A DNA stretch of 64,000 nucleotides. It comes from Candidatus Eremiobacteraceae bacterium (GTDB lineage Bacteria; Vulcanimicrobiota; Vulcanimicrobiia; Eremiobacterales; Eremiobacteraceae). Made by a program: the position numbers and the translations under genes. Positions 1 to 64,000 of the stretch are shown here, one piece after another (the first letter of the stretch is position 1; each line of letters opens with the position of its first letter). The DNA lies in assembly GCA_035710745.1 (NCBI GenBank), contig DASTCX010000006.1, forward strand, positions 62,001 through 126,000. Direction: 5' to 3'. Under the pieces are notes generated by a model. That model did not search any database, had not been told where the DNA came from, and saw only the letters and a list, made by a program, of their open reading frames with translations.

Positions 1-1637
1 GGAGGCAGCAGCAGGTACGACGATCCGGTAGAGACCTGGAGGTTGAACAATGTCCGCGTCGTGAGCGACGCGTTGACACCTTCGTTCGTCTGGTCGAGCG
101 ACCCCGTGTGGTCGTGGTAGCGGCTAACATCCCCGTTCAGATCGAATTCCGTGAATCGGTCGGTCGTGGCGAACTTGAACGGGTCGAAGAAGTTGACGTC
201 GTAGCCGGCGATATCGGGGTGCTGAACGATTCCGTCGACCGGATCGAAGAAGGCACCGACCTTGCGGATCACGGCGCCGACAGCCGCACCCTTCGCGTCG
301 AACCAGCCGGCGCCGGCCTCGTAGCGCTGGGCTTCGCCGCCCTCGACGACATTCGAGCCCGAGTCGTTTCCGTAGCGCGCGAAAACTTGGAAGTCGGTGA
401 GGTTGTTCTCCGTGAACGTCATGCCGTCGGCTAAATCGTGCACGGGCCCTTTTTCGATGACGCCGGCGCCCGCGTCGACCTGGCTGCCTTGGAAATCGAT
501 CGCCGTCCGCTGGTTCGGTGAGACGTAATCGATGGCGTCACCGGTGTCCGTACGGCCGGTGATCTCGGTGTGGAGGGCTCCATAACTGAAGAGCCCGTGC
601 TGCCCTTCGATTGCGTAGCCGTCGCGAGGCGTCGGGATATTCGGGGTGTAGAACTCGACGATGCCGGGGCAGCTCTCGCAAATGCCCTGCGGATAGCTAT
701 AGACGTTCGCGCCCTGCGTGAAGAACGGACGCACGTCGTTGAAGATGCGCTGGAATGCGGTCGGTGCGATCGTCTGCTGGTCGACCTCGACGTTCGAGTA
801 GTCCGGATGCAGGGTTGCGACGAACGACGTGCCGGTGACGATCGGGATCGAGATGTCCGCGCCCACACGCGACGTGTCGCCGCCGTTCGACTTCGGCGCG
901 AGCTCACCGAGGCCGTAGACGCCGACGCGCGACTTGCCGCGCTGCGCGGACAGACGCGGCAGTCCGCTGAGCGATCCCGAATACGTGACGTCGTTGAAGT
1001 TCTGTTGCGACGCGCCCCAGCTCCAGACGAGGACGTCGTTCGTCACCGCGAGGTAGCGGATGAACTGGACGCGCCAACTGCCCGAGCCGGTGCCGTGCAT
1101 GACGGAGAGCGGGATCTTCTCGGTGATGATGTACCCGCCGTCGACGATACGCCCGACCGTCCACCACTCCGGCTCGAACGAGTTGTTCTCGGTCGAGAAC
1201 TGGTAGTGCGTGCCGATCGGCGTCGACGTGAACTTGTAACGGAAACCGCTCGTGCCGTTCGGCCACAGATCGACCTGGACTTCGTCGTCGGTGTCGAGAC
1301 CGACGCCATTCGTATGCTCGGTCGCTCGGATCGGCGTGCTCTGGCGCGCATCGATGCCGACGTAGAGGAACGGCCCGTCCGTGATGAGATACAGCGTCGT
1401 CGCTTGCGTCGCCGTGGCGTGGTAGCGTAGGTCGTAGCCGAGGTGGGCGACGGCGGCCGATTTCCACACCGGGCTATCGAGCGTTCCGTCGATCGGCGGC
1501 GCCGTCGTCGTCGACGGAATCGTTATAGAGTCGAGATGAAGCGTTTCGACGGCAGCGGCGGCCGGAGCCGGGGCGATCGCGAAGCAAATGGTCGCGATGA
1601 GGCAGACGGACGAGAGCGCTGTTCCGAGGCGGTGCAC
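1..1637 (-). CDS. DUF5916/CBM9-type secreted protein, C-terminal end outside window
   Basis: The frame reads leftward off the window edge, so about 545 residues are visible. I chose the GTG at 1637 because AGGAG precedes it and a Sec-type signal (VHRLGTALSSVCLIATICFA) follows at once. Residues about 45-230 look like a family 9 carbohydrate-binding module. The stretch HPDYSNVEVDQQT followed by RPFFTQGANVY is the hallmark of DUF5916, which in known proteins leads into an outer-membrane beta-barrel. It is a clear paralogue of the complete gene at 25089-27371 (NPDFSNVEVDQQT, RPFFAQGAQYF). The likely role is cell-surface glycan binding or transport; the substrate is unknown. An inverted repeat at 1677-1698 overlaps the promoter region. 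lhr lies upstream in the same orientation, 234 bases away, so joint transcription is unlikely. Confidence 0.88.
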   Translation of the reverse strand, partial: MHRLGTALSSVCLIATICFAIAPAPAAAAVETLHLDSITIPSTTTAPPIDGTLDSPVWKSAAVAHLGYDLRYHATATQATTLYLITDGPFLYVGIDARQSTPIRATEHTNGVGLDTDDEVQVDLWPNGTSGFRYKFTSTPIGTHYQFSTENNSFEPEWWTVGRIVDGGYIITEKIPLSVMHGTGSGSWRVQFIRYLAVTNDVLVWSWGASQQNFNDVTYSGSLSGLPRLSAQRGKSRVGVYGLGELAPKSNGGDTSRVGADISIPIVTGTSFVATLHPDYSNVEVDQQTIAPTAFQRIFNDVRPFFTQGANVYSYPQGICESCPGIVEFYTPNIPTPRDGYAIEGQHGLFSYGALHTEITGRTDTGDAIDYVSPNQRTAIDFQGSQVDAGAGVIEKGPVHDLADGMTFTENNLTDFQVFARYGNDSGSNVVEGGEAQRYEAGAGWFDAKGAAVGAVIRKVGAFFDPVDGIVQHPDIAGYDVNFFDPFKFATTDRFTEFDLNGDVSRYHDHTGSLDQTNEGVNASLTTRTLFNLQVSTGSSYLLLP

Positions 1638-1676
1638 GATCGACTCCTCAAAACCGGATACGCCCGGGCTTGTCAC

Positions 1677-1698
1677 TACAACTAATTCACTAGTTGCA
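1677..1698. promoter_or_regulatory. inverted repeat CAACTA-N6-TAGTTG, putative operator
   Basis: TACAACTA and TAGTTGCA flank a 6-base spacer, about 40 bases upstream of the GTG at 1637. On the minus strand a TTGCCT box lies just upstream, so a bound dimer would cover the promoter core. The same half-sites and spacing recur at 25093-25110 on the paralogous gene. The shape resembles MarR-type operators; the regulator is not identifiable here. Confidence 0.55.
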
Positions 1699-1813
1699 TT
1701 TTCAGGCAAGCGCTTTCCTGGTCCTGCCCCCGATCCTCGAATCGAGTTTGACCGCGCGAGACGTTGGGGAAACGGCACATGAGGTAACCATTGATGCCAC
1801 CGGGTGAGTAAGC

Positions 1814-1845
1814 GAGGCGTCGGGACTAGTCGGTCCCGGCGCCTC
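1814..1845 (-). terminator. terminator-like hairpin downstream of lhr
   Basis: A 13-bp stem (GAGGCGTCGGGAC with GTCCCGGCGCCTC, one wobble) has a 6-base loop and lies 27 bases after the lhr stop. There is no T-run on the lhr strand, so it may be an RNA 3' end stabiliser rather than a strong intrinsic terminator. Confidence 0.45.
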
Positions 1846-1871
1846 TTGTCATTTTCGGAAAGTCTGCGGCC

Positions 1872-4800
1872 CTAGCGCAGTGAACGCAACGCTTCGAGCG
1901 CTTCGGGCAGACAGAACTGTTCGCCGACGTACGACGAGACGAAACGGCCGCCGCGGATGACGCCCTGGAGTTCCATTCGGCGAAGCTCGACGAGAAGGTC
2001 GCGCCAGGGCGGCGCGAGTGATTCGCGCAGGACGATATCGCGGAAGACGACGCCCCAGCGTGCGAGCAGCTGGCGGGCGAACGCAGTAACGTCGCGGCTC
2101 GCGCTCTCCTGCTCGAGGAGCGCCCAGCGGCCGGGAGCATTGCGCGGACGGCCGCGTTCTCGGCGGCTCGTCGCCAACCGTCGTCGCGGATCGACCAGCG
2201 CTCGCAAGTTATCGAAGCCATCCGCGGTGACGATCCCCGCCGCGACGAGTTCCCAGAGACCGTCCTCGACCTCGCTCCGCAGGCGCCCAGTTGCGCGCAC
2301 GATGTCTATGAAGAATGAAGCTCCACGGCGCTCGATCGCGGCACGCACGTCGCGCGCGCTCCCCGACAAGGCCGCGCCGTCGCGATGCGGTGCGCCGAAC
2401 AACCAGCCCGCATCTTCGCGCGCGAAGATCGCGACGGGAGCGACGCGCGTCGGGCGGACACGACGCCGTCTCGGGCCGGCGTCCGCCTCGAACGCGGGAT
2501 GCGGCGACAAGCGCCCCCATGCGACCTCGCCCGACATGCACAGCTTGTCGAGATACTCCCGACGATAACGCGCGACTCGCCTCGGCAAGACCTCTGTCTC
2601 CCAGGCGACGGCAGGGAACTCGAGCCCTTGCAGCTGCTTGATCACTTGAAGCGTCCCTGCGACACCGTGAAGTTGCGTGCCCGGCGCGAGATGCTGCCAG
2701 ACGTCGATGAAGCGTTCGTGCACCGCAACGCTGACGGGTTCGATCTCGCGTCGCAGCGTCGCGAGCATCGCACGATGGATGCGGGCGAGGACGCGCCGAT
2801 TGCACCACTCGTCCTTCGTCTCGAGGCCGGGTGTGAACGAACCGCGGAAAACCTGGCCGTGCATCTCGAGCCTGGCGAACGAGTCCTCGATCGCATGAGC
2901 CGAAAGCGCGAGCCGATCGGCGAGCGCGGCGGCCGTCGTCGGTCCCGTCGATTCCATCCAGCCTCTGACGACCTGATCCACCGCGTCGGCGTCGCCGGCT
3001 CGCGCACCCTCGGCAACGGCGCGCTTTTCGGTGGCGATCCAAAACCAGCGGTCATCGACCGTCGCCTCGGACGCGCGGCCGGCCGCCTCGAGCTGTGCGA
3101 ACCAGTCGCGCCACTGCGGCTGTGGGGGCAGTACGACGAGCGTCAAGAGCGCGTCGTGGAGCTCGTCGGCGTCGCGGACGGTCGGCCATACCTGATCGGC
3201 GACGGCAGCGATGGCCGCGGCGTCGAGCACACCGACCCCGTCAGAGACGTCGATGCGCGTTGTGCTGCGCAGCTGGACCGCGCGAGCGCGACGCTCTTCG
3301 AGCGGCGCATCGTCCAAGAACGCGAAAGGATTCGCGTTGAGGATTTCGTGCGAGAACTTCGAGGGTTCCGCCGTTTCGACCGCGATCGTCGCGATCGAAC
3401 CGTCGGCGATACCGAGCAGCACGGTCTTGAGCCCGTCGAGATCCATCGCCTCGTGTAGGCAATCGTCGACGGTCTCGTTGACGAGCGGGTGATCCGGGAT
3501 GCGCACTTCCTCTCCGCCGAGGTTCTCCGGACACGCGGCGCGATCGGGGAATACAGCGGCGAGGAGATCGTCCGCACGCATACGCTGGATGTTCGCCGGT
3601 ACGCGCCGGCCACCGAGAAATCGTTGCAGCGCCAGGAAGCGCTGACCGTTCCAGCGCCAGCGCGCCGCGAACATCGGCGATGGGAGCATCGCCTGCGTCA
3701 GGACGTCTTCGACCGTTCCGGCTTTCAAGAACCCGAAGATCGTCGCGAGCGGGAACGCGTGCTGCTCGCTCAGCGAGATGACGATGCCGTTGTCGGTGGC
3801 GGCGGCTTGAAGCTCGAGGTTGAACGTCCGGCAGAAGCGTTTGCGAAGGGCGAGACCCCATGCCCGGTTGATGCGTGCTCCGAACGGAGCGTGGACGACG
3901 AGCTGCATGCCGCCCGCCTCATCGAAGTATCGCTCGGCGATGACGCGCGCGCACGTCGGCACGGCGCCGAGGATCGCGCGACCATCGTCGATGTAGGCGA
4001 CGGCTTGTTCGGCGCCGAGGCGGTCAAGACCGCATTCGCGCTGCAGATACTCCGCCGCCGGCGCGGCGCCTTCGTCGTCGATGATCTGCGCGATCCGTTC
4101 GCGCAATCGCCCGACCTCTTGAGACAACTCGAGCGTGCGTGCGGGCGCCTCGCCGTTCCAAAACGGTATCGATGGGGGTGCGCCGTGGGCGTCGAAGACG
4201 CGGACGCGGCCCTGCTCAACGCGTCTGATCCTCCACGACTGCATGCCGAGAAGGAAGATGTCACCGGCCATGCTTTCGATCGCGAAATCTTCGTCGACGG
4301 TGCCGATCTGCGTTTCATCGGGATCCGCTACGACCGAGTACGTCGTGGTATCGGCGATCGCGCCGCCCGACGTGATCGCGGCAAGCCGCGCGCCTCGCCG
4401 GCCGCGGACGCGGCCGTTGACGCGATCTCGGTGGAGCAGCGCGCTCGCTCGGCCTCGCGATGTCGAGATCCCGTCGGCGAGCACGCCGACGACGTCGTCG
4501 AAGTCCTTGCGCCTCAACGTTTCGTACGCGGACGTCGAGCGCACGAGCTGGAACAACGCGTCCTCATCCCAATCCTGAGCGGCGCACTCCGCGACCAGTT
4601 GTTGAGCGAGGATGTCGAGAGCGTTGCGCGAGGGCTCGAGCGTGTCCATCGCGCCCGTGCGGATCGCCTTGACGACGGCAGCGCTCTCGAGGAGCTCGTC
4701 GCGCGTCGATGCGATGAGGATCCCCTTCGGTCGCGCCCCGACCCAGTGGCCGGAGCGGCCGATGCGCTGCAGAGCCACCGCGATCGATCTCGCCGAGCCG

Positions 4801-5852
4801 ATCTGGATGACGAGGTCGACCGAGCCGATGTCGATGCCGAGCTCGAGCGAAGCGGTCGCGACGACGGCACGCAGCTCGCCCCGCTTCAGGCGCTGCTCGG
4901 TATCGAGCCGGAGATGCCGAGCGAGGCTGCCGTGATGCGGCATGACCGCGCCTTCGCCGAGCCGCTGCGTGAGATGATGCGAGACGCGCTCGGCGAGTCG
5001 CCGCGTGCTGACGAATACGAGCGTCGTCCGGTGCTCTTTGACGTGCGCGGCAAGGCGGTCGTAGATATCGGACCACGCTTCGTTGCTCGCGATCGGTCCG
5101 AGCTCGTCTTGCGGCACCTCGACTGCGAGGTCCATCTCGCGGCGGTGACCGATGTTGACGATGGCGGCCTCGGAGCTCAAGAAGCGCGCGACCTCGTCCA
5201 CGGGCTTGACCGTTGCCGACAGGCCGATACGCTGCGGGCGCTTTCCGGTCGTCGCTTCCACGAGCCGGTCGAGCCGTGCGAGCGATAGCGCGAGGTGGGG
5301 CCCGCGCTTGTTCGCGATGAGCGCATGTATCTCGTCGACGATGACGGTCGAAACCGTGCGGAAGATCTCGCGCGATCGCGCCGCCGTCAAGAGGATGAAG
5401 AGCGACTCGGGCGTCGTGACGAGTATGTGAGGCGGGGTGCCGACCATGCGCGCGCGGTCCTTCACCGGCGTATCGCCGGTCCGCAGCGCGACCGTGATAG
5501 GCGCAAGCGGCACGCCGCGCGCGCTCGCGAGCGATCGTATCTCGGCGAGCGGCTGCTGAAGGTTCGCGTGGACGTCGTTGACGAGTGCCTTGAGCGGCGA
5601 CACGTAGAGCACGTGCGTCTGATCGGTCAGACCGTTGCGCGCCTCACGGAGCAGCCGGTCGATCGCGACCATGAAGGCGGCGAGCGTCTTGCCGGAACCC
5701 GTCGGCGCGGAGATGAGGATGTCGCGTCCGGCGTTGATGTGCGGCCAGCCGCCGACCTGCGGCGCCGTCGGCGCGCCGAACCGTCCGTTGAACCATTCTT
5801 CGATGAGCGGATCGAACGAGACTTCGGACCGGGTGGCGGGTTCGAGGAGCAT
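1872..5852 (-). CDS. lhr: Lhr-family ATP-dependent helicase
   Basis: This 1326-residue superfamily 2 DNA/RNA helicase belongs to the Lhr (large helicase-related) group. Motif I is SAPTGSGKTLAAF near residue 50, motif II is VDEIHAL near 173, motif III is GLSATV, and RIGRSGH is motif VI. The start fits the family, which begins just before the FG.PT.PQ..GWP.I Q-motif-like segment. After the RecA domains come the winged-helix and Lhr core regions and a long C-terminal domain, so this is the long bacterial form rather than Lhr-core (about 850 residues). The family unwinds 3'-to-5' and is linked to DNA repair. It stands alone: a terminator at 5946-5972 separates it from the gene upstream. Very long open frames on the opposite strand are shadows caused by GC content. 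Confidence 0.95.
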   Translation of the reverse strand: MLLEPATRSEVSFDPLIEEWFNGRFGAPTAPQVGGWPHINAGRDILISAPTGSGKTLAAFMVAIDRLLREARNGLTDQTHVLYVSPLKALVNDVHANLQQPLAEIRSLASARGVPLAPITVALRTGDTPVKDRARMVGTPPHILVTTPESLFILLTAARSREIFRTVSTVIVDEIHALIANKRGPHLALSLARLDRLVEATTGKRPQRIGLSATVKPVDEVARFLSSEAAIVNIGHRREMDLAVEVPQDELGPIASNEAWSDIYDRLAAHVKEHRTTLVFVSTRRLAERVSHHLTQRLGEGAVMPHHGSLARHLRLDTEQRLKRGELRAVVATASLELGIDIGSVDLVIQIGSARSIAVALQRIGRSGHWVGARPKGILIASTRDELLESAAVVKAIRTGAMDTLEPSRNALDILAQQLVAECAAQDWDEDALFQLVRSTSAYETLRRKDFDDVVGVLADGISTSRGRASALLHRDRVNGRVRGRRGARLAAITSGGAIADTTTYSVVADPDETQIGTVDEDFAIESMAGDIFLLGMQSWRIRRVEQGRVRVFDAHGAPPSIPFWNGEAPARTLELSQEVGRLRERIAQIIDDEGAAPAAEYLQRECGLDRLGAEQAVAYIDDGRAILGAVPTCARVIAERYFDEAGGMQLVVHAPFGARINRAWGLALRKRFCRTFNLELQAAATDNGIVISLSEQHAFPLATIFGFLKAGTVEDVLTQAMLPSPMFAARWRWNGQRFLALQRFLGGRRVPANIQRMRADDLLAAVFPDRAACPENLGGEEVRIPDHPLVNETVDDCLHEAMDLDGLKTVLLGIADGSIATIAVETAEPSKFSHEILNANPFAFLDDAPLEERRARAVQLRSTTRIDVSDGVGVLDAAAIAAVADQVWPTVRDADELHDALLTLVVLPPQPQWRDWFAQLEAAGRASEATVDDRWFWIATEKRAVAEGARAGDADAVDQVVRGWMESTGPTTAAALADRLALSAHAIEDSFARLEMHGQVFRGSFTPGLETKDEWCNRRVLARIHRAMLATLRREIEPVSVAVHERFIDVWQHLAPGTQLHGVAGTLQVIKQLQGLEFPAVAWETEVLPRRVARYRREYLDKLCMSGEVAWGRLSPHPAFEADAGPRRRRVRPTRVAPVAIFAREDAGWLFGAPHRDGAALSGSARDVRAAIERRGASFFIDIVRATGRLRSEVEDGLWELVAAGIVTADGFDNLRALVDPRRRLATSRRERGRPRNAPGRWALLEQESASRDVTAFARQLLARWGVVFRDIVLRESLAPPWRDLLVELRRMELQGVIRGGRFVSSYVGEQFCLPEALEALRSLR

Positions 5853-5945
5853 CCCAAGTATTTCGATACCGAGCGACGCGTCCCCGCGACGGGCGATGAT
5901 CGTTCTCGAAAAAGAAGCGGCCGATGCGAGCCGCGCGACGACGAA

Positions 5946-5972
5946 AAACGGAGTGGTGTTGCCACTCCGTTT
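5946..5972 (-). terminator. intrinsic terminator between DUF1761 gene and lhr
   Basis: A perfect 11-bp stem (AAACGGAGTGG with CCACTCCGTTT) has a 5-base loop. Read on the minus strand it is followed by a run of five T, so it ends leftward transcription coming from 6083-6490 before lhr. Confidence 0.8.
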
Positions 5973-6082
5973 CCCGCCTTGAGGAGGTCTTTATAGTATA
6001 TCTATCGGTTACATCTTACCCGAACAACACGGTAGTTTTGATGAGAATTCGGCATGATTTGCCGCACGGTTTCACCGCTTTT

Positions 6083-6490
6083 TCATGCGGTTTTCTTCGT
6101 CCACCCGCCGACGATCGCGCCGATGATCGCAAAACCGACGACCACGTAGCCCGAGTTGATGAGCCAAAGCATGAGCGGGGTGTGCGCGTAGAGCGCCGTG
6201 TTCAAGGTCTGCGTCGCGTAGAGCGCGATGCCCATGAAGAGCGCGAAACTGACGCCCTGCGAAACGCTCAGATCCTCCGGCCGGCGTGACAGCGCGATCG
6301 CCGTCGCGTACGACAAGACGAGGCCGAGCACGAACGACTCGATGTAGAGCGCAGGACTGGCAGGCGCCATCGCGCCGCCCATGAGCGACGTCCACAATGA
6401 AGTGAAGAGCAATCCGTACCATAGGTAACCGAACAGGAAATAGACGATCGCCGCTACCCAAACAGCGAAATGGTTGACGCGGTCAGGCAT
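6083..6490 (-). CDS. DUF1761 family small membrane protein
   Basis: This is a 135-residue protein with four predicted transmembrane segments (around residues 8-28, 50-70, 82-100 and 110-130). I set the start at MPDRVNHFAVWVAA because GGGGAGGT precedes that ATG by 3 bases. An upstream in-frame ATG would add 26 charged residues and has no ribosome-binding site. The WVAAIVYFLFGYLWYG opening, the middle region and the length match DUF1761, a family of unknown function. It is monocistronic, ending at the terminator at 5946-5972. No catalytic residues are apparent. Confidence 0.8.
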   Translation of the reverse strand: MPDRVNHFAVWVAAIVYFLFGYLWYGLLFTSLWTSLMGGAMAPASPALYIESFVLGLVLSYATAIALSRRPEDLSVSQGVSFALFMGIALYATQTLNTALYAHTPLMLWLINSGYVVVGFAIIGAIVGGWTKKTA

Positions 6491-6643
6491 ATGACCTCCC
6501 CACACAAATGGAAATTCGCGCGAGCGATTAGCCGAAGACCGGCTTAGCCACGAGCGCTGTACGCGCACGATGCGCGCTCGACCTTTCGGCGTCGCGAAGA
6601 CGTCACGGTGAAAATCCGCTGACCGGAAAGCGCCGAGCAGTGT

Positions 6644-7324
6644 TTAGCGCAGCTTTTTCTCGGCGTAGGCCGCTATGGCCGCGTGTCCAGCGTCATCGGG
6701 ATGCAGCGAGTCGCTCGACAGCTGCCCGGCGACGTTTTGACTGTCGGTGAAGGAGAAGAGGTCCACGAAATCCGCCTGCGACTGCCTGGCCGCGTCCGCC
6801 GCGGCGGCGTTGTCTGCGGACGCCATATCGTGGAACTGGCCGACGCCGGGCACGAGCGGCGTCCGCGCGACGTCGGGCACGCCGAAGACGATGATGTGCG
6901 CTTGCGGCCAGCTCGACCGGATCCGGGCGACGGCCGAATGCTCGGTCGTCGAAAACGCGTCGGTCGACGTGCCATGGAAGACGTCGTTGCCGCCGACGCA
7001 CAGCCAGACGTCGGTCGCGCCTATGCCACGCGCCTCGGCGTCGGGCACTTGCGTGTCGAGCACGTCCGCGACGGTCGAACCGCTGATCGCGAGGTCGTCG
7101 AATTCGCTGGACGCGTCGCCGTTCGAGAGCTGAGCGAACATGAGCGCGGCAAATCCGTGATCGGGGGTCGACGCGCCGACGCCCGCCGCCAAGCTGTCGC
7201 CGAAGACGATGACGGTCCGATGCGGCGCGGAGTTGTGGACGACCGCCCAGCGATCACCGCCGCAGCCGCCGAGGATCGCGGCAGCGATCGCCACCATAGA
7301 TGCGAAGCTCGCGCAGTGCCTCAT
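6644..7324 (-). CDS. SGNH/GDSL-type esterase lipoprotein
   Basis: This 226-residue exported lipoprotein has the signal MRHCASFASMVAIAAAILGG followed by a lipobox Cys (LGGC). Block I is FGDSLAAGVGAS with the nucleophile Ser at about 43, block III is GGNDVF, and the catalytic Asp/His are in DSLHPDDAGH. This fits the TesA/TAP-like esterase or lysophospholipase group of the SGNH superfamily. GAGGTGG stands 7 bases before the start. It probably acts on lipids or acyl esters at the cell envelope; the substrate cannot be told from sequence. It is divergent from the secreted protein gene at 7526. Confidence 0.88.
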   Translation of the reverse strand: MRHCASFASMVAIAAAILGGCGGDRWAVVHNSAPHRTVIVFGDSLAAGVGASTPDHGFAALMFAQLSNGDASSEFDDLAISGSTVADVLDTQVPDAEARGIGATDVWLCVGGNDVFHGTSTDAFSTTEHSAVARIRSSWPQAHIIVFGVPDVARTPLVPGVGQFHDMASADNAAAADAARQSQADFVDLFSFTDSQNVAGQLSSDSLHPDDAGHAAIAAYAEKKLR

Positions 7325-7525
7325 CGGTTGGCCACCTCAGGCGCCAATCGGCTAGACGAGTCGCGGCCCGGATTCGCGTCGGATTCCTCGTCTGCGGCGA
7401 TGTACGGTCGGCCCTCATGCTTGACCTCTCGCAGCGCCGTGGGCTCTATGCTCGGGGGCAGGGTGCAGCATCGGGGCGGGCCGAATGGCGCGTATAACGT
7501 CGCTTCTTACGTGGGGGAGGCTTCA

Positions 7526-8512
7526 ATGCGTATCGCCGGACCGTTGACGAAGATATTCCTCTCTGTGCTGACGTTGGGTGCGCTCATCATCGCGAGTGCG
7601 CCTACGAGCACGATCGCCGCGGGCGGGGGCGTCCAGTACGATCAGCTGACGCGCTTCGGCTTGCCCGGTTATCCGACGCCGCTTCCCGACAACTTCGCGG
7701 CGAACTTCAAGTCAGCCATAGACGCCGCCGTCGCATTCAACAATCGGCCGTCCGGTCACGGGATCTTCTCGATGCTCGCGAACGCGACCACGATCGCCAA
7801 AGAGACGCAGGCGATGATGAAATCCGGGATGCCGATGACGTACTACTACCTCAACGATTGGCAGCGCGAGGACGACCCGGGCAAACAGACTGCGACCATC
7901 TTCCGTCCGGATCGCAAACAGATCATACACCTCGACCTCGCGAAGAAGACGTACACGATCGAGGACATGGGCGACCGCACGCCGGCGCCGGAAGCGCCGA
8001 AGCCTCCGTCGCAGCCAAACCAACCGGAGCCGTCGCCTCAGCCGGGTACCGCGAAACAAGACGTGACGATCTCATCGAGCGTGCTCGGGCCGAAGACGAT
8101 CGACGGCGTCTCGACGACCGGCTACAGCTCGGACGTCAAGGTCGTCACGACAGAGGCGACTGGTTCGTGCCAGAACGGCACCTTCGAGGCGAGCGTCGAT
8201 GACTACGTGTCGAGCATCGTGCCGCCGAACGTGCGCACGAGCGACATCCTCAAGCATGCGATGTCGATTTCGCCGACGATGTATGCGCGGCCAGGAGGGT
8301 GCACGCCGACGGTCGCGATGCACAAAGCGGTCGGCGCGACCGCTCCCGAAGACCACCTCTCGCTGTGGGAGATCATGACCTTCAAGGGCGGACAGCAGCC
8401 CGATCAGGGGCAGCAAGGCTTTTCGACCTACATCGAGCGCGGCAACGTCAAGATCCTCGGCCCCGGCGACGCGGGACTCTTCGACGTGCCGGCGGGCTTC
8501 ACGAAGGGATAG
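7526..8512 (+). CDS. secreted protein of unknown function
   Basis: I do not recognise this 328-residue protein. The start is the ATG preceded by GGGGGAGG with a 5-base spacer; the open frame runs further upstream but without signals. It has a clean Sec signal (PLTKIFLSVLTLGALIIASA, cleaved near STIAAG) and no lipobox. The first half contains DRKQIIHLDLAKKTYTIEDM, which resembles the beta-rich DUF4412-type proteins. A Pro-rich linker (residues about 150-175) joins it to a second domain with two spaced cysteines (GSCQNG and GGCTP). It is immediately followed by the histidine kinase, so it may be co-transcribed and might be an envelope sensor or target of that system, but this rests on position alone. 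Confidence 0.75.
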   Translation: MRIAGPLTKIFLSVLTLGALIIASAPTSTIAAGGGVQYDQLTRFGLPGYPTPLPDNFAANFKSAIDAAVAFNNRPSGHGIFSMLANATTIAKETQAMMKSGMPMTYYYLNDWQREDDPGKQTATIFRPDRKQIIHLDLAKKTYTIEDMGDRTPAPEAPKPPSQPNQPEPSPQPGTAKQDVTISSSVLGPKTIDGVSTTGYSSDVKVVTTEATGSCQNGTFEASVDDYVSSIVPPNVRTSDILKHAMSISPTMYARPGGCTPTVAMHKAVGATAPEDHLSLWEIMTFKGGQQPDQGQQGFSTYIERGNVKILGPGDAGLFDVPAGFTKG

Positions 8513-8594
8513 CGACGCGAGCGCGATCGATCGGCGGACCCGCGAACTCGAGATCCTCAACGCGATCGCGCAGGCGCTCAACGAGACGAACGAC

Positions 8595-9668
8595 GTGCGC
8601 TCGGCGCTCGAGCGTACGCTCGCGCTCGTCACCGACCTCGTCGGCCTTCAGTCGGGCTGGGTGTGGCTGCTCGATCCGGAGACGAACCAGTTCTATAGCG
8701 CTGCGAGCTACCGGCTTCCGCCGTACCTTCAAGAACCCATACGCATGTCCGGCTCATGGTGCATCTGCACGGAGGATCTGCGCTCGGGCGAGCTCATGAC
8801 GAAGAACGTCGATGTCATCGAGTGCAGCAGGCTTAGTCCGGCTGTGCGAGGGCGGGAGACCGCTCTGACGGCTGGGTTACGGTTTCACGCGAGCGTGCCG
8901 TTGAGGTTCCAAGACAAGCCGCTCGGCGTCATGAACGTCACCGGTCCGAAGTGGCGCAAGCTGACGAAGGACGAGCTCGGTCTGCTCTCGACGATAGCGC
9001 TCCAAGTCGGCGCGATGATCGAACGTGCGCGGTTGGCGGAGTCGCAAGCCCGCCTTGCCCGTGCGGAGGAGCGGACTCGAGTCGCGCGCGAGCTGCACGA
9101 TACGCTCTTGCAGAGCCTTACGGCGATCGCGCTGCAGCTCGAAGGGGCAAGCCGCGATCGTCACGCAGCGCCCGAACTGCGTGCGAAGCTCGAGCGGTCG
9201 ATCGAGAGCGCGCGTGCGTCGGCGGCCGATGCGCGGCGCGCGATCGCCGATCTGCGTACGAGCCCATCCGCGGACAAGCCGCTCGCGCAGGCGCTCTCGG
9301 CACTCGCGCGCAGCTTCATATCGGAGACGGGCGTTGCTGTCAGAGTCGTCGCGACGCCTGATCTCATCCTCGACCGGCAGACCGAGACCGAGCTTTATCG
9401 CATCGCGCAAGAGGCGCTTACGAACATCGGAAAGCATGCGCGGGCGAAGAGCGTGACGTTAACTTTGCGCCGCGTCAAGCAATCGGTCCGTCTCGTCGTC
9501 GCGGATGACGGCGTCGGTATGAAATCCGCCAAGCGTGACGGCGACGGACAAGGTTTGCGTGGGATGTCCGAGAGGGCCGCACTCATCCGCGGGTCGCTCG
9601 CGGTCACGTCGAGACGCGGCGGTGGAACGACGGTGGCCGTCAGCGTGCCGTTGGACGCGGTCAGATGA
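8595..9668 (+). CDS. GAF-domain sensor histidine kinase, NarL-type partner
   Basis: This 357-residue cytoplasmic kinase has a GAF domain (about residues 10-140), a dimerisation/phosphoacceptor region with H168 in RVARELHDTLLQS (HisKA_3), and an ATPase domain with QEALTNIGKHA (N box), ADDGVGM (G1) and GQGLRGMSERA (G2). No transmembrane segment is present, so the signal is sensed inside the cell. The GAF domain holds CIC and a later ECSRL cysteine, a pattern that could bind metal or sense redox. The start is uncertain: the GTG at 8595 is the only standard start nearby. However, in-frame codons back to about 8511 encode a good coiled-coil lead (RTRELEILNAIAQALNETND), so an unusual upstream start is possible. 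It overlaps the response regulator by 4 bases. Confidence 0.92.
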   Translation: MRSALERTLALVTDLVGLQSGWVWLLDPETNQFYSAASYRLPPYLQEPIRMSGSWCICTEDLRSGELMTKNVDVIECSRLSPAVRGRETALTAGLRFHASVPLRFQDKPLGVMNVTGPKWRKLTKDELGLLSTIALQVGAMIERARLAESQARLARAEERTRVARELHDTLLQSLTAIALQLEGASRDRHAAPELRAKLERSIESARASAADARRAIADLRTSPSADKPLAQALSALARSFISETGVAVRVVATPDLILDRQTETELYRIAQEALTNIGKHARAKSVTLTLRRVKQSVRLVVADDGVGMKSAKRDGDGQGLRGMSERAALIRGSLAVTSRRGGGTTVAVSVPLDAVR

Positions 9669-10282
9669 TCCGCGTCATCATCGTCGACGACCATCCGGTC
9701 GTCCGCGACGGCATCGCCTCGGTTCTCGAAACAGAAGCTGATATCGTTGTCGGCGCTTCGGTCGGAAGCGCCGAGGAAATGCTCGACGCGGTCACGCGCG
9801 ATCGTCCGGACGCCATTCTCCTCGATCTTGCTTTGCCGGGTATAGGCGGCATCGAAGCGATCTCTCGACTCCGCCAAGTGGGGGCACCGCCGGTCGTCAT
9901 CTTTTCCGCTCACGAAGACGCCGAGGCGATGGTGGAAGCAGTGCGAGCCGGCGCACGGGGTTACGTCGTCAAGGGTTCGACCGGCGCGGAGATCATCGCT
10001 GCGATCCGCGAAGTCGCGGCAGGCGGATCGTATTTCCGCGGTGCCGCCGCGAACGCGATCGCTCGCGAGGTGCGCAGCCCGCACGACCCTGACGGCTTGA
10101 CGCCGCGGGAACGCGAGGTCATCCGTCTCGTGAGCGAAGGACTTTCGAACAAACAGATCGCCCAGCGACTCGGCATCGCCGAACGCACGGCGAAGTTCCA
10201 TGTCCGGCAGATAATGTCGAAACTTGGTGCGGACAACCGAGCGCAGGCGGTGGCGCTCGCGACCCGTCGCCGTCTCTTGTAG
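9665..10282 (+). CDS. NarL/FixJ family response regulator
   Basis: This 205-residue regulator has a receiver domain with DD at 8-9, phospho-acceptor D54 (LLDLALPG) and K103 (VVKGS). A C-terminal LuxR-type helix-turn-helix follows (LTPREREVIRLVSEGLSNKQ, then HVRQIMSKL). The ATG lies inside the end of the kinase gene (ATGA overlap), so the two are translationally coupled and form a cognate pair. The targets are not known; the secreted protein gene just upstream is the nearest candidate. Confidence 0.95.
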   Translation: MIRVIIVDDHPVVRDGIASVLETEADIVVGASVGSAEEMLDAVTRDRPDAILLDLALPGIGGIEAISRLRQVGAPPVVIFSAHEDAEAMVEAVRAGARGYVVKGSTGAEIIAAIREVAAGGSYFRGAAANAIAREVRSPHDPDGLTPREREVIRLVSEGLSNKQIAQRLGIAERTAKFHVRQIMSKLGADNRAQAVALATRRRLL

Positions 10283-10283
10283 T

Positions 10284-10403
10284 AGGCCGAGCGAAGCTCG
10301 GCTTGTAGCGTTCGAGCTGTAGCGGTCGAGCTTTAGCTCGACCGCCGCGGCCTCGCGGAGTTTGAAGGGAGCGGTCGACCTTCACGGTCGAGCGCCGCGG
10401 CCT
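10284..10403. repeat. three dispersed-palindrome copies
   Basis: A degenerate copy lies at 10284-10304 (GGCCGAGC...GCTCGGC). A type A copy at 10318-10353 has core CGGTCGAGCT-tt-AGCTCGACCG followed by CCGCGGCCT. A type C copy at 10367-10403 has core GGTCGACC...GGTCGAGC. They fill the gap between the response regulator and the dehydrogenase and could form strong RNA hairpins. Confidence 0.85.
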
Positions 10404-10485
10404 CGCCTTCGCCTGTCCGAACGGTCAGGCGTTGACTGACCTGGAGCCCGTGGTGAACGCGCCTCCTGCGCGTCATACTCGAAGC

Positions 10486-11208
10486 ATGGACTTCAAAGGA
10501 AAGACCGCGCTCGTCACGGGCGCTTCGCGTGGGCTCGGCCTCGCGGTCGCCGATCTGCTCGCCCGCGCCGGCGCGAATCTCGTCATCGCGGCACGCGAGC
10601 CTGAGCCGCTCGAACGCGCGAGAGCGCTTCTCGCCGAACATGCAGAGGTCGTCGCCGTCGCTGCCGACGTCTCGGAAGATGCCGAGCGCATCGTCAAATC
10701 GGGTACGCGGCGCTTCGGCGCGATCGACATTCTCATCCACAATGCCTCAGAGCTCGGACCGAGCCCGATGCCGGCGCTCTCAGACCTTTCGTGGCAAGAC
10801 TTGGAGCGGATCCTGCGCGTGAACGTCACCGCGCCACTTCATCTGACACAACTCGTGCTTCCCGGTATGATCGCGCGAGGGTCGGGCACGATCGTCGCTA
10901 TCTCATCCGACGCCGGCGTCAACGCGTATCCGGGGTGGGGCGGGTACGGCGCGAGCAAGGCGGCACTCGAGCATCTCGCGCGGACGTTCGCGGCGGAACT
11001 CGGCGATGACAGCGGCATCCGCGTCCTCGTCATCGATCCGGGCGACATGGATACGCGCATGCACCAGCTCGCGGAACCAGGCGTCGACCTCTCGCATCTC
11101 GCGAAACCAGAATCGGTAGCCCCTGCGATCGTCGGTCTTATCGGCGACGATGGTGTGCGCGGTGGCCGCTTCGAAGCGCAAGCGTTGCTCGCCCAGACGG
11201 CCCGATAG
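10486..11208 (+). CDS. short-chain dehydrogenase/reductase (SDR)
   Basis: This 240-residue classical SDR has TGASRGLGLAV (nucleotide-binding Gly motif, residues about 10-20), the HNAS segment, catalytic Ser in AISSDAG, and YGASKAALEH (YxxxK). The start is MDFKGKTALVTG; an upstream TTG would add residues that do not belong to the fold. It is an NAD(P)-dependent oxidoreductase of unknown substrate. The queA-like gene begins 2 bases after its stop, so the two form an operon and the enzyme may relate to nucleoside or cofactor chemistry. That link is inference from position only. Confidence 0.9.
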   Translation: MDFKGKTALVTGASRGLGLAVADLLARAGANLVIAAREPEPLERARALLAEHAEVVAVAADVSEDAERIVKSGTRRFGAIDILIHNASELGPSPMPALSDLSWQDLERILRVNVTAPLHLTQLVLPGMIARGSGTIVAISSDAGVNAYPGWGGYGASKAALEHLARTFAAELGDDSGIRVLVIDPGDMDTRMHQLAEPGVDLSHLAKPESVAPAIVGLIGDDGVRGGRFEAQALLAQTAR

Positions 11209-11210
11209 TA

Positions 11211-12254
11211 ATGGCGCTCAGCTTTCAAATTGTCACGCGTAGCATCGCGCCGTTCGTCGTACCTCCGGAACTCGAGGCGCGCGAACCCGCGGAGATCCGC
11301 GGGTGCGGGAGGGATGACGTCCGTCTGCTCGTGACGCGCGGCGAGCACGGCGTCGCGACGCATGCCGAATTCGACGATCTGCCGAAGTTTTTCGAACGCG
11401 GCGATCTGCTCGTCATAAACGTCTCGGCGACGGTGCCGTCTGCGCTGAACGCCCGCACCCGCGGCGCCACTCAAGATGAGGCGTTCACACTGAGCATCTC
11501 GACGAGGTTGGCTTCGGGTAGGTGCGTCGTCGAGCCGCGACGGCACGAATCAAGACCAGGCGAGATCGTCGAGCTGCCGGGCGGCGCGAGCGCTATACTG
11601 CATGCTCCGTATCGCACGTCGCGACGTCTTTGGGAGGCGACGCTCGTCGGCACGGGAGACATCATCGAGTATCTTTTCGCGCACGGGAGACCGATCTCGT
11701 ACCAGCACATGCGGCGCGAGTGGCCGATCGAGGCCTATCAAACGGTGTATGCGGCTGAGGCGGGCTCGGCGGAGATGCCTTCGGCCGGCCGGCCGTTCAC
11801 GCACGAGTTCCTGAGCAGGCTCGCGTCGGAGGGTGTCGGCGTCGCGCCGGTCGTGCTCCACTCCGGCGTGAGCAGCCCGGAGCGCGATGAGCCTCCCTAC
11901 GACGAACAGTTCAAGGTGAGCGAAGAAACGGCAGCTCGCGTACGCATGACACACGCGCGGGGCGGCCGCGTCATCGCAGTCGGCACGACGGTCGTTCGCG
12001 CTCTCGAATCCGCGTCGACCGGGCCGTCGCGCGTCGAGGCAGCGAGCGGATGGACCGATTTGATCGTGTCACCCGAGTCGCCGCTGCGCGTCGTCGACGG
12101 CATCATCACCGGACTACATGAACCGCGTTCGACGCATCTCGCGATGCTCGAAGCCCTTGCCGGCGCCGAACACGTGGATGCCGCGTATCGAGCGGCGCTT
12201 GAGGGCAGCTATCTGTGGCACGAATTCGGCGACTCGCACCTCATCCTACCGTAA
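11211..12254 (+). CDS. queA: QueA-like S-adenosylmethionine:tRNA ribosyltransferase-isomerase
   Basis: This 347-residue protein aligns with QueA, which moves the ribosyl part of SAM onto 7-aminomethyl-deazaguanine in tRNA to make epoxyqueuosine. Recognisable blocks are FFERGDLLVINVSATVPSAL, HGRPISYQHMRREWPIEAYQ, SAEMPSAGRPFTHEFL and VIAVGTTVVRALES. Several blocks are degenerate compared with the classical enzyme (VNVSATVPS for the usual FNDTRVIPAR; AEMPSAGRPFT for AAPTAGLHFT). It may therefore be a divergent branch with altered specificity. No other queuosine genes are in the window. It ends in two palindromic repeats, the second followed by a T-run that can act as its terminator. Confidence 0.85.
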   Translation: MALSFQIVTRSIAPFVVPPELEAREPAEIRGCGRDDVRLLVTRGEHGVATHAEFDDLPKFFERGDLLVINVSATVPSALNARTRGATQDEAFTLSISTRLASGRCVVEPRRHESRPGEIVELPGGASAILHAPYRTSRRLWEATLVGTGDIIEYLFAHGRPISYQHMRREWPIEAYQTVYAAEAGSAEMPSAGRPFTHEFLSRLASEGVGVAPVVLHSGVSSPERDEPPYDEQFKVSEETAARVRMTHARGGRVIAVGTTVVRALESASTGPSRVEAASGWTDLIVSPESPLRVVDGIITGLHEPRSTHLAMLEALAGAEHVDAAYRAALEGSYLWHEFGDSHLILP

Positions 12255-12260
12255 CGGGAA

Positions 12261-12345
12261 GGTCGCGGCGGTCGAGATGAATCTCGACCGCTCCCCGTTC
12301 CATAAGGCAAGGTCGCGGCGGTCGAGATGAATCTCGACCGCTCCC
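12261..12345. repeat. two tandem type B palindromic repeats, the second with a terminator-like T-run
   Basis: Two identical copies (12261-12295 and 12311-12345) of GTCGCGG-CGGTCGAGAT-ga-ATCTCGACCG-CTCCC lie 50 bases apart between convergent genes. The second is followed by six T, giving a textbook rho-independent terminator for the rightward queA transcript. Confidence 0.88.
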
Positions 12346-12364
12346 TTTTTTCCGCGCGAGGCCC

Positions 12365-13078
12365 CTACATCGCGGTGCCGTTGAACGTCTCCGATTGAAG
12401 TTCGTCGAGATCGCGCTTCAGCTCGGCAGCGCGCTGCGCGCCGATGGACTTCGCCGTCTTTGTGATAAGGCGCGGCGGGATGTCGCGGAGGAACGAACGC
12501 AGCGCGACGACGCCCGACCGGAAGCTCGCGCCGCTTTCACCCGTGAGTGAGATCATACGCGCTTCGCCGATCGTGCCGAGGAAGTCGAGCGAATCGGCGT
12601 CGTGCAATACGATCGCTTCTGGACGAGTGCCGGCGTCGCTGTAGTACATGTGACCGCGCTCTGCGGCTTGCACGGCGGCGATCTTCGACATCGGGAAGCC
12701 TGCTGCTCGAAGGACCGCGACGCTTTCCCCGGCGGCAACGACCCCGTGTTCGCCCTTTTTCTGATACGGCGGAAAGGCGGCCATGTCGTGGAGGAATGAC
12801 GCGGCGAAAAGCACGTCGGTGTCGACTTTGAGGTGGTCGCCTTTGGCAAGCCGCAATGCGACCCGGTAATTGCGTTCGGAATGTTGCCAGCCCCACGCCG
12901 GGTGTTTGAATTTCGTCGTCGCAAGATGATAGATCGTGATTTTCCATGGAGCGTCGAGCGGAATGCCCGTCGCCGTCAGCGGCACGGACTTGACGGACGT
13001 AAGGGCGGGCGATGCGCTCGTGAAGACGCCGACGAGAGCGCACGACGCGACGAGGATCGCGAGGCTGACGTTGCGCAT
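12365..13078 (-). CDS. exported HD-domain protein
   Basis: This 237-residue protein has a signal peptide (MRNVSLAILVASCALVGVF, cleaved near ASA). The start is supported by GGAGGA 8 bases before the ATG; a longer frame starting at 13135 lacks one. The HD pattern is H of WQHSERNYRVALRLA, HD of FLHDMAAF, and a later D in HDADSLDFLG, which fits the HD phosphohydrolase superfamily. Being exported is unusual for that fold. It is the last gene of a leftward operon with a DapA-family enzyme (5 bases upstream) and proline dehydrogenase. A role in hydrolysing a phosphorylated or nucleotide substrate is plausible but unproven. Confidence 0.8.
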   Translation of the reverse strand: MRNVSLAILVASCALVGVFTSASPALTSVKSVPLTATGIPLDAPWKITIYHLATTKFKHPAWGWQHSERNYRVALRLAKGDHLKVDTDVLFAASFLHDMAAFPPYQKKGEHGVVAAGESVAVLRAAGFPMSKIAAVQAAERGHMYYSDAGTRPEAIVLHDADSLDFLGTIGEARMISLTGESGASFRSGVVALRSFLRDIPPRLITKTAKSIGAQRAAELKRDLDELQSETFNGTAM

Positions 13079-13083
13079 GAGGC

Positions 13084-13935
13084 TTATCCTCCGAGAGGTC
13101 GGGCAGCGACAAGCGGCGGCCGGACGCGCATCCAACCGTCGTCATTCGTCCGCCGAGCGGTTGCGGCTTTGAGCGCCGGGATCATCGGCGCGGTTTCGAA
13201 CGCGTCGCGTGCAACGGTGGCCCGCTCTTGCGCCGCTTGTGTAGGATCGTCGAAAAGCGAGCGGATGATGGGCGCGTGGACGTTCGCGGTAGCGGAAATG
13301 CAACCGCTCGCGCCGCACTCGAGCGCGCGCTTGAGGAAGCGCTCGCTGCCGACGAGCACGTCGAGGCGGTTGCCAAAACGGTGGCAAAGCGCCTCGATCG
13401 ACTCGCGATCCGTCGAACTGTCTTTGAGCCCTGCGATTTGGGAGCCGAAGCGCTCGACCAAGGCATCGACGACCGCGGCCGTGATGTCGACCCCAGACAG
13501 CTGCGGTATCCTATAGAAGAAGAAGCGCAGACGGTCGTCGGCTACCGCCTCGATTTCCCGCGAGTAAGCGTCGATCGTGCCCTGCTCGGAAACGCCCTTA
13601 TAATAGAAGGGCGGCAACACGAGGACTCGGCAGCAGCCGTTCGCGATCGCATGCCTTGTCAGCGAAGCGGTATCGCCGGCCGAACAGCATCCGGTGCCGA
13701 CGATGAGGCGATCCGGCGAGAAGTTCCCGGCGAGGACGCCATCAAGGACGCGCCGGCGTTCGTCGACCGTGAACGAGTTCGCCTCGCCGGTCGTGCCGAA
13801 CAAGACGACGCCGTGACACCCTTGATCGAGCAGCCACGAGAGATGCGCTTTCATGAGACGGAGGTCCGGGTCGAGCGCGGCGTCGAGCGGAGTCAACGTC
13901 GGACACCAGACGCCGGTCGTGACGTGCGCGGTCAT
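13084..13935 (-). CDS. dihydrodipicolinate synthase (DapA) family aldolase/lyase
   Basis: This is a 283-residue (beta/alpha)8 class I aldolase. GTTGEANSF is the family pyruvate-binding segment, FFYRIPQLSG carries the catalytic Tyr, and AGLKDSS carries the Schiff-base Lys. I start it at MTAHVTTGVWCP, where the ATG overlaps the proline dehydrogenase stop (ATGA); the longer frame upstream runs into that gene. The family includes true DapA, N-acetylneuraminate lyase, keto-deoxy-sugar aldolases and hydroxyproline-pathway dehydratases. Coupling to proline dehydrogenase makes a proline or hydroxyproline catabolic role more likely than lysine synthesis, but specificity cannot be read from sequence. 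Confidence 0.88.
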   Translation of the reverse strand: MTAHVTTGVWCPTLTPLDAALDPDLRLMKAHLSWLLDQGCHGVVLFGTTGEANSFTVDERRRVLDGVLAGNFSPDRLIVGTGCCSAGDTASLTRHAIANGCCRVLVLPPFYYKGVSEQGTIDAYSREIEAVADDRLRFFFYRIPQLSGVDITAAVVDALVERFGSQIAGLKDSSTDRESIEALCHRFGNRLDVLVGSERFLKRALECGASGCISATANVHAPIIRSLFDDPTQAAQERATVARDAFETAPMIPALKAATARRTNDDGWMRVRPPLVAARPLGG

Positions 13936-14843
13936 CCTCGCCACATCGACGAGAGGAAGAACGCGACGTTCGCCGGCCGCTCGGCGAGGCGTCGCATGAA
14001 ATACGGGTACCATTGCGAGCCGAACGGCACGGCGAGACGAAGCGGGTGCCCGCGGCTCGCGATGTCCGCCTGGAGTTTCGGCCGAACGCCGTAGAGCATC
14101 TGGAACTCATAGGTCCCGTCGCGAACACCTTTGCTTCGGATGAAGTCGATGCTGTGCTCGATGACGGCGTCATCGTGCGTCGCGATCGCCGTAAAGCCGC
14201 CGCGCCGTAAGCTCGACTCGATAAGCCGGACGTACGCGTTGTCGACGTCGCGTTTGTGCGGAAACGCGATCTCGGCCGGTTCGAGATACGCGCCTTTGAC
14301 GAGGCGCAGGTTCGGCGAGAGCTCGAGGAGCGATTCGAGATCCGCAGCGGTGCGATACAGATACGCCTGCAGCACCGTGCCCGTGTTGTGGATGCCGCGA
14401 GCTCGAAGGCCTCGATAGATCTCGAGCGTCGCGTCGGTGTGCGCTGATTGTTCCATGTCGATGCGCACGAAGTTGCCGGAGAGCGCGGCGTGACGAGCGA
14501 CCACCTCGACATTCGACGCCGCGAGGTGGCGGTCGATCCCGAGGCCGAGGTGAGTCAGCTTCAGCGCGACGTTCGCATTCGCGCGAGCATCGGCGAAGCG
14601 ATCGAGGACGGCTACGTATTCACGCGCGACCGCGACGGCCGCCGCGCGATCGGTCACATCCTCTCCGAGCAGCCCTGCGGCTACGCGCATCCCGGCCGCA
14701 TTCGTCGATGCGACGACTCGCATGAACTCGTCGAGCGTTTCACCCGCCACGAAGCGGTAGGCTCCGAGCCGCCTTCCGTGTTTGGTGACAAAACGGGCGA
14801 GCCCGCGGTTTCCCGCGGCGCTCAGCAACGCTGCGCGCAGCAT
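13932..14843 (-). CDS. proline dehydrogenase, monofunctional
   Basis: This 303-residue FAD enzyme oxidises L-proline to pyrroline-5-carboxylate and passes electrons to the quinone pool. The PutA/ProDH barrel motifs are present in order: KLTHLGLG, NFVRIDMEQS, VLQAYLYRT, LRLVKGAYLEP, YEFQMLYGVRP and YFMRRLAERPAN. The length matches the stand-alone form found in Gram-positives and Thermus rather than the PutA fusion. It is the first gene of the leftward three-gene unit with the DapA-family enzyme and the HD protein. No pyrroline-5-carboxylate dehydrogenase is in the window. Confidence 0.93.
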   Translation of the reverse strand: MLRAALLSAAGNRGLARFVTKHGRRLGAYRFVAGETLDEFMRVVASTNAAGMRVAAGLLGEDVTDRAAAVAVAREYVAVLDRFADARANANVALKLTHLGLGIDRHLAASNVEVVARHAALSGNFVRIDMEQSAHTDATLEIYRGLRARGIHNTGTVLQAYLYRTAADLESLLELSPNLRLVKGAYLEPAEIAFPHKRDVDNAYVRLIESSLRRGGFTAIATHDDAVIEHSIDFIRSKGVRDGTYEFQMLYGVRPKLQADIASRGHPLRLAVPFGSQWYPYFMRRLAERPANVAFFLSSMWRG

Positions 14844-15182
14844 GGCGCCATGTTCACGACGCCCCAGGTGCGACCTCTTAGGTCAGCTGTGCTTCGCCTC
14901 GAGCGATCGACGAGCGGCTGCTGCGCGGCATTCTAACCGCCGACCTGGCGGGCGGTCAGGCCTCGAGTTCGTTCTAGCGCACTGCGCCGCTGTGACGACA
15001 GTCAACGTGCCCGCCCGAAATCGCATCGGACCTGCTGTCGGCCAAGTGACTCGAACCACATCGACCGGATCGACGGGCCATAGAGTGCGCCGCCGCATAT
15101 TGCCGGGGCCTCGTCGCCTCTTATCATGACCGTGATTCATATGTGGGGGCGCCGCCTTATTTGGGCGGCGTGAAGGTCACTG
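14844..15182. other. divergent intergenic region with a small hairpin
   Basis: These 339 bases separate proline dehydrogenase (leftward) from the Thr-Pro protein (rightward) and should hold both promoters, but I see no convincing -35/-10 pair. A 7-bp hairpin (CGCCGCC at 15150 with GGCGGCG ending at 15170) lies just before the AAGGT ribosome-binding site of the rightward gene. No small gene is supported here. Confidence 0.4.
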
Positions 15183-16925
15183 ATGCGGGTTCACAGGTCC
15201 ATCGCGTACGTGGTCATGGGAGTCATTCTCGTGACCATCGTCCTGTTCGTCGGCGGATGCGGCGGCGGCGGGGGGAGCAGCGTCATGGGGCCGGTCTTGA
15301 TCCCGCTACGGAAGCCGTCGCCGGATCCGAGCGCGACCCCGTCTGCGTCTCCGTCTCCGTCGCCCACCGTTCACCCGTCACCCACCCCTAAGGGCTCGCC
15401 TACCCCCTCGCCGTCTCCGACACCGACGACAACGCCGGCGCCGACACCAACGCCGACGGTCTCGCCGTCACCGACGCCGACCTCATCGCCGACGTCGACT
15501 CCGGACCCGACCCCGACGCCGACCGACACGCCGACGCCATCGCCAACGCCGACGGACACGCCGACACCAACGCCGACGCCGACCGCGACGCCGACACCTA
15601 CGCCGACGCCGACCGCGACGCCGACACCTACACCTACGCCGACCCCGACACCGACGCCGACCCCGACACCGACCCCGACACCTACGCCGCGGCCGACACC
15701 AACGCCGACGCCGACGCCGACGCCAAGACCGACGCCGACACCGACGCCGACCCCAACCCCGACACCGACGCCCTCACCGACGCCATCGCCGATCGGCATG
15801 ACGCACGTGCTCACGTGGGATGATCTCGGCGGCGGTGACGGCATCTACGTGAACCCGTGGACCTTGGCGACGCCGTGGCTCAACTATGCGTCGACGACGT
15901 TCGCTCTTTCGCCGGACATCAATGCTGCGCTCATCACGCCCGTCATCTACACGAATCCAAACCGGCAAGGGCCCGGCGATCCGATGTACACGAACGACGA
16001 GAGCACGTTCGCCCACGATTGCTCGGGGAATCGCATCCAGTCGCTCGGCGTCGGCGTGGGCAAGTACCTCATGGATCCCCACTCGGCCGACCTCGGCACG
16101 CTCTGGCACAACTACGTGCAATCGGCAGTCAATAGCGGCGCCGTCTTCGACTACATATTCGAAGACAAAGCGGACACGATCAACAAGACCTCGGCGACGC
16201 CGTGCAACTTCAACCAGCAAGACTGGACGAACGCGGCGAACAACTTGAATCTCGCGCTTGGCTGGACGATCATCTACAATTCCTTGGGCGATACTGCCGG
16301 GCAACAGATCGCCCCGTCGTTCGCGCTCAACGCCACAAGCGCGGGCGGTATGTCCGAGGACTGCTACGTGACGTATAACAACCCGCCGTATCAGTACGAA
16401 CCATCTTGGCAGATAAAGGAAGATACGGAGATCGACATGGCCGCCGCCGGCAAGTACTTCGTGTGCGACGGAACCGACTCGGCAAACGCCGCCAACTCCG
16501 CCGCGGCGCGGCTCTACTATCTCGCGTCAGCGTTGCTCACGTACGATCCGCACACGACGATCTTCGAAACCGTGTTCACGACGCCGGCGGGGTTCCACGT
16601 GCTGCCCGAGACGCAGCTCGTGCCGCTGGCGCCGCTCGTTCCGCAGCCGTCGTCGGTCGACTCGCTGGCCCAACCGGGCGGCGGTTACGGCCGTGAGTAC
16701 GCGCGATGCTACTATGCGACGTTCTACATCGGGCCGTGCGCGGCGTTCGTCAATCCGGGCAAACCTGGCAAAGACCCGGCCGTGTCGTTCCCATGGGCAT
16801 CGAAATACCACCACACATTAGCACTTTGGGGAGCGGGCGTGCTCGATGGCGGCACCGCATCGCCGACCGGCAGTGCGCCGCCGTCAAAGATCAACCCAGG
16901 AACAGCTGTGGTCGCGTTCCCCTGA
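15183..16925 (+). CDS. secreted protein with long Thr-Pro linker, paralogue 1 of an unrecognised family
   Basis: This 580-residue protein opens with a hydrophobic export signal and a lipobox-like Cys (LFVGGC), then about 150 residues of almost pure Thr-Pro/Ser-Pro, then a 380-residue globular domain. That domain is shared with 17208-18476 and 18544-19827. Blocks conserved in all three are NPNR, a MY..D/E-E/D-S-x-FAHDCS segment, an (E/D)D after a hydrophobic strand (YIFED), PC.F, IYN.LGD, EDCYVT, a GK.F.C segment, ALLT.DP.TT and G.YxREYxxCY. The alternating strand-acidic pattern looks like a TIM-barrel glycosidase, but I cannot name a family. The linker suggests display away from the cell surface. 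A terminator follows. Confidence 0.85.
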
Positions 16926-16952
16926 TCGAAGACGTGGTCCTCAGCCCGATCG

Positions 16953-16985
16953 AGCGCCTCGGTTAAAAGCCGAGGCGCTATTTTT
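16953..16985 (+). terminator. intrinsic terminator
   Basis: A perfect 10-bp stem (AGCGCCTCGG with CCGAGGCGCT) has a 7-base loop and is followed by ATTTTTCT. It lies 27 bases after the Thr-Pro protein gene, so that gene is transcribed apart from its downstream paralogue. Confidence 0.88.
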
Positions 16986-17207
16986 CTAGGCATCCAAGCG
17001 TGCGCACACACGCGTTACGCAAGCGGCGAGCGCATGAAGTGACCCGCTCACAGCGCTGATTTTTTCTTTGAATAGCGGTTTGGCTCGAACCGCATTGGGT
17101 AGGAGGCACGCGAGCGAAAATCGCCCCGCGAGCTTTTGTTGTGCGAAAAGCGGTGAGATTTGCGCGATTCGTCCCGTTAGATCGTTCGAGGAAGCAGACG
17201 GTCGACT

Positions 17208-18476
17208 ATGTGCATTCCAAAGCAGCGGCGTATCGTCCTTATCCTTTTCGTAATGTTGGTCGCCGGTTGTTCGCAGCGCAGCTCGATAGTGCCGTCGCCC
17301 GGAGTCGGCGCAGCGATGGCGCCGGTCCACAGGAACATCCCGGTGCACGTGTTGACGTGGGATAACCTCGGAGGGGGAGACGGCATCATCCTCAATCCGT
17401 GGTCCATCGCGACGCCGTGGTTGACGTACGCATCGACCACGTTCGGCGACTCGGCCGCGATCGCCGCCGCGCAGATCATACCCGCCATTTACACGAACCC
17501 GAACCGGCAAGGCCCGGGCGATCCGATGTACACGGACGATGAGAGCACGTTCGCCCACGACTGCTCCGGAAATCGCATCCAGTCGCTCGGCGTCGGTGTG
17601 GGAAAATTCCTGATGGATCCGCACTCGTCTCACCTGGCCGCCCTCTGGCACGACTACGCGCGTGGCGGGTTTGGCGACGGCGCCGTTTTCACGTACATCT
17701 TCGAAGACAAGGCGGACACCATCAACAAGACATCCGCGACGCCCTGCAATTTCGACCAAACGGATTGGACGAATGCGACCAACGAGTTGGATCGGGTGCT
17801 CGGCTACACTATCATCTACAATTCTTTAGGCGACACGGCCGGGCAGAACGGGCAGCCTCAGATCGCTCCCTCCATCGCCCTCAACGCGTCGAGCGCCGGC
17901 GGCATGTCGGAGGACTGTTACGTCACGATGAACTCGCAGCCGTATCAGCGCGGCTTGGGTTGGGAGGTCAAAGAAGACACCGAGATCGACATGGCGGCAG
18001 CGGGGAAATATTTCGTCTGCGACGCGAGCGACCCGAGCCCCGCTATCCAGTCCGATGCCGAGCGGATCTACTACCTCGCCTCGGCGCTGCTCACGTACGA
18101 TCCGAACACGACGATCTTCGAAACATGCTTCAAGACGGCGATGCGTCTGCACGTCCTACCCGAAACGCAATTGATGCCGACTGCCCCGCTCGTCGCTCAG
18201 CCGACGTCGATCGATGGCCTCTACCAGTCGGGCGGCGGCTACGGGCGTGAATACGCGCATTGCTACTACGCCGGCGTCGACCTCGGCGCGTGCGCGGCAT
18301 TCGTGAATCCGAACAAACCGGGGACGAAGGCAGTGCCGTTCCCGTGGCCTTCGAAATACCTGCACACGCTCGAATTGACCGGAGGCGGCGTGCTCGACGG
18401 CGGCACCGCGACGCCGACCGGCGCACCGCCGCCGGCGACGTTCGGTCCGACGACGGCGGCGATCGCCTTCCCATAA
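17208..18476 (+). CDS. lipoprotein, paralogue 2 of the unrecognised secreted family
   Basis: This 422-residue protein has a lipoprotein signal (RRIVLILFVMLVAGC, lipobox Cys at about 21) and a short linker, then the same globular domain as its neighbour. The two share long identical stretches around [15 protein letters not shown] and [17 protein letters not shown]. It lacks the Thr-Pro spacer, so it should sit close to the membrane. Close similarity and adjacency point to a local duplication. The ribosome-binding site is weak: AGGAAG lies about 14 bases upstream. It ends at a bidirectional terminator shared with the third paralogue, which converges on it. The function is unknown; a glycoside-hydrolase-like role is inference. 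Confidence 0.85.
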   Translation: MCIPKQRRIVLILFVMLVAGCSQRSSIVPSPGVGAAMAPVHRNIPVHVLTWDNLGGGDGIILNPWSIATPWLTYASTTFGDSAAIAAAQIIPAIYTNPNRQGPGDPMYTDDESTFAHDCSGNRIQSLGVGVGKFLMDPHSSHLAALWHDYARGGFGDGAVFTYIFEDKADTINKTSATPCNFDQTDWTNATNELDRVLGYTIIYNSLGDTAGQNGQPQIAPSIALNASSAGGMSEDCYVTMNSQPYQRGLGWEVKEDTEIDMAAAGKYFVCDASDPSPAIQSDAERIYYLASALLTYDPNTTIFETCFKTAMRLHVLPETQLMPTAPLVAQPTSIDGLYQSGGGYGREYAHCYYAGVDLGACAAFVNPNKPGTKAVPFPWPSKYLHTLELTGGGVLDGGTATPTGAPPPATFGPTTAAIAFP

Positions 18477-18493
18477 AAGCAACGAGGAAAACA

Positions 18494-18523
18494 GACGAGC
18501 CCGGTTGCGACACCGGGCTCGTC
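18494..18523. terminator. bidirectional terminator between convergent paralogues
   Basis: A perfect 12-bp stem (GACGAGCCCGGT with ACCGGGCTCGTC) has a 6-base loop. The leftward side is followed by TGTTTTCC and the rightward side by a weaker CGACTTTC. It serves the genes ending at 18476 and 18544. Confidence 0.8.
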
Positions 18524-18543
18524 CGACTTTCAGGGTCGCGCCG

Positions 18544-19827
18544 TCACTTGAATGCGACGATTCCAGTCACCGCCGACAACGTTGATGGCGGAGGCGGCCC
18601 GTTGACGCTGATCGTTCCTCCGTCCAAGATGCCGCTGCCTTTGATGACGAGCGTGTGGCTATAGCCCGAAAGCGGGAACGGCGCAGACGCACGCTCGTCT
18701 GAGTTCACGACCGCGGCGCACGGCCCGACCGAAGCGCCGTTGACGTAACATGCGCGATACTCCCGAGCATAGGCACCGCCCGACGTCCGGAGCGAGTCGA
18801 TGCTCGAAGGCGTGGCGCTTGTCGGTTCCATCGCGACGAGTGCCACCTCCGGTCCGAGCTTCACGCCGGAGTTGGTCTGCATCGCTTGGTGCACCATCGT
18901 CGTGGCCGGATCGAACGTGAGCAGCAGCGACGCCTCCGCATACGTGCGTTGATCGATAAGATCATCCATATTGCCGTTGCCGGGCATCTCCTCGCACATG
19001 AAGAGCTTGCCGCGTTTGGACATCTCGATCTGCGTGTTCTCCGTCTGCTGCCAGTACGACCCGAACGTCTTCTCGTCTTGGCTCTTCGTCGAGCTGCCTG
19101 TGACGTAACAATCTTCGAACGAACCGCCGAGGACGTTCGACGGCGCGCTGAGCGCGATGGCCGGACTCAGTCCGTAGGTCGCCTCGCGTCCGCGTCCGTT
19201 TCTGACGAGGTCGCCGTCACCGAGGCCATTGTAGATGACCTGCATCCCCAACTCGGAAAGCAGCCGGGCGTGCGACCCCTCCCAGCTCGCGGAATCGAAG
19301 TGACACGGCATCGCGGAGAGCGAGTTCGTCGACGACGCCGTATCGTCGTAGACCGCGTCGAAATGTCCGCCCGACAAGTTCTGCTGGTTGAAGGCCTTCC
19401 ATTGGGCGAGGAGCGTCGGCGACGACGGATCCGTGAGATCCTTTTGGCTGCCTTGCTTCAAGATGCGGATGCGCTGATTCGAGCAATCGTGGGCGAACAT
19501 CGAATCATCGTCCTTATACATAGCATCCTTCGGCGCGACTCGATTCGGATTCGAGTAGAACATCGTTTTCATACCGGCGGCGGCTATAGCGGATGCGTCG
19601 CGAGGCTTAGCCATCACCCAGGTCGCCCACGGCGCGACTTGGTGAGGATCGACGCCCGGCAGACCCCACTGGCGGTCGCTTCTCCCCCAGTCCATATAGG
19701 TGATCATGTGCTTCGGCACGGCCTCGGCGCCGGCTGCCACGCCGCTCTGCTGCGAAGCGAGCGACACGAGCAATCCCACGACCGCCAACGCGACGAGCGA
19801 GCCCCCGATCCATCTTTTCATCTTCAT
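18544..19827 (-). CDS. secreted protein, divergent paralogue 3 of the unrecognised family
   Basis: This 427-residue protein has an N-terminal export signal (KRWIGGSLVALAVVGLLVSL) and no lipobox, so it is either released or anchored by the uncleaved helix. It keeps the family skeleton (MFYSNPNR, DDDSMFAHDCS, FDAVYDD, MPCHF, VIYNGLGD, FEDCYVTG, LLLTFDPATT, AYAREYRACYV) but is otherwise much diverged from the other two. The acidic pair after FDAVY (DD in place of ED) and the Cys residues survive, so these are the best candidates for function and folding. It faces the phosphoesterase cluster across a shared upstream region. Confidence 0.85.
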   Translation of the reverse strand: MKMKRWIGGSLVALAVVGLLVSLASQQSGVAAGAEAVPKHMITYMDWGRSDRQWGLPGVDPHQVAPWATWVMAKPRDASAIAAAGMKTMFYSNPNRVAPKDAMYKDDDSMFAHDCSNQRIRILKQGSQKDLTDPSSPTLLAQWKAFNQQNLSGGHFDAVYDDTASSTNSLSAMPCHFDSASWEGSHARLLSELGMQVIYNGLGDGDLVRNGRGREATYGLSPAIALSAPSNVLGGSFEDCYVTGSSTKSQDEKTFGSYWQQTENTQIEMSKRGKLFMCEEMPGNGNMDDLIDQRTYAEASLLLTFDPATTMVHQAMQTNSGVKLGPEVALVAMEPTSATPSSIDSLRTSGGAYAREYRACYVNGASVGPCAAVVNSDERASAPFPLSGYSHTLVIKGSGILDGGTISVNGPPPPSTLSAVTGIVAFK

Positions 19828-19862
19828 CCGCTACCTTTCAATTCCGACCGTCATATGTAACG

Positions 19863-19891
19863 TGACTTCTAGTTGGACGGCGCGCTATAAT
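19863..19891 (+). promoter_or_regulatory. candidate sigma-70 promoter for the first phosphoesterase
   Basis: A perfect TATAAT at 19886-19891 is preceded at 17 bases by TGACTT. It points rightward to the lipoprotein gene at 20013 with a leader of about 115 bases. Confidence 0.5.
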
Positions 19892-20012
19892 GGCTTGCAC
19901 GCAAGGTTTAATCCAATCCTAACCTGCGACCGCGGCGCAAGCGCTCCAAAGGACGGCCTTACGCAAGCGTGAAAACCTTTCGCAATTGCCGCTCGGACGC
20001 GGAGAGACGAAC

Positions 20013-21299
20013 ATGCTGAGGCGACTCATACCGCTGGCCCTTATCCTCGCGGGGTGCGCGCATCAACCCGGCGCGGTCGTCGCGCCTATTGGGAGCATGG
20101 CGACTGCTCACAACGGATCGACCCCTTCGCCCATCCAGCACGTCATCATCATCACGATGGAAAACCGCAGCTTCGACCATCTTTTCGGCACGTTCCCGGG
20201 CGCGAACGGCATCCCGACGTCGCCGCCATGCGCTCCAGATCCGGCTTCCGGTCAATGCGTATATCCGTTTCACGATCCCAACCCGTCCAACCACGGCGGC
20301 CCGCACGACTCGAAGGCCGAGCAGACCGACCTCGACGGCGGCAAGATGGACGGCTTCATCATGTCGGCCGAGCGCTCGAAATTCAAAGATCCAAACCCCG
20401 ACGAGGTGATGTCGTATCACACGCAGGCGGACATCCCGACGTACTGGGCCCTCGCGCAGCAATACACCCTGGCCGACAACTTCTTCGCGGCGACGACGTC
20501 GTGGAGCAACATGGCGCATCTCTACTTGGTCTCGGCTTGGTCCGCGTCGTGCACGACCGGCCCGCTGACGTGCAAGTCGGACAACGGCGTCTCGTATAAG
20601 AACGATCCGACCTACTGGTGGACCGACATCACGTACATCTTGCACAAGCACGGCGTATCGTGGGGATACTTCGTCTATCCGAAGTACGGCGCCGGCATCG
20701 GGCCACGATCGGACATGGATGATGATGACGAGGGAGCGTACATTCCGGGTGCATCCTTCGACACGCTTGACGACTGGAATCCACTGCCGGCCTTTCCCGA
20801 TGTGAAGGAAGACGGCGAGTTCGGGAACATCCAAGACGGCTCGACGTTCGTGGCCGACGCGCAAGCAGGCACGCTTCCCACCGTCTCCTGGGTCATCCCG
20901 CCATATCATTCTTCCGACCACCCGACCGTGACGCTCGTCGCCGGCCAAAACTGGGTGCAGCAGCAGATAGATGCCGTCGAGAGCGGGCCCGACTGGTCGT
21001 CGAGCGTCATTTTCTTGAACTGGGATGAATGGGGCGGGTTTTACGACCACGTCGTGCCTCCCGTCGTCGACGGGCTCGGATACGGCTTCCGGACGCCGCT
21101 CATCATCATCTCGCCGCACGCGAAGACCGGCTACATCGATCATCAGCTTCTCTCGACCGACGCCATCCTGAAGTTCATCGAGGATTCGTATTGCAACGGC
21201 GAGAGCATCAACTGGCTCGATGGCCGTCCGGACCGAAGGCCCGATGTGAGGGAACACTATCCCGCTCTTGGCGACCTGCGGAACGACCTGACCAACTAA
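20013..21299 (+). CDS. phosphoesterase-family (phospholipase C/acid phosphatase type) lipoprotein 1
   Basis: This 428-residue lipoprotein (MLRRLIPLALILAGC) belongs to the PF04185 phosphoesterase family, which includes bacterial phospholipases C and acid phosphatase AcpA. The metal/catalytic motifs are TMENRSFDHLFGTFPGANG near the N-terminus, SDHP in the middle, and NWDEWGGFYDHVVPP with a following SPHAKTGYIDH. The start is set by GGAGAG 7 bases before the ATG; an in-frame ATG 27 bases upstream is weaker. It is the first of three tandem paralogues. It probably removes phosphate or head groups from phospholipids or phosphoesters outside the cytoplasmic membrane, perhaps for phosphate acquisition. 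Confidence 0.92.
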   Translation: MLRRLIPLALILAGCAHQPGAVVAPIGSMATAHNGSTPSPIQHVIIITMENRSFDHLFGTFPGANGIPTSPPCAPDPASGQCVYPFHDPNPSNHGGPHDSKAEQTDLDGGKMDGFIMSAERSKFKDPNPDEVMSYHTQADIPTYWALAQQYTLADNFFAATTSWSNMAHLYLVSAWSASCTTGPLTCKSDNGVSYKNDPTYWWTDITYILHKHGVSWGYFVYPKYGAGIGPRSDMDDDDEGAYIPGASFDTLDDWNPLPAFPDVKEDGEFGNIQDGSTFVADAQAGTLPTVSWVIPPYHSSDHPTVTLVAGQNWVQQQIDAVESGPDWSSSVIFLNWDEWGGFYDHVVPPVVDGLGYGFRTPLIIISPHAKTGYIDHQLLSTDAILKFIEDSYCNGESINWLDGRPDRRPDVREHYPALGDLRNDLTN

Positions 21300-21467
21300 G
21301 CCAAAGCGGCAAGTGTGGGCGCGCCCCAAGCCCGGTCCTGGGCCTTATGTCTCCTTTTACACCATGACGAAGTGAAGGGGCAAATCCCGGACCAATACAA
21401 CTACAAACAACTGTCGCACTCTGCCGATTCTCCAGCGGCGGCAGCGGCGTTGACGGGGGAGGTCATC

Positions 21468-22796
21468 ATGAATCGATGCGAGGTGAGCATTAGGCTCGCA
21501 TTGATCGCTTTGCTGCTCGGAGGCTGCTCTTCGGGCACTAGCCAGGTCTTGACGAATTCCGCATCCGCGTATTCGGCTCCGGTGCGCCCCGACTTGGGCC
21601 CGTTTGCACTAAGGCTCAACAGTCCGATCACGCATGTCATCGTGATGATCCAGGAAAACCGCTCTTTTGATAATCTATTCAACGGGTTCCCGGGCGCCAA
21701 CACCGCTCAGTTCGGCCTCATCCACACCGGACAACAAGTGCCCCTAACGCCGATCCCGCTCAGCGGTGGCGAGGACCTCTCGAGCGCTCACAACTCCTTC
21801 AACATCGCGTACGACAACGGCAAGATGGACAGCTTCGACCTCGTTCCGAAAGCAGGCAAGGCCGAAGGGCTCTTGCCGTACGTCTACATAACGGAATCAT
21901 CCGAGCAAGGTTACTGGACGCTCGCGCAATCGTACACGATCGCCGACGACATGTTCTCGTCGCAGCGCGCCCAGTCGTATCCCGCCCATCAATTCCTCAT
22001 TCGAGCGTCGTCGAGCAACATCATCGGCAACACGGCGCCGGTCATCAACGACGCGTGGGGCTGCGACACGCCGAACCAGACGGCGCCCGCGCTCACGGCT
22101 CAAGGGAAATACACGAGAGTTCCGACGTGCTACGACGTCCAGACGCTCGGCGATCTGCTCGACGCGGCCGGCGTATCGTGGAAGTTCTACTCGCCGACCA
22201 TCGGATTCGGCGGCTTCCAATGGAACGCGTACGACTCGATAAAGCACATCCGCTACGGTTCGGACTGGACGAACGACACGTCGACGCCCGAGTACAACAT
22301 CTTGAACGACATCGCCACCGGAAATCTCAAGTCGGTATCATGGGTCGTGCCGAACGCGAACAATTCCGACCATGCGCCCGGCAAGACCGGCAGCGGCCCG
22401 AACTGGGTGCTTTCGGTGATCGACGCCGTCGGCCAGAGCCAGTACTGGAACAACACCGCGATCTTCGTCACGTGGGATGATTGGGGCGGCTGGTACGATC
22501 ATGTCACGCCCCCGACGCTCGACATGATCGGGCTCGGCGAGCGCGTGCCGCTCGTCGTCGTCAGTCCGTACGCGAGGGTGGGGTACGTGAGCCATGTACA
22601 GCACGAGTTCGGCAGCATCATCCATTTCATCGAGTCGACATACGGATTGCCGAATCTGGGTATGACGGATGTCAGGGCAGACGATCTGTCCGACTGCTTC
22701 AACTATAGCCAGCAGCCGACGGTGTTCCAACCGATACCGCACGGCACGTTCGCACCCGACATTCCCGGTCAGGTGGCACCCGATGACGATGACTGA
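21468..22796 (+). CDS. phosphoesterase-family lipoprotein 2
   Basis: This 442-residue PF04185 protein has a lipoprotein signal ([12 protein letters not shown]). The start follows GGGGGAGG by 6 bases; the longer open frame upstream is not supported. Motifs are [43 protein letters not shown] and [18 protein letters not shown]. It is closer to the third copy than to the first (both have DDLSDCFN/F near the C-terminus). Its stop overlaps the start of the third gene, so these two are translationally coupled. Three diverged copies side by side suggest different substrates or affinities rather than simple dosage. Confidence 0.92.
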
Positions 22797-24129
22797 TAGA
22801 ACGTCCCCGCCGCGCTCTCACATAGCGCTGACGCTGACGTTGTCGGCAGCCGCCGCGTTCGCATGCGCGTTGGCGGCGTGCACATCGTCATCCGTTCAAC
22901 CGCCGGTTCGATCGCACGCGGTATCCGACACGGTGTCGCCGATCAAGCATATCGTCATGATCGACTTGGAGAACCGCAGCTTCGATAGCATGTTCCACGG
23001 CTTTCCCGGCGCCGATACGGCGAACACGGGAAAGATGCACGACGGAACGATCGTGACGTTGCAGCCGCTGCCGCTGACGCAGATCAACGATCTCGGTCAT
23101 TCGCGCAAAGACTTCATCGCGGCGTACGACAACGGCAAGATGGACGGGTTCGATCTCGAAAAGCTCATTCCGGGCACCGGGCAGACCCCGCCCCCGCCGA
23201 CGTACCCGTATAGCTACACCGATCCGTCGACGATCAAGCCGTATTGGGCCCTTGCTTCGCAGTACACGCTCGCCGACCGTATGTTCCAATCGAATGGCGG
23301 GCCGAGCTACCCGTCGCATTTCTATCTCATCGCCGCGCAGACCGATAACATCTTCGGCAATCCGACGCATCCGCCGTGGGGCTGCGACGACCAGCCGAAG
23401 ACGAAGGTCGCGTACTACAAGAGCCCGGGTGTCGTCGGCTACGAATTCCCGTGCATCGACATGACGACCCTCGCCGACCTTTTGAACGCTGCCGGCATCA
23501 CGTGGACGTCGTACACGCCGGCTGTCACCGCGTCGTTCGAAGCGTACGAGTCGATCAACCATATCCGATATGGCTCGCAATGGGCGACGAACTTCCCGCT
23601 CAACACCCATATCCTGACGGATCCGGGCAAAGGCCAACTCGCGTCGGTGAGCTGGGTGATACCGACGTTCAACGAGTCTGATCACCCGCGCACGAATAAA
23701 GACACCGGTCCGAGCTGGGTCGCATCGGTCGTGAACGCGATCGGCGAGAGCCCGTATTGGAACAGCACCGCGATCTTCATCACGTGGGATGATTGGGGCG
23801 GTTGGTACGACCATGTCCCTCCACAGCAGCTCGACGCTTTCGGGCTCGGATTCCGGGTGCCGCTCATCGTCGTTTCCCCGTACTCGAAACACGGCTATGT
23901 GTCGCACACGAATCATGAGTTCGGGAGCATCGTGAGGTTTACGGAAGAGACTTTCGGGCTCCCGAGCCTCGGCCAGACCGACTCGCGCGCAGACGATCTC
24001 TCCGATTGCTTCGACTTCACGCAGTCGCCCGCGCCGTTCGTCCCCATCCAGTCGCAGCTGAACGCGCAGTACTTCCTGCACCAGCCGCCGGACACGACAC
24101 CGGTCGACGACGACATGGGTACGCCCTAG
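22783..24129 (+). CDS. phosphoesterase-family lipoprotein 3
   Basis: This 448-residue PF04185 protein has an N-terminal export signal ([20 protein letters not shown], lipobox LAAC). The start is the ATG at 22783 (or 22789) inside the end of the previous gene, preceded by AGGTGG; the longer frame upstream is a shadow. Motifs are [45 protein letters not shown] and [18 protein letters not shown]. The upstream coupling shows co-expression with copy 2. It ends 7 bases before the convergent aldo/keto reductase gene, with no clear terminator hairpin between them. Confidence 0.92.
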
Positions 24130-24136
24130 AGGCCTT

Positions 24137-24964
24137 TCAGTTCGTCGGCAGCGGCCCGACGCGTTTGCGACGCGGAAACGCAGCATCGATGGCCGCGACC
24201 TCCTCAGCGCTCAGCCGGAGGTCGCCGGCTTTTGCGTTCGCGATGACGTGATCTATCTGCGACGCCTTAGGTATCGCGAACACGTTCGGCTGGCGCACGA
24301 GAAACGCGAGCGCGACCGAATGCGCGCTCGCGCGATGCTTTCGCCCGATCGCCGATAGTATGCGGCCGCCGCGGGTGCGCGCGTCGAGCGTCGGCAAGCC
24401 GAGCGGCGTGTACGCGACGAGCGCGGCCCCGTTCGCTCTGCACCATGGCAATTCGTGTTCCTCGGGCGTCCGCTCGCCGAGATTGTACATCACCTGATCG
24501 CAAGCGATGCGCTGCTTCGTAAGATTGAGCGTGGCTTCGCGTAGATCCCACGGGTCGAAGTTGCTGACGCCTATCGAGCGCGCGTTGCCGGCGTCGACCT
24601 GCTCTTCGAGCGCACCCATCGTCTCTTCGATCGGCGTGTCGCCCCGCCAGTGGATGAGCAGGCAATCGACGTAGTCGGTTCCGAGGCGCCGGAGCGATGC
24701 GGCACACGAGAGGGCGACCCCGCGGCGATCGGCGTGGCTCGGCAGCACCTTCGTGACGATGAACAAGCGCGAGCGACGCACGCCGCGGATCGCCTCGCCC
24801 ACTATGCGCTCGGATTCGCCGTCGCCGTACATCTCGGCGGTATCGATGTGCGTCATCCCGAGATCGATGCCGCGCCGAAGTGCCTTCGCGACGGGTACCG
24901 GCCACGTTCCTTGGCCGATCACCGGCACGCGCGGACCCCGCTTTCCGAACGGCTTTTCGCGCAT
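24137..24964 (-). CDS. aldo/keto reductase
   Basis: This 275-residue (beta/alpha)8 NADPH-dependent oxidoreductase carries the AKR tetrad: Asp and Tyr in HIDTAEMYGDGESE, Lys in VTKVLPS and His in LLIHWRGD. The signature IGVSNFDPWDL and a C-terminal NADPH-binding IPKASQIDHV are also present. It is close in layout to 2,5-diketo-gluconate reductase/AKR5-like enzymes. GAGGCG stands before the ATG. It appears monocistronic, and its substrate cannot be told. Confidence 0.92.
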   Translation of the reverse strand: MREKPFGKRGPRVPVIGQGTWPVPVAKALRRGIDLGMTHIDTAEMYGDGESERIVGEAIRGVRRSRLFIVTKVLPSHADRRGVALSCAASLRRLGTDYVDCLLIHWRGDTPIEETMGALEEQVDAGNARSIGVSNFDPWDLREATLNLTKQRIACDQVMYNLGERTPEEHELPWCRANGAALVAYTPLGLPTLDARTRGGRILSAIGRKHRASAHSVALAFLVRQPNVFAIPKASQIDHVIANAKAGDLRLSAEEVAAIDAAFPRRKRVGPLPTN

Positions 24965-25088
24965 TGAGGCGCCTCGTTAAGCGGATGCTGATGCTCATCC
25001 GCCGCGGTTTCGACGGCGAGCGAGCCGGCCTTCGCGGTTATCGCAGAATTAGTCGTCGAAACCGCATTCGAGAAGGGATGAGAGCGAG

Positions 25089-25114
25089 ATGGCAACTATT
25101 TCCATAGTTGCCAT
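25089..25114. promoter_or_regulatory. perfect inverted repeat over the 5' end of the DUF5916 gene
   Basis: Eleven-base arms ATGGCAACTAT and ATAGTTGCCAT flank TTCC. The core CAACTA-N6-TAGTTG is the same as at 1679-1696 on the paralogue. It covers the predicted start codon, so it could act as an operator on DNA or as a hairpin on the mRNA. Confidence 0.6.
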
Positions 25115-27371
25115 GAGAACAAACCCACTATATCGCTATGCGTACGCTATCGGCGTCGTCGCGTCGGTCATCGCCGCCTGCGCGCTTCAAGCGAGTGCAT
25201 CCGTCGACCGTTCGCACCTCTATCCCGCCGCGCTCGTGTCGGCGCCGCCGGCGTTCGACCCGTCGCTGACCGATCCGGCGTGGTCGTCGGCCGTCACCGC
25301 CAACGGCTTCGAGGACATCACGACGCGCCGCCCCGCGCCGCACGACACGACCGCCTACATATTGTACGATCAGACGAACGTCTACGTCGGCTTCAAGGTC
25401 GAGCAAAGCGGCGTGCCGATCCATCAGGAGCAGTCGACGAACGACGTCGGCTTCGGACAGGACGACGCGGTCGGCGTTTGCATCGATACGAGCGGCGCCG
25501 GCACGCAAGTGTACTGCTTCGAGACGACGCCGCGCGGCGTGCGCTATCAACAGGCGTCGGAATCCGCGCGTTACGCGCCGCCGTGGCGCGCGACCGCTAA
25601 GGTCGAAGGCACGAGCTGGACGGCCATGATGGTCATCCCGATGAAAGACCTGCGCGCTCCCGGCGGCAAGAACCGCACGTGGCTGTTCAATTTCATCCGC
25701 ATCTGCGCCGCGACCGGCGAGCACTATAGTTGGGCGTACGACGGCCTCATGCAGGATGCACAACCGCCGAACTGGCCGATCTTCACCGATGCCCGCTGGT
25801 GGCCGTCGCTCACCGGTCTCGACATAGCGGCGACCGCCGGCCGGCCGCAACCGCGAGCGGAGATATACGGGCTCGAGAGCGCCGGGCGCGATCGGAACCA
25901 GTTCGTCCAGCCCAACAATAGCGTCGCGCAGCAGAACGCGCGCAACGAGGGCATCGACATCACGTATCCGTTCACGAGCACGATCGCCGCCGTCGGAACG
26001 CTCAACCCCGACTTCTCGAACGTCGAGGTCGATCAGCAGACGATCGTGCCGCAAGAGTTCCGGCGCAACCTCTTCGAGTATCGACCGTTCTTCGCGCAGG
26101 GCGCGCAATATTTCACGCCCGACCAGCTCGTGCCGGCCGGCGGCTTCGACTCCGCGCCGGATGCGGTGTTCTACAGTCCGAGCATCGGCACGTTCGACCG
26201 CGGTGAGAAAGTCGAGGGGACGTTCGGCGCGCAAGCGTTCGGCTTGCTCGAAGTCCGAGGAGTAGAGCCGGACGGTTCGTCGATCGATGACACCGCCTTC
26301 GGCTTCGACCACATCCTGCCGAACCGGACGTTCCTGCTCTGGGCGAACGGCGTCCTCGCGCACCACGGCTCATGCCCGACCTTTGACCTTACGCGCTGCG
26401 GCAACGACTCGACAGTTGATACCGGTATCGCGGGCCGCAACTTGAGCAGTGGACTTGTGTGGGGCTACAATCAGGCCGTCGAAGATCGCCTTCTCACCTT
26501 CGATCCGACCTCGCAATTCTCGTATCTGCGCAACGAATTTCTCGACGTGCACAAGCCGAACTACGAAGTCTTCCAGGGCTATCAGGACATCGGCAGCGGT
26601 TACGGTCCGATGGACGGCTTCACGACCATCGACGATTCCCACGGACCGGTCTACATGTTCAACTTCACCGGCACGACGCCGGGGCTGAAATCGTGGACCG
26701 GGTTTTTCACCGGCGACCGCTTCGAGACGCACGGCGGCACTGTCCACCAGGCGGATTTCTTCGGCAACCAAGACATCGTGACGAATAAGCTCATCCACGC
26801 GAACGTCGGCGTCAACGTGAGCGAGCTCGACGACCCGTTCCTCACGGGAGGTGTCACGCTGCCGTTCAACATCGCCTCTGTCTCGCTCGGCTATCGCGAC
26901 GGCACGCCGACGCCGTTTGATACGTTCTACGGCGCCGGCAACTTCGGCGGCTTCGTGCCAAACTGCGTGTTGACGCCGACGACGCCGCCATCGAAATGTT
27001 TCAAGCCGTTTTATCTGCAGCAGTTCCAGATCTCGTCGACCCATCCCATCGGGAACAAGTTCAGCCTCCAGTGGGCGTACGACGGCACGCACGAGCGCTC
27101 GGATGCCATAGGCGTCGACGGTCAGCTGCTGCGCAGCGTCGGCATCGGCGATTCGCTCGGACCGGACACGGAAGTGACGCTCGCATACCGGGCGATCAGC
27201 GGGCGCGGCGGCTTTGCGTCCCCGGGCGACAACCTCGCTGCGGCATTTCACACGAAGTTCAAGAACGGCAGCGAGCTGTTCGTCAACTTCGGCACGCCCG
27301 CTGCGCCGGTGACGCTCGACCGCCTCATCATCAAGTACCTGCTTCGGATCGGCGGCGGCGCCGGGACCTGA
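25089..27371 (+). CDS. DUF5916/CBM9-type outer-membrane protein
   Basis: This 760-residue protein has an export signal (about residues 12-38), then a family 9 carbohydrate-binding module (about 45-235; DPSLTDPAWSSAV, YILYDQTNVYVGFKV). DUF5916 follows, recognised by LNPDFSNVEVDQQTIVPQEF and FEYRPFFAQGAQYF and continuing as a predicted beta-barrel to the end. Such proteins are found in glycan-using diderms and are thought to sit in the outer membrane. Two starts are possible: 25089, and 25113 just after the inverted repeat. A weak GAGAGCGAG favours 25089. It is a full-length paralogue of the partial gene at 1-1637. A possible loop holds two cysteines (NCVLTPTTPPSKCF). Confidence 0.9.
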   Translation: MATISIVAMRTNPLYRYAYAIGVVASVIAACALQASASVDRSHLYPAALVSAPPAFDPSLTDPAWSSAVTANGFEDITTRRPAPHDTTAYILYDQTNVYVGFKVEQSGVPIHQEQSTNDVGFGQDDAVGVCIDTSGAGTQVYCFETTPRGVRYQQASESARYAPPWRATAKVEGTSWTAMMVIPMKDLRAPGGKNRTWLFNFIRICAATGEHYSWAYDGLMQDAQPPNWPIFTDARWWPSLTGLDIAATAGRPQPRAEIYGLESAGRDRNQFVQPNNSVAQQNARNEGIDITYPFTSTIAAVGTLNPDFSNVEVDQQTIVPQEFRRNLFEYRPFFAQGAQYFTPDQLVPAGGFDSAPDAVFYSPSIGTFDRGEKVEGTFGAQAFGLLEVRGVEPDGSSIDDTAFGFDHILPNRTFLLWANGVLAHHGSCPTFDLTRCGNDSTVDTGIAGRNLSSGLVWGYNQAVEDRLLTFDPTSQFSYLRNEFLDVHKPNYEVFQGYQDIGSGYGPMDGFTTIDDSHGPVYMFNFTGTTPGLKSWTGFFTGDRFETHGGTVHQADFFGNQDIVTNKLIHANVGVNVSELDDPFLTGGVTLPFNIASVSLGYRDGTPTPFDTFYGAGNFGGFVPNCVLTPTTPPSKCFKPFYLQQFQISSTHPIGNKFSLQWAYDGTHERSDAIGVDGQLLRSVGIGDSLGPDTEVTLAYRAISGRGGFASPGDNLAAAFHTKFKNGSELFVNFGTPAAPVTLDRLIIKYLLRIGGGAGT

Positions 27372-27484
27372 CCCGCAAAAATCCTCGATTTTCCGAAGGC
27401 TTTCGCGAAACCGTGCATAAGTCACGGGGCTATCTAGCATCGCGCTTCTGATGCGCGCGGTAATCGCGTGAAAGGACAGATATC

Positions 27485-27787
27485 GTGGCCAAGGGTATGA
27501 CGAAATCCGAAGTCATCAAGACGCTTGCCGAGAAGACGGACGTCGACCGCAAGACCACCATCCGCTTCATGGACAATCTCGTCGCGCTCGTCGTCAAAGA
27601 GGCGAAGCGCAGCGGCGAGTTCCTGATCCCCGGACTTGGCAAGGCCGTGAAGGCGAACCGCAAGGCGCGCATGGGCCGCAATCCGGCGACCGGCGAGGCG
27701 ATCAAGATCCCGGCGAAGACCGTCGTCAAGTTCCGCCTAGCGAAGGCTTTCAAGGACGCGGTAGTTCCGCCCAAAGCGAAGAAGTAG
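27485..27787 (+). CDS. HU-family DNA-binding protein
   Basis: This 100-residue histone-like protein starts at GTG, with AAAGGA about 7 bases upstream. It has the two-helix dimer base (TKSEVIKTLAEKTDVDRKT) and the DNA-binding beta-arm GRNPATGEAIKIPAKTVVKF, whose NPxTG motif is typical of HU/IHF. A short Lys-rich tail (PPKAKK) follows. It bends and compacts DNA as a dimer. It is monocistronic with its own strong terminator. Confidence 0.97.
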   Translation: MAKGMTKSEVIKTLAEKTDVDRKTTIRFMDNLVALVVKEAKRSGEFLIPGLGKAVKANRKARMGRNPATGEAIKIPAKTVVKFRLAKAFKDAVVPPKAKK

Positions 27788-27815
27788 TACCTCAAACTGT
27801 AGAGCTGCCAAGAGG

Positions 27816-27850
27816 GCCCGGCGATCGTCAAACGTCGATTGTCGGGCTTT
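27816..27850 (+). terminator. intrinsic terminator of the HU gene
   Basis: A 12-bp stem (GCCCGGCGATCG with CGATTGTCGGGC, two G-T wobbles) has an 8-base loop and is followed by TTT. It lies 29 bases after the HU stop codon. Confidence 0.75.
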
Positions 27851-27925
27851 GGCGCGCCGCACGGGAACCGCGTTCGAGCAGCGCGAACAGCCCTCGCCCG
27901 CCTCAAGATCCACGGAGACGCCCCC

Positions 27926-28144
27926 ATGCTCACAGCACCACCTATCGCTTCAGCTTTCGATCAAATCGAGCCGGCAGAGATGCCGTCGGACGTCGATGAG
28001 TCGGCTAGAGCCGAACTCGATCGCATGATCGGCGAGGCCGCGTACTATATCGCCGAACAGCGCGGCTTCGAGCCAGGTCACGAGCTTGACGACTGGCTCG
28101 CCGCGGAAGCGCAGATCCACGATCAGCTCGCGGTCCAGCGCTGA
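27926..28144 (+). CDS. DUF2934 domain small protein
   Basis: This 72-residue protein ends in the DUF2934 signature (IGEAAYYIAEQRGFEPGHEL then DDWLAAEAQI). The family is widespread in proteobacterial and other genomes and has no known function. I start it at MLTAPPIAS, where GGAGACG precedes the ATG; the longer frame overlaps the HU terminator and is not supported. It stands alone between HU and a membrane protein gene. Confidence 0.75.
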   Translation: MLTAPPIASAFDQIEPAEMPSDVDESARAELDRMIGEAAYYIAEQRGFEPGHELDDWLAAEAQIHDQLAVQR

Positions 28145-28255
28145 CGCGTTAAGCCGAACACCTTAGTCACGCGGGCGCTCGGCGTAGCGCCCGTTTCGCT
28201 CTCGTGAAGACGTGCGCCGAGGAGATGGCCTTCTCGCGCCAAACGCACGCATACT

Positions 28256-30151
28256 ATGAAAGCAGTTGAGCCTGCCCGGTCGTCCGATCGTTTCGATTGG
28301 ACGATGGGCGTCTTGTCCGCGCTCCTCATCGCCGGCGTCTTTCAAGACGGTTGGGCGCACAACCACGGCAAAGTCGACGAGAGCTTTTTCACGCCGTGGC
28401 ATTTCATCTTGTATGGAACGATGGCGCTGAGCGGCATCGTCTTGTTCGTCGTAGGCTTGCGCAATCTCGCGACGCGCCGCGACGCGATGACGGGCGGGCT
28501 CTTCGGCGTCGCCGGCCGAGCGGCGATCCGCGATTCCATCCCGGCCGGCTATTGGTCTGCGGTTCTCGGCGTCGTCATCTTCATCGTGGGCGGCGGGCTC
28601 GATCTCGTGTGGCACACGATTTTCGGCATCGAAGCGTCGATCGACGCGCTCGTCAGCCCGACGCATCTCTCGCTCGCGCTCGGTGCTGCGCTGGTTTGCA
28701 GCGGACCGATACGCTCGGTCGCGTACCGCTACCGCGAGGACGCCGGCGGTTGGTCGCATGTCGGCCCCGCGGCGATCGCGGTCGCGGCTATCCTCGCGCT
28801 TGTCGGTTTCTTCACGCAGTACGTGCAGCCGATCGGAGCCGACGCCGTGGTGTCGGTCGTCGAGAAAAACGACGACGCGGGCGTCGTCGACGGCCTCTAC
28901 GTCATGGATGCGGACGGGGCGCATCAGTCGCGCTTGTTTCCGTCGGTAAGCGACGACGCGTTCGGCCCGGCGGTCTCGCCTGATGGCCATCGCATAGTCT
29001 ATCGCGTCGCGAGCGGCGATTCACCATCGAGCGATCTGTACGTCGCCTCGGTCGGCGGCTCGGCAACAAAGCCTATCCGCATCACGCATAGCGGCCGTCA
29101 CGACACGCAACCTGCGTGGTCGCCGCAAGGCGACTGGATCGCATACATCTCCGCGCCGGCGGCGACGTCCGGCGAATTCCAACTCGACGTCGTCCGACCC
29201 GACGGCAGCGGCCAACGCATCGTCCTCCATGGCGTGACGACGCTCAACGGACCTGCATGGGCGCCGGACGGCCGCCACATCGCGGTCGGCTCCCGCAACG
29301 GCGTGACGGATCAGATCGAAATCGTCGATGCCGGTACGGGCGCAGCCGCGTGGGTCGCGGGTGCGCTGGGCGATTGGCCGTCGTACTCCGCGGATGGAAC
29401 CGAGATCTATTTCTCGCGTAGCGACGCGGAAGGGAATCCGAGCACGATCGACGCGGCGAGCTTGAGCCAGATGTCACCAGGGTCGACGCGGACGATCGAA
29501 TCGGGCGGTGCGAATATGTCCGCGGTGGCGCGCGACGGGTCGCGACTGGCGTTCGTGCGCTCGGATCGCGGTACCGATCAGATATTTGTCGCGGGCCAGG
29601 ACGGTCGCGATCCCGTCGACGTGAGTAAGCTTTCCGGTGTGGACGCGTCGCGACCGGCGTGGGCCGGCAGCCGCATCGTCTTCAACGCGGTCGGCCGTCC
29701 GCACCCGTCGTCATCGGACTTTGGTCTGGCGCTCAGCCTATCGGCGATGCTCCTGCAGGCGATCGTGATCTGCGGGTCTTCGCTCATGCTCGTGCGCAGA
29801 TGGCGGCTGCCGTTCGGTGCCCTGACGCTCGTCCTCACACTTTTCGGCGTCGCGTTGGCGACGCAGAATGACGAATATTTCGCGATACCGGCTGCGCTCG
29901 TCGCCGGACTGGCGGGCGATATTTTCGTCGCGTCGCTCGGGGATCGCGCGCGCCACGCGCCGGCGCTCTACGTGCTCGGGTTCGGCATGCCGTTCGTCTT
30001 GACCGCGGGGTACGTCGTCGCGGTCGCGCTCGCGCACGGGCTCGGATGGCCGCCGAACCTTGCGATCGGCTCGCCGTTCATCGCCGGATTCGCGGGCCTG
30101 CTCGTCGCGTTCGCGTACGACTCGCCGCTGCGCTGGGATGGCGCGGCATGA
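28256..30151 (+). CDS. polytopic membrane protein with inserted TolB-like propeller
   Basis: This 631-residue protein has an unusual layout. Five transmembrane segments (about residues 15-35, 48-68, 95-118, 130-148 and 165-190) are followed by a soluble beta-propeller of PD40/TolB type (about 200-480). Five more transmembrane segments run to the C-terminus. The propeller blades show repeated SPDGHRIVYR, SPQGDWIAYI, APDGRHIAVGS and SADGTEIYFS. The membrane part carries conserved-looking polar residues in DESFFTPWHFILYG and GLDLVWHTIFGIEASIDA with SPTHLSL, including several His that could bind a metal. The downstream epimerase overlaps its stop (ATGA). The function is unknown; a sensor or assembly scaffold at the membrane is conceivable. 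Confidence 0.82.
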   Translation: MKAVEPARSSDRFDWTMGVLSALLIAGVFQDGWAHNHGKVDESFFTPWHFILYGTMALSGIVLFVVGLRNLATRRDAMTGGLFGVAGRAAIRDSIPAGYWSAVLGVVIFIVGGGLDLVWHTIFGIEASIDALVSPTHLSLALGAALVCSGPIRSVAYRYREDAGGWSHVGPAAIAVAAILALVGFFTQYVQPIGADAVVSVVEKNDDAGVVDGLYVMDADGAHQSRLFPSVSDDAFGPAVSPDGHRIVYRVASGDSPSSDLYVASVGGSATKPIRITHSGRHDTQPAWSPQGDWIAYISAPAATSGEFQLDVVRPDGSGQRIVLHGVTTLNGPAWAPDGRHIAVGSRNGVTDQIEIVDAGTGAAAWVAGALGDWPSYSADGTEIYFSRSDAEGNPSTIDAASLSQMSPGSTRTIESGGANMSAVARDGSRLAFVRSDRGTDQIFVAGQDGRDPVDVSKLSGVDASRPAWAGSRIVFNAVGRPHPSSSDFGLALSLSAMLLQAIVICGSSLMLVRRWRLPFGALTLVLTLFGVALATQNDEYFAIPAALVAGLAGDIFVASLGDRARHAPALYVLGFGMPFVLTAGYVVAVALAHGLGWPPNLAIGSPFIAGFAGLLVAFAYDSPLRWDGAA

Positions 30152-31149
30152 ACGTCCTCATCATCGGCGGATCGAATTTCCTCGGGCCGCACGTGATCGA
30201 TGCCCTTTTGCGTCGGGACCACCGCGTGACCGCGTTCAACCGCGGCCGCAACCCCTCGCAGTCGAGGCCCGGCGTCGAGCACGTCGTCGGCGATCGAGCG
30301 ACGGATCTCGAGCGGCTGCGCGGCAGGAAGTTCGATGCGGTGGTCGACACGTGCGGCTATTTCCCTCGCATCGTCGCCTTGTCGGTGGAGATGCTCGCGC
30401 CTGCGATAGCATCGTACGTCTTCGTCTCATCGATAAGCGTGTACGTCGATCCGATAGAGCCGCCGCGCGACGAGAAGTCCGAGTTGGCGACTATTGCAGA
30501 TCCGACGATCGAGGAGATCACGCCGGAGAGCTACGGGCCCCTGAAGGCGCTGTGCGAAAAAGCGGTCATCGACGGCGCGGACGGTCGCGCGCTCGTCGTG
30601 CGGCCGGGACTCATCGTCGGTCCGCTCGATCCGACGGATCGTTTCACGTATTGGCCGCACAGAGCGGCGCTCGGCGGCGAGATGCTCGTGCCGGGCGAGC
30701 CCGGTCACAACATCTCGTTCATCGACGTGCGCGATCTCGCCGAGTTCATCGCGGGCTCGGTCGAACGTGGAACGTCGGGCGTATTCAACGCGTCCGGAGA
30801 TACAACGAAGTCGACGATGGGAGATCTCATCGAGTCGTGCTTGCGACTATCCGACACGCGGACGAAGGCGACGTGGGTCGACGAGCAGTTCGTCAAGGCG
30901 GAAGAGATCGCGCCCTGGTCCGAGTTGCCGGCCTGGATCCCGACGGGTGAAGACACGCTCATGTGGGCGAGCTCGGCGAAAGCCGTCGCGGCCGGACTGG
31001 CGTACCGGCCGCTCGACGAAACCGTGCGCGCAACGCTGGAGTACACGCGTGCGAAGGGCCTCGATCGCGCGCTCAAATCCGGGCTGACGCGCGACCGCGA
31101 AGCCGAGCTGCTCGCGCGCTGGCACAATCGCGAAGAGAAGGCTATGTAG
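30148..31149 (+). CDS. NAD-dependent epimerase/dehydratase family protein
   Basis: This 333-residue extended SDR has the nucleotide-binding start MNVLIIGGSNFLGPHVID, VDTCGYFPR, VFVSSISVYVD and catalytic YGPLKALCEK (Tyr-x-x-x-Lys). It resembles the NAD-dependent epimerases near isoflavone-reductase and chloroplast RNA-binding-like proteins; the substrate is unknown. The start codon overlaps the stop of the membrane-propeller gene, so they are co-expressed. Its own stop codon TAG is part of the TGTAGCGG edge of a palindromic repeat, suggesting that the repeat defined or altered the 3' end. Confidence 0.88.
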   Translation: MNVLIIGGSNFLGPHVIDALLRRDHRVTAFNRGRNPSQSRPGVEHVVGDRATDLERLRGRKFDAVVDTCGYFPRIVALSVEMLAPAIASYVFVSSISVYVDPIEPPRDEKSELATIADPTIEEITPESYGPLKALCEKAVIDGADGRALVVRPGLIVGPLDPTDRFTYWPHRAALGGEMLVPGEPGHNISFIDVRDLAEFIAGSVERGTSGVFNASGDTTKSTMGDLIESCLRLSDTRTKATWVDEQFVKAEEIAPWSELPAWIPTGEDTLMWASSAKAVAAGLAYRPLDETVRATLEYTRAKGLDRALKSGLTRDREAELLARWHNREEKAM

Positions 31150-31280
31150 CGGTCGAGCTTCAGCTCGACCGGAGACGGCCTTCCAGCCGAGTGTATGGAG
31201 CGGTCGACCTTTACGGTCGACCGCAGATGACCTTGCAGTGGTAAGTCCGCGGCGGTCGAGCTGAAGCTCGACCGCTACGG
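31145..31280. repeat. three dispersed-palindrome copies, types A and C
   Basis: Copies lie at 31145-31172 (type A, cag variant), 31198-31223 (type C, GGTCGACC...GGTCGACC) and 31247-31280 (type A preceded by CCGCGG). They take up most of the first half of the 305-base gap between the epimerase and the BlaI-like gene. The rest (31281-31388) shows nothing else. The first copy supplies the epimerase stop codon. Confidence 0.88.
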
Positions 31281-31388
31281 CCACTGCTCGCCTGGAACCA
31301 TGAGTGGTCGATGGCGAAGGGTGAAAAAGGCCTGCGCCGTGAGCTTGAAAGACGCGCGGCGACGGCCAAAACGCCGCAGTAATACTCC

Positions 31389-31440
31389 TTGACGACTGCA
31401 TCCGGAAGTGGTACGCTCTGTTCAACCTAATAATTTAGGT
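31389..31440 (+). promoter_or_regulatory. promoter with operator-like palindrome for the BlaI-like operon
   Basis: TTGACG (31389-31394) and TACGCT (31412-31417) are spaced by 17 bases. Directly downstream, over the expected transcription start, lies ACCTAA-TAAT-TTAGGT (31425-31440), a perfect inverted repeat. This is the layout of an autorepressed BlaI/MecI promoter, although the half-site differs from the classical one. Confidence 0.65.
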
Positions 31441-31454
31441 GAAAGGACGGACGA

Positions 31455-31838
31455 GTGGCTCGCAAGGCGTCAGTGACGCTCACCGAGGTAGAGCAGCGCT
31501 TGATGGAAGTGTTGTGGGCGAAGGGTCGTGCCAGCGTCGCGGAAGTTCTCGTCGGCCTGTCGCAACGGCCGAAGCCCGCATTCAACACCGTCCAGACGAT
31601 GCTGCGCATACTCGAGCAGAAGGGCTACATCCGCCATGACGAAGTCGGGCGCGGTTTCGTCTACTATCCGGTGGTCGACAAGGCGTCTGCCTCGAAGGCC
31701 GCCGTCAAACAGCTCCTAACACGGTTCTTCAACGATTCCGCCGGCCAACTCGCGGTCAACCTCCTCAGCGAGGCAGATCTGTCGAATGAGGATATCTCAA
31801 AGGTCGAGCGGATGATCGCGGAGGCGAAGCGCCGATGA
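31455..31838 (+). CDS. BlaI/MecI/CopY-family repressor
   Basis: This 127-residue winged-helix repressor starts at GTG after AAAGGACG. The family pattern is clear: LTEVEQRLMEVLWAKGRASV, then FNTVQTMLRILEQKGYIRHD (recognition helix and wing) and GRGFVYYPVV, followed by a dimerisation helix rich in Ala/Leu. In known systems the dimer binds a palindromic operator and is inactivated when the membrane metalloprotease partner responds to a signal. Here the protease gene overlaps its stop by 4 bases (ATGA). A palindrome at the promoter is a likely binding site. No beta-lactamase is nearby, so the output is probably something else. Confidence 0.93.
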   Translation: MARKASVTLTEVEQRLMEVLWAKGRASVAEVLVGLSQRPKPAFNTVQTMLRILEQKGYIRHDEVGRGFVYYPVVDKASASKAAVKQLLTRFFNDSAGQLAVNLLSEADLSNEDISKVERMIAEAKRR

Positions 31839-34141
31839 TCACGCTACCACACGCCGCGTGGGCTATCGTCAATTCCATCTGGCAAGGCGCCGTCATCGCG
31901 GCCATCGCCTGGACCGCGCTTCGGCTCGCACGGCGTGCGAGCGCGGCCGTGCGCTACTATGTCTGGGCAGCGGTGCTCGTCGCCGCGCTCGTCCTGCCGA
32001 TCATCAACCTCTTCGCGCCGGAGCGGATCATCACGATCGCGCCCGAGGTCGCAAAGCAAGCACAAGATGTGCCGACCCAGCCGAGTGCCGTCCACGCGAG
32101 TGTGTCCGTTGCGCCTGCACCTCGGCAAACGGTGACTCACGCCGATCTCGCGACAACGAACGCGATCGCCGTACATCCCAAACCGTCGTACGTCATCGCA
32201 CATCCGACGCAGACGCTCACGAAAGTCCGGCAGACCTCCGCTACGCCACTGGCTGCGATCGCATCAGTCCGCGCAGATCTGAGCCGCGCGATTTCCGACG
32301 TCGACCTTGCCGCGATCGCCGCCGGCCAATGGCTGCAGGCGCGGATCGTTTTCGCATTCGGATTGTGGCTCGCGATCGGGGCACTGCAGTTCGCCCGTCT
32401 CGGTTGGGGCCTCTACCGGCTTTCCACGATCAAACGCGGACTGGTCCGCCTGGACGATCCGGCGGTCGATGCGATGCGCCGATCCGTGTCGCGGCCAGTC
32501 GCGGTCGCGAAATCGGACGAAGTCGGGTCGCCGTGCGTCATCGGCTACGCGCATCCCGTCATCGCGCTGCCGTCGTCGCTCGTCCGAACCCTCGACGAAG
32601 CAGACCTCCATAGAGTGCTGGCTCACGAGCTGGGCCACGTGCGTCGCTTCGACGATTGGGCGAACCTCGTCCAGCAATGCATCCGCGCCGCGCTGTTCTT
32701 CAATCCGATAGTGCACGTCGCGTGCCGCGCGCTCGACGTGAACCGCGAGATCGCGTGCGACGACCTCGTCGCCGCAGGCCACGCGGACCGCATCGAGTAC
32801 GCGAAGTGCCTCACCGAGATCGCGCGCCGCGGCGCGTACGTCGAGCATCTCGTGCCGGCAGCCGGTTTCTTCCCGGATCGCGGCCAGATCGTCGTACGCA
32901 TCGAACAGCTCCTCGACCGCGATCACGCGGGTTCCGCGCGCGTCGGCGTCGTGCCGGCCGCAAGCGCGATCGCGGTCATCATCGCGGTCGCCGCCCTCGC
33001 GGCGCATCAGCTGCCCGCGCTCGCGATATCCACACCGCCGGCTCCCAAGCCGCCCGTGTCTGCGCCGGCATCCGCCTGGGCAGAGCTCGACAAGGCGCGC
33101 AGCGCCGAGGCCGCGGCGCTCTACCAGTCGGCGAACAAGGAGCCGTCGTTTGCCGCCGAGGATGTCGCGGCGCTCGCGCAAGCTCAGGCGGCGCTCGCCG
33201 TGGCGCACCTCAACTTGACGCGCGTCAGCGCACACGCGACGAGTGCGGTTCTCGCCGAAGAACCCAAGATAGCGATGGCGATGGCGCGATCGAGAATCGC
33301 GATCGCGCCGCATATCGCGGCGGCGATGGCCCGATCGCTCTCGATGGTCCGACCGCAGATCGCGCTCGCCCCGCGCATCGCGATGATGGCAGCACAGTCG
33401 CAGTTGGGGCTCGCCCCGAAGGCCCCGCAGTCATCGTCGGAAGAGGACTTCCTCGACGCCCTTGCCGCGGCCGGCTACTCGCATCTATCGGTCGACGACC
33501 TGATCGCGATCCGCAACTCCGGCGTCACAAGCTCGTATCTCCGGGCGCTCAAGCAATACGGCGTCTTGCCGATGCCGGCGCACACGCTCATCGCGCTCGC
33601 CGACTCCGGCGTGAGCGCCGCTACGATCGCTTCGATGGCCGCCGCGGGCTATGCCGGGCTCAAAGCCGAGGACCTCATCTCGCTTCAGAACTCGGGGGCG
33701 ACTCTCGCACTCGTACAATCGGCGAAGGCGTCGCTTCGGCCGGCCCCGTCGGTGCAGGACCTCGTCGCTCTTGCGAACGCGGGCGTCACGCCCGAATACA
33801 TCGACGCGCTCGCCAAAAGCGGCTACGCGAAGCTCAGCGCTGCATCGATCGTCAAGCTGCAGAACGCGGGCGTCTCGTCGTCATACCTCATCGATCTGGC
33901 AAAGCTCGGCCACGTGGGGATGAGCGTCGATTCGCTCATCGCGCTTGCGAACGCCGGCGTATCGCCGGACTACATCCACGCCCTCGCCGGCCTCGGTTAC
34001 TCGGGAGTATCGACCGACGATCTCATCCGGATGATGAACGCGGGCGTGACCCCCGACCTCATCAAGCGGCTGCGCGCACACGGCTTCAGCGAAACGCTTT
34101 CGGTCGACGAGCTCATCAAGCTCGCGAACAACGGCTTCTAA
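31835..34141 (+). CDS. BlaR1/MecR1-like M56 metalloprotease with C-terminal repeat array
   Basis: This 768-residue protein begins with transmembrane segments (about residues 4-22 and 34-52). A further helix near 170-190 precedes an M56 zinc protease domain with HELGH at residues 264-268 and REIACDDLV further on. A transmembrane segment near 368-388 follows. The C-terminal part is not the penicillin-binding domain of BlaR1. It is an Ala/Met-rich linker and, from about residue 535, seven or more repeats of about 29 residues with the pattern LS.DDLI.L.NAGV...Y..ALA..GY. The repeat array should be extracytoplasmic and is the likely sensing part. The gene is coupled to the BlaI-like repressor upstream and lies 1 base before the repeat protein downstream. 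Confidence 0.9.
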   Translation: MITLPHAAWAIVNSIWQGAVIAAIAWTALRLARRASAAVRYYVWAAVLVAALVLPIINLFAPERIITIAPEVAKQAQDVPTQPSAVHASVSVAPAPRQTVTHADLATTNAIAVHPKPSYVIAHPTQTLTKVRQTSATPLAAIASVRADLSRAISDVDLAAIAAGQWLQARIVFAFGLWLAIGALQFARLGWGLYRLSTIKRGLVRLDDPAVDAMRRSVSRPVAVAKSDEVGSPCVIGYAHPVIALPSSLVRTLDEADLHRVLAHELGHVRRFDDWANLVQQCIRAALFFNPIVHVACRALDVNREIACDDLVAAGHADRIEYAKCLTEIARRGAYVEHLVPAAGFFPDRGQIVVRIEQLLDRDHAGSARVGVVPAASAIAVIIAVAALAAHQLPALAISTPPAPKPPVSAPASAWAELDKARSAEAAALYQSANKEPSFAAEDVAALAQAQAALAVAHLNLTRVSAHATSAVLAEEPKIAMAMARSRIAIAPHIAAAMARSLSMVRPQIALAPRIAMMAAQSQLGLAPKAPQSSSEEDFLDALAAAGYSHLSVDDLIAIRNSGVTSSYLRALKQYGVLPMPAHTLIALADSGVSAATIASMAAAGYAGLKAEDLISLQNSGATLALVQSAKASLRPAPSVQDLVALANAGVTPEYIDALAKSGYAKLSAASIVKLQNAGVSSSYLIDLAKLGHVGMSVDSLIALANAGVSPDYIHALAGLGYSGVSTDDLIRMMNAGVTPDLIKRLRAHGFSETLSVDELIKLANNGF

Positions 34142-34142
34142 G

Positions 34143-35201
34143 ATGCCAAAGAACGTGTGGCGCACGGCCACGATAGCCGCCTGCGGAGGTCTCGCATGCC
34201 TCGCGTTGGCCCCTTTCGCAGCTCTTCGGACGGCGCGCGCCGACGACGCCTCGAGTACGTACGCTGGCACGTGGCGCCTCAACTACCTCCAACAGGATCA
34301 AGTCGATTTCGAGCTCGCGTATCGCAGCGGCGGGTCGACGTGGGATGAAGGGCACACGGTCGCATTTTCGCAGTCCGGCATAACGGGCATGACGCTCGAC
34401 CAAGTCGAGCACTCGCGCGGCGACGCCCACTTCACGGTCACCCGCGATGCCGGCACGTTCGATTGCCGTGGCTACTTCGAAAGCGGCACCGGGTCCGGCA
34501 TCTTCAACTTCGTGCCGAACGAGTCGTTCGCCGACGGTCTCGCTGGGCGGGGCATCGGCCGGCCTTACATCGGCGAACAGTTCCGGCTTGCGTTCTCGAA
34601 CGTATCGCTCGCGTACGTCGATCAGCTAAGATCCGCGGGCGTCGCCGGCCTGACCACCGACGGCCTCGTCCGCCTCGCCGACCACGACGTCACGGCCCCG
34701 TTCGTCGCAGCGCTGCATTCGGGCGGCATCCACACGCCCTCGGTCGATGATCTCGTCCGGCTGCGCGATCACGACGTCGATCCGCGCCTCGTCTCGGGCT
34801 TCGTCGCAGACGGCTACCATCCGAGCGCGGACGATCTCGTGCAACTGCGCGATCACGACGTGAGCATCGACTTCGTCAATGCAGTGCGCCAGTCGGGGTA
34901 CTCGCCCTCGGTCGGCGATCTCGTGCAGCTGCGCGACCACGATGTCGATGCCGCGTTCGCCGCCGGTATGCACAAACTCGGCTACCGTCTCGTCGCGGGC
35001 GATCTCGTCCGCTTGCGCGACCACGACGTCAATCTCGATTACGTCACGGGGCTGAAAGAGCTCGGTTACGTCCCCACCACCGACGATCTCGTGCGGCTCC
35101 GCGACCATGGCGTCGATCTCGAATTCGTCTCGCGCCTCCAGGCGCACGGTTACCACCCGTCGGTCGACGACCTCATCCGTCTCCACGACAGCGGCATCTG
35201 A
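34143..35201 (+). CDS. exported repeat protein related to the M56 sensor repeats
   Basis: This 352-residue protein has a signal peptide (ATIAACGGLACLALAPFAAL, cleaved after ARA). A beta-rich domain of about 100 residues (TYAGTWRLNYLQQDQVDFEL, with FDCRGYFESG) follows. From about residue 155 come seven 28-residue repeats of the form PSVDDLV.LRDHDV...FV..L...GY. These are related to those of the M56 protease, but with RDHDV in place of the NAGV-type segment. It starts 1 base after the protease stop, so blaI-like repressor, protease and this protein form one operon. A secreted ligand, decoy or modulator that pairs with the protease repeats is a reasonable guess; nothing in the sequence proves binding. 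Confidence 0.85.
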   Translation: MPKNVWRTATIAACGGLACLALAPFAALRTARADDASSTYAGTWRLNYLQQDQVDFELAYRSGGSTWDEGHTVAFSQSGITGMTLDQVEHSRGDAHFTVTRDAGTFDCRGYFESGTGSGIFNFVPNESFADGLAGRGIGRPYIGEQFRLAFSNVSLAYVDQLRSAGVAGLTTDGLVRLADHDVTAPFVAALHSGGIHTPSVDDLVRLRDHDVDPRLVSGFVADGYHPSADDLVQLRDHDVSIDFVNAVRQSGYSPSVGDLVQLRDHDVDAAFAAGMHKLGYRLVAGDLVRLRDHDVNLDYVTGLKELGYVPTTDDLVRLRDHGVDLEFVSRLQAHGYHPSVDDLIRLHDSGI

Positions 35202-35247
35202 TGGCGACAAACGAAGGGCGGCCCTAGGGGGCGTCGAAGCGCGGCGC

Positions 35248-38200
35248 ATGATGCGCTTCATACTCTCGACGGCTGCGTCCGCGCTGGCCGTCTTTTTATT
35301 GACTTCGACAGCCGTGGCTGCGGAAGCGACGCCGGCACCGCACGCGAAAGCGACCGCGCCGCCACCTTTCGGGTCGCTGCAGTGGCGTTCGATCGGTCCC
35401 GCGATCTCCGGCGGACGCGCGACATCGGTCGCCGGCACCGACGACGATCCGTTCCTCTATTTCGTCGGCACGGCCGGCGGCGGCGTCTACCGGACGAAAG
35501 ACGGCGGCGCTCACTGGGATGACGTGTGGGGCGACGAGCCCGTCGGGCCGATCGGCGCCGTTTCGATAGCGCCGCACCATCGCGATGTCATCTGGGTGGG
35601 CACCGGAGAGTCGAACCCGCGCAACGACGTGTCGTACGGCGACGGCGTCTACGTGTCGACCGACGGCGGCGACTCGTGGATGCACCGCGGCCTCGAGCAC
35701 AGCGCGGCGATCGCCCGCATCCTCGTCGATCCGCACGATCCGAACGTCGCGCTCGTCGCCGCTCAGGGCGACCCGTTCGCCAACGATTCCGAGCGAGGCG
35801 TCTACCGGACGACCGACGGCGGCAAGACCTGGACGAAGACGCTCTACGTCGGGCCGCGCAGCGGCGCATCGGAGCTCGCATGGAACGCGGATCGGCCGGC
35901 CGTCGTCTTCGCCGGCATCTGGGAGTACCGGCGAACGGGTTGGAGCGGTGACAGCGGCGGAGCGCAGGACGGACTCTACCGCTCGACCGACGGCGGCAAG
36001 ACGTGGGCGAAGCTGAGCGGGCACGGTCTGCCGAGCGGCTCGCTCGGCAAGGTCGGCGTCGCGGTCGCGGCGAGCGACCCGAATCGTGTCTATGCGATAA
36101 TCGAGAGCCGCGAGGGCCTGCTCTGGCGCTCGGACGACGGCGGCGACACGTGGCACTACGTCACCTCGAACACGCTGCTCGATCAGCGCCCGTTCTACTA
36201 TTCGCATCTGTACGTCGACCCGACCGATCCGAACCACTTGCTCGCCGTCTCGGTGAATCTCGCGGAAAGCCGCGACGGCGGGAAGACGTGGAAGAACAAC
36301 GCGCACGCGATCCACGGCGACCATCACGACATCTGGTGGGCCGCCGACGGCCGCCGCGTCATCAACGCGAACGACGGCGGCGCGGCGATCTCGATCGACG
36401 GCGGTTCGTCGTGGGAGTGGCGCGACAACTATGCGTCCGCGCAGACATATCGCGTCGGTTACGACAACCGCATCCCGTACGACGTCTGCGTCGGCCTGCA
36501 AGACAACGGCGGGTGGTGCGGGATGTCGACCTCGTCGACAGGCGCGATCGTCGACCGCGATTGGACAAACGTCGGCGGCGGCGACGCGACGTGGGTCGTG
36601 CCCGATCCTGCGGACGACCGGTACGTCTGGGTGGCGTCCGGCGGCGGCAACAACGGCGGCGAGCTAGGCATCTACGACCGCACCACAGCACAGTATCGCG
36701 ACGTATCGCCGTACGATCGCGATACGAACGCGATCGGCACCGCCGGGCTTCCGTATCGCTTCAACTGGGAGTCACCGGTCGCGTTCTCGCCGTCCGATCC
36801 GCACGTCGCGTATTTCGGCGGCAACGTCGTGTGGCGCTCCACCGATCGCGGTGCGCACTGGACGCCGATCTCCCCCGATCTGACGCTCGATGACAAATCG
36901 CACGAGCAAGCGACGGGCGGCATCACGCACGACGTGACGGGTGCCGAGGTCTTCGACACGATACTCTATATCGCGCCGTCGAAGGTCGATCCACGCGTCA
37001 TGTGGGTCGGTACCGACGACGGGCTCGTCCAGTTGACGCGCGACACCGGCAAGCATTGGTCGAACGTCACGATGCGCGGCGTCGGTCCCTACGGACGTGT
37101 CGCGACGATCGAGCCGTCATCGAAGAGCGCGGCGGCCGCGTACGCGATCGTCGATCGTCACTACGCCGGCGACCGCGCTCCCTACATCTTCGCGACGCAA
37201 GACTACGGCAAGACGTGGCGATCGGTCGTCGATGGGTTGCCGCCGGATCAGTTCGTCCGGACCGTGCGCGAGGATCCGCGCAACCCTGACGTTCTCTACG
37301 CGGGGCTCGAGCAGAGCGTCTGGGTCTCGCTCGACCGCGGACGAAAGTGGCAGCCGTTCCAGCTCGGCCTGCCCGCCACGTCCGTGCGCGACTTGCGGAT
37401 CCAGCCGCGCGAGAACGATCTCATCGCGGCGACGCACGGCGCGGCAGTGTGGATACTCGATGATCTGACGCCGGTCGAACAGCTCGCGCGCGCGAAAAGC
37501 GCGGGGACGTACCTCTTTCCGCTGCGTAACGTCTACTGGATACTGACGGAAGCTCAGGGAAATCCGAACGGCGGTCCCAGCTCGTTCTCGGGCGATGCCG
37601 GCCCGGCCGGCGGCTTGCCGATCTCGTACTACATCCACTCAGGGACGAAAGGGCCCGCTTCGATCGACGTCATCGACGCGGCGGGTCGAGTCGTCCGCCG
37701 TTTCTCCGGAACGCATCAAGAGGGCGGCAAGAAAGTGCCGGACGTTCCGACCGACACCGGCATCAACCGGATCGTGTGGGATCTGACGTCGGATCCTCCG
37801 ACGTCGTGGTTCGCGGCGCCGCGCTGGAACCGAGATGCGATCGGCTCGCCGCCCGTCGCGCCGGGTACGTACGACGTCGTCCTGCATGTCGGCGGTCACG
37901 CGTTCTCGCGGCCGGTCACCGTGCTCGAGGATCCGCGCGCGCCGTGGAGCGCGGCGGACGCGAAGGCTTCGCGCGAGACGCTCGTCGACATCGTCAGCCG
38001 GATGTCGGCGGTCGACGACATGCTCAACGCGCTCGACCGGCTGGACGGCGATCTCGCTGACCGCACGAAGCGGGCGGCATCGAACGCGCAGCTTCTTGCG
38101 ATGCTGGCGACGACGCACCGGGATGCGTCCGGCGTACGCGCAGAGCTCACGTCGAGCCCGACGAACGATCAGGACGACGACTTTCTGCCGGACATGCTGC

Positions 38201-38394
38201 GCGAACGCCTTCAGGCGCTGTATTTCCAGCTGTCGGGGGAGCAGTACGCGCCGACAACCTCAGCGCTGCGGGAGCTCGACGCTCTCGGAGGCATGCAGGC
38301 GGATGCGTCATCGAGGTACCGCAAGCTCGTAGACGACGATGTCGCGGCGCTCAACTCGGCTCTGAAGACGGCGGGGTATCCGCCCGTTCGCTGA
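35248..38394 (+). CDS. secreted BNR/sortilin-like multi-propeller protein
   Basis: This protein of 1048 residues starts at MMRFILSTAASALAVFLLTS, a Sec signal; the open frame further upstream runs inside the previous gene. It contains at least ten Asp-box (BNR) repeats, for example TKDGGAHW, STDGGDSW, TTDGGKTW, SDDGGDTW and SRDGGKTW, forming one or two propellers up to about residue 780. A beta-sandwich segment (DTGINRIVWDLTS) and a helical tail follow. Proteins of this VPS10/sortilin-like group are often annotated as glycosyl hydrolases, but the Asp-box is structural, so no activity can be claimed. It lies 46 bases after the repeat protein and could belong to the same transcription unit. Confidence 0.88.
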   Translation: MMRFILSTAASALAVFLLTSTAVAAEATPAPHAKATAPPPFGSLQWRSIGPAISGGRATSVAGTDDDPFLYFVGTAGGGVYRTKDGGAHWDDVWGDEPVGPIGAVSIAPHHRDVIWVGTGESNPRNDVSYGDGVYVSTDGGDSWMHRGLEHSAAIARILVDPHDPNVALVAAQGDPFANDSERGVYRTTDGGKTWTKTLYVGPRSGASELAWNADRPAVVFAGIWEYRRTGWSGDSGGAQDGLYRSTDGGKTWAKLSGHGLPSGSLGKVGVAVAASDPNRVYAIIESREGLLWRSDDGGDTWHYVTSNTLLDQRPFYYSHLYVDPTDPNHLLAVSVNLAESRDGGKTWKNNAHAIHGDHHDIWWAADGRRVINANDGGAAISIDGGSSWEWRDNYASAQTYRVGYDNRIPYDVCVGLQDNGGWCGMSTSSTGAIVDRDWTNVGGGDATWVVPDPADDRYVWVASGGGNNGGELGIYDRTTAQYRDVSPYDRDTNAIGTAGLPYRFNWESPVAFSPSDPHVAYFGGNVVWRSTDRGAHWTPISPDLTLDDKSHEQATGGITHDVTGAEVFDTILYIAPSKVDPRVMWVGTDDGLVQLTRDTGKHWSNVTMRGVGPYGRVATIEPSSKSAAAAYAIVDRHYAGDRAPYIFATQDYGKTWRSVVDGLPPDQFVRTVREDPRNPDVLYAGLEQSVWVSLDRGRKWQPFQLGLPATSVRDLRIQPRENDLIAATHGAAVWILDDLTPVEQLARAKSAGTYLFPLRNVYWILTEAQGNPNGGPSSFSGDAGPAGGLPISYYIHSGTKGPASIDVIDAAGRVVRRFSGTHQEGGKKVPDVPTDTGINRIVWDLTSDPPTSWFAAPRWNRDAIGSPPVAPGTYDVVLHVGGHAFSRPVTVLEDPRAPWSAADAKASRETLVDIVSRMSAVDDMLNALDRLDGDLADRTKRAASNAQLLAMLATTHRDASGVRAELTSSPTNDQDDDFLPDMLRERLQALYFQLSGEQYAPTTSALRELDALGGMQADASSRYRKLVDDDVAALNSALKTAGYPPVR

Positions 38395-38485
38395 CGCTAT
38401 CACGCAGAACAGCGAAAGCCGAGAGGTCCGTCCAGCACTACGAATGTAGTCGTCGGCTTCACGTATCATCTTGGATGGAGATGCT

Positions 38486-40012
38486 TTGAGACACACAGCA
38501 CTCGCCGTGGCGCTTGCGACGTTGTTGTCGGCGACCGCAGCAAACGCAGATCAAGCCGCCGGCGCTTCGGGCGATAAAACGCCGCCCGCTTCGCCGCCGC
38601 CGGCATCATCGGATGCGATCACCCATCATACGGTCGTCGTCGACGGCAAGACGCTGCCGTACAGCGCGACTGCGGGCACGATAACGCTCAAGGATTCCAA
38701 GGGCAACCCGACGGCGCGGATGTTCTACGTCGGCTATACGCTCGACGGCGTATCGGATAAAGCGACTCGGCCGGTCACATTCCTCTACAACGGCGGCCCC
38801 GGCTCCTCGACGATCTGGCTGCGCATGGGATCGTTCGGACCGAAGCGCGTCGTCGTCGGCGACGGCGAGCCGACGGCCGGTCCGCCGTTCCAACTCGTCG
38901 ACAATCAGTACAGCCTGCTCGACAAGACCGATCTCGTCTTCGTCGACGCGGTCGGCACGGGATTTAGCCGTATCATCAAGGCCGATCCGAAAGACTTCTA
39001 CGGCGTCGATCCGGACATCCGGGCGTTCGGTCAGTTCGTGCAGACGTACATCACGCAGAACGACCGTTGGAACTCGCCCAAGTTCCTCTTCGGAGAGAGC
39101 TACGGCACGCCGCGCACGTGCGGACTCGTCGATCTCCTTTGGAACGACGGCATCCAGGTGAACGGCATCATCTTGCTGTCGTCGGTCATCAACTTCGAAG
39201 AATTCGTCGGCGGCGACGGCAACGACGAGCAGTTCATCGAGTACCTGCCGACCGAAGCGGCGATCGCGTGGTATCACCACAAGGTGCCGAACCGGCCGAA
39301 CGATATCGCGACGTTCCTCGGTCCCGTCAAACAGTTCGCCATGGGCGAGTACAAAGACGTGCTCTACGAGGGCGCGTGGGCCTCGAGCGCGGCACGCGAA
39401 GACGTAGTGCGCAAGCTGCACGCATATACGGGCTTGAGCGAGCAGTTCATCCGCGACGCGAACCTGCGCGTCCAGCCCGGCGAGTTCGAAAAGCAGCTGC
39501 TCCACACGAGCGGCAAAATAACGGGGCGTCTCGACGGGCGCTTCCTCGGCTACGACGAGACGCCGACGGGTGAGTTCCCGGACTACGATCCTGCGAACTC
39601 GTCGTTCTCGGGTGCATACGTCGCTGCGTTCAACGCATACGTGCGCGACGAGCTCGACTATCACACGGACCTCAATTATTTTCCGACGAACTACCCGGAG
39701 GTCGGCAACAACTGGGATATCGACCATAAGTTCAACGGCAACGACTTTCCGCTCGCGGATCTCATGCCGGACCTCGCCGACGCGATGTCGCAGAACCCAC
39801 ACCTCAAGGTGTTCTCGGCGAACGGTTACTACGACATGGCGACGCCGTTCTTCGGCACCGACTATCTGCTCGCGCACCTGCCGATCAACCCGACGCTGGA
39901 GAAGAACATCCGCTACGGCTACTACGAGTCCGGCCATATGGTGTATCTGCACGTGCCGGCGCTCGCCTCGTTCAAGAGCGACCTCGCGTCGTTCTACGAC
40001 TGGGCCCGCTAA
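38486..40012 (+). CDS. S10-family serine carboxypeptidase, exported
   Basis: This protein of about 508 residues starts at TTG 38486, placed 5 bases after GGAG; an upstream TTG at 38471 is less well placed. A signal peptide (ALAVALATLLSATAANA) leads to the alpha/beta-hydrolase fold. FLYNGGPGSSTIWL supplies the oxyanion hole, FLFGESYGTPR the nucleophile Ser, and SGHMVYLH the catalytic His; the Asp is probably within NGYYDMATP. S10 peptidases cut C-terminal residues at acid pH, and their presence in bacteria points to an acidic habitat. It follows the BNR protein in the same direction but with a 91-base gap. Confidence 0.9.
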   Translation: MRHTALAVALATLLSATAANADQAAGASGDKTPPASPPPASSDAITHHTVVVDGKTLPYSATAGTITLKDSKGNPTARMFYVGYTLDGVSDKATRPVTFLYNGGPGSSTIWLRMGSFGPKRVVVGDGEPTAGPPFQLVDNQYSLLDKTDLVFVDAVGTGFSRIIKADPKDFYGVDPDIRAFGQFVQTYITQNDRWNSPKFLFGESYGTPRTCGLVDLLWNDGIQVNGIILLSSVINFEEFVGGDGNDEQFIEYLPTEAAIAWYHHKVPNRPNDIATFLGPVKQFAMGEYKDVLYEGAWASSAAREDVVRKLHAYTGLSEQFIRDANLRVQPGEFEKQLLHTSGKITGRLDGRFLGYDETPTGEFPDYDPANSSFSGAYVAAFNAYVRDELDYHTDLNYFPTNYPEVGNNWDIDHKFNGNDFPLADLMPDLADAMSQNPHLKVFSANGYYDMATPFFGTDYLLAHLPINPTLEKNIRYGYYESGHMVYLHVPALASFKSDLASFYDWAR

Positions 40013-40105
40013 CCGCGATTTCGGTAGTCCAAGACGAAAACGTAGCGGTCGAGCTTTAGTGTAGTGTCTACGGACCTTCGCTACACGTAAAATTAGGGTA
40101 AAGCG

Positions 40106-40157
40106 AGAGCCTTCCTGAAAGGTGTTTGTGCTTAGCAACCGCCTTCAGGAGGGCTCT
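40106..40157 (+). promoter_or_regulatory. hairpin hiding the transposase ribosome-binding site
   Basis: AGAGCCTTCCTGAA (40106-40119) pairs with TTCAGGAGGGCTCT (40144-40157), 14 bp with one wobble. The right arm contains AGGAGG, the ribosome-binding site of the transposase starting at 40160. Transcripts entering from outside would fold this way and block translation, a known protective device in other insertion sequences. Confidence 0.65.
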
Positions 40158-40159
40158 TC

Positions 40160-41059
40160 ATGTATTGTACCACGAACTCGACCCGCGGCGAACTGCGTCA
40201 AAAGATGATCGACCTGCACCGCGCCGGCATTACCGTCACGACGATCAGCGAGCGCCTGCGGGTCGCTCGCACGACGGTCTACCGCTGGCTCCAGCGGGAG
40301 AGCCGCGAAAGCCGATCGCCCATCCCGCGTTATCAGCCGCGCAAGACGCCGGCGATCGTCGAGGAGTTGGTCCGCCAGGTGCGCGAGGAGACCGGCGGCG
40401 GCCCGTGGCTCATTGGCATCCGGCTCACGATGCCGACATCGACCGTCTACAAGATCCTGTGCCGGCTTGGGATCAACCGGCTCGCCAAGCCGATGCCGCC
40501 CGCGGCACCCCACCGCTACGAGTACGCCCGTCCAGGCGAGCTCGTCCACGTCGACGTCAAGAAACTCGGCACAAAAGGCCTCGTTCCGCTGCCGCGCAGT
40601 ATCCGGTCGCAGATCGGCCACCAGTGCTTGCACGTCATGCTCGACGATTGCTCGCGTTGGGTCTTCTGCGCGATCTATCCCGACGAGAGCGCCGCGTCAT
40701 GCGCTGAGTTCCTCGAGCGTGGCATCGCGCAGTTCGCGTCGCTGGGCGCGACCGTCGAGCGCGTCCTCACCGACAACGGATCGGGATACACCAGCGAGCG
40801 TTGGCGCAACACGTGCGAGTTGCTCGGCGTGCGCCACGCGCGGACCCGACCGCACCATCCCCAAACCAACGGGAAGGTCGAGCGCTGGCACCGGACACTC
40901 ATGCACGAGGCGATCAAGGATGCCCGGGTGCTGCCCAGCTTGCAGGCGCGCGAGACGATCATCTACAACTTCGCGAACTTCTACAACACCCAGCGACCGC
41001 ACAAAGCGCTCAACGGGAAGGCACCCCTGCACAAGCTCGCGCAGGCTCGCAAAGTGTAG
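40160..41059 (+). CDS. IS481-family transposase
   Basis: This 299-residue transposase has an N-terminal helix-turn-helix (HRAGITVTTISERLRVARTT, then VYRWLQRE) and an rve/DDE catalytic domain. The acidic triad is D in LVHVDVKKLG, D in VLTDNGSGYTS and E in TNGKVERWHRTL. It ends with YNTQRPHKALNGKAP, typical of the IS481/IS3-like group. The frame is intact and both element ends are recognisable, so it may be active. AGGAGG lies 6 bases before the ATG within a hairpin. No other copy is present in this window. Confidence 0.95.
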   Translation: MYCTTNSTRGELRQKMIDLHRAGITVTTISERLRVARTTVYRWLQRESRESRSPIPRYQPRKTPAIVEELVRQVREETGGGPWLIGIRLTMPTSTVYKILCRLGINRLAKPMPPAAPHRYEYARPGELVHVDVKKLGTKGLVPLPRSIRSQIGHQCLHVMLDDCSRWVFCAIYPDESAASCAEFLERGIAQFASLGATVERVLTDNGSGYTSERWRNTCELLGVRHARTRPHHPQTNGKVERWHRTLMHEAIKDARVLPSLQARETIIYNFANFYNTQRPHKALNGKAPLHKLAQARKV

Positions 41060-41115
41060 CGTAGCTGTGTAGACCCTACACTAAAGCTCGACCGACGCGG
41101 TTTCGCAGATTTCGG

Positions 41116-42540
41116 CTACGCCTTGAGTAGCTGGCTATAGACCTCGAGGTACAGCTTCGCGGATCGAGGCCAACTGAAGTCTTTCTGCATGCCGCGCAGC
41201 TGCATCGCGCGCCAGGCGTGCGGGTCGGCGAAAGTCGTGCGCGCGCGTTTGATCGCCTTCGCGAGCGCTGCCGGCGTCGCTTCGGCAAAAGAGAAGCCGG
41301 TGACGCCGTCATCGACCGTATCGGCAAGGCCGCCAACACGATGGACGATCGGCGGCGTGCCGTAGCGCAAACTGTACATCTGGTTGAGCCCGCACGGCTC
41401 GAAGCGCGACGGCATGACGAATGCGTCGGCTCCTGCCTCGATCCGATGCGAAAGGGGTTCGTCAAACCCCGTGCGGACGCCGACCTGTCCGGGATGGCGT
41501 CGTGCAGCATCGACCCACGCGCGTTCGAGTCCTCGATCACCGGATCCAAGCAGGACGATCTGCGTCCTCGCGTCTAGAACCGCCGGCAGTGCGCGCATCA
41601 GAAGATCGAGCCCCTTTTGCGTCGTCAGGCGCGAGACGCTGCCGATCACAAACGCGTCGGCTCGCTCCTCCAGTTTGAGCTCGCGCTGCAGCGCTGTCTT
41701 GCACACCCTCTTGCCGTCGAGCGACATCGAGTCGTAGCGCGCCGCGATGTGCGCGTCGGTTGTGGGATTCCAGCGCACGTAGTCGGCACCGTTGAGGATG
41801 CCGCTGAGATGTGCAGACCGTTCGGACAGTAGCCCGTCGAGGCCGGCGCCGAAATCGCGCGTCTGTATCTCACGCGCGTAGGTCGGGCTCACGGTCGTGA
41901 TGCGATCGGCGTACGAGATGCCCGCCTTCATGAGCGAGACGTCGCCGTAGAACTCGACTCCATGGATCCCGAAGGCTTGGAGCGGCAAACCGAGTTCGGC
42001 GAACGCCGCGCGCGGCAGCAGCCCCAAGAAGGTCAGGTTATGGATGGTGAAGACAGTCGGCGGGCGGCCTTCTCTTCTGGTCGCGAGCAGGGCGACGGCA
42101 AGGCCCGTCTGCCAATCGTTCGCGTGGAGCAGCTGCGGCGACCAACCGATCGGACTCGAGGCGCTCGCCACGATCGATGCGACCTTCGAGAGCATCGCGA
42201 AGCGGATCGAATTGTCGGGCCAATCGGCGCCCGATCCGTCGACGTAGAGGCTGCCATCGCGATCGAAGAGCGCCGGGCTATCGACGAGAAGCACGGGGAT
42301 GTCGGTGTCCGGCGTTCGCGCGGCGACGATGAAAACGCCGTCTGTGCCGGGCACTGCGACAGGCCGCGCGTGCTTCACGGCACGCTCGCGGACGCCGCGA
42401 TACATCGGGAGCATGACGCGCACATCGGCGCCGAGTGCTCGTAGGGCGGCGGGCAGCGCGGCAGAGACGTCGCCAAGTCCACCGGTGTGCGCCAGCGGGT
42501 ACATTTCGCTCGTCACGAAGAGGACGCGCGGCGTCGCCAT
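41116..42540 (-). CDS. glgA: glycogen synthase GlgA
   Basis: This 474-residue GT5 enzyme transfers glucose from ADP-glucose to the non-reducing ends of alpha-1,4-glucan. The N-terminal Rossmann domain begins MATPRVLFVTSEMYPLAHTG and the C-terminal domain has GSVSRLTTQKGLDLL and the donor-binding PSRFEPCGLNQMYSLRYGT segment. The KxGGL motif at the N-terminus reads HTGGL here: the Lys that contacts the ADP-glucose phosphate in the E. coli enzyme is replaced by His. The length is normal (about 475-490). It is downstream of glgB in the same direction but separated by three palindromic repeats. Confidence 0.96.
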   Translation of the reverse strand: MATPRVLFVTSEMYPLAHTGGLGDVSAALPAALRALGADVRVMLPMYRGVRERAVKHARPVAVPGTDGVFIVAARTPDTDIPVLLVDSPALFDRDGSLYVDGSGADWPDNSIRFAMLSKVASIVASASSPIGWSPQLLHANDWQTGLAVALLATRREGRPPTVFTIHNLTFLGLLPRAAFAELGLPLQAFGIHGVEFYGDVSLMKAGISYADRITTVSPTYAREIQTRDFGAGLDGLLSERSAHLSGILNGADYVRWNPTTDAHIAARYDSMSLDGKRVCKTALQRELKLEERADAFVIGSVSRLTTQKGLDLLMRALPAVLDARTQIVLLGSGDRGLERAWVDAARRHPGQVGVRTGFDEPLSHRIEAGADAFVMPSRFEPCGLNQMYSLRYGTPPIVHRVGGLADTVDDGVTGFSFAEATPAALAKAIKRARTTFADPHAWRAMQLRGMQKDFSWPRSAKLYLEVYSQLLKA

Positions 42541-42553
42541 CAGCTAGATGCTA

Positions 42554-42690
42554 GGCCGCGGCGGTCGAGATAAATCTCGACCGCTCCCAAAGTAGAATTG
42601 GTGAGGTCGCGGCGGTCGAGATAAATCTCGACCGCTCCCAAAGTGGAATTGGTGAAGTCGCGGCGGTCGAGCTAAAGCTCGGCCGCTACA
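42554..42690. repeat. three palindromic repeats in a 51-base tandem array
   Basis: Copies at 42554-42588, 42605-42639 (both type B, GGTCGAGAT-aa-ATCTCGACC) and 42656-42690 (type A, one mismatch) are spaced by exactly 51 bases. Even the spacers are nearly identical (AAAGTRGAATTGGTGARG). The array lies between glgB and glgA and could end or process the glgB transcript. Confidence 0.9.
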
Positions 42691-42713
42691 ATTCACGTGT
42701 GCGAATGCCGGAG

Positions 42714-44891
42714 TCATGTGAAGCGCTCGGGGATCAGGATGACGCCGGCGAGCGGCGGCGCGAGCACGTACATCGAGTGCGGGCGCCCGAGATGCGGCTC
42801 GTCGCTCGTCTCGACCGCGCCGCCGTTGCCGAGATTCGATCCGCCGTAGAGCGCGGAATCGCCATTGAATATCTCGAGATAGCGGCCGCCTTCGGGCACG
42901 CCGATATGGTACGCGTAGCGCGGCACCGGCGTGAAGTTCAAGATGACGACGACGAACTGGCCGCCGCCGTGCCGGATGAACGTCAGCACCGAGGCATCGG
43001 CGTCGTTGCAGTCGATCCAGTCGAAGCCCGAGTGCTCGAAGTCCCGGGCATACAACGCCGGCAGCGATGAATACAAGCTGTTGAGATCCTTGACAGCCGC
43101 GCGGATGCCGGCGTGCCACGGCACGTCGAGCAGCGACCACGCGAGCTCGCGCGTCGCTTTCCATTCCTCGCCCTGGCCGAACTCGCCGCCCATGAACAGC
43201 AGCTTCTTGCCCGGATGCGTCGCCTGGTAAGTCAGCAGTAAGCGAAGGTTGGCGAACTTGCGCCAAGGATCGCCGGGCATCTTATCGAGCAGCGAGTGCT
43301 TGCCGTGGACGACTTCGTCGTGCGACAGTGGAAGCACGAAGTTTTCCGTATATGCGTAGAGCTGGCTGAACGTGAGCATATCGTGATGGTAGCGCCGATG
43401 GATCGGGTCGTCTTCCATATATCGTAGCGTGTCGTTCATCCAGCCCATGTTCCACTTGAGCGAGAATCCGAGTCCGCCGAGATACGTCGGGCGCGACACC
43501 ATCGGCCATGCCGTCGACTCCTCAGCGATCGTCAACGCGCCGGGATGCCGTTCGTGGACGAGCACGTTCAGCTCGCGCAGGAACTCGATCGCGTCAAGAT
43601 TCTCTCGGCCACCGTGCCGGTTGGGCACCCACTCGCCTTCTTTGCGCGAGTAGTCGAGGTAGAGCATCGACGCGACGGCGTCGACGCGCAGTCCGTCGAC
43701 ATGGAATTCGTCGAGCCAGCACAGCGCGCTCGACAACAAGAAGCCGCGTACTTCATTACGCCCGTAGTTGAAGATGAGCGTGCCCCAATCGGGATGCGAG
43801 CCGAGCCGCGGATCCTCGTGCTCGAAGAGCGGCGTGCCGTCGTAGCGCGCGAGCGCCCAATCATCGCGCGGAAAATGCGCCGGCACCCAATCGACGATGA
43901 CGCCGATCCCTTCGGCATGCATCCGATCGACGAACGCACGAAAATCATCGGGCGAGCCGAAACGACTCGTCGGGGCGAAATAGCCAGTCGTCTGATAACC
44001 CCACGATTCGTCCAACGGGTGCTCGCTGACCGGCATCAGCTCGACATGCGTGAAGCCAAGGTCGCGCGCATAGTTCGCGAGCACGCCGGCGGTCTCGCGA
44101 TAGCCATAGTACGACCCGTCGCCGTGCCGCCGCCACGACCCGAGGTGGACCTCGTAGCACGAGATCGGTTTGTGCAGCCAGTCCCAATGGAGGCGCGACG
44201 TCATCCACGCGCCGTCCGTCCAGCGGTGCGTGCTCGGCGCGACGACGACCGACGCCGTTCCGGGCCGATGCTCGTACCCACGCGCGAACGGATCGGACTT
44301 GACGATGACGCCGCCGGTCTGCCGATTTCGAAACTCGAATTTGTACACGGCGCCCGCTGCGACGCCGGGGACGAACAACTCCCAGACACCTGACGAGCCC
44401 CGGCTGCGCATCGGATGGCGCCGCCCATCCCAGCCGTTGAAATCGCCGACGACGCTCGCGCGCTCCGCATTCGGCGCCCATGTCGTGAACGCGACGCCGT
44501 CCACGCCGTCGATCGTCGTCAGTTGCGCGCCGAAAACCCGATACGCCTCGAGCAGCTTGCCCTCGCCGAACAGATGAAGATCGAAATCGGAGATGATCGG
44601 TCCGAAGCAATACGGATCGAAGTCGTCGTGCCGGATGCCGTCGCGCTCCCAAAAGATGCGATACGGGCCGGGCAGCTGAGTCGGCGAATGCAGGGTGAAC
44701 AGCGCGGTCGATCCGACGCGCTCCATCAGTTGCAAACCATCGGGCGTCTCGACGGATGCGCGCTGAGCCTCGGGCAGAAACGCGCGGATCTCCCAACCGC
44801 CGTTCTCCGCGTGTTGACCGAGGATCCCGAACGGGTCGTGACTGCGCGATTCGATGAGCGCGGTGACGCGCGCGTCTGCTAAGAGCTCCAT
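42714..44891 (-). CDS. glgB: 1,4-alpha-glucan branching enzyme GlgB
   Basis: This 725-residue GH13 enzyme makes alpha-1,6 branches in glycogen. Domains in order are the N1 module (residues about 1-100), the CBM48 module (about 120-210; [20 protein letters not shown]), the (beta/alpha)8 barrel and the C-terminal sheet. Catalytic segments are [26 protein letters not shown] (nucleophile Asp), [11 protein letters not shown] (acid/base Glu) and [11 protein letters not shown]. The full-length form with N1 is like the E. coli enzyme. Its promoter faces glgC across a 160-base region holding a palindromic repeat. Confidence 0.97.
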
Positions 44892-44940
44892 GCTTTAAGA
44901 GGCGATTTCTCCGCGGCGTCACGCCCTACCCGCGAGGGCT

Positions 44941-44996
44941 GACCGCGGCGGTCCGGTCGAGCTAAAGCTCGACCGCTACAAGCTCGACCGCTACAG
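44941..44996. repeat. type A palindromic repeat with an extra half copy
   Basis: A full copy (CCGCGGCGG then GGTCGAGCT-aa-AGCTCGACC-GCTACA) is followed directly by a second half AGCTCGACCGCTACA. It lies in the divergent region between glgB and glgC, close to where their promoters must be. Confidence 0.88.
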
Positions 44997-45051
44997 CCAT
45001 GGAAGCTGACGAGAGGGCCGATTCTCCCGGGTCGTTGAAAGCACGGAAACG

Positions 45052-46341
45052 ATGCTGTCGGCACCGGAACAATCCCGCTACGTCAGTCTGCTGACGAAGA
45101 GCACGCTGGCGCTCATCCTCGCCGGCGGCAGAGGCGCACGCCTGCGCCAGCTCACCGACTGGCGCGCCAAACCCGCCGTGCCCTTCGGCGGCAAGTTCCG
45201 CATCATCGACTTCCCGCTTTCGAATTGCATCAATTCGGGCATCCGCCGCATCGGCGTCGTCACGCAGTACAAGGCGCACAGCCTCATGCGCCACATCCAG
45301 CGCGGCTGGGGCTTTTTGCGCGGCGAGTTCAACGAGTTCGTCGAATTGCTCCCCGCGTCGCAGCGCGTCGAAGAAACCCTCTGGTATCAAGGTACGGCCG
45401 ACTCGATCTACCAGAACCTCGACATCATCCGCGCACACTCGCCGGAACGGGTGCTCGTGCTCGCGGGCGATCAGGTCTACAAGATGGACTACGGCCAGAT
45501 GCTCGCTCAGCATGCGGCGCAGGGTTCAGACGTGACCGTCGGCTGCATCGAGGTGCCGCTCGAGCGCGCGTCGGCGTTCGGCGTCATGGCAGTCGACCAC
45601 GACGATCTCATCATCGCGTTCGCCGAGAAACCGGACGAGCCGACGCCGATCCCCGGCGACCCGACGCGTGCGCTCGCAAGCATGGGCATCTATGTCTTCG
45701 ACACGGGCTTCCTCATCGATCAGCTCGTGCGCGACGCCGACGATCCTGCGTCGACGCACGACTTCGGCCGCGATATCATCCCGCACGTCGTCGCGAATCA
45801 TCGCGCGCACGCACATCGGTTGTCTGCGAGCTGCATCCGCGATTCCGAAGACACGGAGCCGTACTGGCGCGACGTCGGAACGGTCGATGCCTATTGGGAG
45901 GCGAACCTCGAGCTGACAAAGGTGACGCCGGCGCTCAATCTCTACGATGCCGACTGGCCGATCTGGACGTACCAAGAACAAGTGCCGCCGGCGAAGTTCG
46001 TCTTCGACGACCCCGACCGGCGCGGCACGGCCGTCGACTCGCTCGTGTCTGGCGGCACGATCGTTTCCGGCGCGACTGTCGAACGCTCGATGCTGTTCAC
46101 GAACATATTCGTCCACTCGTACTCGTCGATCCAAGATTCGGTCATCCTGCCCGACGTCTCGGTCGGACGGCGCTGCCGTTTAAAACGCGCCGTCATCGAC
46201 AAGGGCTGCATGCTTCCCGAAGACCTCGTCGTCGGCGAGGACCCCGACGCGGACGCGAAGCGTTTCCACCGCACTGAAGGCGGTGTCACCCTCATCACGC
46301 CGGAGATGCTCGGCCAGCCGCTCCACTTCGGCCGCTCGTGA
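45052..46341 (+). CDS. glgC: glucose-1-phosphate adenylyltransferase GlgC
   Basis: This 429-residue enzyme makes ADP-glucose from ATP and glucose 1-phosphate, the committed step of glycogen synthesis. The nucleotidyltransferase domain has [52 protein letters not shown] and the glucose-binding IIAFAEKP. The C-terminal left-handed beta-helix ([13 protein letters not shown]) normally carries allosteric control by glycolytic intermediates. It heads the rightward unit glgC - GH57 - GH57 - TPR - ATP-grasp, where the following starts lie within a few bases of, or overlap, the previous stops. Confidence 0.97.
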
Positions 46342-46348
46342 GCGGCGC

Positions 46349-48064
46349 GTGAGCGAGGCGAGACCGCTCGACGTCGTCCTCTGCTGGCACATGCACCAGC
46401 CGCAGTATCGCCGCGCGTCGAGCCGCGAGTTCCAACTGCCGTGGACGTATCTCCACGCGATCAAAGACTACGCCGACATGGCGTGGCACCTCGAGCAGAA
46501 CCGAGACGCGCGAGCCGTCGTCAATCTCACGCCCATTCTCCTCGATCAGATCGACGACTACGCCGGCCAATTCGCGCGGCGTGCGTTTCGCGATCCGCTC
46601 TTGCGCGCGCTCGCCGATCCGGAAAGCGTGCCGTCGGGCGATTTGGCCGGTCTCATCGAGGCGTGCTTTCGCGCGAACGCCGAGCGGATGATCCGAAGGC
46701 ATGCACCGTATCAGCGGCTGCGCGACGCATACGACTCGGCGCTCACGGGCGGCTTTCACGGCTATCTGTCGACGCGCTTCCTGACGGACGTCTGCGTCTG
46801 GTACCATCTGGCGTGGCTCGGCGAGTCGATAGCCCGAGAGGATGCGCGCGCGATACGCCTTCGAGAGAAGGCGGCCGACTTCGATGAGACCGATCGAACC
46901 GAACTCATCGATCTCATGGGCGAGATCGTGCGAGGCATCGTCGCCAGATACAAAGCGCTCGCCTCCAACGGCCGCGTCGAGCTCTCGACGTCGCCCTACA
47001 CGCATCCGATACTGCCGCTCCTCATCGACTTCATCGTCGCTCGCGAAAGCCAGCCGGACGCGCCCCTTCCGGAAGCGCCGTCCTATCCAGGCGGCGTCGC
47101 GCGGGCGCAAGCCCACGTGGAAGCCGCGATCGCGACCCACGGCGCCCGGTTCGCCAAACGGCCTGCGGGCTGCTGGCCGTCCGAAGGCGCCGTGTCGAAG
47201 GCTGCGCTCTCGCTGTTGGCTTCGAACGGATTTGCCTGGTGCGCGTCGTGCGAAACCGTCCTCGTGCGCTCGCTCGGCGCGGCCGCCGCGGACCTGCCGC
47301 CGCGCGAAGCATCCTTATACAAGCCGTATCTCGTCGCCGACGCGCGCGGCCGCGGTATCGCGATGTTCTTCCGCGACGTGCGCCTTTCCGATCTCATCGG
47401 TTTCCGCTATGCCGATTGGCACGCCGACGACGCGGTCGCGAATCTCGTCGGCGAGCTCGAGGGGATCGCGCGATCGACCGCCGAGCAAGAAGCGCCGATC
47501 GTCTCGATCATCCTCGACGGCGAAAACGCGTGGGAGCACTACCCGGAGAACGGGTTTTATTTCTTATCCGGCCTCTATCGCGCGCTGAGCTCGCATGCGT
47601 CGCTGCGCCTGACGACCTTCAGCGAGCATCTCATGCGGAACCCGCCGACTTCAAAGCTCGACACGCTAGTCGCGGGCAGCTGGGTGTACGGCACGCTCTC
47701 GACGTGGATCGGCGAGGATGCGAAGAACCGCGCTTGGGATCTGCTCGTCGCCGCGAAGACCGATTTCGACCGAGCGGTCGCCGCGGGCTCGCTCGGCGGC
47801 GAACGCCTCGTTCTCGCCGAAGCCCAGTTGAAGGTCTGTGAAGGCTCCGACTGGTTCTGGTGGTTTGGCGATGAAAATCCTGCGCAGACCGTGAGCGACT
47901 ACGATCGGCTGTTCCGCGATCATATCGCCGATCTCTATAAGCTCATGGGTGTGGAAGCGCCGGCGACCGTTGGCGCGGTGATCGGCGTCGGCGCGGGATC
48001 GCCCGAGCACGGCGGCTCGATGCGCGCGAATCCGCCGACGGCGACGGACGGCATCCGTCCGTGA
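46349..48064 (+). CDS. GH57 family glycoside hydrolase (alpha-amylase/pullulanase type)
   Basis: This 571-residue protein starts at GTG 46349, 7 bases after the glgC stop; the in-frame region upstream lies in glgC. It is a retaining GH57 enzyme, recognised by VVLCWHMHQPQYR at the N-terminus, KRPAGCWPSEGAVS, LDGENAWEHYPENGFYFLS and EGSDWFWWFGDENP near the end. No signal peptide is present, so it acts on intracellular glucan. Since no glgX or malQ is seen here, this protein and the next may do debranching, hydrolysis or glucan transfer during glycogen turnover. Exact specificity is not readable. Confidence 0.9.
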   Translation: MSEARPLDVVLCWHMHQPQYRRASSREFQLPWTYLHAIKDYADMAWHLEQNRDARAVVNLTPILLDQIDDYAGQFARRAFRDPLLRALADPESVPSGDLAGLIEACFRANAERMIRRHAPYQRLRDAYDSALTGGFHGYLSTRFLTDVCVWYHLAWLGESIAREDARAIRLREKAADFDETDRTELIDLMGEIVRGIVARYKALASNGRVELSTSPYTHPILPLLIDFIVARESQPDAPLPEAPSYPGGVARAQAHVEAAIATHGARFAKRPAGCWPSEGAVSKAALSLLASNGFAWCASCETVLVRSLGAAAADLPPREASLYKPYLVADARGRGIAMFFRDVRLSDLIGFRYADWHADDAVANLVGELEGIARSTAEQEAPIVSIILDGENAWEHYPENGFYFLSGLYRALSSHASLRLTTFSEHLMRNPPTSKLDTLVAGSWVYGTLSTWIGEDAKNRAWDLLVAAKTDFDRAVAAGSLGGERLVLAEAQLKVCEGSDWFWWFGDENPAQTVSDYDRLFRDHIADLYKLMGVEAPATVGAVIGVGAGSPEHGGSMRANPPTATDGIRP

Positions 48065-50085
48065 GCGAAACCGTCAAGCTGCTGTTCGGCGTCCACGCGC
48101 ATCAGCCCGCGGGCAACTTCCCGAAAGTCGTGCGCGACGCGTGCGACCGCTGCTACAGCCCGTTCTTCGAGGTGCTCGAACGACACCCGGAGTTCAAGTT
48201 CGCGATGCACGTGAGCGGCTGGCTGCTCGACTTCCTGACGCGTGAGTTCCCCGACGATGTCAGGCGCCTTCGGACGATGATCGCGCGCGGTCAGCTCGAG
48301 GTCTTCGGCGGCGGCGATACCGAGCCGATCCTCGCATCGCTTTCGGAAACGGATCGCCGCGGGCAGATCGGCGCGATGAACGAACGCGTGAAGCGCACGT
48401 TCGACGTACGGCCGCGAGGCGCATGGCTCGCCGAGCGAGTGTGGGAAGCGACCGTCGTACCGTCGCTCGTCAACCGCGGCATCCGCTATGTCGCCGTCGA
48501 CGACTTCCATTTCTTGTGCGCGGGCCAAGAACCTCAATCGCTTCATGGCTACTTCTCGACCGAAGAAGGCGGCAAGCGGCTCGATCTGTTCCCGATCTCG
48601 GAGACGTTGCGCTACCGGATCCCATTCGCGCCGGTGAGCGACACCATCGCGTACATCGAAAGCCTTCCGGCGACCGGCGCCGCGATCTATTTCGACGACA
48701 TCGAGAAGTTCGGCATCTGGCCCGAGACGCACGAGTGGGTGTACGGGCGTCGATGGCTCGAGGAGTTCATCGCCTCGGTCGTGCGCTCGCCGAAGATCGA
48801 GACGATGCGTTACGCCGAGTTCCATAAAGCCTATACCAACCGCGGCGTCGTTTATCTGCCGACGGTCTCGTACGCCGAGATGGGTGCCTGGACGTTGCCG
48901 CCGCGTGGTGCACAACGGTTCTCGCAGCTCGTCGAACGCGCCAAGAACGAGGGGACGATCGATGCGGACAAGCCGCTGATCCGCGGCGGCCACTGGCGCA
49001 ACTTCTTCAGCCGATATCCCGAATCCAATTGGATGCACAAGCGCGTCGCGCAGGCATCGCGCCGCTTTCACGCGCTGCCGGCGTCGAAAAAGCGCGACAC
49101 GATGCTCCACGACCTGCACCTCGCGCAGGCGAACGATGCCTACTGGCACGGTTTGTTCGGCGGTATCTACCTGCCGCATCTGCGGCGTCAGGTCTACTCG
49201 TCGCTCGCGCGGCTCGAAGCGAAACTCGACCGCGTCGCTCCCCGGGCGCCGGTCGAGGTGGCCGATATCGATCTCGACGGCCGCGACGAGGTCGTTCTCG
49301 CGAACCGCTCGATGATCGCGATCGTCCGCCCGCACGTCGACGGTTGCGTCTGCGAGCTCACCCACTACAAGCTCGCCCACAACTTCGCCGACGCGTTCGC
49401 GCGGCGCGCCGAACTCTACCACGACCGCATGCGGTCCGGCGAGGTCCACGGCTCCTCGGGCGGACCGGCGTCGATCCACGACCGGGTCGCCTTTCGGATG
49501 CAGATAGGCGAAGATGAGCTCGCGATCGACGCGGAGCCCCGCGCGATGTTCGTCGACCACTGGTCGCCGGCCGAGGGCGCCGGCGCGCGCGCGGCGTATG
49601 GACAACTCGGATCGCGAGCTTCTCGGCTCGTGATGGCCGGTTTGGCGGGCACGTTGGCCGTCGACAAGCATGTCGAACTCGACGGCGACGACATGCTCGT
49701 CGGCTACACGCTAGCGGCGGGGGATTCCGGCACGTCGCGCAACGGCACGTGGACGGTTTCGCTCGACGTCGCGATGCCGAGTTGCGATGGGCCCGGGGGG
49801 ACGTACGTCGTGGACGGTATCAAGAGCGGAGGGTTTGACGGTGTCGTCGAGCGCGATGACGTCAAAGCCGTCGAGCTGCGCGATTCCGAACTCGGGGGAG
49901 CGCTCGAAGTCGAAGTCTCGCCCGCCGCGCGGATCGACGCGCGGCCGTTATACACAGCGTCGCAATCGGAAGCGGGTTTCGAGAGGATCATGCAGACCGC
50001 GACGATCCGCATTTCGTGGCCGGTTTCGATACCCGAAGGTGAAAGCGTGACGCTCGGCGTCAGGTTGGGGGTGAAGAAATGGTAG
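48061..50085 (+). CDS. GH57 4-alpha-glucanotransferase/alpha-amylase
   Basis: This 674-residue enzyme starts at GTG overlapping the previous stop (GTGA). It matches the Thermococcus litoralis 4-alpha-glucanotransferase type (659 residues). The N-terminal barrel has LFGVHAHQPAGNF, nucleophile E125 in AWLAERVWE and the acid/base Asp around 212-213 in IYFDDIEKFGIWPETHEW. A helical DUF1925 region and a C-terminal beta-sandwich of DUF1926 type (about 400-674) follow. The enzyme moves maltooligosaccharides between alpha-1,4-glucans and could replace MalQ. There is no export signal. Confidence 0.93.
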   Translation: MSETVKLLFGVHAHQPAGNFPKVVRDACDRCYSPFFEVLERHPEFKFAMHVSGWLLDFLTREFPDDVRRLRTMIARGQLEVFGGGDTEPILASLSETDRRGQIGAMNERVKRTFDVRPRGAWLAERVWEATVVPSLVNRGIRYVAVDDFHFLCAGQEPQSLHGYFSTEEGGKRLDLFPISETLRYRIPFAPVSDTIAYIESLPATGAAIYFDDIEKFGIWPETHEWVYGRRWLEEFIASVVRSPKIETMRYAEFHKAYTNRGVVYLPTVSYAEMGAWTLPPRGAQRFSQLVERAKNEGTIDADKPLIRGGHWRNFFSRYPESNWMHKRVAQASRRFHALPASKKRDTMLHDLHLAQANDAYWHGLFGGIYLPHLRRQVYSSLARLEAKLDRVAPRAPVEVADIDLDGRDEVVLANRSMIAIVRPHVDGCVCELTHYKLAHNFADAFARRAELYHDRMRSGEVHGSSGGPASIHDRVAFRMQIGEDELAIDAEPRAMFVDHWSPAEGAGARAAYGQLGSRASRLVMAGLAGTLAVDKHVELDGDDMLVGYTLAAGDSGTSRNGTWTVSLDVAMPSCDGPGGTYVVDGIKSGGFDGVVERDDVKAVELRDSELGGALEVEVSPAARIDARPLYTASQSEAGFERIMQTATIRISWPVSIPEGESVTLGVRLGVKKW

Positions 50086-51683
50086 CTCGAGTCTTGCGAT
50101 CGCTTCCGTATCTTTGTCTCGCGGCGTTCGCGCTCGTCGCGCCGGCGGCTGCGTCGCCGATGGCGGTCCCGCCCCATTATTCGTTCGTCCACCATCAGGT
50201 GTCGACGACGAACGCGAACGCACAGTCGGCGTTCGATGAAGGGCTGACGCTGCTCTACAGTTTCAACCGCCTAGCTGCGCGCGATGCGTTCATGCGTGCG
50301 GCGAACGCCGATTCAAATCTCGCGATGGCGTATTGGGGGATCGCCGAGTCGTACGGTCCGAACGTCAACGTGCCGATCGACGAAGCGGGCGAGAAGGCGG
50401 CGTCGGACGCGATCGCGCACGCGAAATCCTTGCTCGCCGGAGCGTCCGAAGAAGAAGCGGCGTACGTAGCCGCGCTCTCGGTCCGCTACACGACCTCGCC
50501 GCGCCCGAACTACAACGCGCTCGCCCGGGCGTACGAGCACGCGATGTCCGATCTCTCGCATAAGTATCCCGACGATCTCGACGCTGCGACGCTCTTCGCC
50601 GAGAGCGAGATGGATCTCCACGCATGGGCGTGGTTCGCCACGTCCGGCCAGCCCGCCGACGGCACGAACGAGATCATCGCGACCCTCGAAAGCGTGCTCG
50701 CTCGCGATCCGATGCACATCGGGGCGAACCACTACTACATCCACGCGACCGAGGAGTCGAAGACGCCCGATCGCGCACTGCTATCCGCGCAACGCCTCGG
50801 CACGTTCACCTTCGAGCCCGCGGCCGCGCATCTCGTCCACATGCCCGCGCACACGTTCATGCGCACCGGCTACTACGATCAAGCCGCGGCCGTCAACGTG
50901 CGCGCGACGGAGCACGACCGGATGTATCTGGCCACCGAGATGGACCCCGAAGCGTCCGGTTACTACGGCCACAACCTATACTTCCTGGCGAGCGCGTACG
51001 AAATGGAAGGCGATTTCGCGGGCGCAAGAGCAGCAGCGGCTCAGGCCGACGGTAAGGACGCCGGCAGCATCACGCTCTACGCGCTATGCCGTTTCTCGCG
51101 TTGGCACGACATCCTGAACTTGCCGGCTTCGAAGGGTACGCCGCCGTCCTACGACCCGCTGCGCACGCCGCTGTGGCACTTCGCTCGCGGCATGGCGTAC
51201 GCCGGCACCGGCGACAACGCGGCCGCGCAGAAGGAGCTGCAAACGCTCGGCGATCTCAACCGGTCGATGAACGTCGCTCCGGTCACCGGTTTCAACAACG
51301 GCTCGAAGCAGATACTCGGAATGGCGCTCGATGTGCTCGGTGCGAAGATCGACCGGGCAGCAGGCCGGAATACGGACGCGGCAGCGCTGCTCGTCCGCGC
51401 GGTTCGCATCCAAGACGGACTGCTTTACATCGAACCGCCGGATTGGTACTTCCCGGTACGCGAGTCGCTCGGCGCGGCGCTCTTGAAGGCGGGCGATGCG
51501 AACGGCGCCGAGCGGACGTTCCGCGACGACCTCGTGCGCAACCCGCGCAATCCGCGCTCGCTATTCGGACTGGAGAAGGCCTTGGAGGCCGAGGGCGACA
51601 CGACCGATGCGGCGTGGGTGCAGCGCGAGTTCGCGGCGGCGTGGCGCAACGCCGACACGCAGCTCTCGATCGACGATCTCTGA
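50079..51683 (+). CDS. exported TPR-repeat protein
   Basis: This 534-residue protein has a signal peptide (SLPYLCLAAFALVAPAAA). A tetratricopeptide-like helical array covers most of the rest (FDEGLTLLYSFNRLAARDAF, MAYWGIAESYG, and pairs of helices to the end). A His-rich central segment (HYYIHATEESKTPDRAL then AAHLVHMPAHTFMRTGYYDQ) is characteristic of an uncharacterised family of bacterial TPR proteins and may bind metal. The start overlaps the GH57 stop by 7 bases, so it belongs to the glycogen transcription unit although its product is exported. Its role is unknown. Confidence 0.85.
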   Translation: MVARVLRSLPYLCLAAFALVAPAAASPMAVPPHYSFVHHQVSTTNANAQSAFDEGLTLLYSFNRLAARDAFMRAANADSNLAMAYWGIAESYGPNVNVPIDEAGEKAASDAIAHAKSLLAGASEEEAAYVAALSVRYTTSPRPNYNALARAYEHAMSDLSHKYPDDLDAATLFAESEMDLHAWAWFATSGQPADGTNEIIATLESVLARDPMHIGANHYYIHATEESKTPDRALLSAQRLGTFTFEPAAAHLVHMPAHTFMRTGYYDQAAAVNVRATEHDRMYLATEMDPEASGYYGHNLYFLASAYEMEGDFAGARAAAAQADGKDAGSITLYALCRFSRWHDILNLPASKGTPPSYDPLRTPLWHFARGMAYAGTGDNAAAQKELQTLGDLNRSMNVAPVTGFNNGSKQILGMALDVLGAKIDRAAGRNTDAAALLVRAVRIQDGLLYIEPPDWYFPVRESLGAALLKAGDANGAERTFRDDLVRNPRNPRSLFGLEKALEAEGDTTDAAWVQREFAAAWRNADTQLSIDDL

Positions 51684-51685
51684 GC

Positions 51686-52555
51686 GTGAGCCCCGCTCCC
51701 GACTTCACCTTCGTCACGTACGACGGTCTGCCCGACCTCGATCCCGATGACCGGCTTGCGGTCGATGCGCTGGCAAAACGCGGCCTTCGGGCGCAGCCGG
51801 CCGTGTGGAACGACCCATCGGTCGATTGGGCTCGGGCCGGAACCTGCATCATACGGTCGACCTGGGACTATCATCTCGACTATGGCGGGTTTCTCGCATG
51901 GACCGACAGGGTCGCGGCCGTCGCGCCGCTATGGAATCCGCCGGACATCGTCCGCTGGAATTCGAACAAGCGCTATCTCGAAGAGATCGAGCGCCGTGGA
52001 GCGCCGATCGTCCCCACGGCCTGGCTTCGTTCCGGCGAGCCCGTCGATATCGCAGCCTTCTTGGGCGACCGCGGCTGGGGACGCGCGGTCATCAAACCGG
52101 TCGTCGGTCTGGCGACGCGCAACGTGCTGATGGTCGAGCCTTCCCCCGATGGCCTGGCGCGCGCGCAAGCGCACGCCGAGATGCTGCTCGCCGAGCAAGA
52201 CGTCATGGTCCAGCCGTTTTTGGAGTCGGTCGAGCGCTACGGCGAGCGGGCGCTCGTGTTCATCGACGGTGAGTACTCGCACGCCGCGCGGAAGATCGCC
52301 TTTCAGCCGCTGGCAGTTGCGGGCGAAGCGGGTGAGACGCCGGTCGTCGCCGAGCCGGATGAGATCGCGGTCGCGAAAAAAGTCGCTGGGATGGTGGAAG
52401 GCGCGCTCTACGGCCGCGTCGACCTCGTTCGCGATGCCGAGGGAAAACCGATCGTCATCGAGTTGGAGCTCGTCGAGCCGTCTCTATTCTTGAGCCTCCA
52501 TCCACCGGCTGCTGAGCGCTTCGCATCGGCCCTGGCGAAGGTCTTAACGCGCTGA
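51686..52555 (+). CDS. ATP-grasp domain protein
   Basis: This 289-residue protein starts at GTG 51686, directly after the TPR gene; the longer open frame upstream is a shadow inside that gene. An N-terminal alpha/beta domain (FTFVTYDGLPDL, IIRSTWDYHLDY) is followed by an ATP-grasp fold with RYLEEIERRGAPIVPTAWLR, GRAVIKPVVGLATRN, DVMVQPFLESVERYGERALV and a metal-binding end in YGRVDLVRDAEGKPIVIELE. This is the layout of RimK/glutathione-synthetase-like ligases that join a carboxylate to an amine or thiol. The substrates are unknown. It is the last gene of the glgC unit. Confidence 0.87.
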   Translation: MSPAPDFTFVTYDGLPDLDPDDRLAVDALAKRGLRAQPAVWNDPSVDWARAGTCIIRSTWDYHLDYGGFLAWTDRVAAVAPLWNPPDIVRWNSNKRYLEEIERRGAPIVPTAWLRSGEPVDIAAFLGDRGWGRAVIKPVVGLATRNVLMVEPSPDGLARAQAHAEMLLAEQDVMVQPFLESVERYGERALVFIDGEYSHAARKIAFQPLAVAGEAGETPVVAEPDEIAVAKKVAGMVEGALYGRVDLVRDAEGKPIVIELELVEPSLFLSLHPPAAERFASALAKVLTR

Positions 52556-52602
52556 ACTTCGGCCTCATATGGCACCAAGGTCCGTGTCGAGAATCGAAAA
52601 GC

Positions 52603-52631
52603 TCGACTCAACTCGAATGGGCTGATATACT
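52603..52631 (+). promoter_or_regulatory. candidate promoter of the GloVer lipoprotein gene
   Basis: TCGACT and TATACT are spaced by 17 bases, ending 18 bases before the ATG at 52650. An AGG and a T-run lie in the short leader. Confidence 0.45.
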
Positions 52632-52649
52632 TCCAGAACGAGGTTTTTT

Positions 52650-53888
52650 ATGTCTCATCCTCTCGGCAATCATATCATAAAGCGTGTAGTAGTTCTGGTG
52701 TCGCTGATCGCCGCCGGGTTTTTGACCGCCTGCTCCAGCTCTTCGACGTCTGCTGTCGTGCAAGCCCTTACGCACGGGCACAACGCGCGTATCTCGCGCG
52801 TCGGCAGTTCGCCCACGGCAACGTACACTATCATTTACACATTCAAAGGCGGAGCGGATGGCGTGGCTCCTATGGCGCAGCTCCTCGACATCAACGGCAC
52901 GCTGTTCGGAACCACCTCTGGCGGCGGCAGCAACTTCGATGGCACGGTCTACAGCATCACCACAGGCGGGGCGGAGAAAGTCCTCTACACATTCGGCTCG
53001 AAAGCGAACGACGGCGAGCTCCCGCTCGGAGGTTTGATCGACGTCAACGGAGCGCTCTTCGGGGTGACGGACGAATCGACGAACGCAACGACCGATTGCG
53101 GTGCGATCTACAAAGTGACGGCGGCCGGCGTCGAATCGGTCAAGTACCTCTTCAAGAACCATCCTGACGGTTGCGGGCCGATGGGCCAACTCGTCAAGCT
53201 CAATACCGAGATGTACGGCACGACGTCGGCCGGCGGGGACAGCCGTGGCGACGGCGTCATCTACCAAGCGACGACGGGAGGGACCGAAAAAGTAGACTAC
53301 ACGTTCACCGGCCAGCCCGACGGATCGCAGCCAGAGGCTGGACTGACCAACGCGTCGGGTACGATGTACGGCACCACCTCGAGTGGCGGCACGAACAACG
53401 CGGGAACGATCTTCAGTTTCAGCCCGGCGGGCGGGGAGCACATCGTCCATAGTTTTGGCAGCACGTCGGACGGGGCGCTGCCGTTCGGCGGCCTCCTCGA
53501 CGTCAACGGCACGCTCTATGGAACGACCGAGCGCGGCGGAACGCACACCGTGGGAACGGTGTTCAGCTTCACGCCGTCCACCGGCACCGAAAAGGTCGTC
53601 TACAATTTCGGCAAGAGTTCGACGGACGCTGCGACGCCGTCCGGTGATCTCGTCGTCCTCAACGGCGTTCTGTATGGAACGACGCGGTTCGGCGGCGCGA
53701 GCAGCGACGGCACTATCTACAGCGTCACAAAGGCGGGCAGAGAAGCCGTCCTGCATTCGTTCCCGTCGATGCCGGGCGACGGAGGCGATCCGGTCGCCGG
53801 TCTCGTCAATGTCGGTGGGACGTTGGTCGGCACCACATCAGTCGGCGGCTCGGCCAGCCGCGGTATGGCGTACACGCTAGTCCCTTAG
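52650..53888 (+). CDS. GloVer tandem-repeat lipoprotein
   Basis: This 412-residue protein has a lipoprotein signal (VVLVSLIAAGFLTAC). About eight repeats of some 40-45 residues follow, each of the form YTF.G..DG..P.GGL.D.NGTLYGTT..GG....GTVFS. This is the GloVer (Gloeobacter/Verrucomicrobia) extracellular repeat, expected to fold as a beta-propeller. Such proteins are expanded in several environmental phyla, and their function is not established. It has its own promoter and ends at a palindromic repeat shared with the convergent glgP. Confidence 0.9.
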   Translation: MSHPLGNHIIKRVVVLVSLIAAGFLTACSSSSTSAVVQALTHGHNARISRVGSSPTATYTIIYTFKGGADGVAPMAQLLDINGTLFGTTSGGGSNFDGTVYSITTGGAEKVLYTFGSKANDGELPLGGLIDVNGALFGVTDESTNATTDCGAIYKVTAAGVESVKYLFKNHPDGCGPMGQLVKLNTEMYGTTSAGGDSRGDGVIYQATTGGTEKVDYTFTGQPDGSQPEAGLTNASGTMYGTTSSGGTNNAGTIFSFSPAGGEHIVHSFGSTSDGALPFGGLLDVNGTLYGTTERGGTHTVGTVFSFTPSTGTEKVVYNFGKSSTDAATPSGDLVVLNGVLYGTTRFGGASSDGTIYSVTKAGREAVLHSFPSMPGDGGDPVAGLVNVGGTLVGTTSVGGSASRGMAYTLVP

Positions 53889-53892
53889 GCGA

Positions 53893-53928
53893 AGGCCGCG
53901 GCGGTCGAGATAAATCTCGACCGCTCCC
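53893..53928. repeat. type B palindromic repeat between convergent genes
   Basis: The core GGTCGAGAT-aa-ATCTCGACC is preceded by GGCCGCGGC and followed by GCTCCCCTTCTC. It lies between the ends of the GloVer gene and glgP, so it may terminate both transcripts. Confidence 0.88.
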
Positions 53929-53946
53929 CTTCTCTACCATTCGATG

Positions 53947-56490
53947 TCATAGATACAGCATGAGGCCGGTTTCGAACGGGTGGGTCAGCGCCTCGTGATA
54001 TGGATACGCGCGGATCTCGTAGGTCAGCAAGCCGCAATACTTCGGCCGAAGATCGAGCCGATAGCGTTGCTCGCCGTTCTCCGGCGCGCCATGCGGTGTG
54101 AAGCGCAAGACCTCACGATCGCCGATCGCGAGCGGCGCGTTCGGCAAGCTTGCCAAGCACTCGATGCGGACGTCGGATGCTTCAAGCTCGTTGAGCGCGA
54201 CGGCCACCTCGAGCATGACCGCCGACCCGAACGATTCGGACTCGCCCGCCTCGTCCGTCCGCCGCACGCGCACCCCCGACCACGCATCGCGGACGCGCTG
54301 CTTCCATATCGCGAGATCTGAAGCGGCGGCGAAACCGCCCGCGGCGAGCCGTACGGCTTGACGCGACGCCGGCTCGTACAAGCGCGACAGATAGTGCTCC
54401 ATCATGCGTCCGGCCGAGAAGCGCGGCAATAGCGTCTGCATCGATCGCTTCGAACGCAGCACCCAATCGTTCGAATACTCGTGGACGTCGCGATGGTAGT
54501 AGAGCGGGATGACTTCGTCGCCGAGAATGTCGTAGAGACTACCCGCCTCCTCGGCGTTGCGTCGCTCTTGGTCCGGCACCGCGGCGAACGGTTTGATCGC
54601 CCAACCGTTGGTGCCGTCGAAACCCTCACCCCACCAGCCGTCGAGCACGCTCAAGTTGAGGACGCCGTTCATCCCCGCTTTTTGGCCGGATGTGCCGCTC
54701 GCTTCGAGCGGATATTCCGGCGTGTTGAGCCAGACGTCGACGCCGCTCGTGAGCCGGCGCGCGAGCGCAAGATCGTAGCCTTCGATGAGCAGCACGCGCC
54801 CCTGGAACTCCGGCATCTTCGAGTACGCGTGAATAGCGCGCATGAGATCCTGTGCCGGTTGATCGGCCGGATGCGCCTTGCCCGCGAAGACGAAGACGAT
54901 CGGGCGCGAGTCGTCGGAGACGATCGCGCGAAGCCGCTCGAGATCGTGGAACAACAGCGTCGCGCGCTTGTACGTCGCGAACCTGCGCGCGAACCCAACG
55001 GTGAGGATGTTCGGATCGCGAGGATCGAGGAAGCGCGCCATGCGCGCGATCTCGCCGCCGCTGGATCCGTTGCGCTCCCACTGATGCGTGAGCCGCGTGC
55101 GGATCGTCTCGAGCATGCGGCTCTTGAGTGTCTGCCGCACGCTCCAGAAGAGATGCTCGGGTATCGAGTCGACGCGTCCCCAGAAGTCCTCGGCGGTGAG
55201 ATGTGAGCGCCACTCGCCGCCGAAGACCGCGTCGAAGACGTCGACCCACTCGCGCGCGAGAAACGTCGCGACGTGAACGCCGTTCGTCACGTACGAGATC
55301 GGATTCTCTTCGGGCGGGATCTGCGGCCACATCGACGCGAGAAGCCTCGACGACACGCCTTGATGGATGCGGCTCACGGCGTTGTGCAGCCGCGATCCGC
55401 GCACGGCGAGCGCCGTCAGGTTGAAGCCGTCGCCGTTGTCGGGCTTGTCGCCGAGCGCCATGAACGAGTCGAGCGTCAGGCCCATCTGCTCGTACGACTT
55501 CGCGAAGAAACGCTCGATCATGTCGCTCGAGAACACGTCGTGGCCGGCCCGAACGGCCGTATGCGTCGTGAAGACGGTCGCGCCGGCGCACGCTTCGAGC
55601 GCCGCCGGAAATTCGACGCCGGCCTGCGTCATCTCGCGGCAGCGTTCGATGATCGAGAACGCCGCATGCCCTTCGTTGACGTGCCACACCGTCGGCGACA
55701 CGCCGACCGCGCGCAACGCTCGGACGCCGCCGACGCCGAGGACGATCTCCTGTTTGATGCGATTTGTCTGATCGCCGCCGTAGAGCTGGTAGGTGATCGC
55801 GCGATCGTCGGCCTCGTTCTCGGGAAGATCGCTGTCGAGGAAATAGAGCTTGATGCGGCCGGCTTGCGCTTCCCAGATGCGAAGCGCGACATCGCGTCCG
55901 TCTATCTCGAGCCGGACGCGCAGTTCGCCGCCGCCTGGCGAGAGCGCCGGCGAGAAAGGCAGATCGCGGAAGTCGGTCTGCTTGTAGGTCGCGATCTGAT
56001 TGCCCTCGGCGTCGATCGTCTGCTCGAAGTAGCCCTGCCGATAGAGCAAACCGACGCCGACGAAGTCGAGGCCGAGATCGCTCGCCGCCTTGCAGTGATC
56101 GCCGGCGAGGATGCCGAGGCCGCCGGAATAGATCTGGATGCTCTCGTGAAAGCCGAACTCGGCCGAGAAGTAGGCGATGAGCGTGCCTTTGGTGAGCTCG
56201 GTCGCCGTGCGGCGCGATTGGCTTTGATACGTGTCGTAGCGCGACAGCGTGCGATCGTAGGCGTCGAGATAGACGGGATCCTCGGCGGCGTGCGCGAGCT
56301 TGCGCTGATCGACGCGCCGCAAAAAGACCTTCGGGTTGTGGCCGCATGCATCCCAAAGGCTGCGGTCCAACCGCGAGAAGAGCGTTCGCGTGTTGCGATC
56401 CCAGCTGTAGCGCAGGTCGCATGACAACTCCGCCAGCCGTTCTAACCTCGCGGGAATGGCAGGGCGGATCTCGATCGTAAAGCGCTGCAT
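53947..56490 (-). CDS. glgP: alpha-glucan (glycogen) phosphorylase GlgP
   Basis: This 847-residue GT35 enzyme releases glucose 1-phosphate from glycogen. I start it at MQRFTIEIRPAIPARLERLA; an in-frame start 153 bases further out overlaps the divergent gene's leader and is not needed. It is the type with an N-terminal DUF3417 domain (LAELSCDLRYSWDRNTRTLF) found in Thermus and mycobacteria. Motifs are YFSAEFGFHESIQIYSGGLG, VWHVNEGHAAF, NGVHVATFLAREW and the pyridoxal-phosphate Lys in SGTSGQKAGMNGVLNLS, where Gln replaces the usual Met before Lys. It is divergent from the nucleotidyltransferase gene. Confidence 0.96.
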   Translation of the reverse strand: MQRFTIEIRPAIPARLERLAELSCDLRYSWDRNTRTLFSRLDRSLWDACGHNPKVFLRRVDQRKLAHAAEDPVYLDAYDRTLSRYDTYQSQSRRTATELTKGTLIAYFSAEFGFHESIQIYSGGLGILAGDHCKAASDLGLDFVGVGLLYRQGYFEQTIDAEGNQIATYKQTDFRDLPFSPALSPGGGELRVRLEIDGRDVALRIWEAQAGRIKLYFLDSDLPENEADDRAITYQLYGGDQTNRIKQEIVLGVGGVRALRAVGVSPTVWHVNEGHAAFSIIERCREMTQAGVEFPAALEACAGATVFTTHTAVRAGHDVFSSDMIERFFAKSYEQMGLTLDSFMALGDKPDNGDGFNLTALAVRGSRLHNAVSRIHQGVSSRLLASMWPQIPPEENPISYVTNGVHVATFLAREWVDVFDAVFGGEWRSHLTAEDFWGRVDSIPEHLFWSVRQTLKSRMLETIRTRLTHQWERNGSSGGEIARMARFLDPRDPNILTVGFARRFATYKRATLLFHDLERLRAIVSDDSRPIVFVFAGKAHPADQPAQDLMRAIHAYSKMPEFQGRVLLIEGYDLALARRLTSGVDVWLNTPEYPLEASGTSGQKAGMNGVLNLSVLDGWWGEGFDGTNGWAIKPFAAVPDQERRNAEEAGSLYDILGDEVIPLYYHRDVHEYSNDWVLRSKRSMQTLLPRFSAGRMMEHYLSRLYEPASRQAVRLAAGGFAAASDLAIWKQRVRDAWSGVRVRRTDEAGESESFGSAVMLEVAVALNELEASDVRIECLASLPNAPLAIGDREVLRFTPHGAPENGEQRYRLDLRPKYCGLLTYEIRAYPYHEALTHPFETGLMLYL

Positions 56491-56594
56491 CGCGTTAGCA
56501 TTTGTGCCCGCCCGACGGTCGTACCTTGCGATTGCGACCACGTTTGGCCCGTTCCGGTAGGCTGCGGCGCGCGCTCGGTATAACACTTGCGGCC

Positions 56595-57581
56595 ATGCGC
56601 GGGATGATACTCGCCGGCGGCAAGTCCACCAGGCTGTACCCATTGACGCTCGACTTGCCGAAGCCGCTCGTGCCGGTCTTAGACCGGCCGGTCGTCGATC
56701 ACATCATCGACTACCTCGCGAGCCATGGCGTCGACGACGTCGTCATCAACGTCCACTATTTCGCGGAGCAGATCGAGGCGTACATCGGCGACGGATCGCG
56801 CTGGGGCGTCGCGATGACGTATCTGCGCGAAAAGGAGCTCATGGGCAGCGCCGGCGCCGTGAAGCAAGTCGCATCGCGATTCGGCGAGACGTTTTTGGTC
56901 ATCGGATGCGACGACGTCACCGACGTCGACCTGAGCGAAGCCGTCCGCTTTCACCGCGAGCGCGGTGCGGAGGCGACGATCGTGCTGCACGAGGCGGACG
57001 AGGTCAGCCAATACGGCGTCGTCGTGACCGACGAATCCGGGCGCATCACCGGCTTTCAAGAAAAGCCGGCTCCGGGAACCGAACGCAGCAGGCTCGTCAA
57101 CACCGGCATCTACATCTTCGAGCCGTCGGTCCTCGACCGCATACCGGCGAACACGTTCTTCGATTTCGGCAAACAGGTCTTCCCGGAGATGCTCGCCGCA
57201 GGCGCGCGCTTCTACGGCATGCGGACGTCGTCGTACTGGTGCGACATCGGCACGCCGGGCGAGTATCGCCGCTGTCACTTCGACGCCCTTGACGGTCGCG
57301 TCCGTCTGCGCCAGCGCGACGGCGCCGTCATCCGAGACGGCGTGCTGCTCGGTCCGGACGCACGCGTCGATAAAGCGGCGAACGTGATGCGCCCGGCGGC
57401 GATCGGGGCTCGGTCGCGCATCGAATCCGGTGCCGTCGTCGAGCGGTCGATCCTTTGGGATGACGTCGTGATCGAGGCCGGTGCGACCGTGCGCGACGCC
57501 GTGCTCGGCGAGGGCGTGCGCGTCGCGTCCGGCTCGACCGTCACGGGCGGCGAATACGGCAAAGCGACCTCAGTCGCGTAG
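56595..57581 (+). CDS. sugar-phosphate nucleotidyltransferase with beta-helix tail
   Basis: This 328-residue enzyme starts at MRGMILAGGKSTRLYPLTLD; the upstream frame lacks a signal. The nucleotidyltransferase domain has GGKSTRL (Ser where most members have Gly), LPKPLVPVLDRPVVDHIIDY, GSAGAVKQVA, VIGCDDVTDVD, GFQEKPAPG and SYWCDIGTPGEYRRCH. It ends in a left-handed beta-helix (GARSRIESGAVVERSILWDD). The pattern is closest to mannose-1-phosphate guanylyltransferases or glucose-1-phosphate uridylyl/thymidylyl enzymes, so it supplies an activated sugar rather than ADP-glucose. Two palindromic repeats follow. Confidence 0.9.
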   Translation: MRGMILAGGKSTRLYPLTLDLPKPLVPVLDRPVVDHIIDYLASHGVDDVVINVHYFAEQIEAYIGDGSRWGVAMTYLREKELMGSAGAVKQVASRFGETFLVIGCDDVTDVDLSEAVRFHRERGAEATIVLHEADEVSQYGVVVTDESGRITGFQEKPAPGTERSRLVNTGIYIFEPSVLDRIPANTFFDFGKQVFPEMLAAGARFYGMRTSSYWCDIGTPGEYRRCHFDALDGRVRLRQRDGAVIRDGVLLGPDARVDKAANVMRPAAIGARSRIESGAVVERSILWDDVVIEAGATVRDAVLGEGVRVASGSTVTGGEYGKATSVA

Positions 57582-57618
57582 CGCCCAATCGCGTATCGAT
57601 TTTCGATCCTGGCGCGAT

Positions 57619-57703
57619 TTGTAGCGGTCGAGCTTTAGCTCGACCGGAGGCGAGCTTGCAGTTGCAAGACCGCGGCGGTCGAGATGAATCTCGACCGCTC
57701 CCA
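57619..57703. repeat. two palindromic repeats, types A and B
   Basis: A type A copy lies at 57619-57648 (TGTAGCGGTCGAGCT-tt-AGCTCGACCGG) and a type B copy at 57669-57703, between convergent genes. Confidence 0.88.
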
Positions 57704-57739
57704 TCAGTAAGGCAAAGCCGCGGTATATGAAGTAACGCC

Positions 57740-58258
57740 CTATTCGAGGGGGACGCGGGCGCGCGTGTAGGCGGCGCCGTTGAAGACGTCGCCCATCATG
57801 ATCCCGTTGGAGAAACAGAGCACCGGGTGACGGACGTCGGAAGGCAGGTCGAATGCGACTTCGTACCGCGCCGATTTTCCGGCGTCGATCATCGTGTCGA
57901 CCGGGTGAGTCGCGTCGATGGCATTCTGCGCATCGAGTGACATGTTGTATCGCTTGCCGCCGTCGTCGGTGACGAAGACGATCGACGGATCCCACTGGTA
58001 GCCGACGCGCATCGCCCGGTTATCGACCTGGATCGTCGTGACGTAGAAGACGCCGCGGGCGACGGCTTTGTGCGCGTCATCCCCGACCGTGCGCGCCTTC
58101 GTGACGCCGACGACCGTATAGAGGAAATCGTCCTGGCGGATCGGCTCGCCGATCGCGACCTGATACGGAGGCGAACTCGAATAGAAGAAGATGGCGCCCG
58201 CGATGACGGCGGCGCCGAAGATGCCGGCGCCGATGAGAAGCTGCAGCCGCTTATCCAT
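57740..58258 (-). CDS. membrane-anchored DUF4352-like protein
   Basis: This 172-residue protein has one N-terminal transmembrane anchor (LLIGAGIFGAAVIAGAIFFY) and an extracytoplasmic beta-sandwich of about 135 residues. The pattern (YTVVGVTKARTV..., FYVTTIQVDNRAM, GKSARYEVAFDLP) resembles the immunoglobulin-like DUF4352/Telokin-like domain found in exported lipoproteins. The function is unknown. A perfect 21-base palindrome ends 3 bases upstream of the start codon, so a repressor would block its expression almost at the ribosome-binding site. No repressor gene is adjacent except the ABATE/CGNR protein upstream in the same orientation. Confidence 0.75.
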   Translation of the reverse strand: MDKRLQLLIGAGIFGAAVIAGAIFFYSSSPPYQVAIGEPIRQDDFLYTVVGVTKARTVGDDAHKAVARGVFYVTTIQVDNRAMRVGYQWDPSIVFVTDDGGKRYNMSLDAQNAIDATHPVDTMIDAGKSARYEVAFDLPSDVRHPVLCFSNGIMMGDVFNGAAYTRARVPLE

Positions 58259-58260
58259 GT

Positions 58261-58281
58261 TTACTTTGTACTACAAAGTAA
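58261..58281. promoter_or_regulatory. perfect 21-base palindrome at the start of the DUF4352-like gene
   Basis: TTACTTTGTA-C-TACAAAGTAA is symmetric over 10 bases on each side and AT-rich in a GC-rich setting. It lies 2 bases from the start codon and 22 bases from the stop of the ABATE gene upstream. Such sites are typical for dimeric repressors (PadR- or GntR-like in shape). Confidence 0.7.
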
Positions 58282-58303
58282 GCCGGCTGTCAAGCGGAAA
58301 TCG

Positions 58304-58867
58304 TCAGTTGTGATGCGCGTGACGCGCCCGGTACGAGCGCGCCTTTGCCACGTTGCCGCAATCGTTGATGTCGCACCACGTGCCCGAGTGGTTTTTCGAC
58401 CGGTCGTAGAAAGCCCAAGAACAATCGTCTCCGCGGCAGATCTTGAGGTTCTCCCACGTGCCGTCGGACATCGCGTCGACGACGATCGCGATGAGCTTGC
58501 CCATGGCGCCGTCGACGGCGGGGGCTAGGGGTTCGAGCTGCACGCGGCCCTCGGAACCGAAAGAGACGCACATCTGCGCGCTACGGGTCGAGCGATTGAG
58601 GACGTCGACGGCATTAGAATCGATCTTGCCGTCTGCTCGGGACTCTATCAAACGGATGAGCGCGTCGCGAACCGCGGCCGCCTGACGCACGTCAGATTCC
58701 GCGACCGCAGCCTTGGCGGGGATCAGTTGTTCCTCGACGAGCCACTCTTTGAGCGCCGCCGCGCTCGAGAAATCGTCGCGTCCGCTCTTCGTGTTCGTCG
58801 AATTCAAAAAGGCTTGGACAAGCTTTAGGCGCCCTGGCGCCGGTTTATCGCCGATCCGATCCGTCAT
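58304..58867 (-). CDS. ABATE-domain/CGNR zinc-finger regulator
   Basis: This 187-residue protein has an N-terminal ABATE domain (FLNSTNTKSGRDDFSSAAAL, then WLVEEQLIP). Its C-terminal CGNR-type zinc finger has Cys residues in LKICRGDDCSWAFYD and SGTWCDINDCGNVAKARSYR. The family is regarded as stress-related transcription regulators, with the finger binding DNA. It is transcribed leftward from a promoter with a perfect TATAAT and is divergent from two tiny genes. GGTTAC motifs occur in both promoter spacers, so the protein is the natural candidate to bind them, but this has not been shown. Confidence 0.9.
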   Translation of the reverse strand: MTDRIGDKPAPGRLKLVQAFLNSTNTKSGRDDFSSAAALKEWLVEEQLIPAKAAVAESDVRQAAAVRDALIRLIESRADGKIDSNAVDVLNRSTRSAQMCVSFGSEGRVQLEPLAPAVDGAMGKLIAIVVDAMSDGTWENLKICRGDDCSWAFYDRSKNHSGTWCDINDCGNVAKARSYRARHAHHN

Positions 58868-58897
58868 AAGTCCATGATTACCCCCTTAGGCGTGACC

Positions 58898-58927
58898 ATT
58901 ATAGTCTTAACGCTGGTTACGATACAA
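58898..58927 (-). promoter_or_regulatory. promoter of the ABATE/CGNR gene with GTAACC in the spacer
   Basis: On the minus strand TTGTAT and a perfect TATAAT are separated by 18 bases. The spacer contains GTAACC (58915-58920 as GGTTAC on the plus strand), matching the motif inside the opposite promoter. Confidence 0.65.
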
Positions 58928-58973
58928 TAGGTTTGTCCTTCGCAATGGGACATTTAGTAACCTTTAATTTAAT

Positions 58974-59003
58974 TTGACAGGTTACTAATAACTAGTGTAC
59001 ACT
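58974..59003 (+). promoter_or_regulatory. strong promoter of the two tiny genes with GGTTAC sites
   Basis: Perfect TTGACA (58974-58979) and TACACT (58998-59003) have an 18-base spacer that begins with GGTTACTAA. A mirrored TTAGTAACC lies at 58954-58962 and a further GGTTAC at 59011-59016, close to the transcription start. Confidence 0.72.
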
Positions 59004-59047
59004 CATAGCAGGTTACAGACAAGAGACCAAATCAGGGAGAAACACCA

Positions 59048-59185
59048 ATGAAAAGCGAGAGAAACGCGACGGTCATCGCGCTCAACGAGACGCGCGATGC
59101 CCTCGACGGCAGCCGGACGACCCTCGTCCGGATACCTGCCGGAGCCGACACGACGTTGTTCGGCGGATGGGGGGTTCGGATATGA
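59048..59185 (+). CDS. 45-residue microprotein of unknown function
   Basis: The frame runs from ATG 59048 to TGA 59185. GGGAGA precedes the start by 7 bases and a strong promoter lies upstream. The product begins MKSERNATVIALNETRDALD, is hydrophilic with no transmembrane segment, and ends in a Gly/aromatic tail (TTLFGGWGVRI). I do not recognise it. Its stop overlaps the start of the next tiny frame (ATGA), so the two are translationally coupled. The end looks like that of some peptide precursors, but no modifying enzyme lies next to it, so I do not propose that role. Confidence 0.6.
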   Translation: MKSERNATVIALNETRDALDGSRTTLVRIPAGADTTLFGGWGVRI

Positions 59186-59298
59186 TCGGCGACCGCCGCC
59201 GGCCCTCCATTCCGGCAGACATACTTCACGAGATCACACGCCAGCGGATCGCGGAGCTTCGCAACGAGGCTAGCCGCGACCGCTGCGGGCGCGTCTAG
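59182..59298 (+). CDS. 38-residue microprotein coupled to the one upstream
   Basis: The frame runs from ATG 59182 to TAG 59298 and begins inside the stop of the previous frame. The product is basic and helical in character (PSIPADILHEITRQRIAELR) with one Cys near the end and no membrane segment. It has no separate ribosome-binding site, as expected for coupled translation. I know no homologue. It ends 23 bases before the convergent comF gene. The evidence is the coupling and the strong shared promoter. Confidence 0.5.
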   Translation: MIGDRRRPSIPADILHEITRQRIAELRNEASRDRCGRV

Positions 59299-59321
59299 TG
59301 AAGACACACCCCAGCTAGCCC

Positions 59322-59933
59322 TCAGAGCCGGATCGCCGCGCACGCAACATAAACGCAGTGCGCGCCGGCAGCGCGTAGAACAGACGCGCACTCCGCGACA
59401 GTCGCGCCGGTCGTCAGGACATCGTCGACGATAAGGATCCGGCGCCCCACAGCCACACCGAACTTTTTGCCCCGCCCGAACGCCCCTTTGACGTTCGCGC
59501 ACCGCTCGGTCATACCTAAACTGCTTTGAGGTACCGTCGGCCGATGCCGCGCAAGCGCATCGGCGGCAAAGCGCGCCCGCCAAACCGTCGCGACGGCGCG
59601 TGCGATGAGCGCAGCCTGATTGTAGCCGCGCTCATGCAGCCGTTGCGTGTGGAGCGGCACTGGGATGACGACTTCGAAGGGCCAGAAGATGCGCTCGGCG
59701 ATCCATCGGCCGAATGTCGCGCCGACGGCTCGAGCACCGCGGAATTTCAGTGCGAGTACGGCCGCGCGCAACGCGCCGTCGTAGCATCCGAGCGCCAGTA
59801 CCGGCGGTACGTCGCCGCGCGCTCCGATGACGATCGCGTCGCGGGTCGCGATCGCCGCCGTGCAGCGACAGCAGAGGACCGCGCCGGTCGCACCGCATCC
59901 GGCGCATAACGCCGGCATGAGAAAGTCGAGCAT
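59322..59933 (-). CDS. comF: ComF-family phosphoribosyltransferase
   Basis: This 203-residue protein has an N-terminal double-zinc-ribbon remnant (PALCAGCGATGAVLCCRC) and a type I phosphoribosyltransferase domain. The conserved VIPVPLHTQRLHERGYNQA segment and the PRPP-binding loop RILIVDDVLTTGATVAEC are present. ComF proteins take part in natural DNA uptake, with the phosphoribosyl activity not fully explained. The length is typical. No other competence gene is in the window. It is divergent from ribD, and their 5' ends are only 87 bases apart. Confidence 0.93.
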   Translation of the reverse strand: MLDFLMPALCAGCGATGAVLCCRCTAAIATRDAIVIGARGDVPPVLALGCYDGALRAAVLALKFRGARAVGATFGRWIAERIFWPFEVVIPVPLHTQRLHERGYNQAALIARAVATVWRARFAADALARHRPTVPQSSLGMTERCANVKGAFGRGKKFGVAVGRRILIVDDVLTTGATVAECASVLRAAGAHCVYVACAAIRL

Positions 59934-60020
59934 CGGCTCAGACTCACCGCCGTGCCGCTACGCGTCAATAGAGGCAGTATCGCGGCGGATTTGACGCGTC
60001 GCACGTACAAAGACGGCACG

Positions 60021-61127
60021 ATGCGTTCCGAAGCGCTCATGACCCTCGCGCTCGCCGAAGCCGAACGCGCGCTCGGCAACACGAGTCCGAATCCGATGGT
60101 CGGTGCGGTCATCGCGCGCGGCGATGACGAGATGCCGATAGCGTTCGGATATCACGAGCGCGCGGGCACGGCGCACGCAGAGGCCGTCGCACTCGGTCGC
60201 GCCGGAGCAGAGGCACGAGGTGCGACCCTTTACGTCAACCTCGAGCCGTGCGATCACGAGGGAGCAACGCCGCCATGCACGCGCGCGATCATCGAGGCGG
60301 GCATCGCTCGCGTCGTCGTCGCGACGCTCGATGAAGACGAGCGCGCCAGAGGCGCCGGGATCCGCCGGCTTCGCGCCGCGGGGATCCACGTCGAGCTCGG
60401 GTGCGGCGAGGAACGCGCGCGCGAACTCAACCGGATGTATCTCCATCAGCGGCGGACCGGTCGCGCGTTCGTCACGCTCAAAATGGCGCAGAGCCTCGAC
60501 GGCGCGATCGCGCCGAAGTCTGGGGAGCGCTATGCGCTCACCGGGCGCGCCGCGACGGCACACGTCAGAAGGCTTCGATTCGAACACGACGCGGTGATGG
60601 TCGGCATCGGTACGGTTCTCGTCGATGATCCGCAGCTGACGGTACGTCCCTATCGCGAGCGGGCGGTGCCGTACCGGCGGATCGTCGTCGATTCGTCGGC
60701 GCGGCTTCCGCTCGACAAGAAACTCGTGACCGATCGTGCGCGCGCGACGACGCTCGTCGCGACGAACGCGTCTGCGCCACGCGAACGCATCGACGACCTA
60801 CGCTCGGCCGGAATCGATGTGCTCGCATGCGGAACGAGCGATGGCGGACGCGTCGACCTGCGCGATTTGCTCGAGCGCTTAGGCTCGCTCGGAATGCTTG
60901 GCGTGTTGTGCGAAGGCGGGCCGACGCTCGCGTCGGCGCTGCTCGAAGCCGGTCTCGTCGACGAACTGCACACGCTCGTCGCGCCCGTCGTGCTGGGGAC
61001 CGCGGCTACTGCGCCCGCCTTTCACGGACTTTCGCAGTCGCGACACTTGCGCGTGCGGTCCGTTCGCAAGCTCGGCGACGACGTGCTCATCGTCTCGCGC
61101 CCCGATGGAATCGCTTCTGGGGTGTAG
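60021..61127 (+). CDS. ribD: riboflavin biosynthesis deaminase/reductase RibD
   Basis: This 368-residue bifunctional enzyme deaminates the pyrimidine product of GTP cyclohydrolase II and then reduces its ribose side chain. I start it at MRSEALMTLALAEAERALGN, where the family begins; the longer frame adds unrelated residues. The deaminase zinc site is HAEAVAL with EPCDHEGATPPCTRAI; TSPNPMVGAVI is the family signature. The reductase domain (about residues 145-365) has FVTLKMAQSLDGAIAPKSGE and LCEGGPTLASALLEAGLVDE. Its TAG stop is part of a palindromic repeat. No FMN riboswitch is seen upstream. Confidence 0.96.
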   Translation: MRSEALMTLALAEAERALGNTSPNPMVGAVIARGDDEMPIAFGYHERAGTAHAEAVALGRAGAEARGATLYVNLEPCDHEGATPPCTRAIIEAGIARVVVATLDEDERARGAGIRRLRAAGIHVELGCGEERARELNRMYLHQRRTGRAFVTLKMAQSLDGAIAPKSGERYALTGRAATAHVRRLRFEHDAVMVGIGTVLVDDPQLTVRPYRERAVPYRRIVVDSSARLPLDKKLVTDRARATTLVATNASAPRERIDDLRSAGIDVLACGTSDGGRVDLRDLLERLGSLGMLGVLCEGGPTLASALLEAGLVDELHTLVAPVVLGTAATAPAFHGLSQSRHLRVRSVRKLGDDVLIVSRPDGIASGV

Positions 61128-61234
61128 CAGTCGAGATTTATCTCGACCGCCGCGGTCTCGCTTCGCGAAAGGTCGCGCGGTGGGACGGCAGAACTGCAAG
61201 GTAGTCGCCGGTCGAGCTAAAGCTCGACCGCTAC
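61123..61234. repeat. two palindromic repeats between ribD and ribE
   Basis: A type B copy at 61123-61157 (TGTAGCAGTCGAGAT-tt-ATCTCGACCGCCGCGG) supplies the ribD stop codon. A type A copy lies at 61207-61234 (GCCGGTCGAGCT-aa-AGCTCGACCGC). Confidence 0.85.
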
Positions 61235-61254
61235 GAGTCTAAGGGAGCGCACAC

Positions 61255-61851
61255 ATCTTCACTGGGTTGATCTCGCATCGGACCACCGTCGCCGACGCGA
61301 AGCACCTCGCGAGCGGCGGTCTGAAGCTGACGATAAGAAAGCCGGCCGGCTTATCGGCGAAGCGCGGCGACAGCATCGCCGTCAACGGCGTCTGTCTCAC
61401 GGTCGTTGATGAGGGCGATCTTCTTGGCTTCGACATCGTGCCCGAGACGGTGTCGCGCACGAACCTCGGCGAGCTCAGAGAAAACGACGGCGTCAATCTC
61501 GAGACGAGCCTTCGTGCCGGCGATCCGATCGGCGGCCACCTCGTCTACGGTCACGTCGACGCGACGACGGTCGTGCTGAGCAAAGCGAAAGAGGGCGACG
61601 GCGCGCGCATGTGGTGCGTCACGCCACCCGAACTCGCACCGCTCATCGCCGAAAAGGGCTCGGTTGCGCTCGAAGGTGTCAGCCTCACGGTCGCAGCGGT
61701 GCGGGAAGGCGAATTCGCCGTTGCGCTCATCCCGGAGACGCTCGCGAAGACGACCCTCGGCGACGTCGAGGAAGGCTCGTCGCTCAATCTCGAGGCCGAT
61801 CCGATAGCTCGTTACGCCGCGCACGCGCTCGAGTACGGCAGACGCCGATGA
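61255..61851 (+). CDS. ribE: riboflavin synthase alpha chain, probable ATC start
   Basis: This enzyme of about 198 residues joins two molecules of 6,7-dimethyl-8-ribityllumazine into riboflavin. It has two lumazine-binding repeats: the first (residues about 1-90) with KRGDSIAVNGVCLTVVD and IGGHLVYGHVD, and the second (about 95-190) with EKGSVALEGVSLTVAA. The family always begins M-F-T-G-(L/I)-(I/V)-x. Here the codons are ATC TTC ACT GGG TTG ATC, and GGGAG lies 7 bases before the ATC. The next standard start, TTG 61267, would delete the conserved FTG. I therefore place the start at ATC 61255, as in the rare ATT/ATC starts known from a few genes, unless the base is a sequencing error. It overlaps the next gene (ATGA). 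Confidence 0.9.
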   Translation: MFTGLISHRTTVADAKHLASGGLKLTIRKPAGLSAKRGDSIAVNGVCLTVVDEGDLLGFDIVPETVSRTNLGELRENDGVNLETSLRAGDPIGGHLVYGHVDATTVVLSKAKEGDGARMWCVTPPELAPLIAEKGSVALEGVSLTVAAVREGEFAVALIPETLAKTTLGDVEEGSSLNLEADPIARYAAHALEYGRRR

Positions 61852-62426
61852 CGCTCGAAGTCCTCAACACGATCGCGTCTATCGGTACGCTCCTCGTCAT
61901 CGCGGCGACCGCGATCGCTGCCCTCGGGCAGCTCCGGCACATGCGGGGCAACAACCAGATCGTCGCGCTGACCGAGTGTCGCGAGGTTCTCGAGTCAGAA
62001 GGGTTCATGCGCGCTCTGCGCTTCGTCGTGCGTGAACTCCACGAACATCTCAAAGATCCCAAGACGCGCGCCGCATTGATGCAGGCGCCGCTCGAGGAAG
62101 AGCTCCGCGCGGTCAACGTCGTCGGTAACTTTTTCGAGTCGATGGGAAGCTTCGTGAAGCACGACATCATCGACGAAGCTATCGCGATGGACCTGTGGTC
62201 GGGGATCGTCGTGCAGGCCTGGGAGCATTTGGTCCCGGCGCTCGGCGTTATGCGGAGGATCGCCGGGGTAGGCTTGTGGGAGAACTTCGAGTACCTCGCC
62301 GCGATCGCCGAAGCATATACCGCCAGTCACCCTTCGGGAACCTATCCAGCTGACAAACCCCGCCTCAAAGTCGAAGATACTTGGGCCACAGAGGACAAAG
62401 CGCTCGGGATTTACACGCCGCGCTGA
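61848..62426 (+). CDS. DUF4760-like membrane-anchored protein inside the riboflavin operon
   Basis: This 192-residue protein starts at an ATG overlapping the ribE stop. A single N-terminal transmembrane helix (TIASIGTLLVIAATAIAALG) is followed by a helical cytoplasmic domain (NQIVALTECREVLESEGFMR, VNVVGNFFESMGSFVKHDII, AWEHLVPALGVMRR) that resembles DUF4760. It is not a known riboflavin enzyme. Tight coupling suggests a real link or shared regulation. The stop codon TGA is the first base triplet of a truncated palindromic repeat, so the present C-terminus may be a product of repeat insertion. Confidence 0.8.
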   Translation: MTLEVLNTIASIGTLLVIAATAIAALGQLRHMRGNNQIVALTECREVLESEGFMRALRFVVRELHEHLKDPKTRAALMQAPLEEELRAVNVVGNFFESMGSFVKHDIIDEAIAMDLWSGIVVQAWEHLVPALGVMRRIAGVGLWENFEYLAAIAEAYTASHPSGTYPADKPRLKVEDTWATEDKALGIYTPR

Positions 62427-62490
62427 AGCTCGACCGCTACAAAAAGCATAGCGCAGGCCGCGGCGGTCGAGATGAATCTCGACCGCTCCC
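62423..62490. repeat. half and full palindromic repeats between DUF4760 gene and ribBA
   Basis: A right half of type A (GCTGAAGCTCGACCGCTACA) runs from 62423 and includes the stop codon of the preceding gene. A full type B copy lies at 62456-62490. Confidence 0.85.
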
Positions 62491-62525
62491 TAGGCGTGAA
62501 GGCCCAGCCGTCGAACTATAGACAC

Positions 62526-63740
62526 ATGCCGATAGCGACCATCGAAGAAGCAATCGCCGACATCCGGGCGGGCCGGATGCTCGTCGTCATGGACGACGAA
62601 GACCGCGAGAACGAAGGCGACTTGACGATCGCGGCGCAACACGCGACCCCCGAAGCGATCAACTTCATGACGAAGTTCGGTCGCGGCCTGATCTGCGTAT
62701 CCATGGAACCGAGACGGCTCGAGGAATTGCGCATCCCGATGATGGTGCAAGACAACACCTCGCCGCTCGAAACCGCATTCACCGTCTCTGTCGAAGCGAA
62801 GGGACGGACGACGACTGGGATCTCCGCACACGACCGCGCCGCGACGATTCAAACGCTCGTCGACGCCGCGTCAAAGCCGTCGGACTTCGTCTCACCCGGT
62901 CACACGTTTCCGCTCCGCGCCCGCGAAGGCGGCGTTCTCGTTCGCGCCGGTCAAACCGAAGCGGCCGTCGACCTCGCTCGCCTAGCCGGGCTTTATCCTG
63001 CCGGCGTCATCTGCGAGATCCTCGACGATGACGGCCGGATGATGCGCCGTGCCGCACTCGAACGCTTCAGCGCGGAGCACGACATCAAGCTCATCACGGT
63101 GAAGGACCTCATCGCCTACCGGATGCGCAACGAGAAGCTCATCAAGCGCATCGCGACGTTCAAGCTGCCGACGCGCTTCGGCGTTTTCACCGGCTACGGC
63201 TACGAATCGCTCGTCGACGGGGCATGCCACGTCGCGCTCGTCATGGGTGAGATCGGCGACGGCAAAGACATCAGCGTCCGCGTCCACTCGGAATGTCTCA
63301 CCGGCGACGCGCTCGGCAGCAAGCGCTGCGACTGCGCGGCGCAGCGCGACGGCGCGCTCAACATCATCGCTCGCGCCGGCCGCGGTGTCTTTCTCTATCT
63401 GCACCAAGAAGGCCGCGGGATCGGTCTTGCCAACAAGCTGCGCGCATACGAGCTTCAAGATAGCGGCGCCGACACGGTCGAGGCGAACCTCAAGCTCGGG
63501 CTGCCCGCCGACAAGCGCGAATACGGCATCGGATCGCAGATACTCCACGACCTCGGCGTTCGCGAGATGCGCATCATCACGAACAACCCGCGCAAGATCG
63601 CGGGCCTCGAGGGGTACGGCCTGAAGCTGCTCGGCCGCGTACCGCTCATCACCGATCTGCACGACGACAACGCGGACTACCTGCGCGTGAAGAAGGAGAA
63701 GCTCGGCCATCTCCTCGACGAGCCCGAACTGACGTCGTGA
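62526..63740 (+). CDS. ribBA: bifunctional DHBP synthase/GTP cyclohydrolase II RibBA
   Basis: This 404-residue fusion supplies both precursors of riboflavin. The N-terminal RibB domain (about 1-200; from ribulose 5-phosphate) has LVVMDDEDRENEGDLTIAA and FVSPGHTFPLRAREGG. The C-terminal RibA domain (about 205-400; from GTP) has VRVHSECLTGDALGSKRCDC with its zinc Cys, LYLHQEGRGIGLANKLRAY and ITNNPRKI. The start MPIATIEEAIADI matches the family; the upstream extension lies in a repeat. It is preceded and followed by palindromic repeats. Confidence 0.97.
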   Translation: MPIATIEEAIADIRAGRMLVVMDDEDRENEGDLTIAAQHATPEAINFMTKFGRGLICVSMEPRRLEELRIPMMVQDNTSPLETAFTVSVEAKGRTTTGISAHDRAATIQTLVDAASKPSDFVSPGHTFPLRAREGGVLVRAGQTEAAVDLARLAGLYPAGVICEILDDDGRMMRRAALERFSAEHDIKLITVKDLIAYRMRNEKLIKRIATFKLPTRFGVFTGYGYESLVDGACHVALVMGEIGDGKDISVRVHSECLTGDALGSKRCDCAAQRDGALNIIARAGRGVFLYLHQEGRGIGLANKLRAYELQDSGADTVEANLKLGLPADKREYGIGSQILHDLGVREMRIITNNPRKIAGLEGYGLKLLGRVPLITDLHDDNADYLRVKKEKLGHLLDEPELTS

Positions 63741-63761
63741 CGGATCGGGTTTCACATGGTC

Positions 63762-63797
63762 AGGCCGCGGCGGTCGAGCTAAAGCTCGACCGCTACA
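63762..63797. repeat. type A palindromic repeat between ribBA and ribH
   Basis: AGGCCGCGGCGGTCGAGCT-aa-AGCTCGACCGCTACA lies 22 bases after the ribBA stop and 21 bases before the ribH start. Confidence 0.9.
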
Positions 63798-63817
63798 AAA
63801 TAGGCGGTCGCTATTAA

Positions 63818-64000
63818 ATGAAACCCAAGAAGTTCGCGATCGTTCGAGCGCGCTTCAACGCGCCCATCACGCAAGCGCTCCTCGACGGAGCGCTGCGCGC
63901 GTTCGCCGCCGCCGGCATCTCATCAGCGGATGTCAAGACCGTCGAGGTTCCTGGCGCGTTCGAACTTCCCGTCGCCGCGTTGTGGCTCGCGCAATCGAAC
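63818..64000 (+). CDS. ribH: 6,7-dimethyl-8-ribityllumazine synthase RibH, 5' part only
   Basis: The first 61 residues are visible before the window ends. MKPKKFAIVRARFNAPITQA matches the phosphate/substrate-binding FN..IT segment of lumazine synthase, and KTVEVPGAFELPVAALWLAQ is the highly conserved VPG(A/S)FE-P block. It makes the lumazine that RibE dismutates, and its position after ribBA completes the riboflavin gene set. The ribosome-binding site is weak (GGCGGTCGC), perhaps because a repeat lies just upstream. Confidence 0.93.
   Translation, partial: MKPKKFAIVRARFNAPITQALLDGALRAFAAAGISSADVKTVEVPGAFELPVAALWLAQSN

What the first reader, a model, noticed from the sequence alone, without database searches (positions are those of the whole stretch)
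31455..35201. BlaI/M56 signalling operon with matching repeat arrays in sensor and secreted partner
Seen: a repressor, an M56 protease (HELGH) whose C-terminus is seven or more 29-residue repeats in place of a penicillin-binding domain, and 1 base later an exported protein with seven related 28-residue repeats. No beta-lactamase is nearby. Known: in BlaR1 the C-terminal domain senses the drug. Inference: this operon may sense a different envelope signal, possibly through contact between the two repeat arrays. This is the best candidate in the window for an undescribed system.
Basis: partly seen in the sequence, partly recalled or inferred. Interest (0 to 1): 0.75.

Follow-up and report, generated by a model that had tools for sequence, protein, structure and literature searches.

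The report
Split sensor for BlaI/M56 protease signalling
Three neighbouring genes encode a repressor, a membrane protease whose outer part is a chain of small helical repeats, and an exported protein with matching repeats; the same trio recurs across several bacterial phyla and looks like an undescribed way for bacteria to sense something outside the cell other than penicillin.

Summary
In detail: BlaI-type repressor (31455-31838), M56 protease with eight C-terminal repeats (31835-34141) and, one base later, an exported protein, here "SEC", with seven related repeats (34143-35201). It is not local. 26 adjacent trios, plus one single-ORF fusion, were found in Eremiobacterota, and 16 trios in other phyla; the M56 genes examined without repeats lack SEC. 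Two further M56-SEC fusions occur outside the phylum. A perfect dyad, ACCTAA-N4-TTAGGT, lies at the promoter (31425-31440); it occurs once in this 2.97-Mb genome. Over 17 genomes there are 24 sites against 0 for the reversed control, 16 before this blaI and others before genes for exported hydrolases and an outer-membrane-type DUF5916 protein. AlphaFold gives SEC as a six-strand domain plus helical solenoid (pLDDT 91) without a significant PDB match. Best reading: a BlaR1-like regulated-proteolysis switch with a split, non-penicillin sensor and autoregulation. Covariation of the arrays beyond shared ancestry was not significant (p=0.11). Ligand, cleavage and contact are inferred or unknown. 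New variant of a known kind.

The parts
31389..31417 (+). promoter-like element TTGACG-N17-TACGCT
   Evidence: read from sequence, same in the sister genome L003; below the threshold of the consensus scan, so inference
31425..31440 (.). BlaI operator ACCTAATAATTTAGGT (perfect 6-4-6 dyad)
   Evidence: conserved before blaI in sister loci; only exact site in the genome, reversed control 0; chance 0.15 per window at up to 2 mismatches
31455..31838 (+). BlaI/Penicillinase_R-type repressor, 127 aa
   Evidence: Pfam PF03965 1.9e-29
31835..34141 (+). M56 (BlaR1-type) membrane zinc protease, 768 aa, overlaps blaI by 4 nt
   Evidence: Pfam PF05569 2.5e-29; four predicted TM helices at aa 7-25, 43-61, 169-187, 370-388
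32624..32638 (+). HELGH zinc-protease motif (aa 264-268), predicted cytoplasmic
33449..34138 (+). M56 extracytoplasmic repeat array, eight ~29-aa units (aa 539-768)
   Evidence: repeat HMM; homologous array folds as helical solenoid in the L055 model
34143..35201 (+). SEC: exported partner protein, 352 aa, with N-terminal signal-peptide-like stretch
   Evidence: AlphaFold2 pLDDT 91
34260..34613 (+). SEC six-strand beta domain (aa 40-157), RDAG and GxGxG motifs
34614..35198 (+). SEC repeat array, seven ~28-aa two-helix units (aa 158-352)
35248..38394 (+). gene 46 bp downstream: exported sortilin/BNR beta-propeller protein, possibly co-transcribed
   Evidence: Pfam PF15902 3.1e-32; gap and same order in sister genome L003
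38471..40012 (+). exported S10-type serine carboxypeptidase, possibly same transcript
   Evidence: Pfam PF00450 5.4e-11; same order in L003

Best explanation
This is a BlaR1-type regulated-proteolysis switch with a split, non-penicillin sensor. BlaI sits on the ACCTAA-N4-TTAGGT dyad and represses its own operon. The M56 protease has its catalytic domain in the cytoplasm and a helical-solenoid repeat array outside. The exported SEC protein (beta domain plus the same kind of array) works with, or as part of, that outer sensor. When the signal arrives, M56 is switched on, BlaI is cleaved, and the operon is made, together with, in many genomes, an outer-membrane-type DUF5916 protein or exported hydrolases. 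Shown: gene order, conservation, homologous arrays, fusions, conserved dyad, predicted topology and fold. Inferred: BlaI binding and cleavage, SEC as co-sensor, autoinduction. Unknown: the signal.
For: Trio recurs in 26 Eremiobacterota loci and 16 in other phyla. Three natural single-ORF M56-SEC fusions in separate lineages, with SEC after the last TM helix. M56-domain and SEC-domain distances correlate at 0.85 over 32 loci, i.e. co-inheritance. M56 topology matches BlaR1 and the modelled homologue matches BlaR1 cryo-EM structures (8exr, TMt 0.61, 4.1 A over 192 columns). Operator exact: 1 site in this genome; 24 sites versus 0 in the reversed control over 17 genomes, 16 at this blaI. Eight further sites, among them before DUF5916 genes (two genomes) and exported S15 peptidase and BAAT-type hydrolase genes. 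DUF5916-like gene 1-78 bp after SEC or the fusion in nine Eremiobacterota loci and one of another phylum.
Against: No ligand, no cleavage and no contact is shown. Three repeat-M56 loci (L075, L080, L081) have no adjacent SEC, and SEC occurs without an adjacent M56 in other phyla (L124, L191-L198, L203-L206, L209, L210), so neither strictly needs the other. Array covariation beyond ancestry p=0.11. In several genomes the only clear operator is the operon's own, so the output is uncertain.
Confidence: 0.5

Rival explanations
1. SEC is the effector, not a sensor part. Sensor array and secreted array are homologous because both bind the same external ligand, as the BlaR1 sensor domain is related to class D beta-lactamases; the two proteins never touch.
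For: BlaR1 sensor domain is related to class D beta-lactamases (PMC9834060). In loci such as L055, L058, L064 the operon ends with SEC and the next gene is on the other strand, leaving SEC as the only evident product. SEC also exists without M56.
Against: Fusions put SEC on the protease with no separate SEC beside them, which would leave no free effector there. No enzymatic family or known fold was found for SEC.
Confidence: 0.27
2. SEC is a negative-feedback partner: an exported copy of the sensor module, made on induction, which binds the M56 ectodomain or titrates the signal and switches the system off.
For: SEC is in the operon that BlaI itself appears to repress and has a homologous array.
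Against: Fusions would make an always-bound inhibitor; no direct test.
Confidence: 0.15
3. One reading: the two repeat arrays bind each other and the signal breaks or makes that contact.
For: Homologous arrays, predicted same compartment, adjacent genes.
Against: The three fusions retain only one array; partial correlation of array divergence after controlling for ancestry 0.11, p=0.11; the model of the read-through pair has pTM 0.46 and no usable interface information.
Confidence: 0.07
4. Ordinary beta-lactam sensing BlaR1/BlaI system with a degenerate sensor.
For: BlaI and M56 belong to those families.
Against: No penicillin-binding domain, no beta-lactamase among 17 neighbouring proteins scanned, operator targets elsewhere are not beta-lactamases.
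Confidence: 0.01

Closest known systems
BlaR1/MecR1-BlaI/MecI (staphylococci, Bacillus licheniformis)
   Same: BlaI-family repressor with dyad operator; M56 protease with four TM helices, HExxH facing the cytoplasm, extracytoplasmic C-terminal sensor
   Different: Sensor is a helical repeat array instead of a class D beta-lactamase-like penicillin-binding domain; a separate exported protein with the same kind of array is encoded in the operon; no beta-lactamase seen nearby
PetR-PetP of cyanobacteria (BlaI-family/BlaR1-family pair, copper-dependent; PMC7896320)
   Same: A BlaI/BlaR1-type pair used for something other than beta-lactams
   Different: Described without an exported repeat partner in what I read; the full PetRP paper was not held, so its sensor architecture was not compared
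Mycobacterium tuberculosis BlaR1 homologue without an equivalent sensor domain (PMC9834060)
   Same: M56 protease lacking the penicillin-binding sensor; sensing possibly supplied in trans
   Different: There the suggested partner is the kinase PknB, not an operon-encoded repeat protein
Designed helical-repeat protein O43_129 (8v2d)
   Same: Best structural match to SEC, short two-helix repeats (TMq 0.31, E 3.9e-3)
   Different: Artificial protein; not evidence of relatedness. No natural solved homologue found

Membership tests
BlaI/Penicillinase_R repressors | Penicillinase_R winged-helix domain | tested here: met
   PF03965 1.9e-29 over residues 9-122
BlaI/Penicillinase_R repressors | dyad operator at its own promoter | tested here: met
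   ACCTAA-N4-TTAGGT conserved before blaI; binding itself not tested
M56 (BlaR1-type) proteases | Peptidase_M56 domain with HExxH | tested here: met
   PF05569 2.5e-29; HELGH 264
M56 (BlaR1-type) proteases | four TM helices, protease between TM3 and TM4 in the cytoplasm, C-terminus outside | tested here: met
   hydropathy and positive-inside pattern; modelled homologue matches 8exr; prediction only
BlaR1/MecR1 beta-lactam sensors | C-terminal penicillin-binding (class D beta-lactamase-like) domain | tested here: not met
   C-terminus is repeats with no Pfam transpeptidase/beta-lactamase match; NCBIfam blaR1_generic 76 bits against cut-off 400, covering residues 217-396 only
BlaR1/MecR1 beta-lactam sensors | controls a beta-lactamase or PBP2a gene | tested here: not met
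   none among 17 neighbours; one exact operator in the genome, at this operon
BlaR1/MecR1 beta-lactam sensors | protease activity leads to repressor cleavage on induction | not testable with these tools
   needs experiment
PetR-PetP copper switch | copper-dependent control of petE/petJ | not tested
   no copper assay possible; petE/petJ were not searched

The most novel reading that the evidence does not exclude
A cross-phylum, previously undescribed class of split receptor for regulated proteolysis, in which an exported repeat protein is the ligand-binding subunit of an M56 protease in trans, and in some lineages has been fused to it in cis.
Probability: 0.42. Interest if true: 0.78.

Novelty: new variant of a known kind. 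Interest (0 to 1): 0.64.

Why it matters
BlaI/M56 pairs are common in the genomes surveyed here, yet beyond beta-lactams and copper I know of no established signal for them. This trio supplies a conserved sensor module, its operator and candidate target genes, so the question of the signal becomes testable by reporter, pull-down and deletion, including in cultivable relatives (the large-genome lineage is probably Myxococcota). It would add a second sensor design to the BlaR1 paradigm, one delivered as a separate exported protein.

Tried and rejected
Plasmid collection: SEC finds nothing, M56 only distant protease-domain matches. A repeat consensus written from memory finds nothing in plasmids. 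Array covariation looked strong (own-locus permutation p=5e-5) but was not significant once M56- and SEC-domain distances were controlled (p=0.11). Operator-like sites at the start of DUF5916 genes in G093, G099, G105 (one mismatch) lie inside the predicted reading frame (encoding PIVLG) and were not counted as operators. The site before thrS in G102 may be chance. The consensus promoter scan found none, so the promoter is read by eye. Literature: no paper found on this architecture; the library is partial.

Full report
What is there. The coordinates and gene calls of the finding hold. BlaI (31455-31838) is a Penicillinase_R protein (1.9e-29), the second gene a Peptidase_M56 protein (2.5e-29), and the third has no Pfam family and no PDB sequence relative. 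blaI and m56 overlap by four bases; m56 and the third gene (called SEC here) are one base apart. The M56 protein has four predicted TM helices at 7-25, 43-61, 169-187 and 370-388, HELGH at 264 between the third and fourth, and a positive-inside pattern that puts the protease in the cytoplasm and residues 389-768 outside. A repeat HMM counts eight units in M56 (539-768) and seven in SEC (158-352); the two arrays are homologous (E=1.8e-26, 32% identity).

Structure. AlphaFold2 of SEC with 49 family members gives pLDDT 91: a disordered signal-peptide region, a domain of six strands (41-125) and then short helices in pairs, a solenoid. Foldseek finds no PDB entry with E<=0.001; the best is a designed helical-repeat protein. 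For the pair I modelled the homologue L055, read through its in-frame stop (an artificial tether): the M56 part matches S. aureus BlaR1 (8exr, 4.1 A over 192 columns), the M56 array is again a two-helix solenoid with most blocks above pLDDT 90, a linker of about 150 residues before it is of low confidence, and overall pTM is 0.46. No interface can be judged from this.

Distribution. SEC as query finds relatives in 30 of 149 genomes of the phylum (the related record L003 is titled Candidatus Eremiobacteria). I fetched these loci and scored all ORFs with HMMs. 26 loci have blaI, repeat-M56 and SEC in a row on one strand (in L060 SEC is cut by the contig end; in L061 the M56 gene is in pieces), one (L074) has M56 and SEC in one ORF, three are cut by contig ends (L068, L079, L082), and three (L075, L080, L081) have repeat-M56 without adjacent SEC. 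Eight M56 loci without repeats, chosen for contrast (L085-L092), have no SEC. A profile search reached other phyla: 63 of 195 genomes in the phylum of G176, 9 of 150 in that of G209, 21 of 149 in that of G231. Among fetched loci there, 16 show the full trio (L123, L200-L202, L207, L211, L213-L215, L217-L221, L225, L226) and two more show M56-SEC fusions (L199, L208). Others carry SEC with no M56 nearby, one beside an apparent ECF sigma and anti-sigma pair (L196, by eye).

Fusions. L074 (658 aa), L199 (803 aa) and L208 (745 aa) each have the M56 domain with HExxH, the last TM helix, then the SEC beta domain and a single array. Fusion of partners in separate lineages is strong evidence that they act together. 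It also shows that SEC can stand in for the M56 array, so two arrays in contact are not a general requirement.

Operator and targets. Upstream of blaI in the window lies ACCTAATAATTTAGGT (31425-31440), just after a TTGACG-N17-TACGCT promoter-like element. The same 6-4-6 dyad precedes blaI in many sister loci; in another group it is CTACTAA-N4-TTAGTAG. The exact pattern occurs once in the 2.97-Mb genome. Over 17 genomes it occurs 24 times, and the reversed pattern never; 16 sites are at this blaI. The eight others lie before a DUF5916 gene (G017 beside the trio; G079 unlinked), an exported BAAT-type hydrolase (G018), an exported S15 peptidase and an exported HEHFH protein (G105), two Trans_reg_C regulators (G017, G026) and near thrS in G102. 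Independently, a DUF5916-like gene lies 1-78 bp after SEC or the fusion in nine Eremiobacterota loci and one from the G176 phylum. In the window itself the following gene, 46 bp on, is an exported sortilin/BNR propeller, then an S10 carboxypeptidase, an order shared with L003. Thus the likely output is exported or outer-membrane proteins, varying by lineage; in some genomes the operon's own site is the only clear one.

Mechanism. From BlaR1 (PMC9834060): a signal on the outer domain activates the inner protease and BlaI is inactivated. Transferred here: the signal reaches the array and SEC, M56 is activated, BlaI leaves the dyad, and the operon is induced. I think SEC is most likely part of the sensor (0.5), because of the fusions and tight co-inheritance (M56-domain and SEC-domain distances correlate at 0.85). 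Rivals are that SEC is an effector sharing the ligand of the sensor (0.27), or a feedback brake (0.15). Apparent array covariation is not significant after controlling for ancestry.

Comparison. It belongs to the BlaI and M56 families by the features tested, but not to the BlaR1 beta-lactam sensors, since the penicillin-binding domain is absent. A BlaI/BlaR1-type pair with a different signal is known (PetR-PetP, copper). I found no paper on a repeat-array M56 with an exported repeat partner, in a partial library.

Noticed in passing
25089-27371: DUF5916/CBM9-like outer-membrane-type protein about 4 kb upstream of the trio, without the dyad operator; the genome has five matches to DUF5916. The family is the recurrent fourth gene of the trio elsewhere.
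   Followed up: partly
31200-31280, and L003 about 110 bases upstream of blaI: Palindromic GCGGTCGAGC...GCTCGACCGC-type intergenic repeats next to the operon in both sister genomes.
   Followed up: no
L061 (G017:C12), 5251-7343: M56 of this trio is spread over three overlapping ORFs, a frameshift or assembly error, while SEC is intact.
   Followed up: no
L196:5957-8716: SEC without M56, downstream of what look like ECF sigma and anti-sigma genes; suggests SEC may partner with other envelope signalling systems.
   Followed up: no
L253:3046-3990: Exported 314-aa protein with HEHFH motif and no Pfam family, preceded by the exact BlaI dyad in G105.
   Followed up: partly
40160-41059: rve-type integrase/transposase gene directly after the S10 carboxypeptidase gene.
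   Followed up: no
L127:5810-6667: Remote SEC-like exported protein (1e-4) in G084 with no M56 beside it.
   Followed up: no
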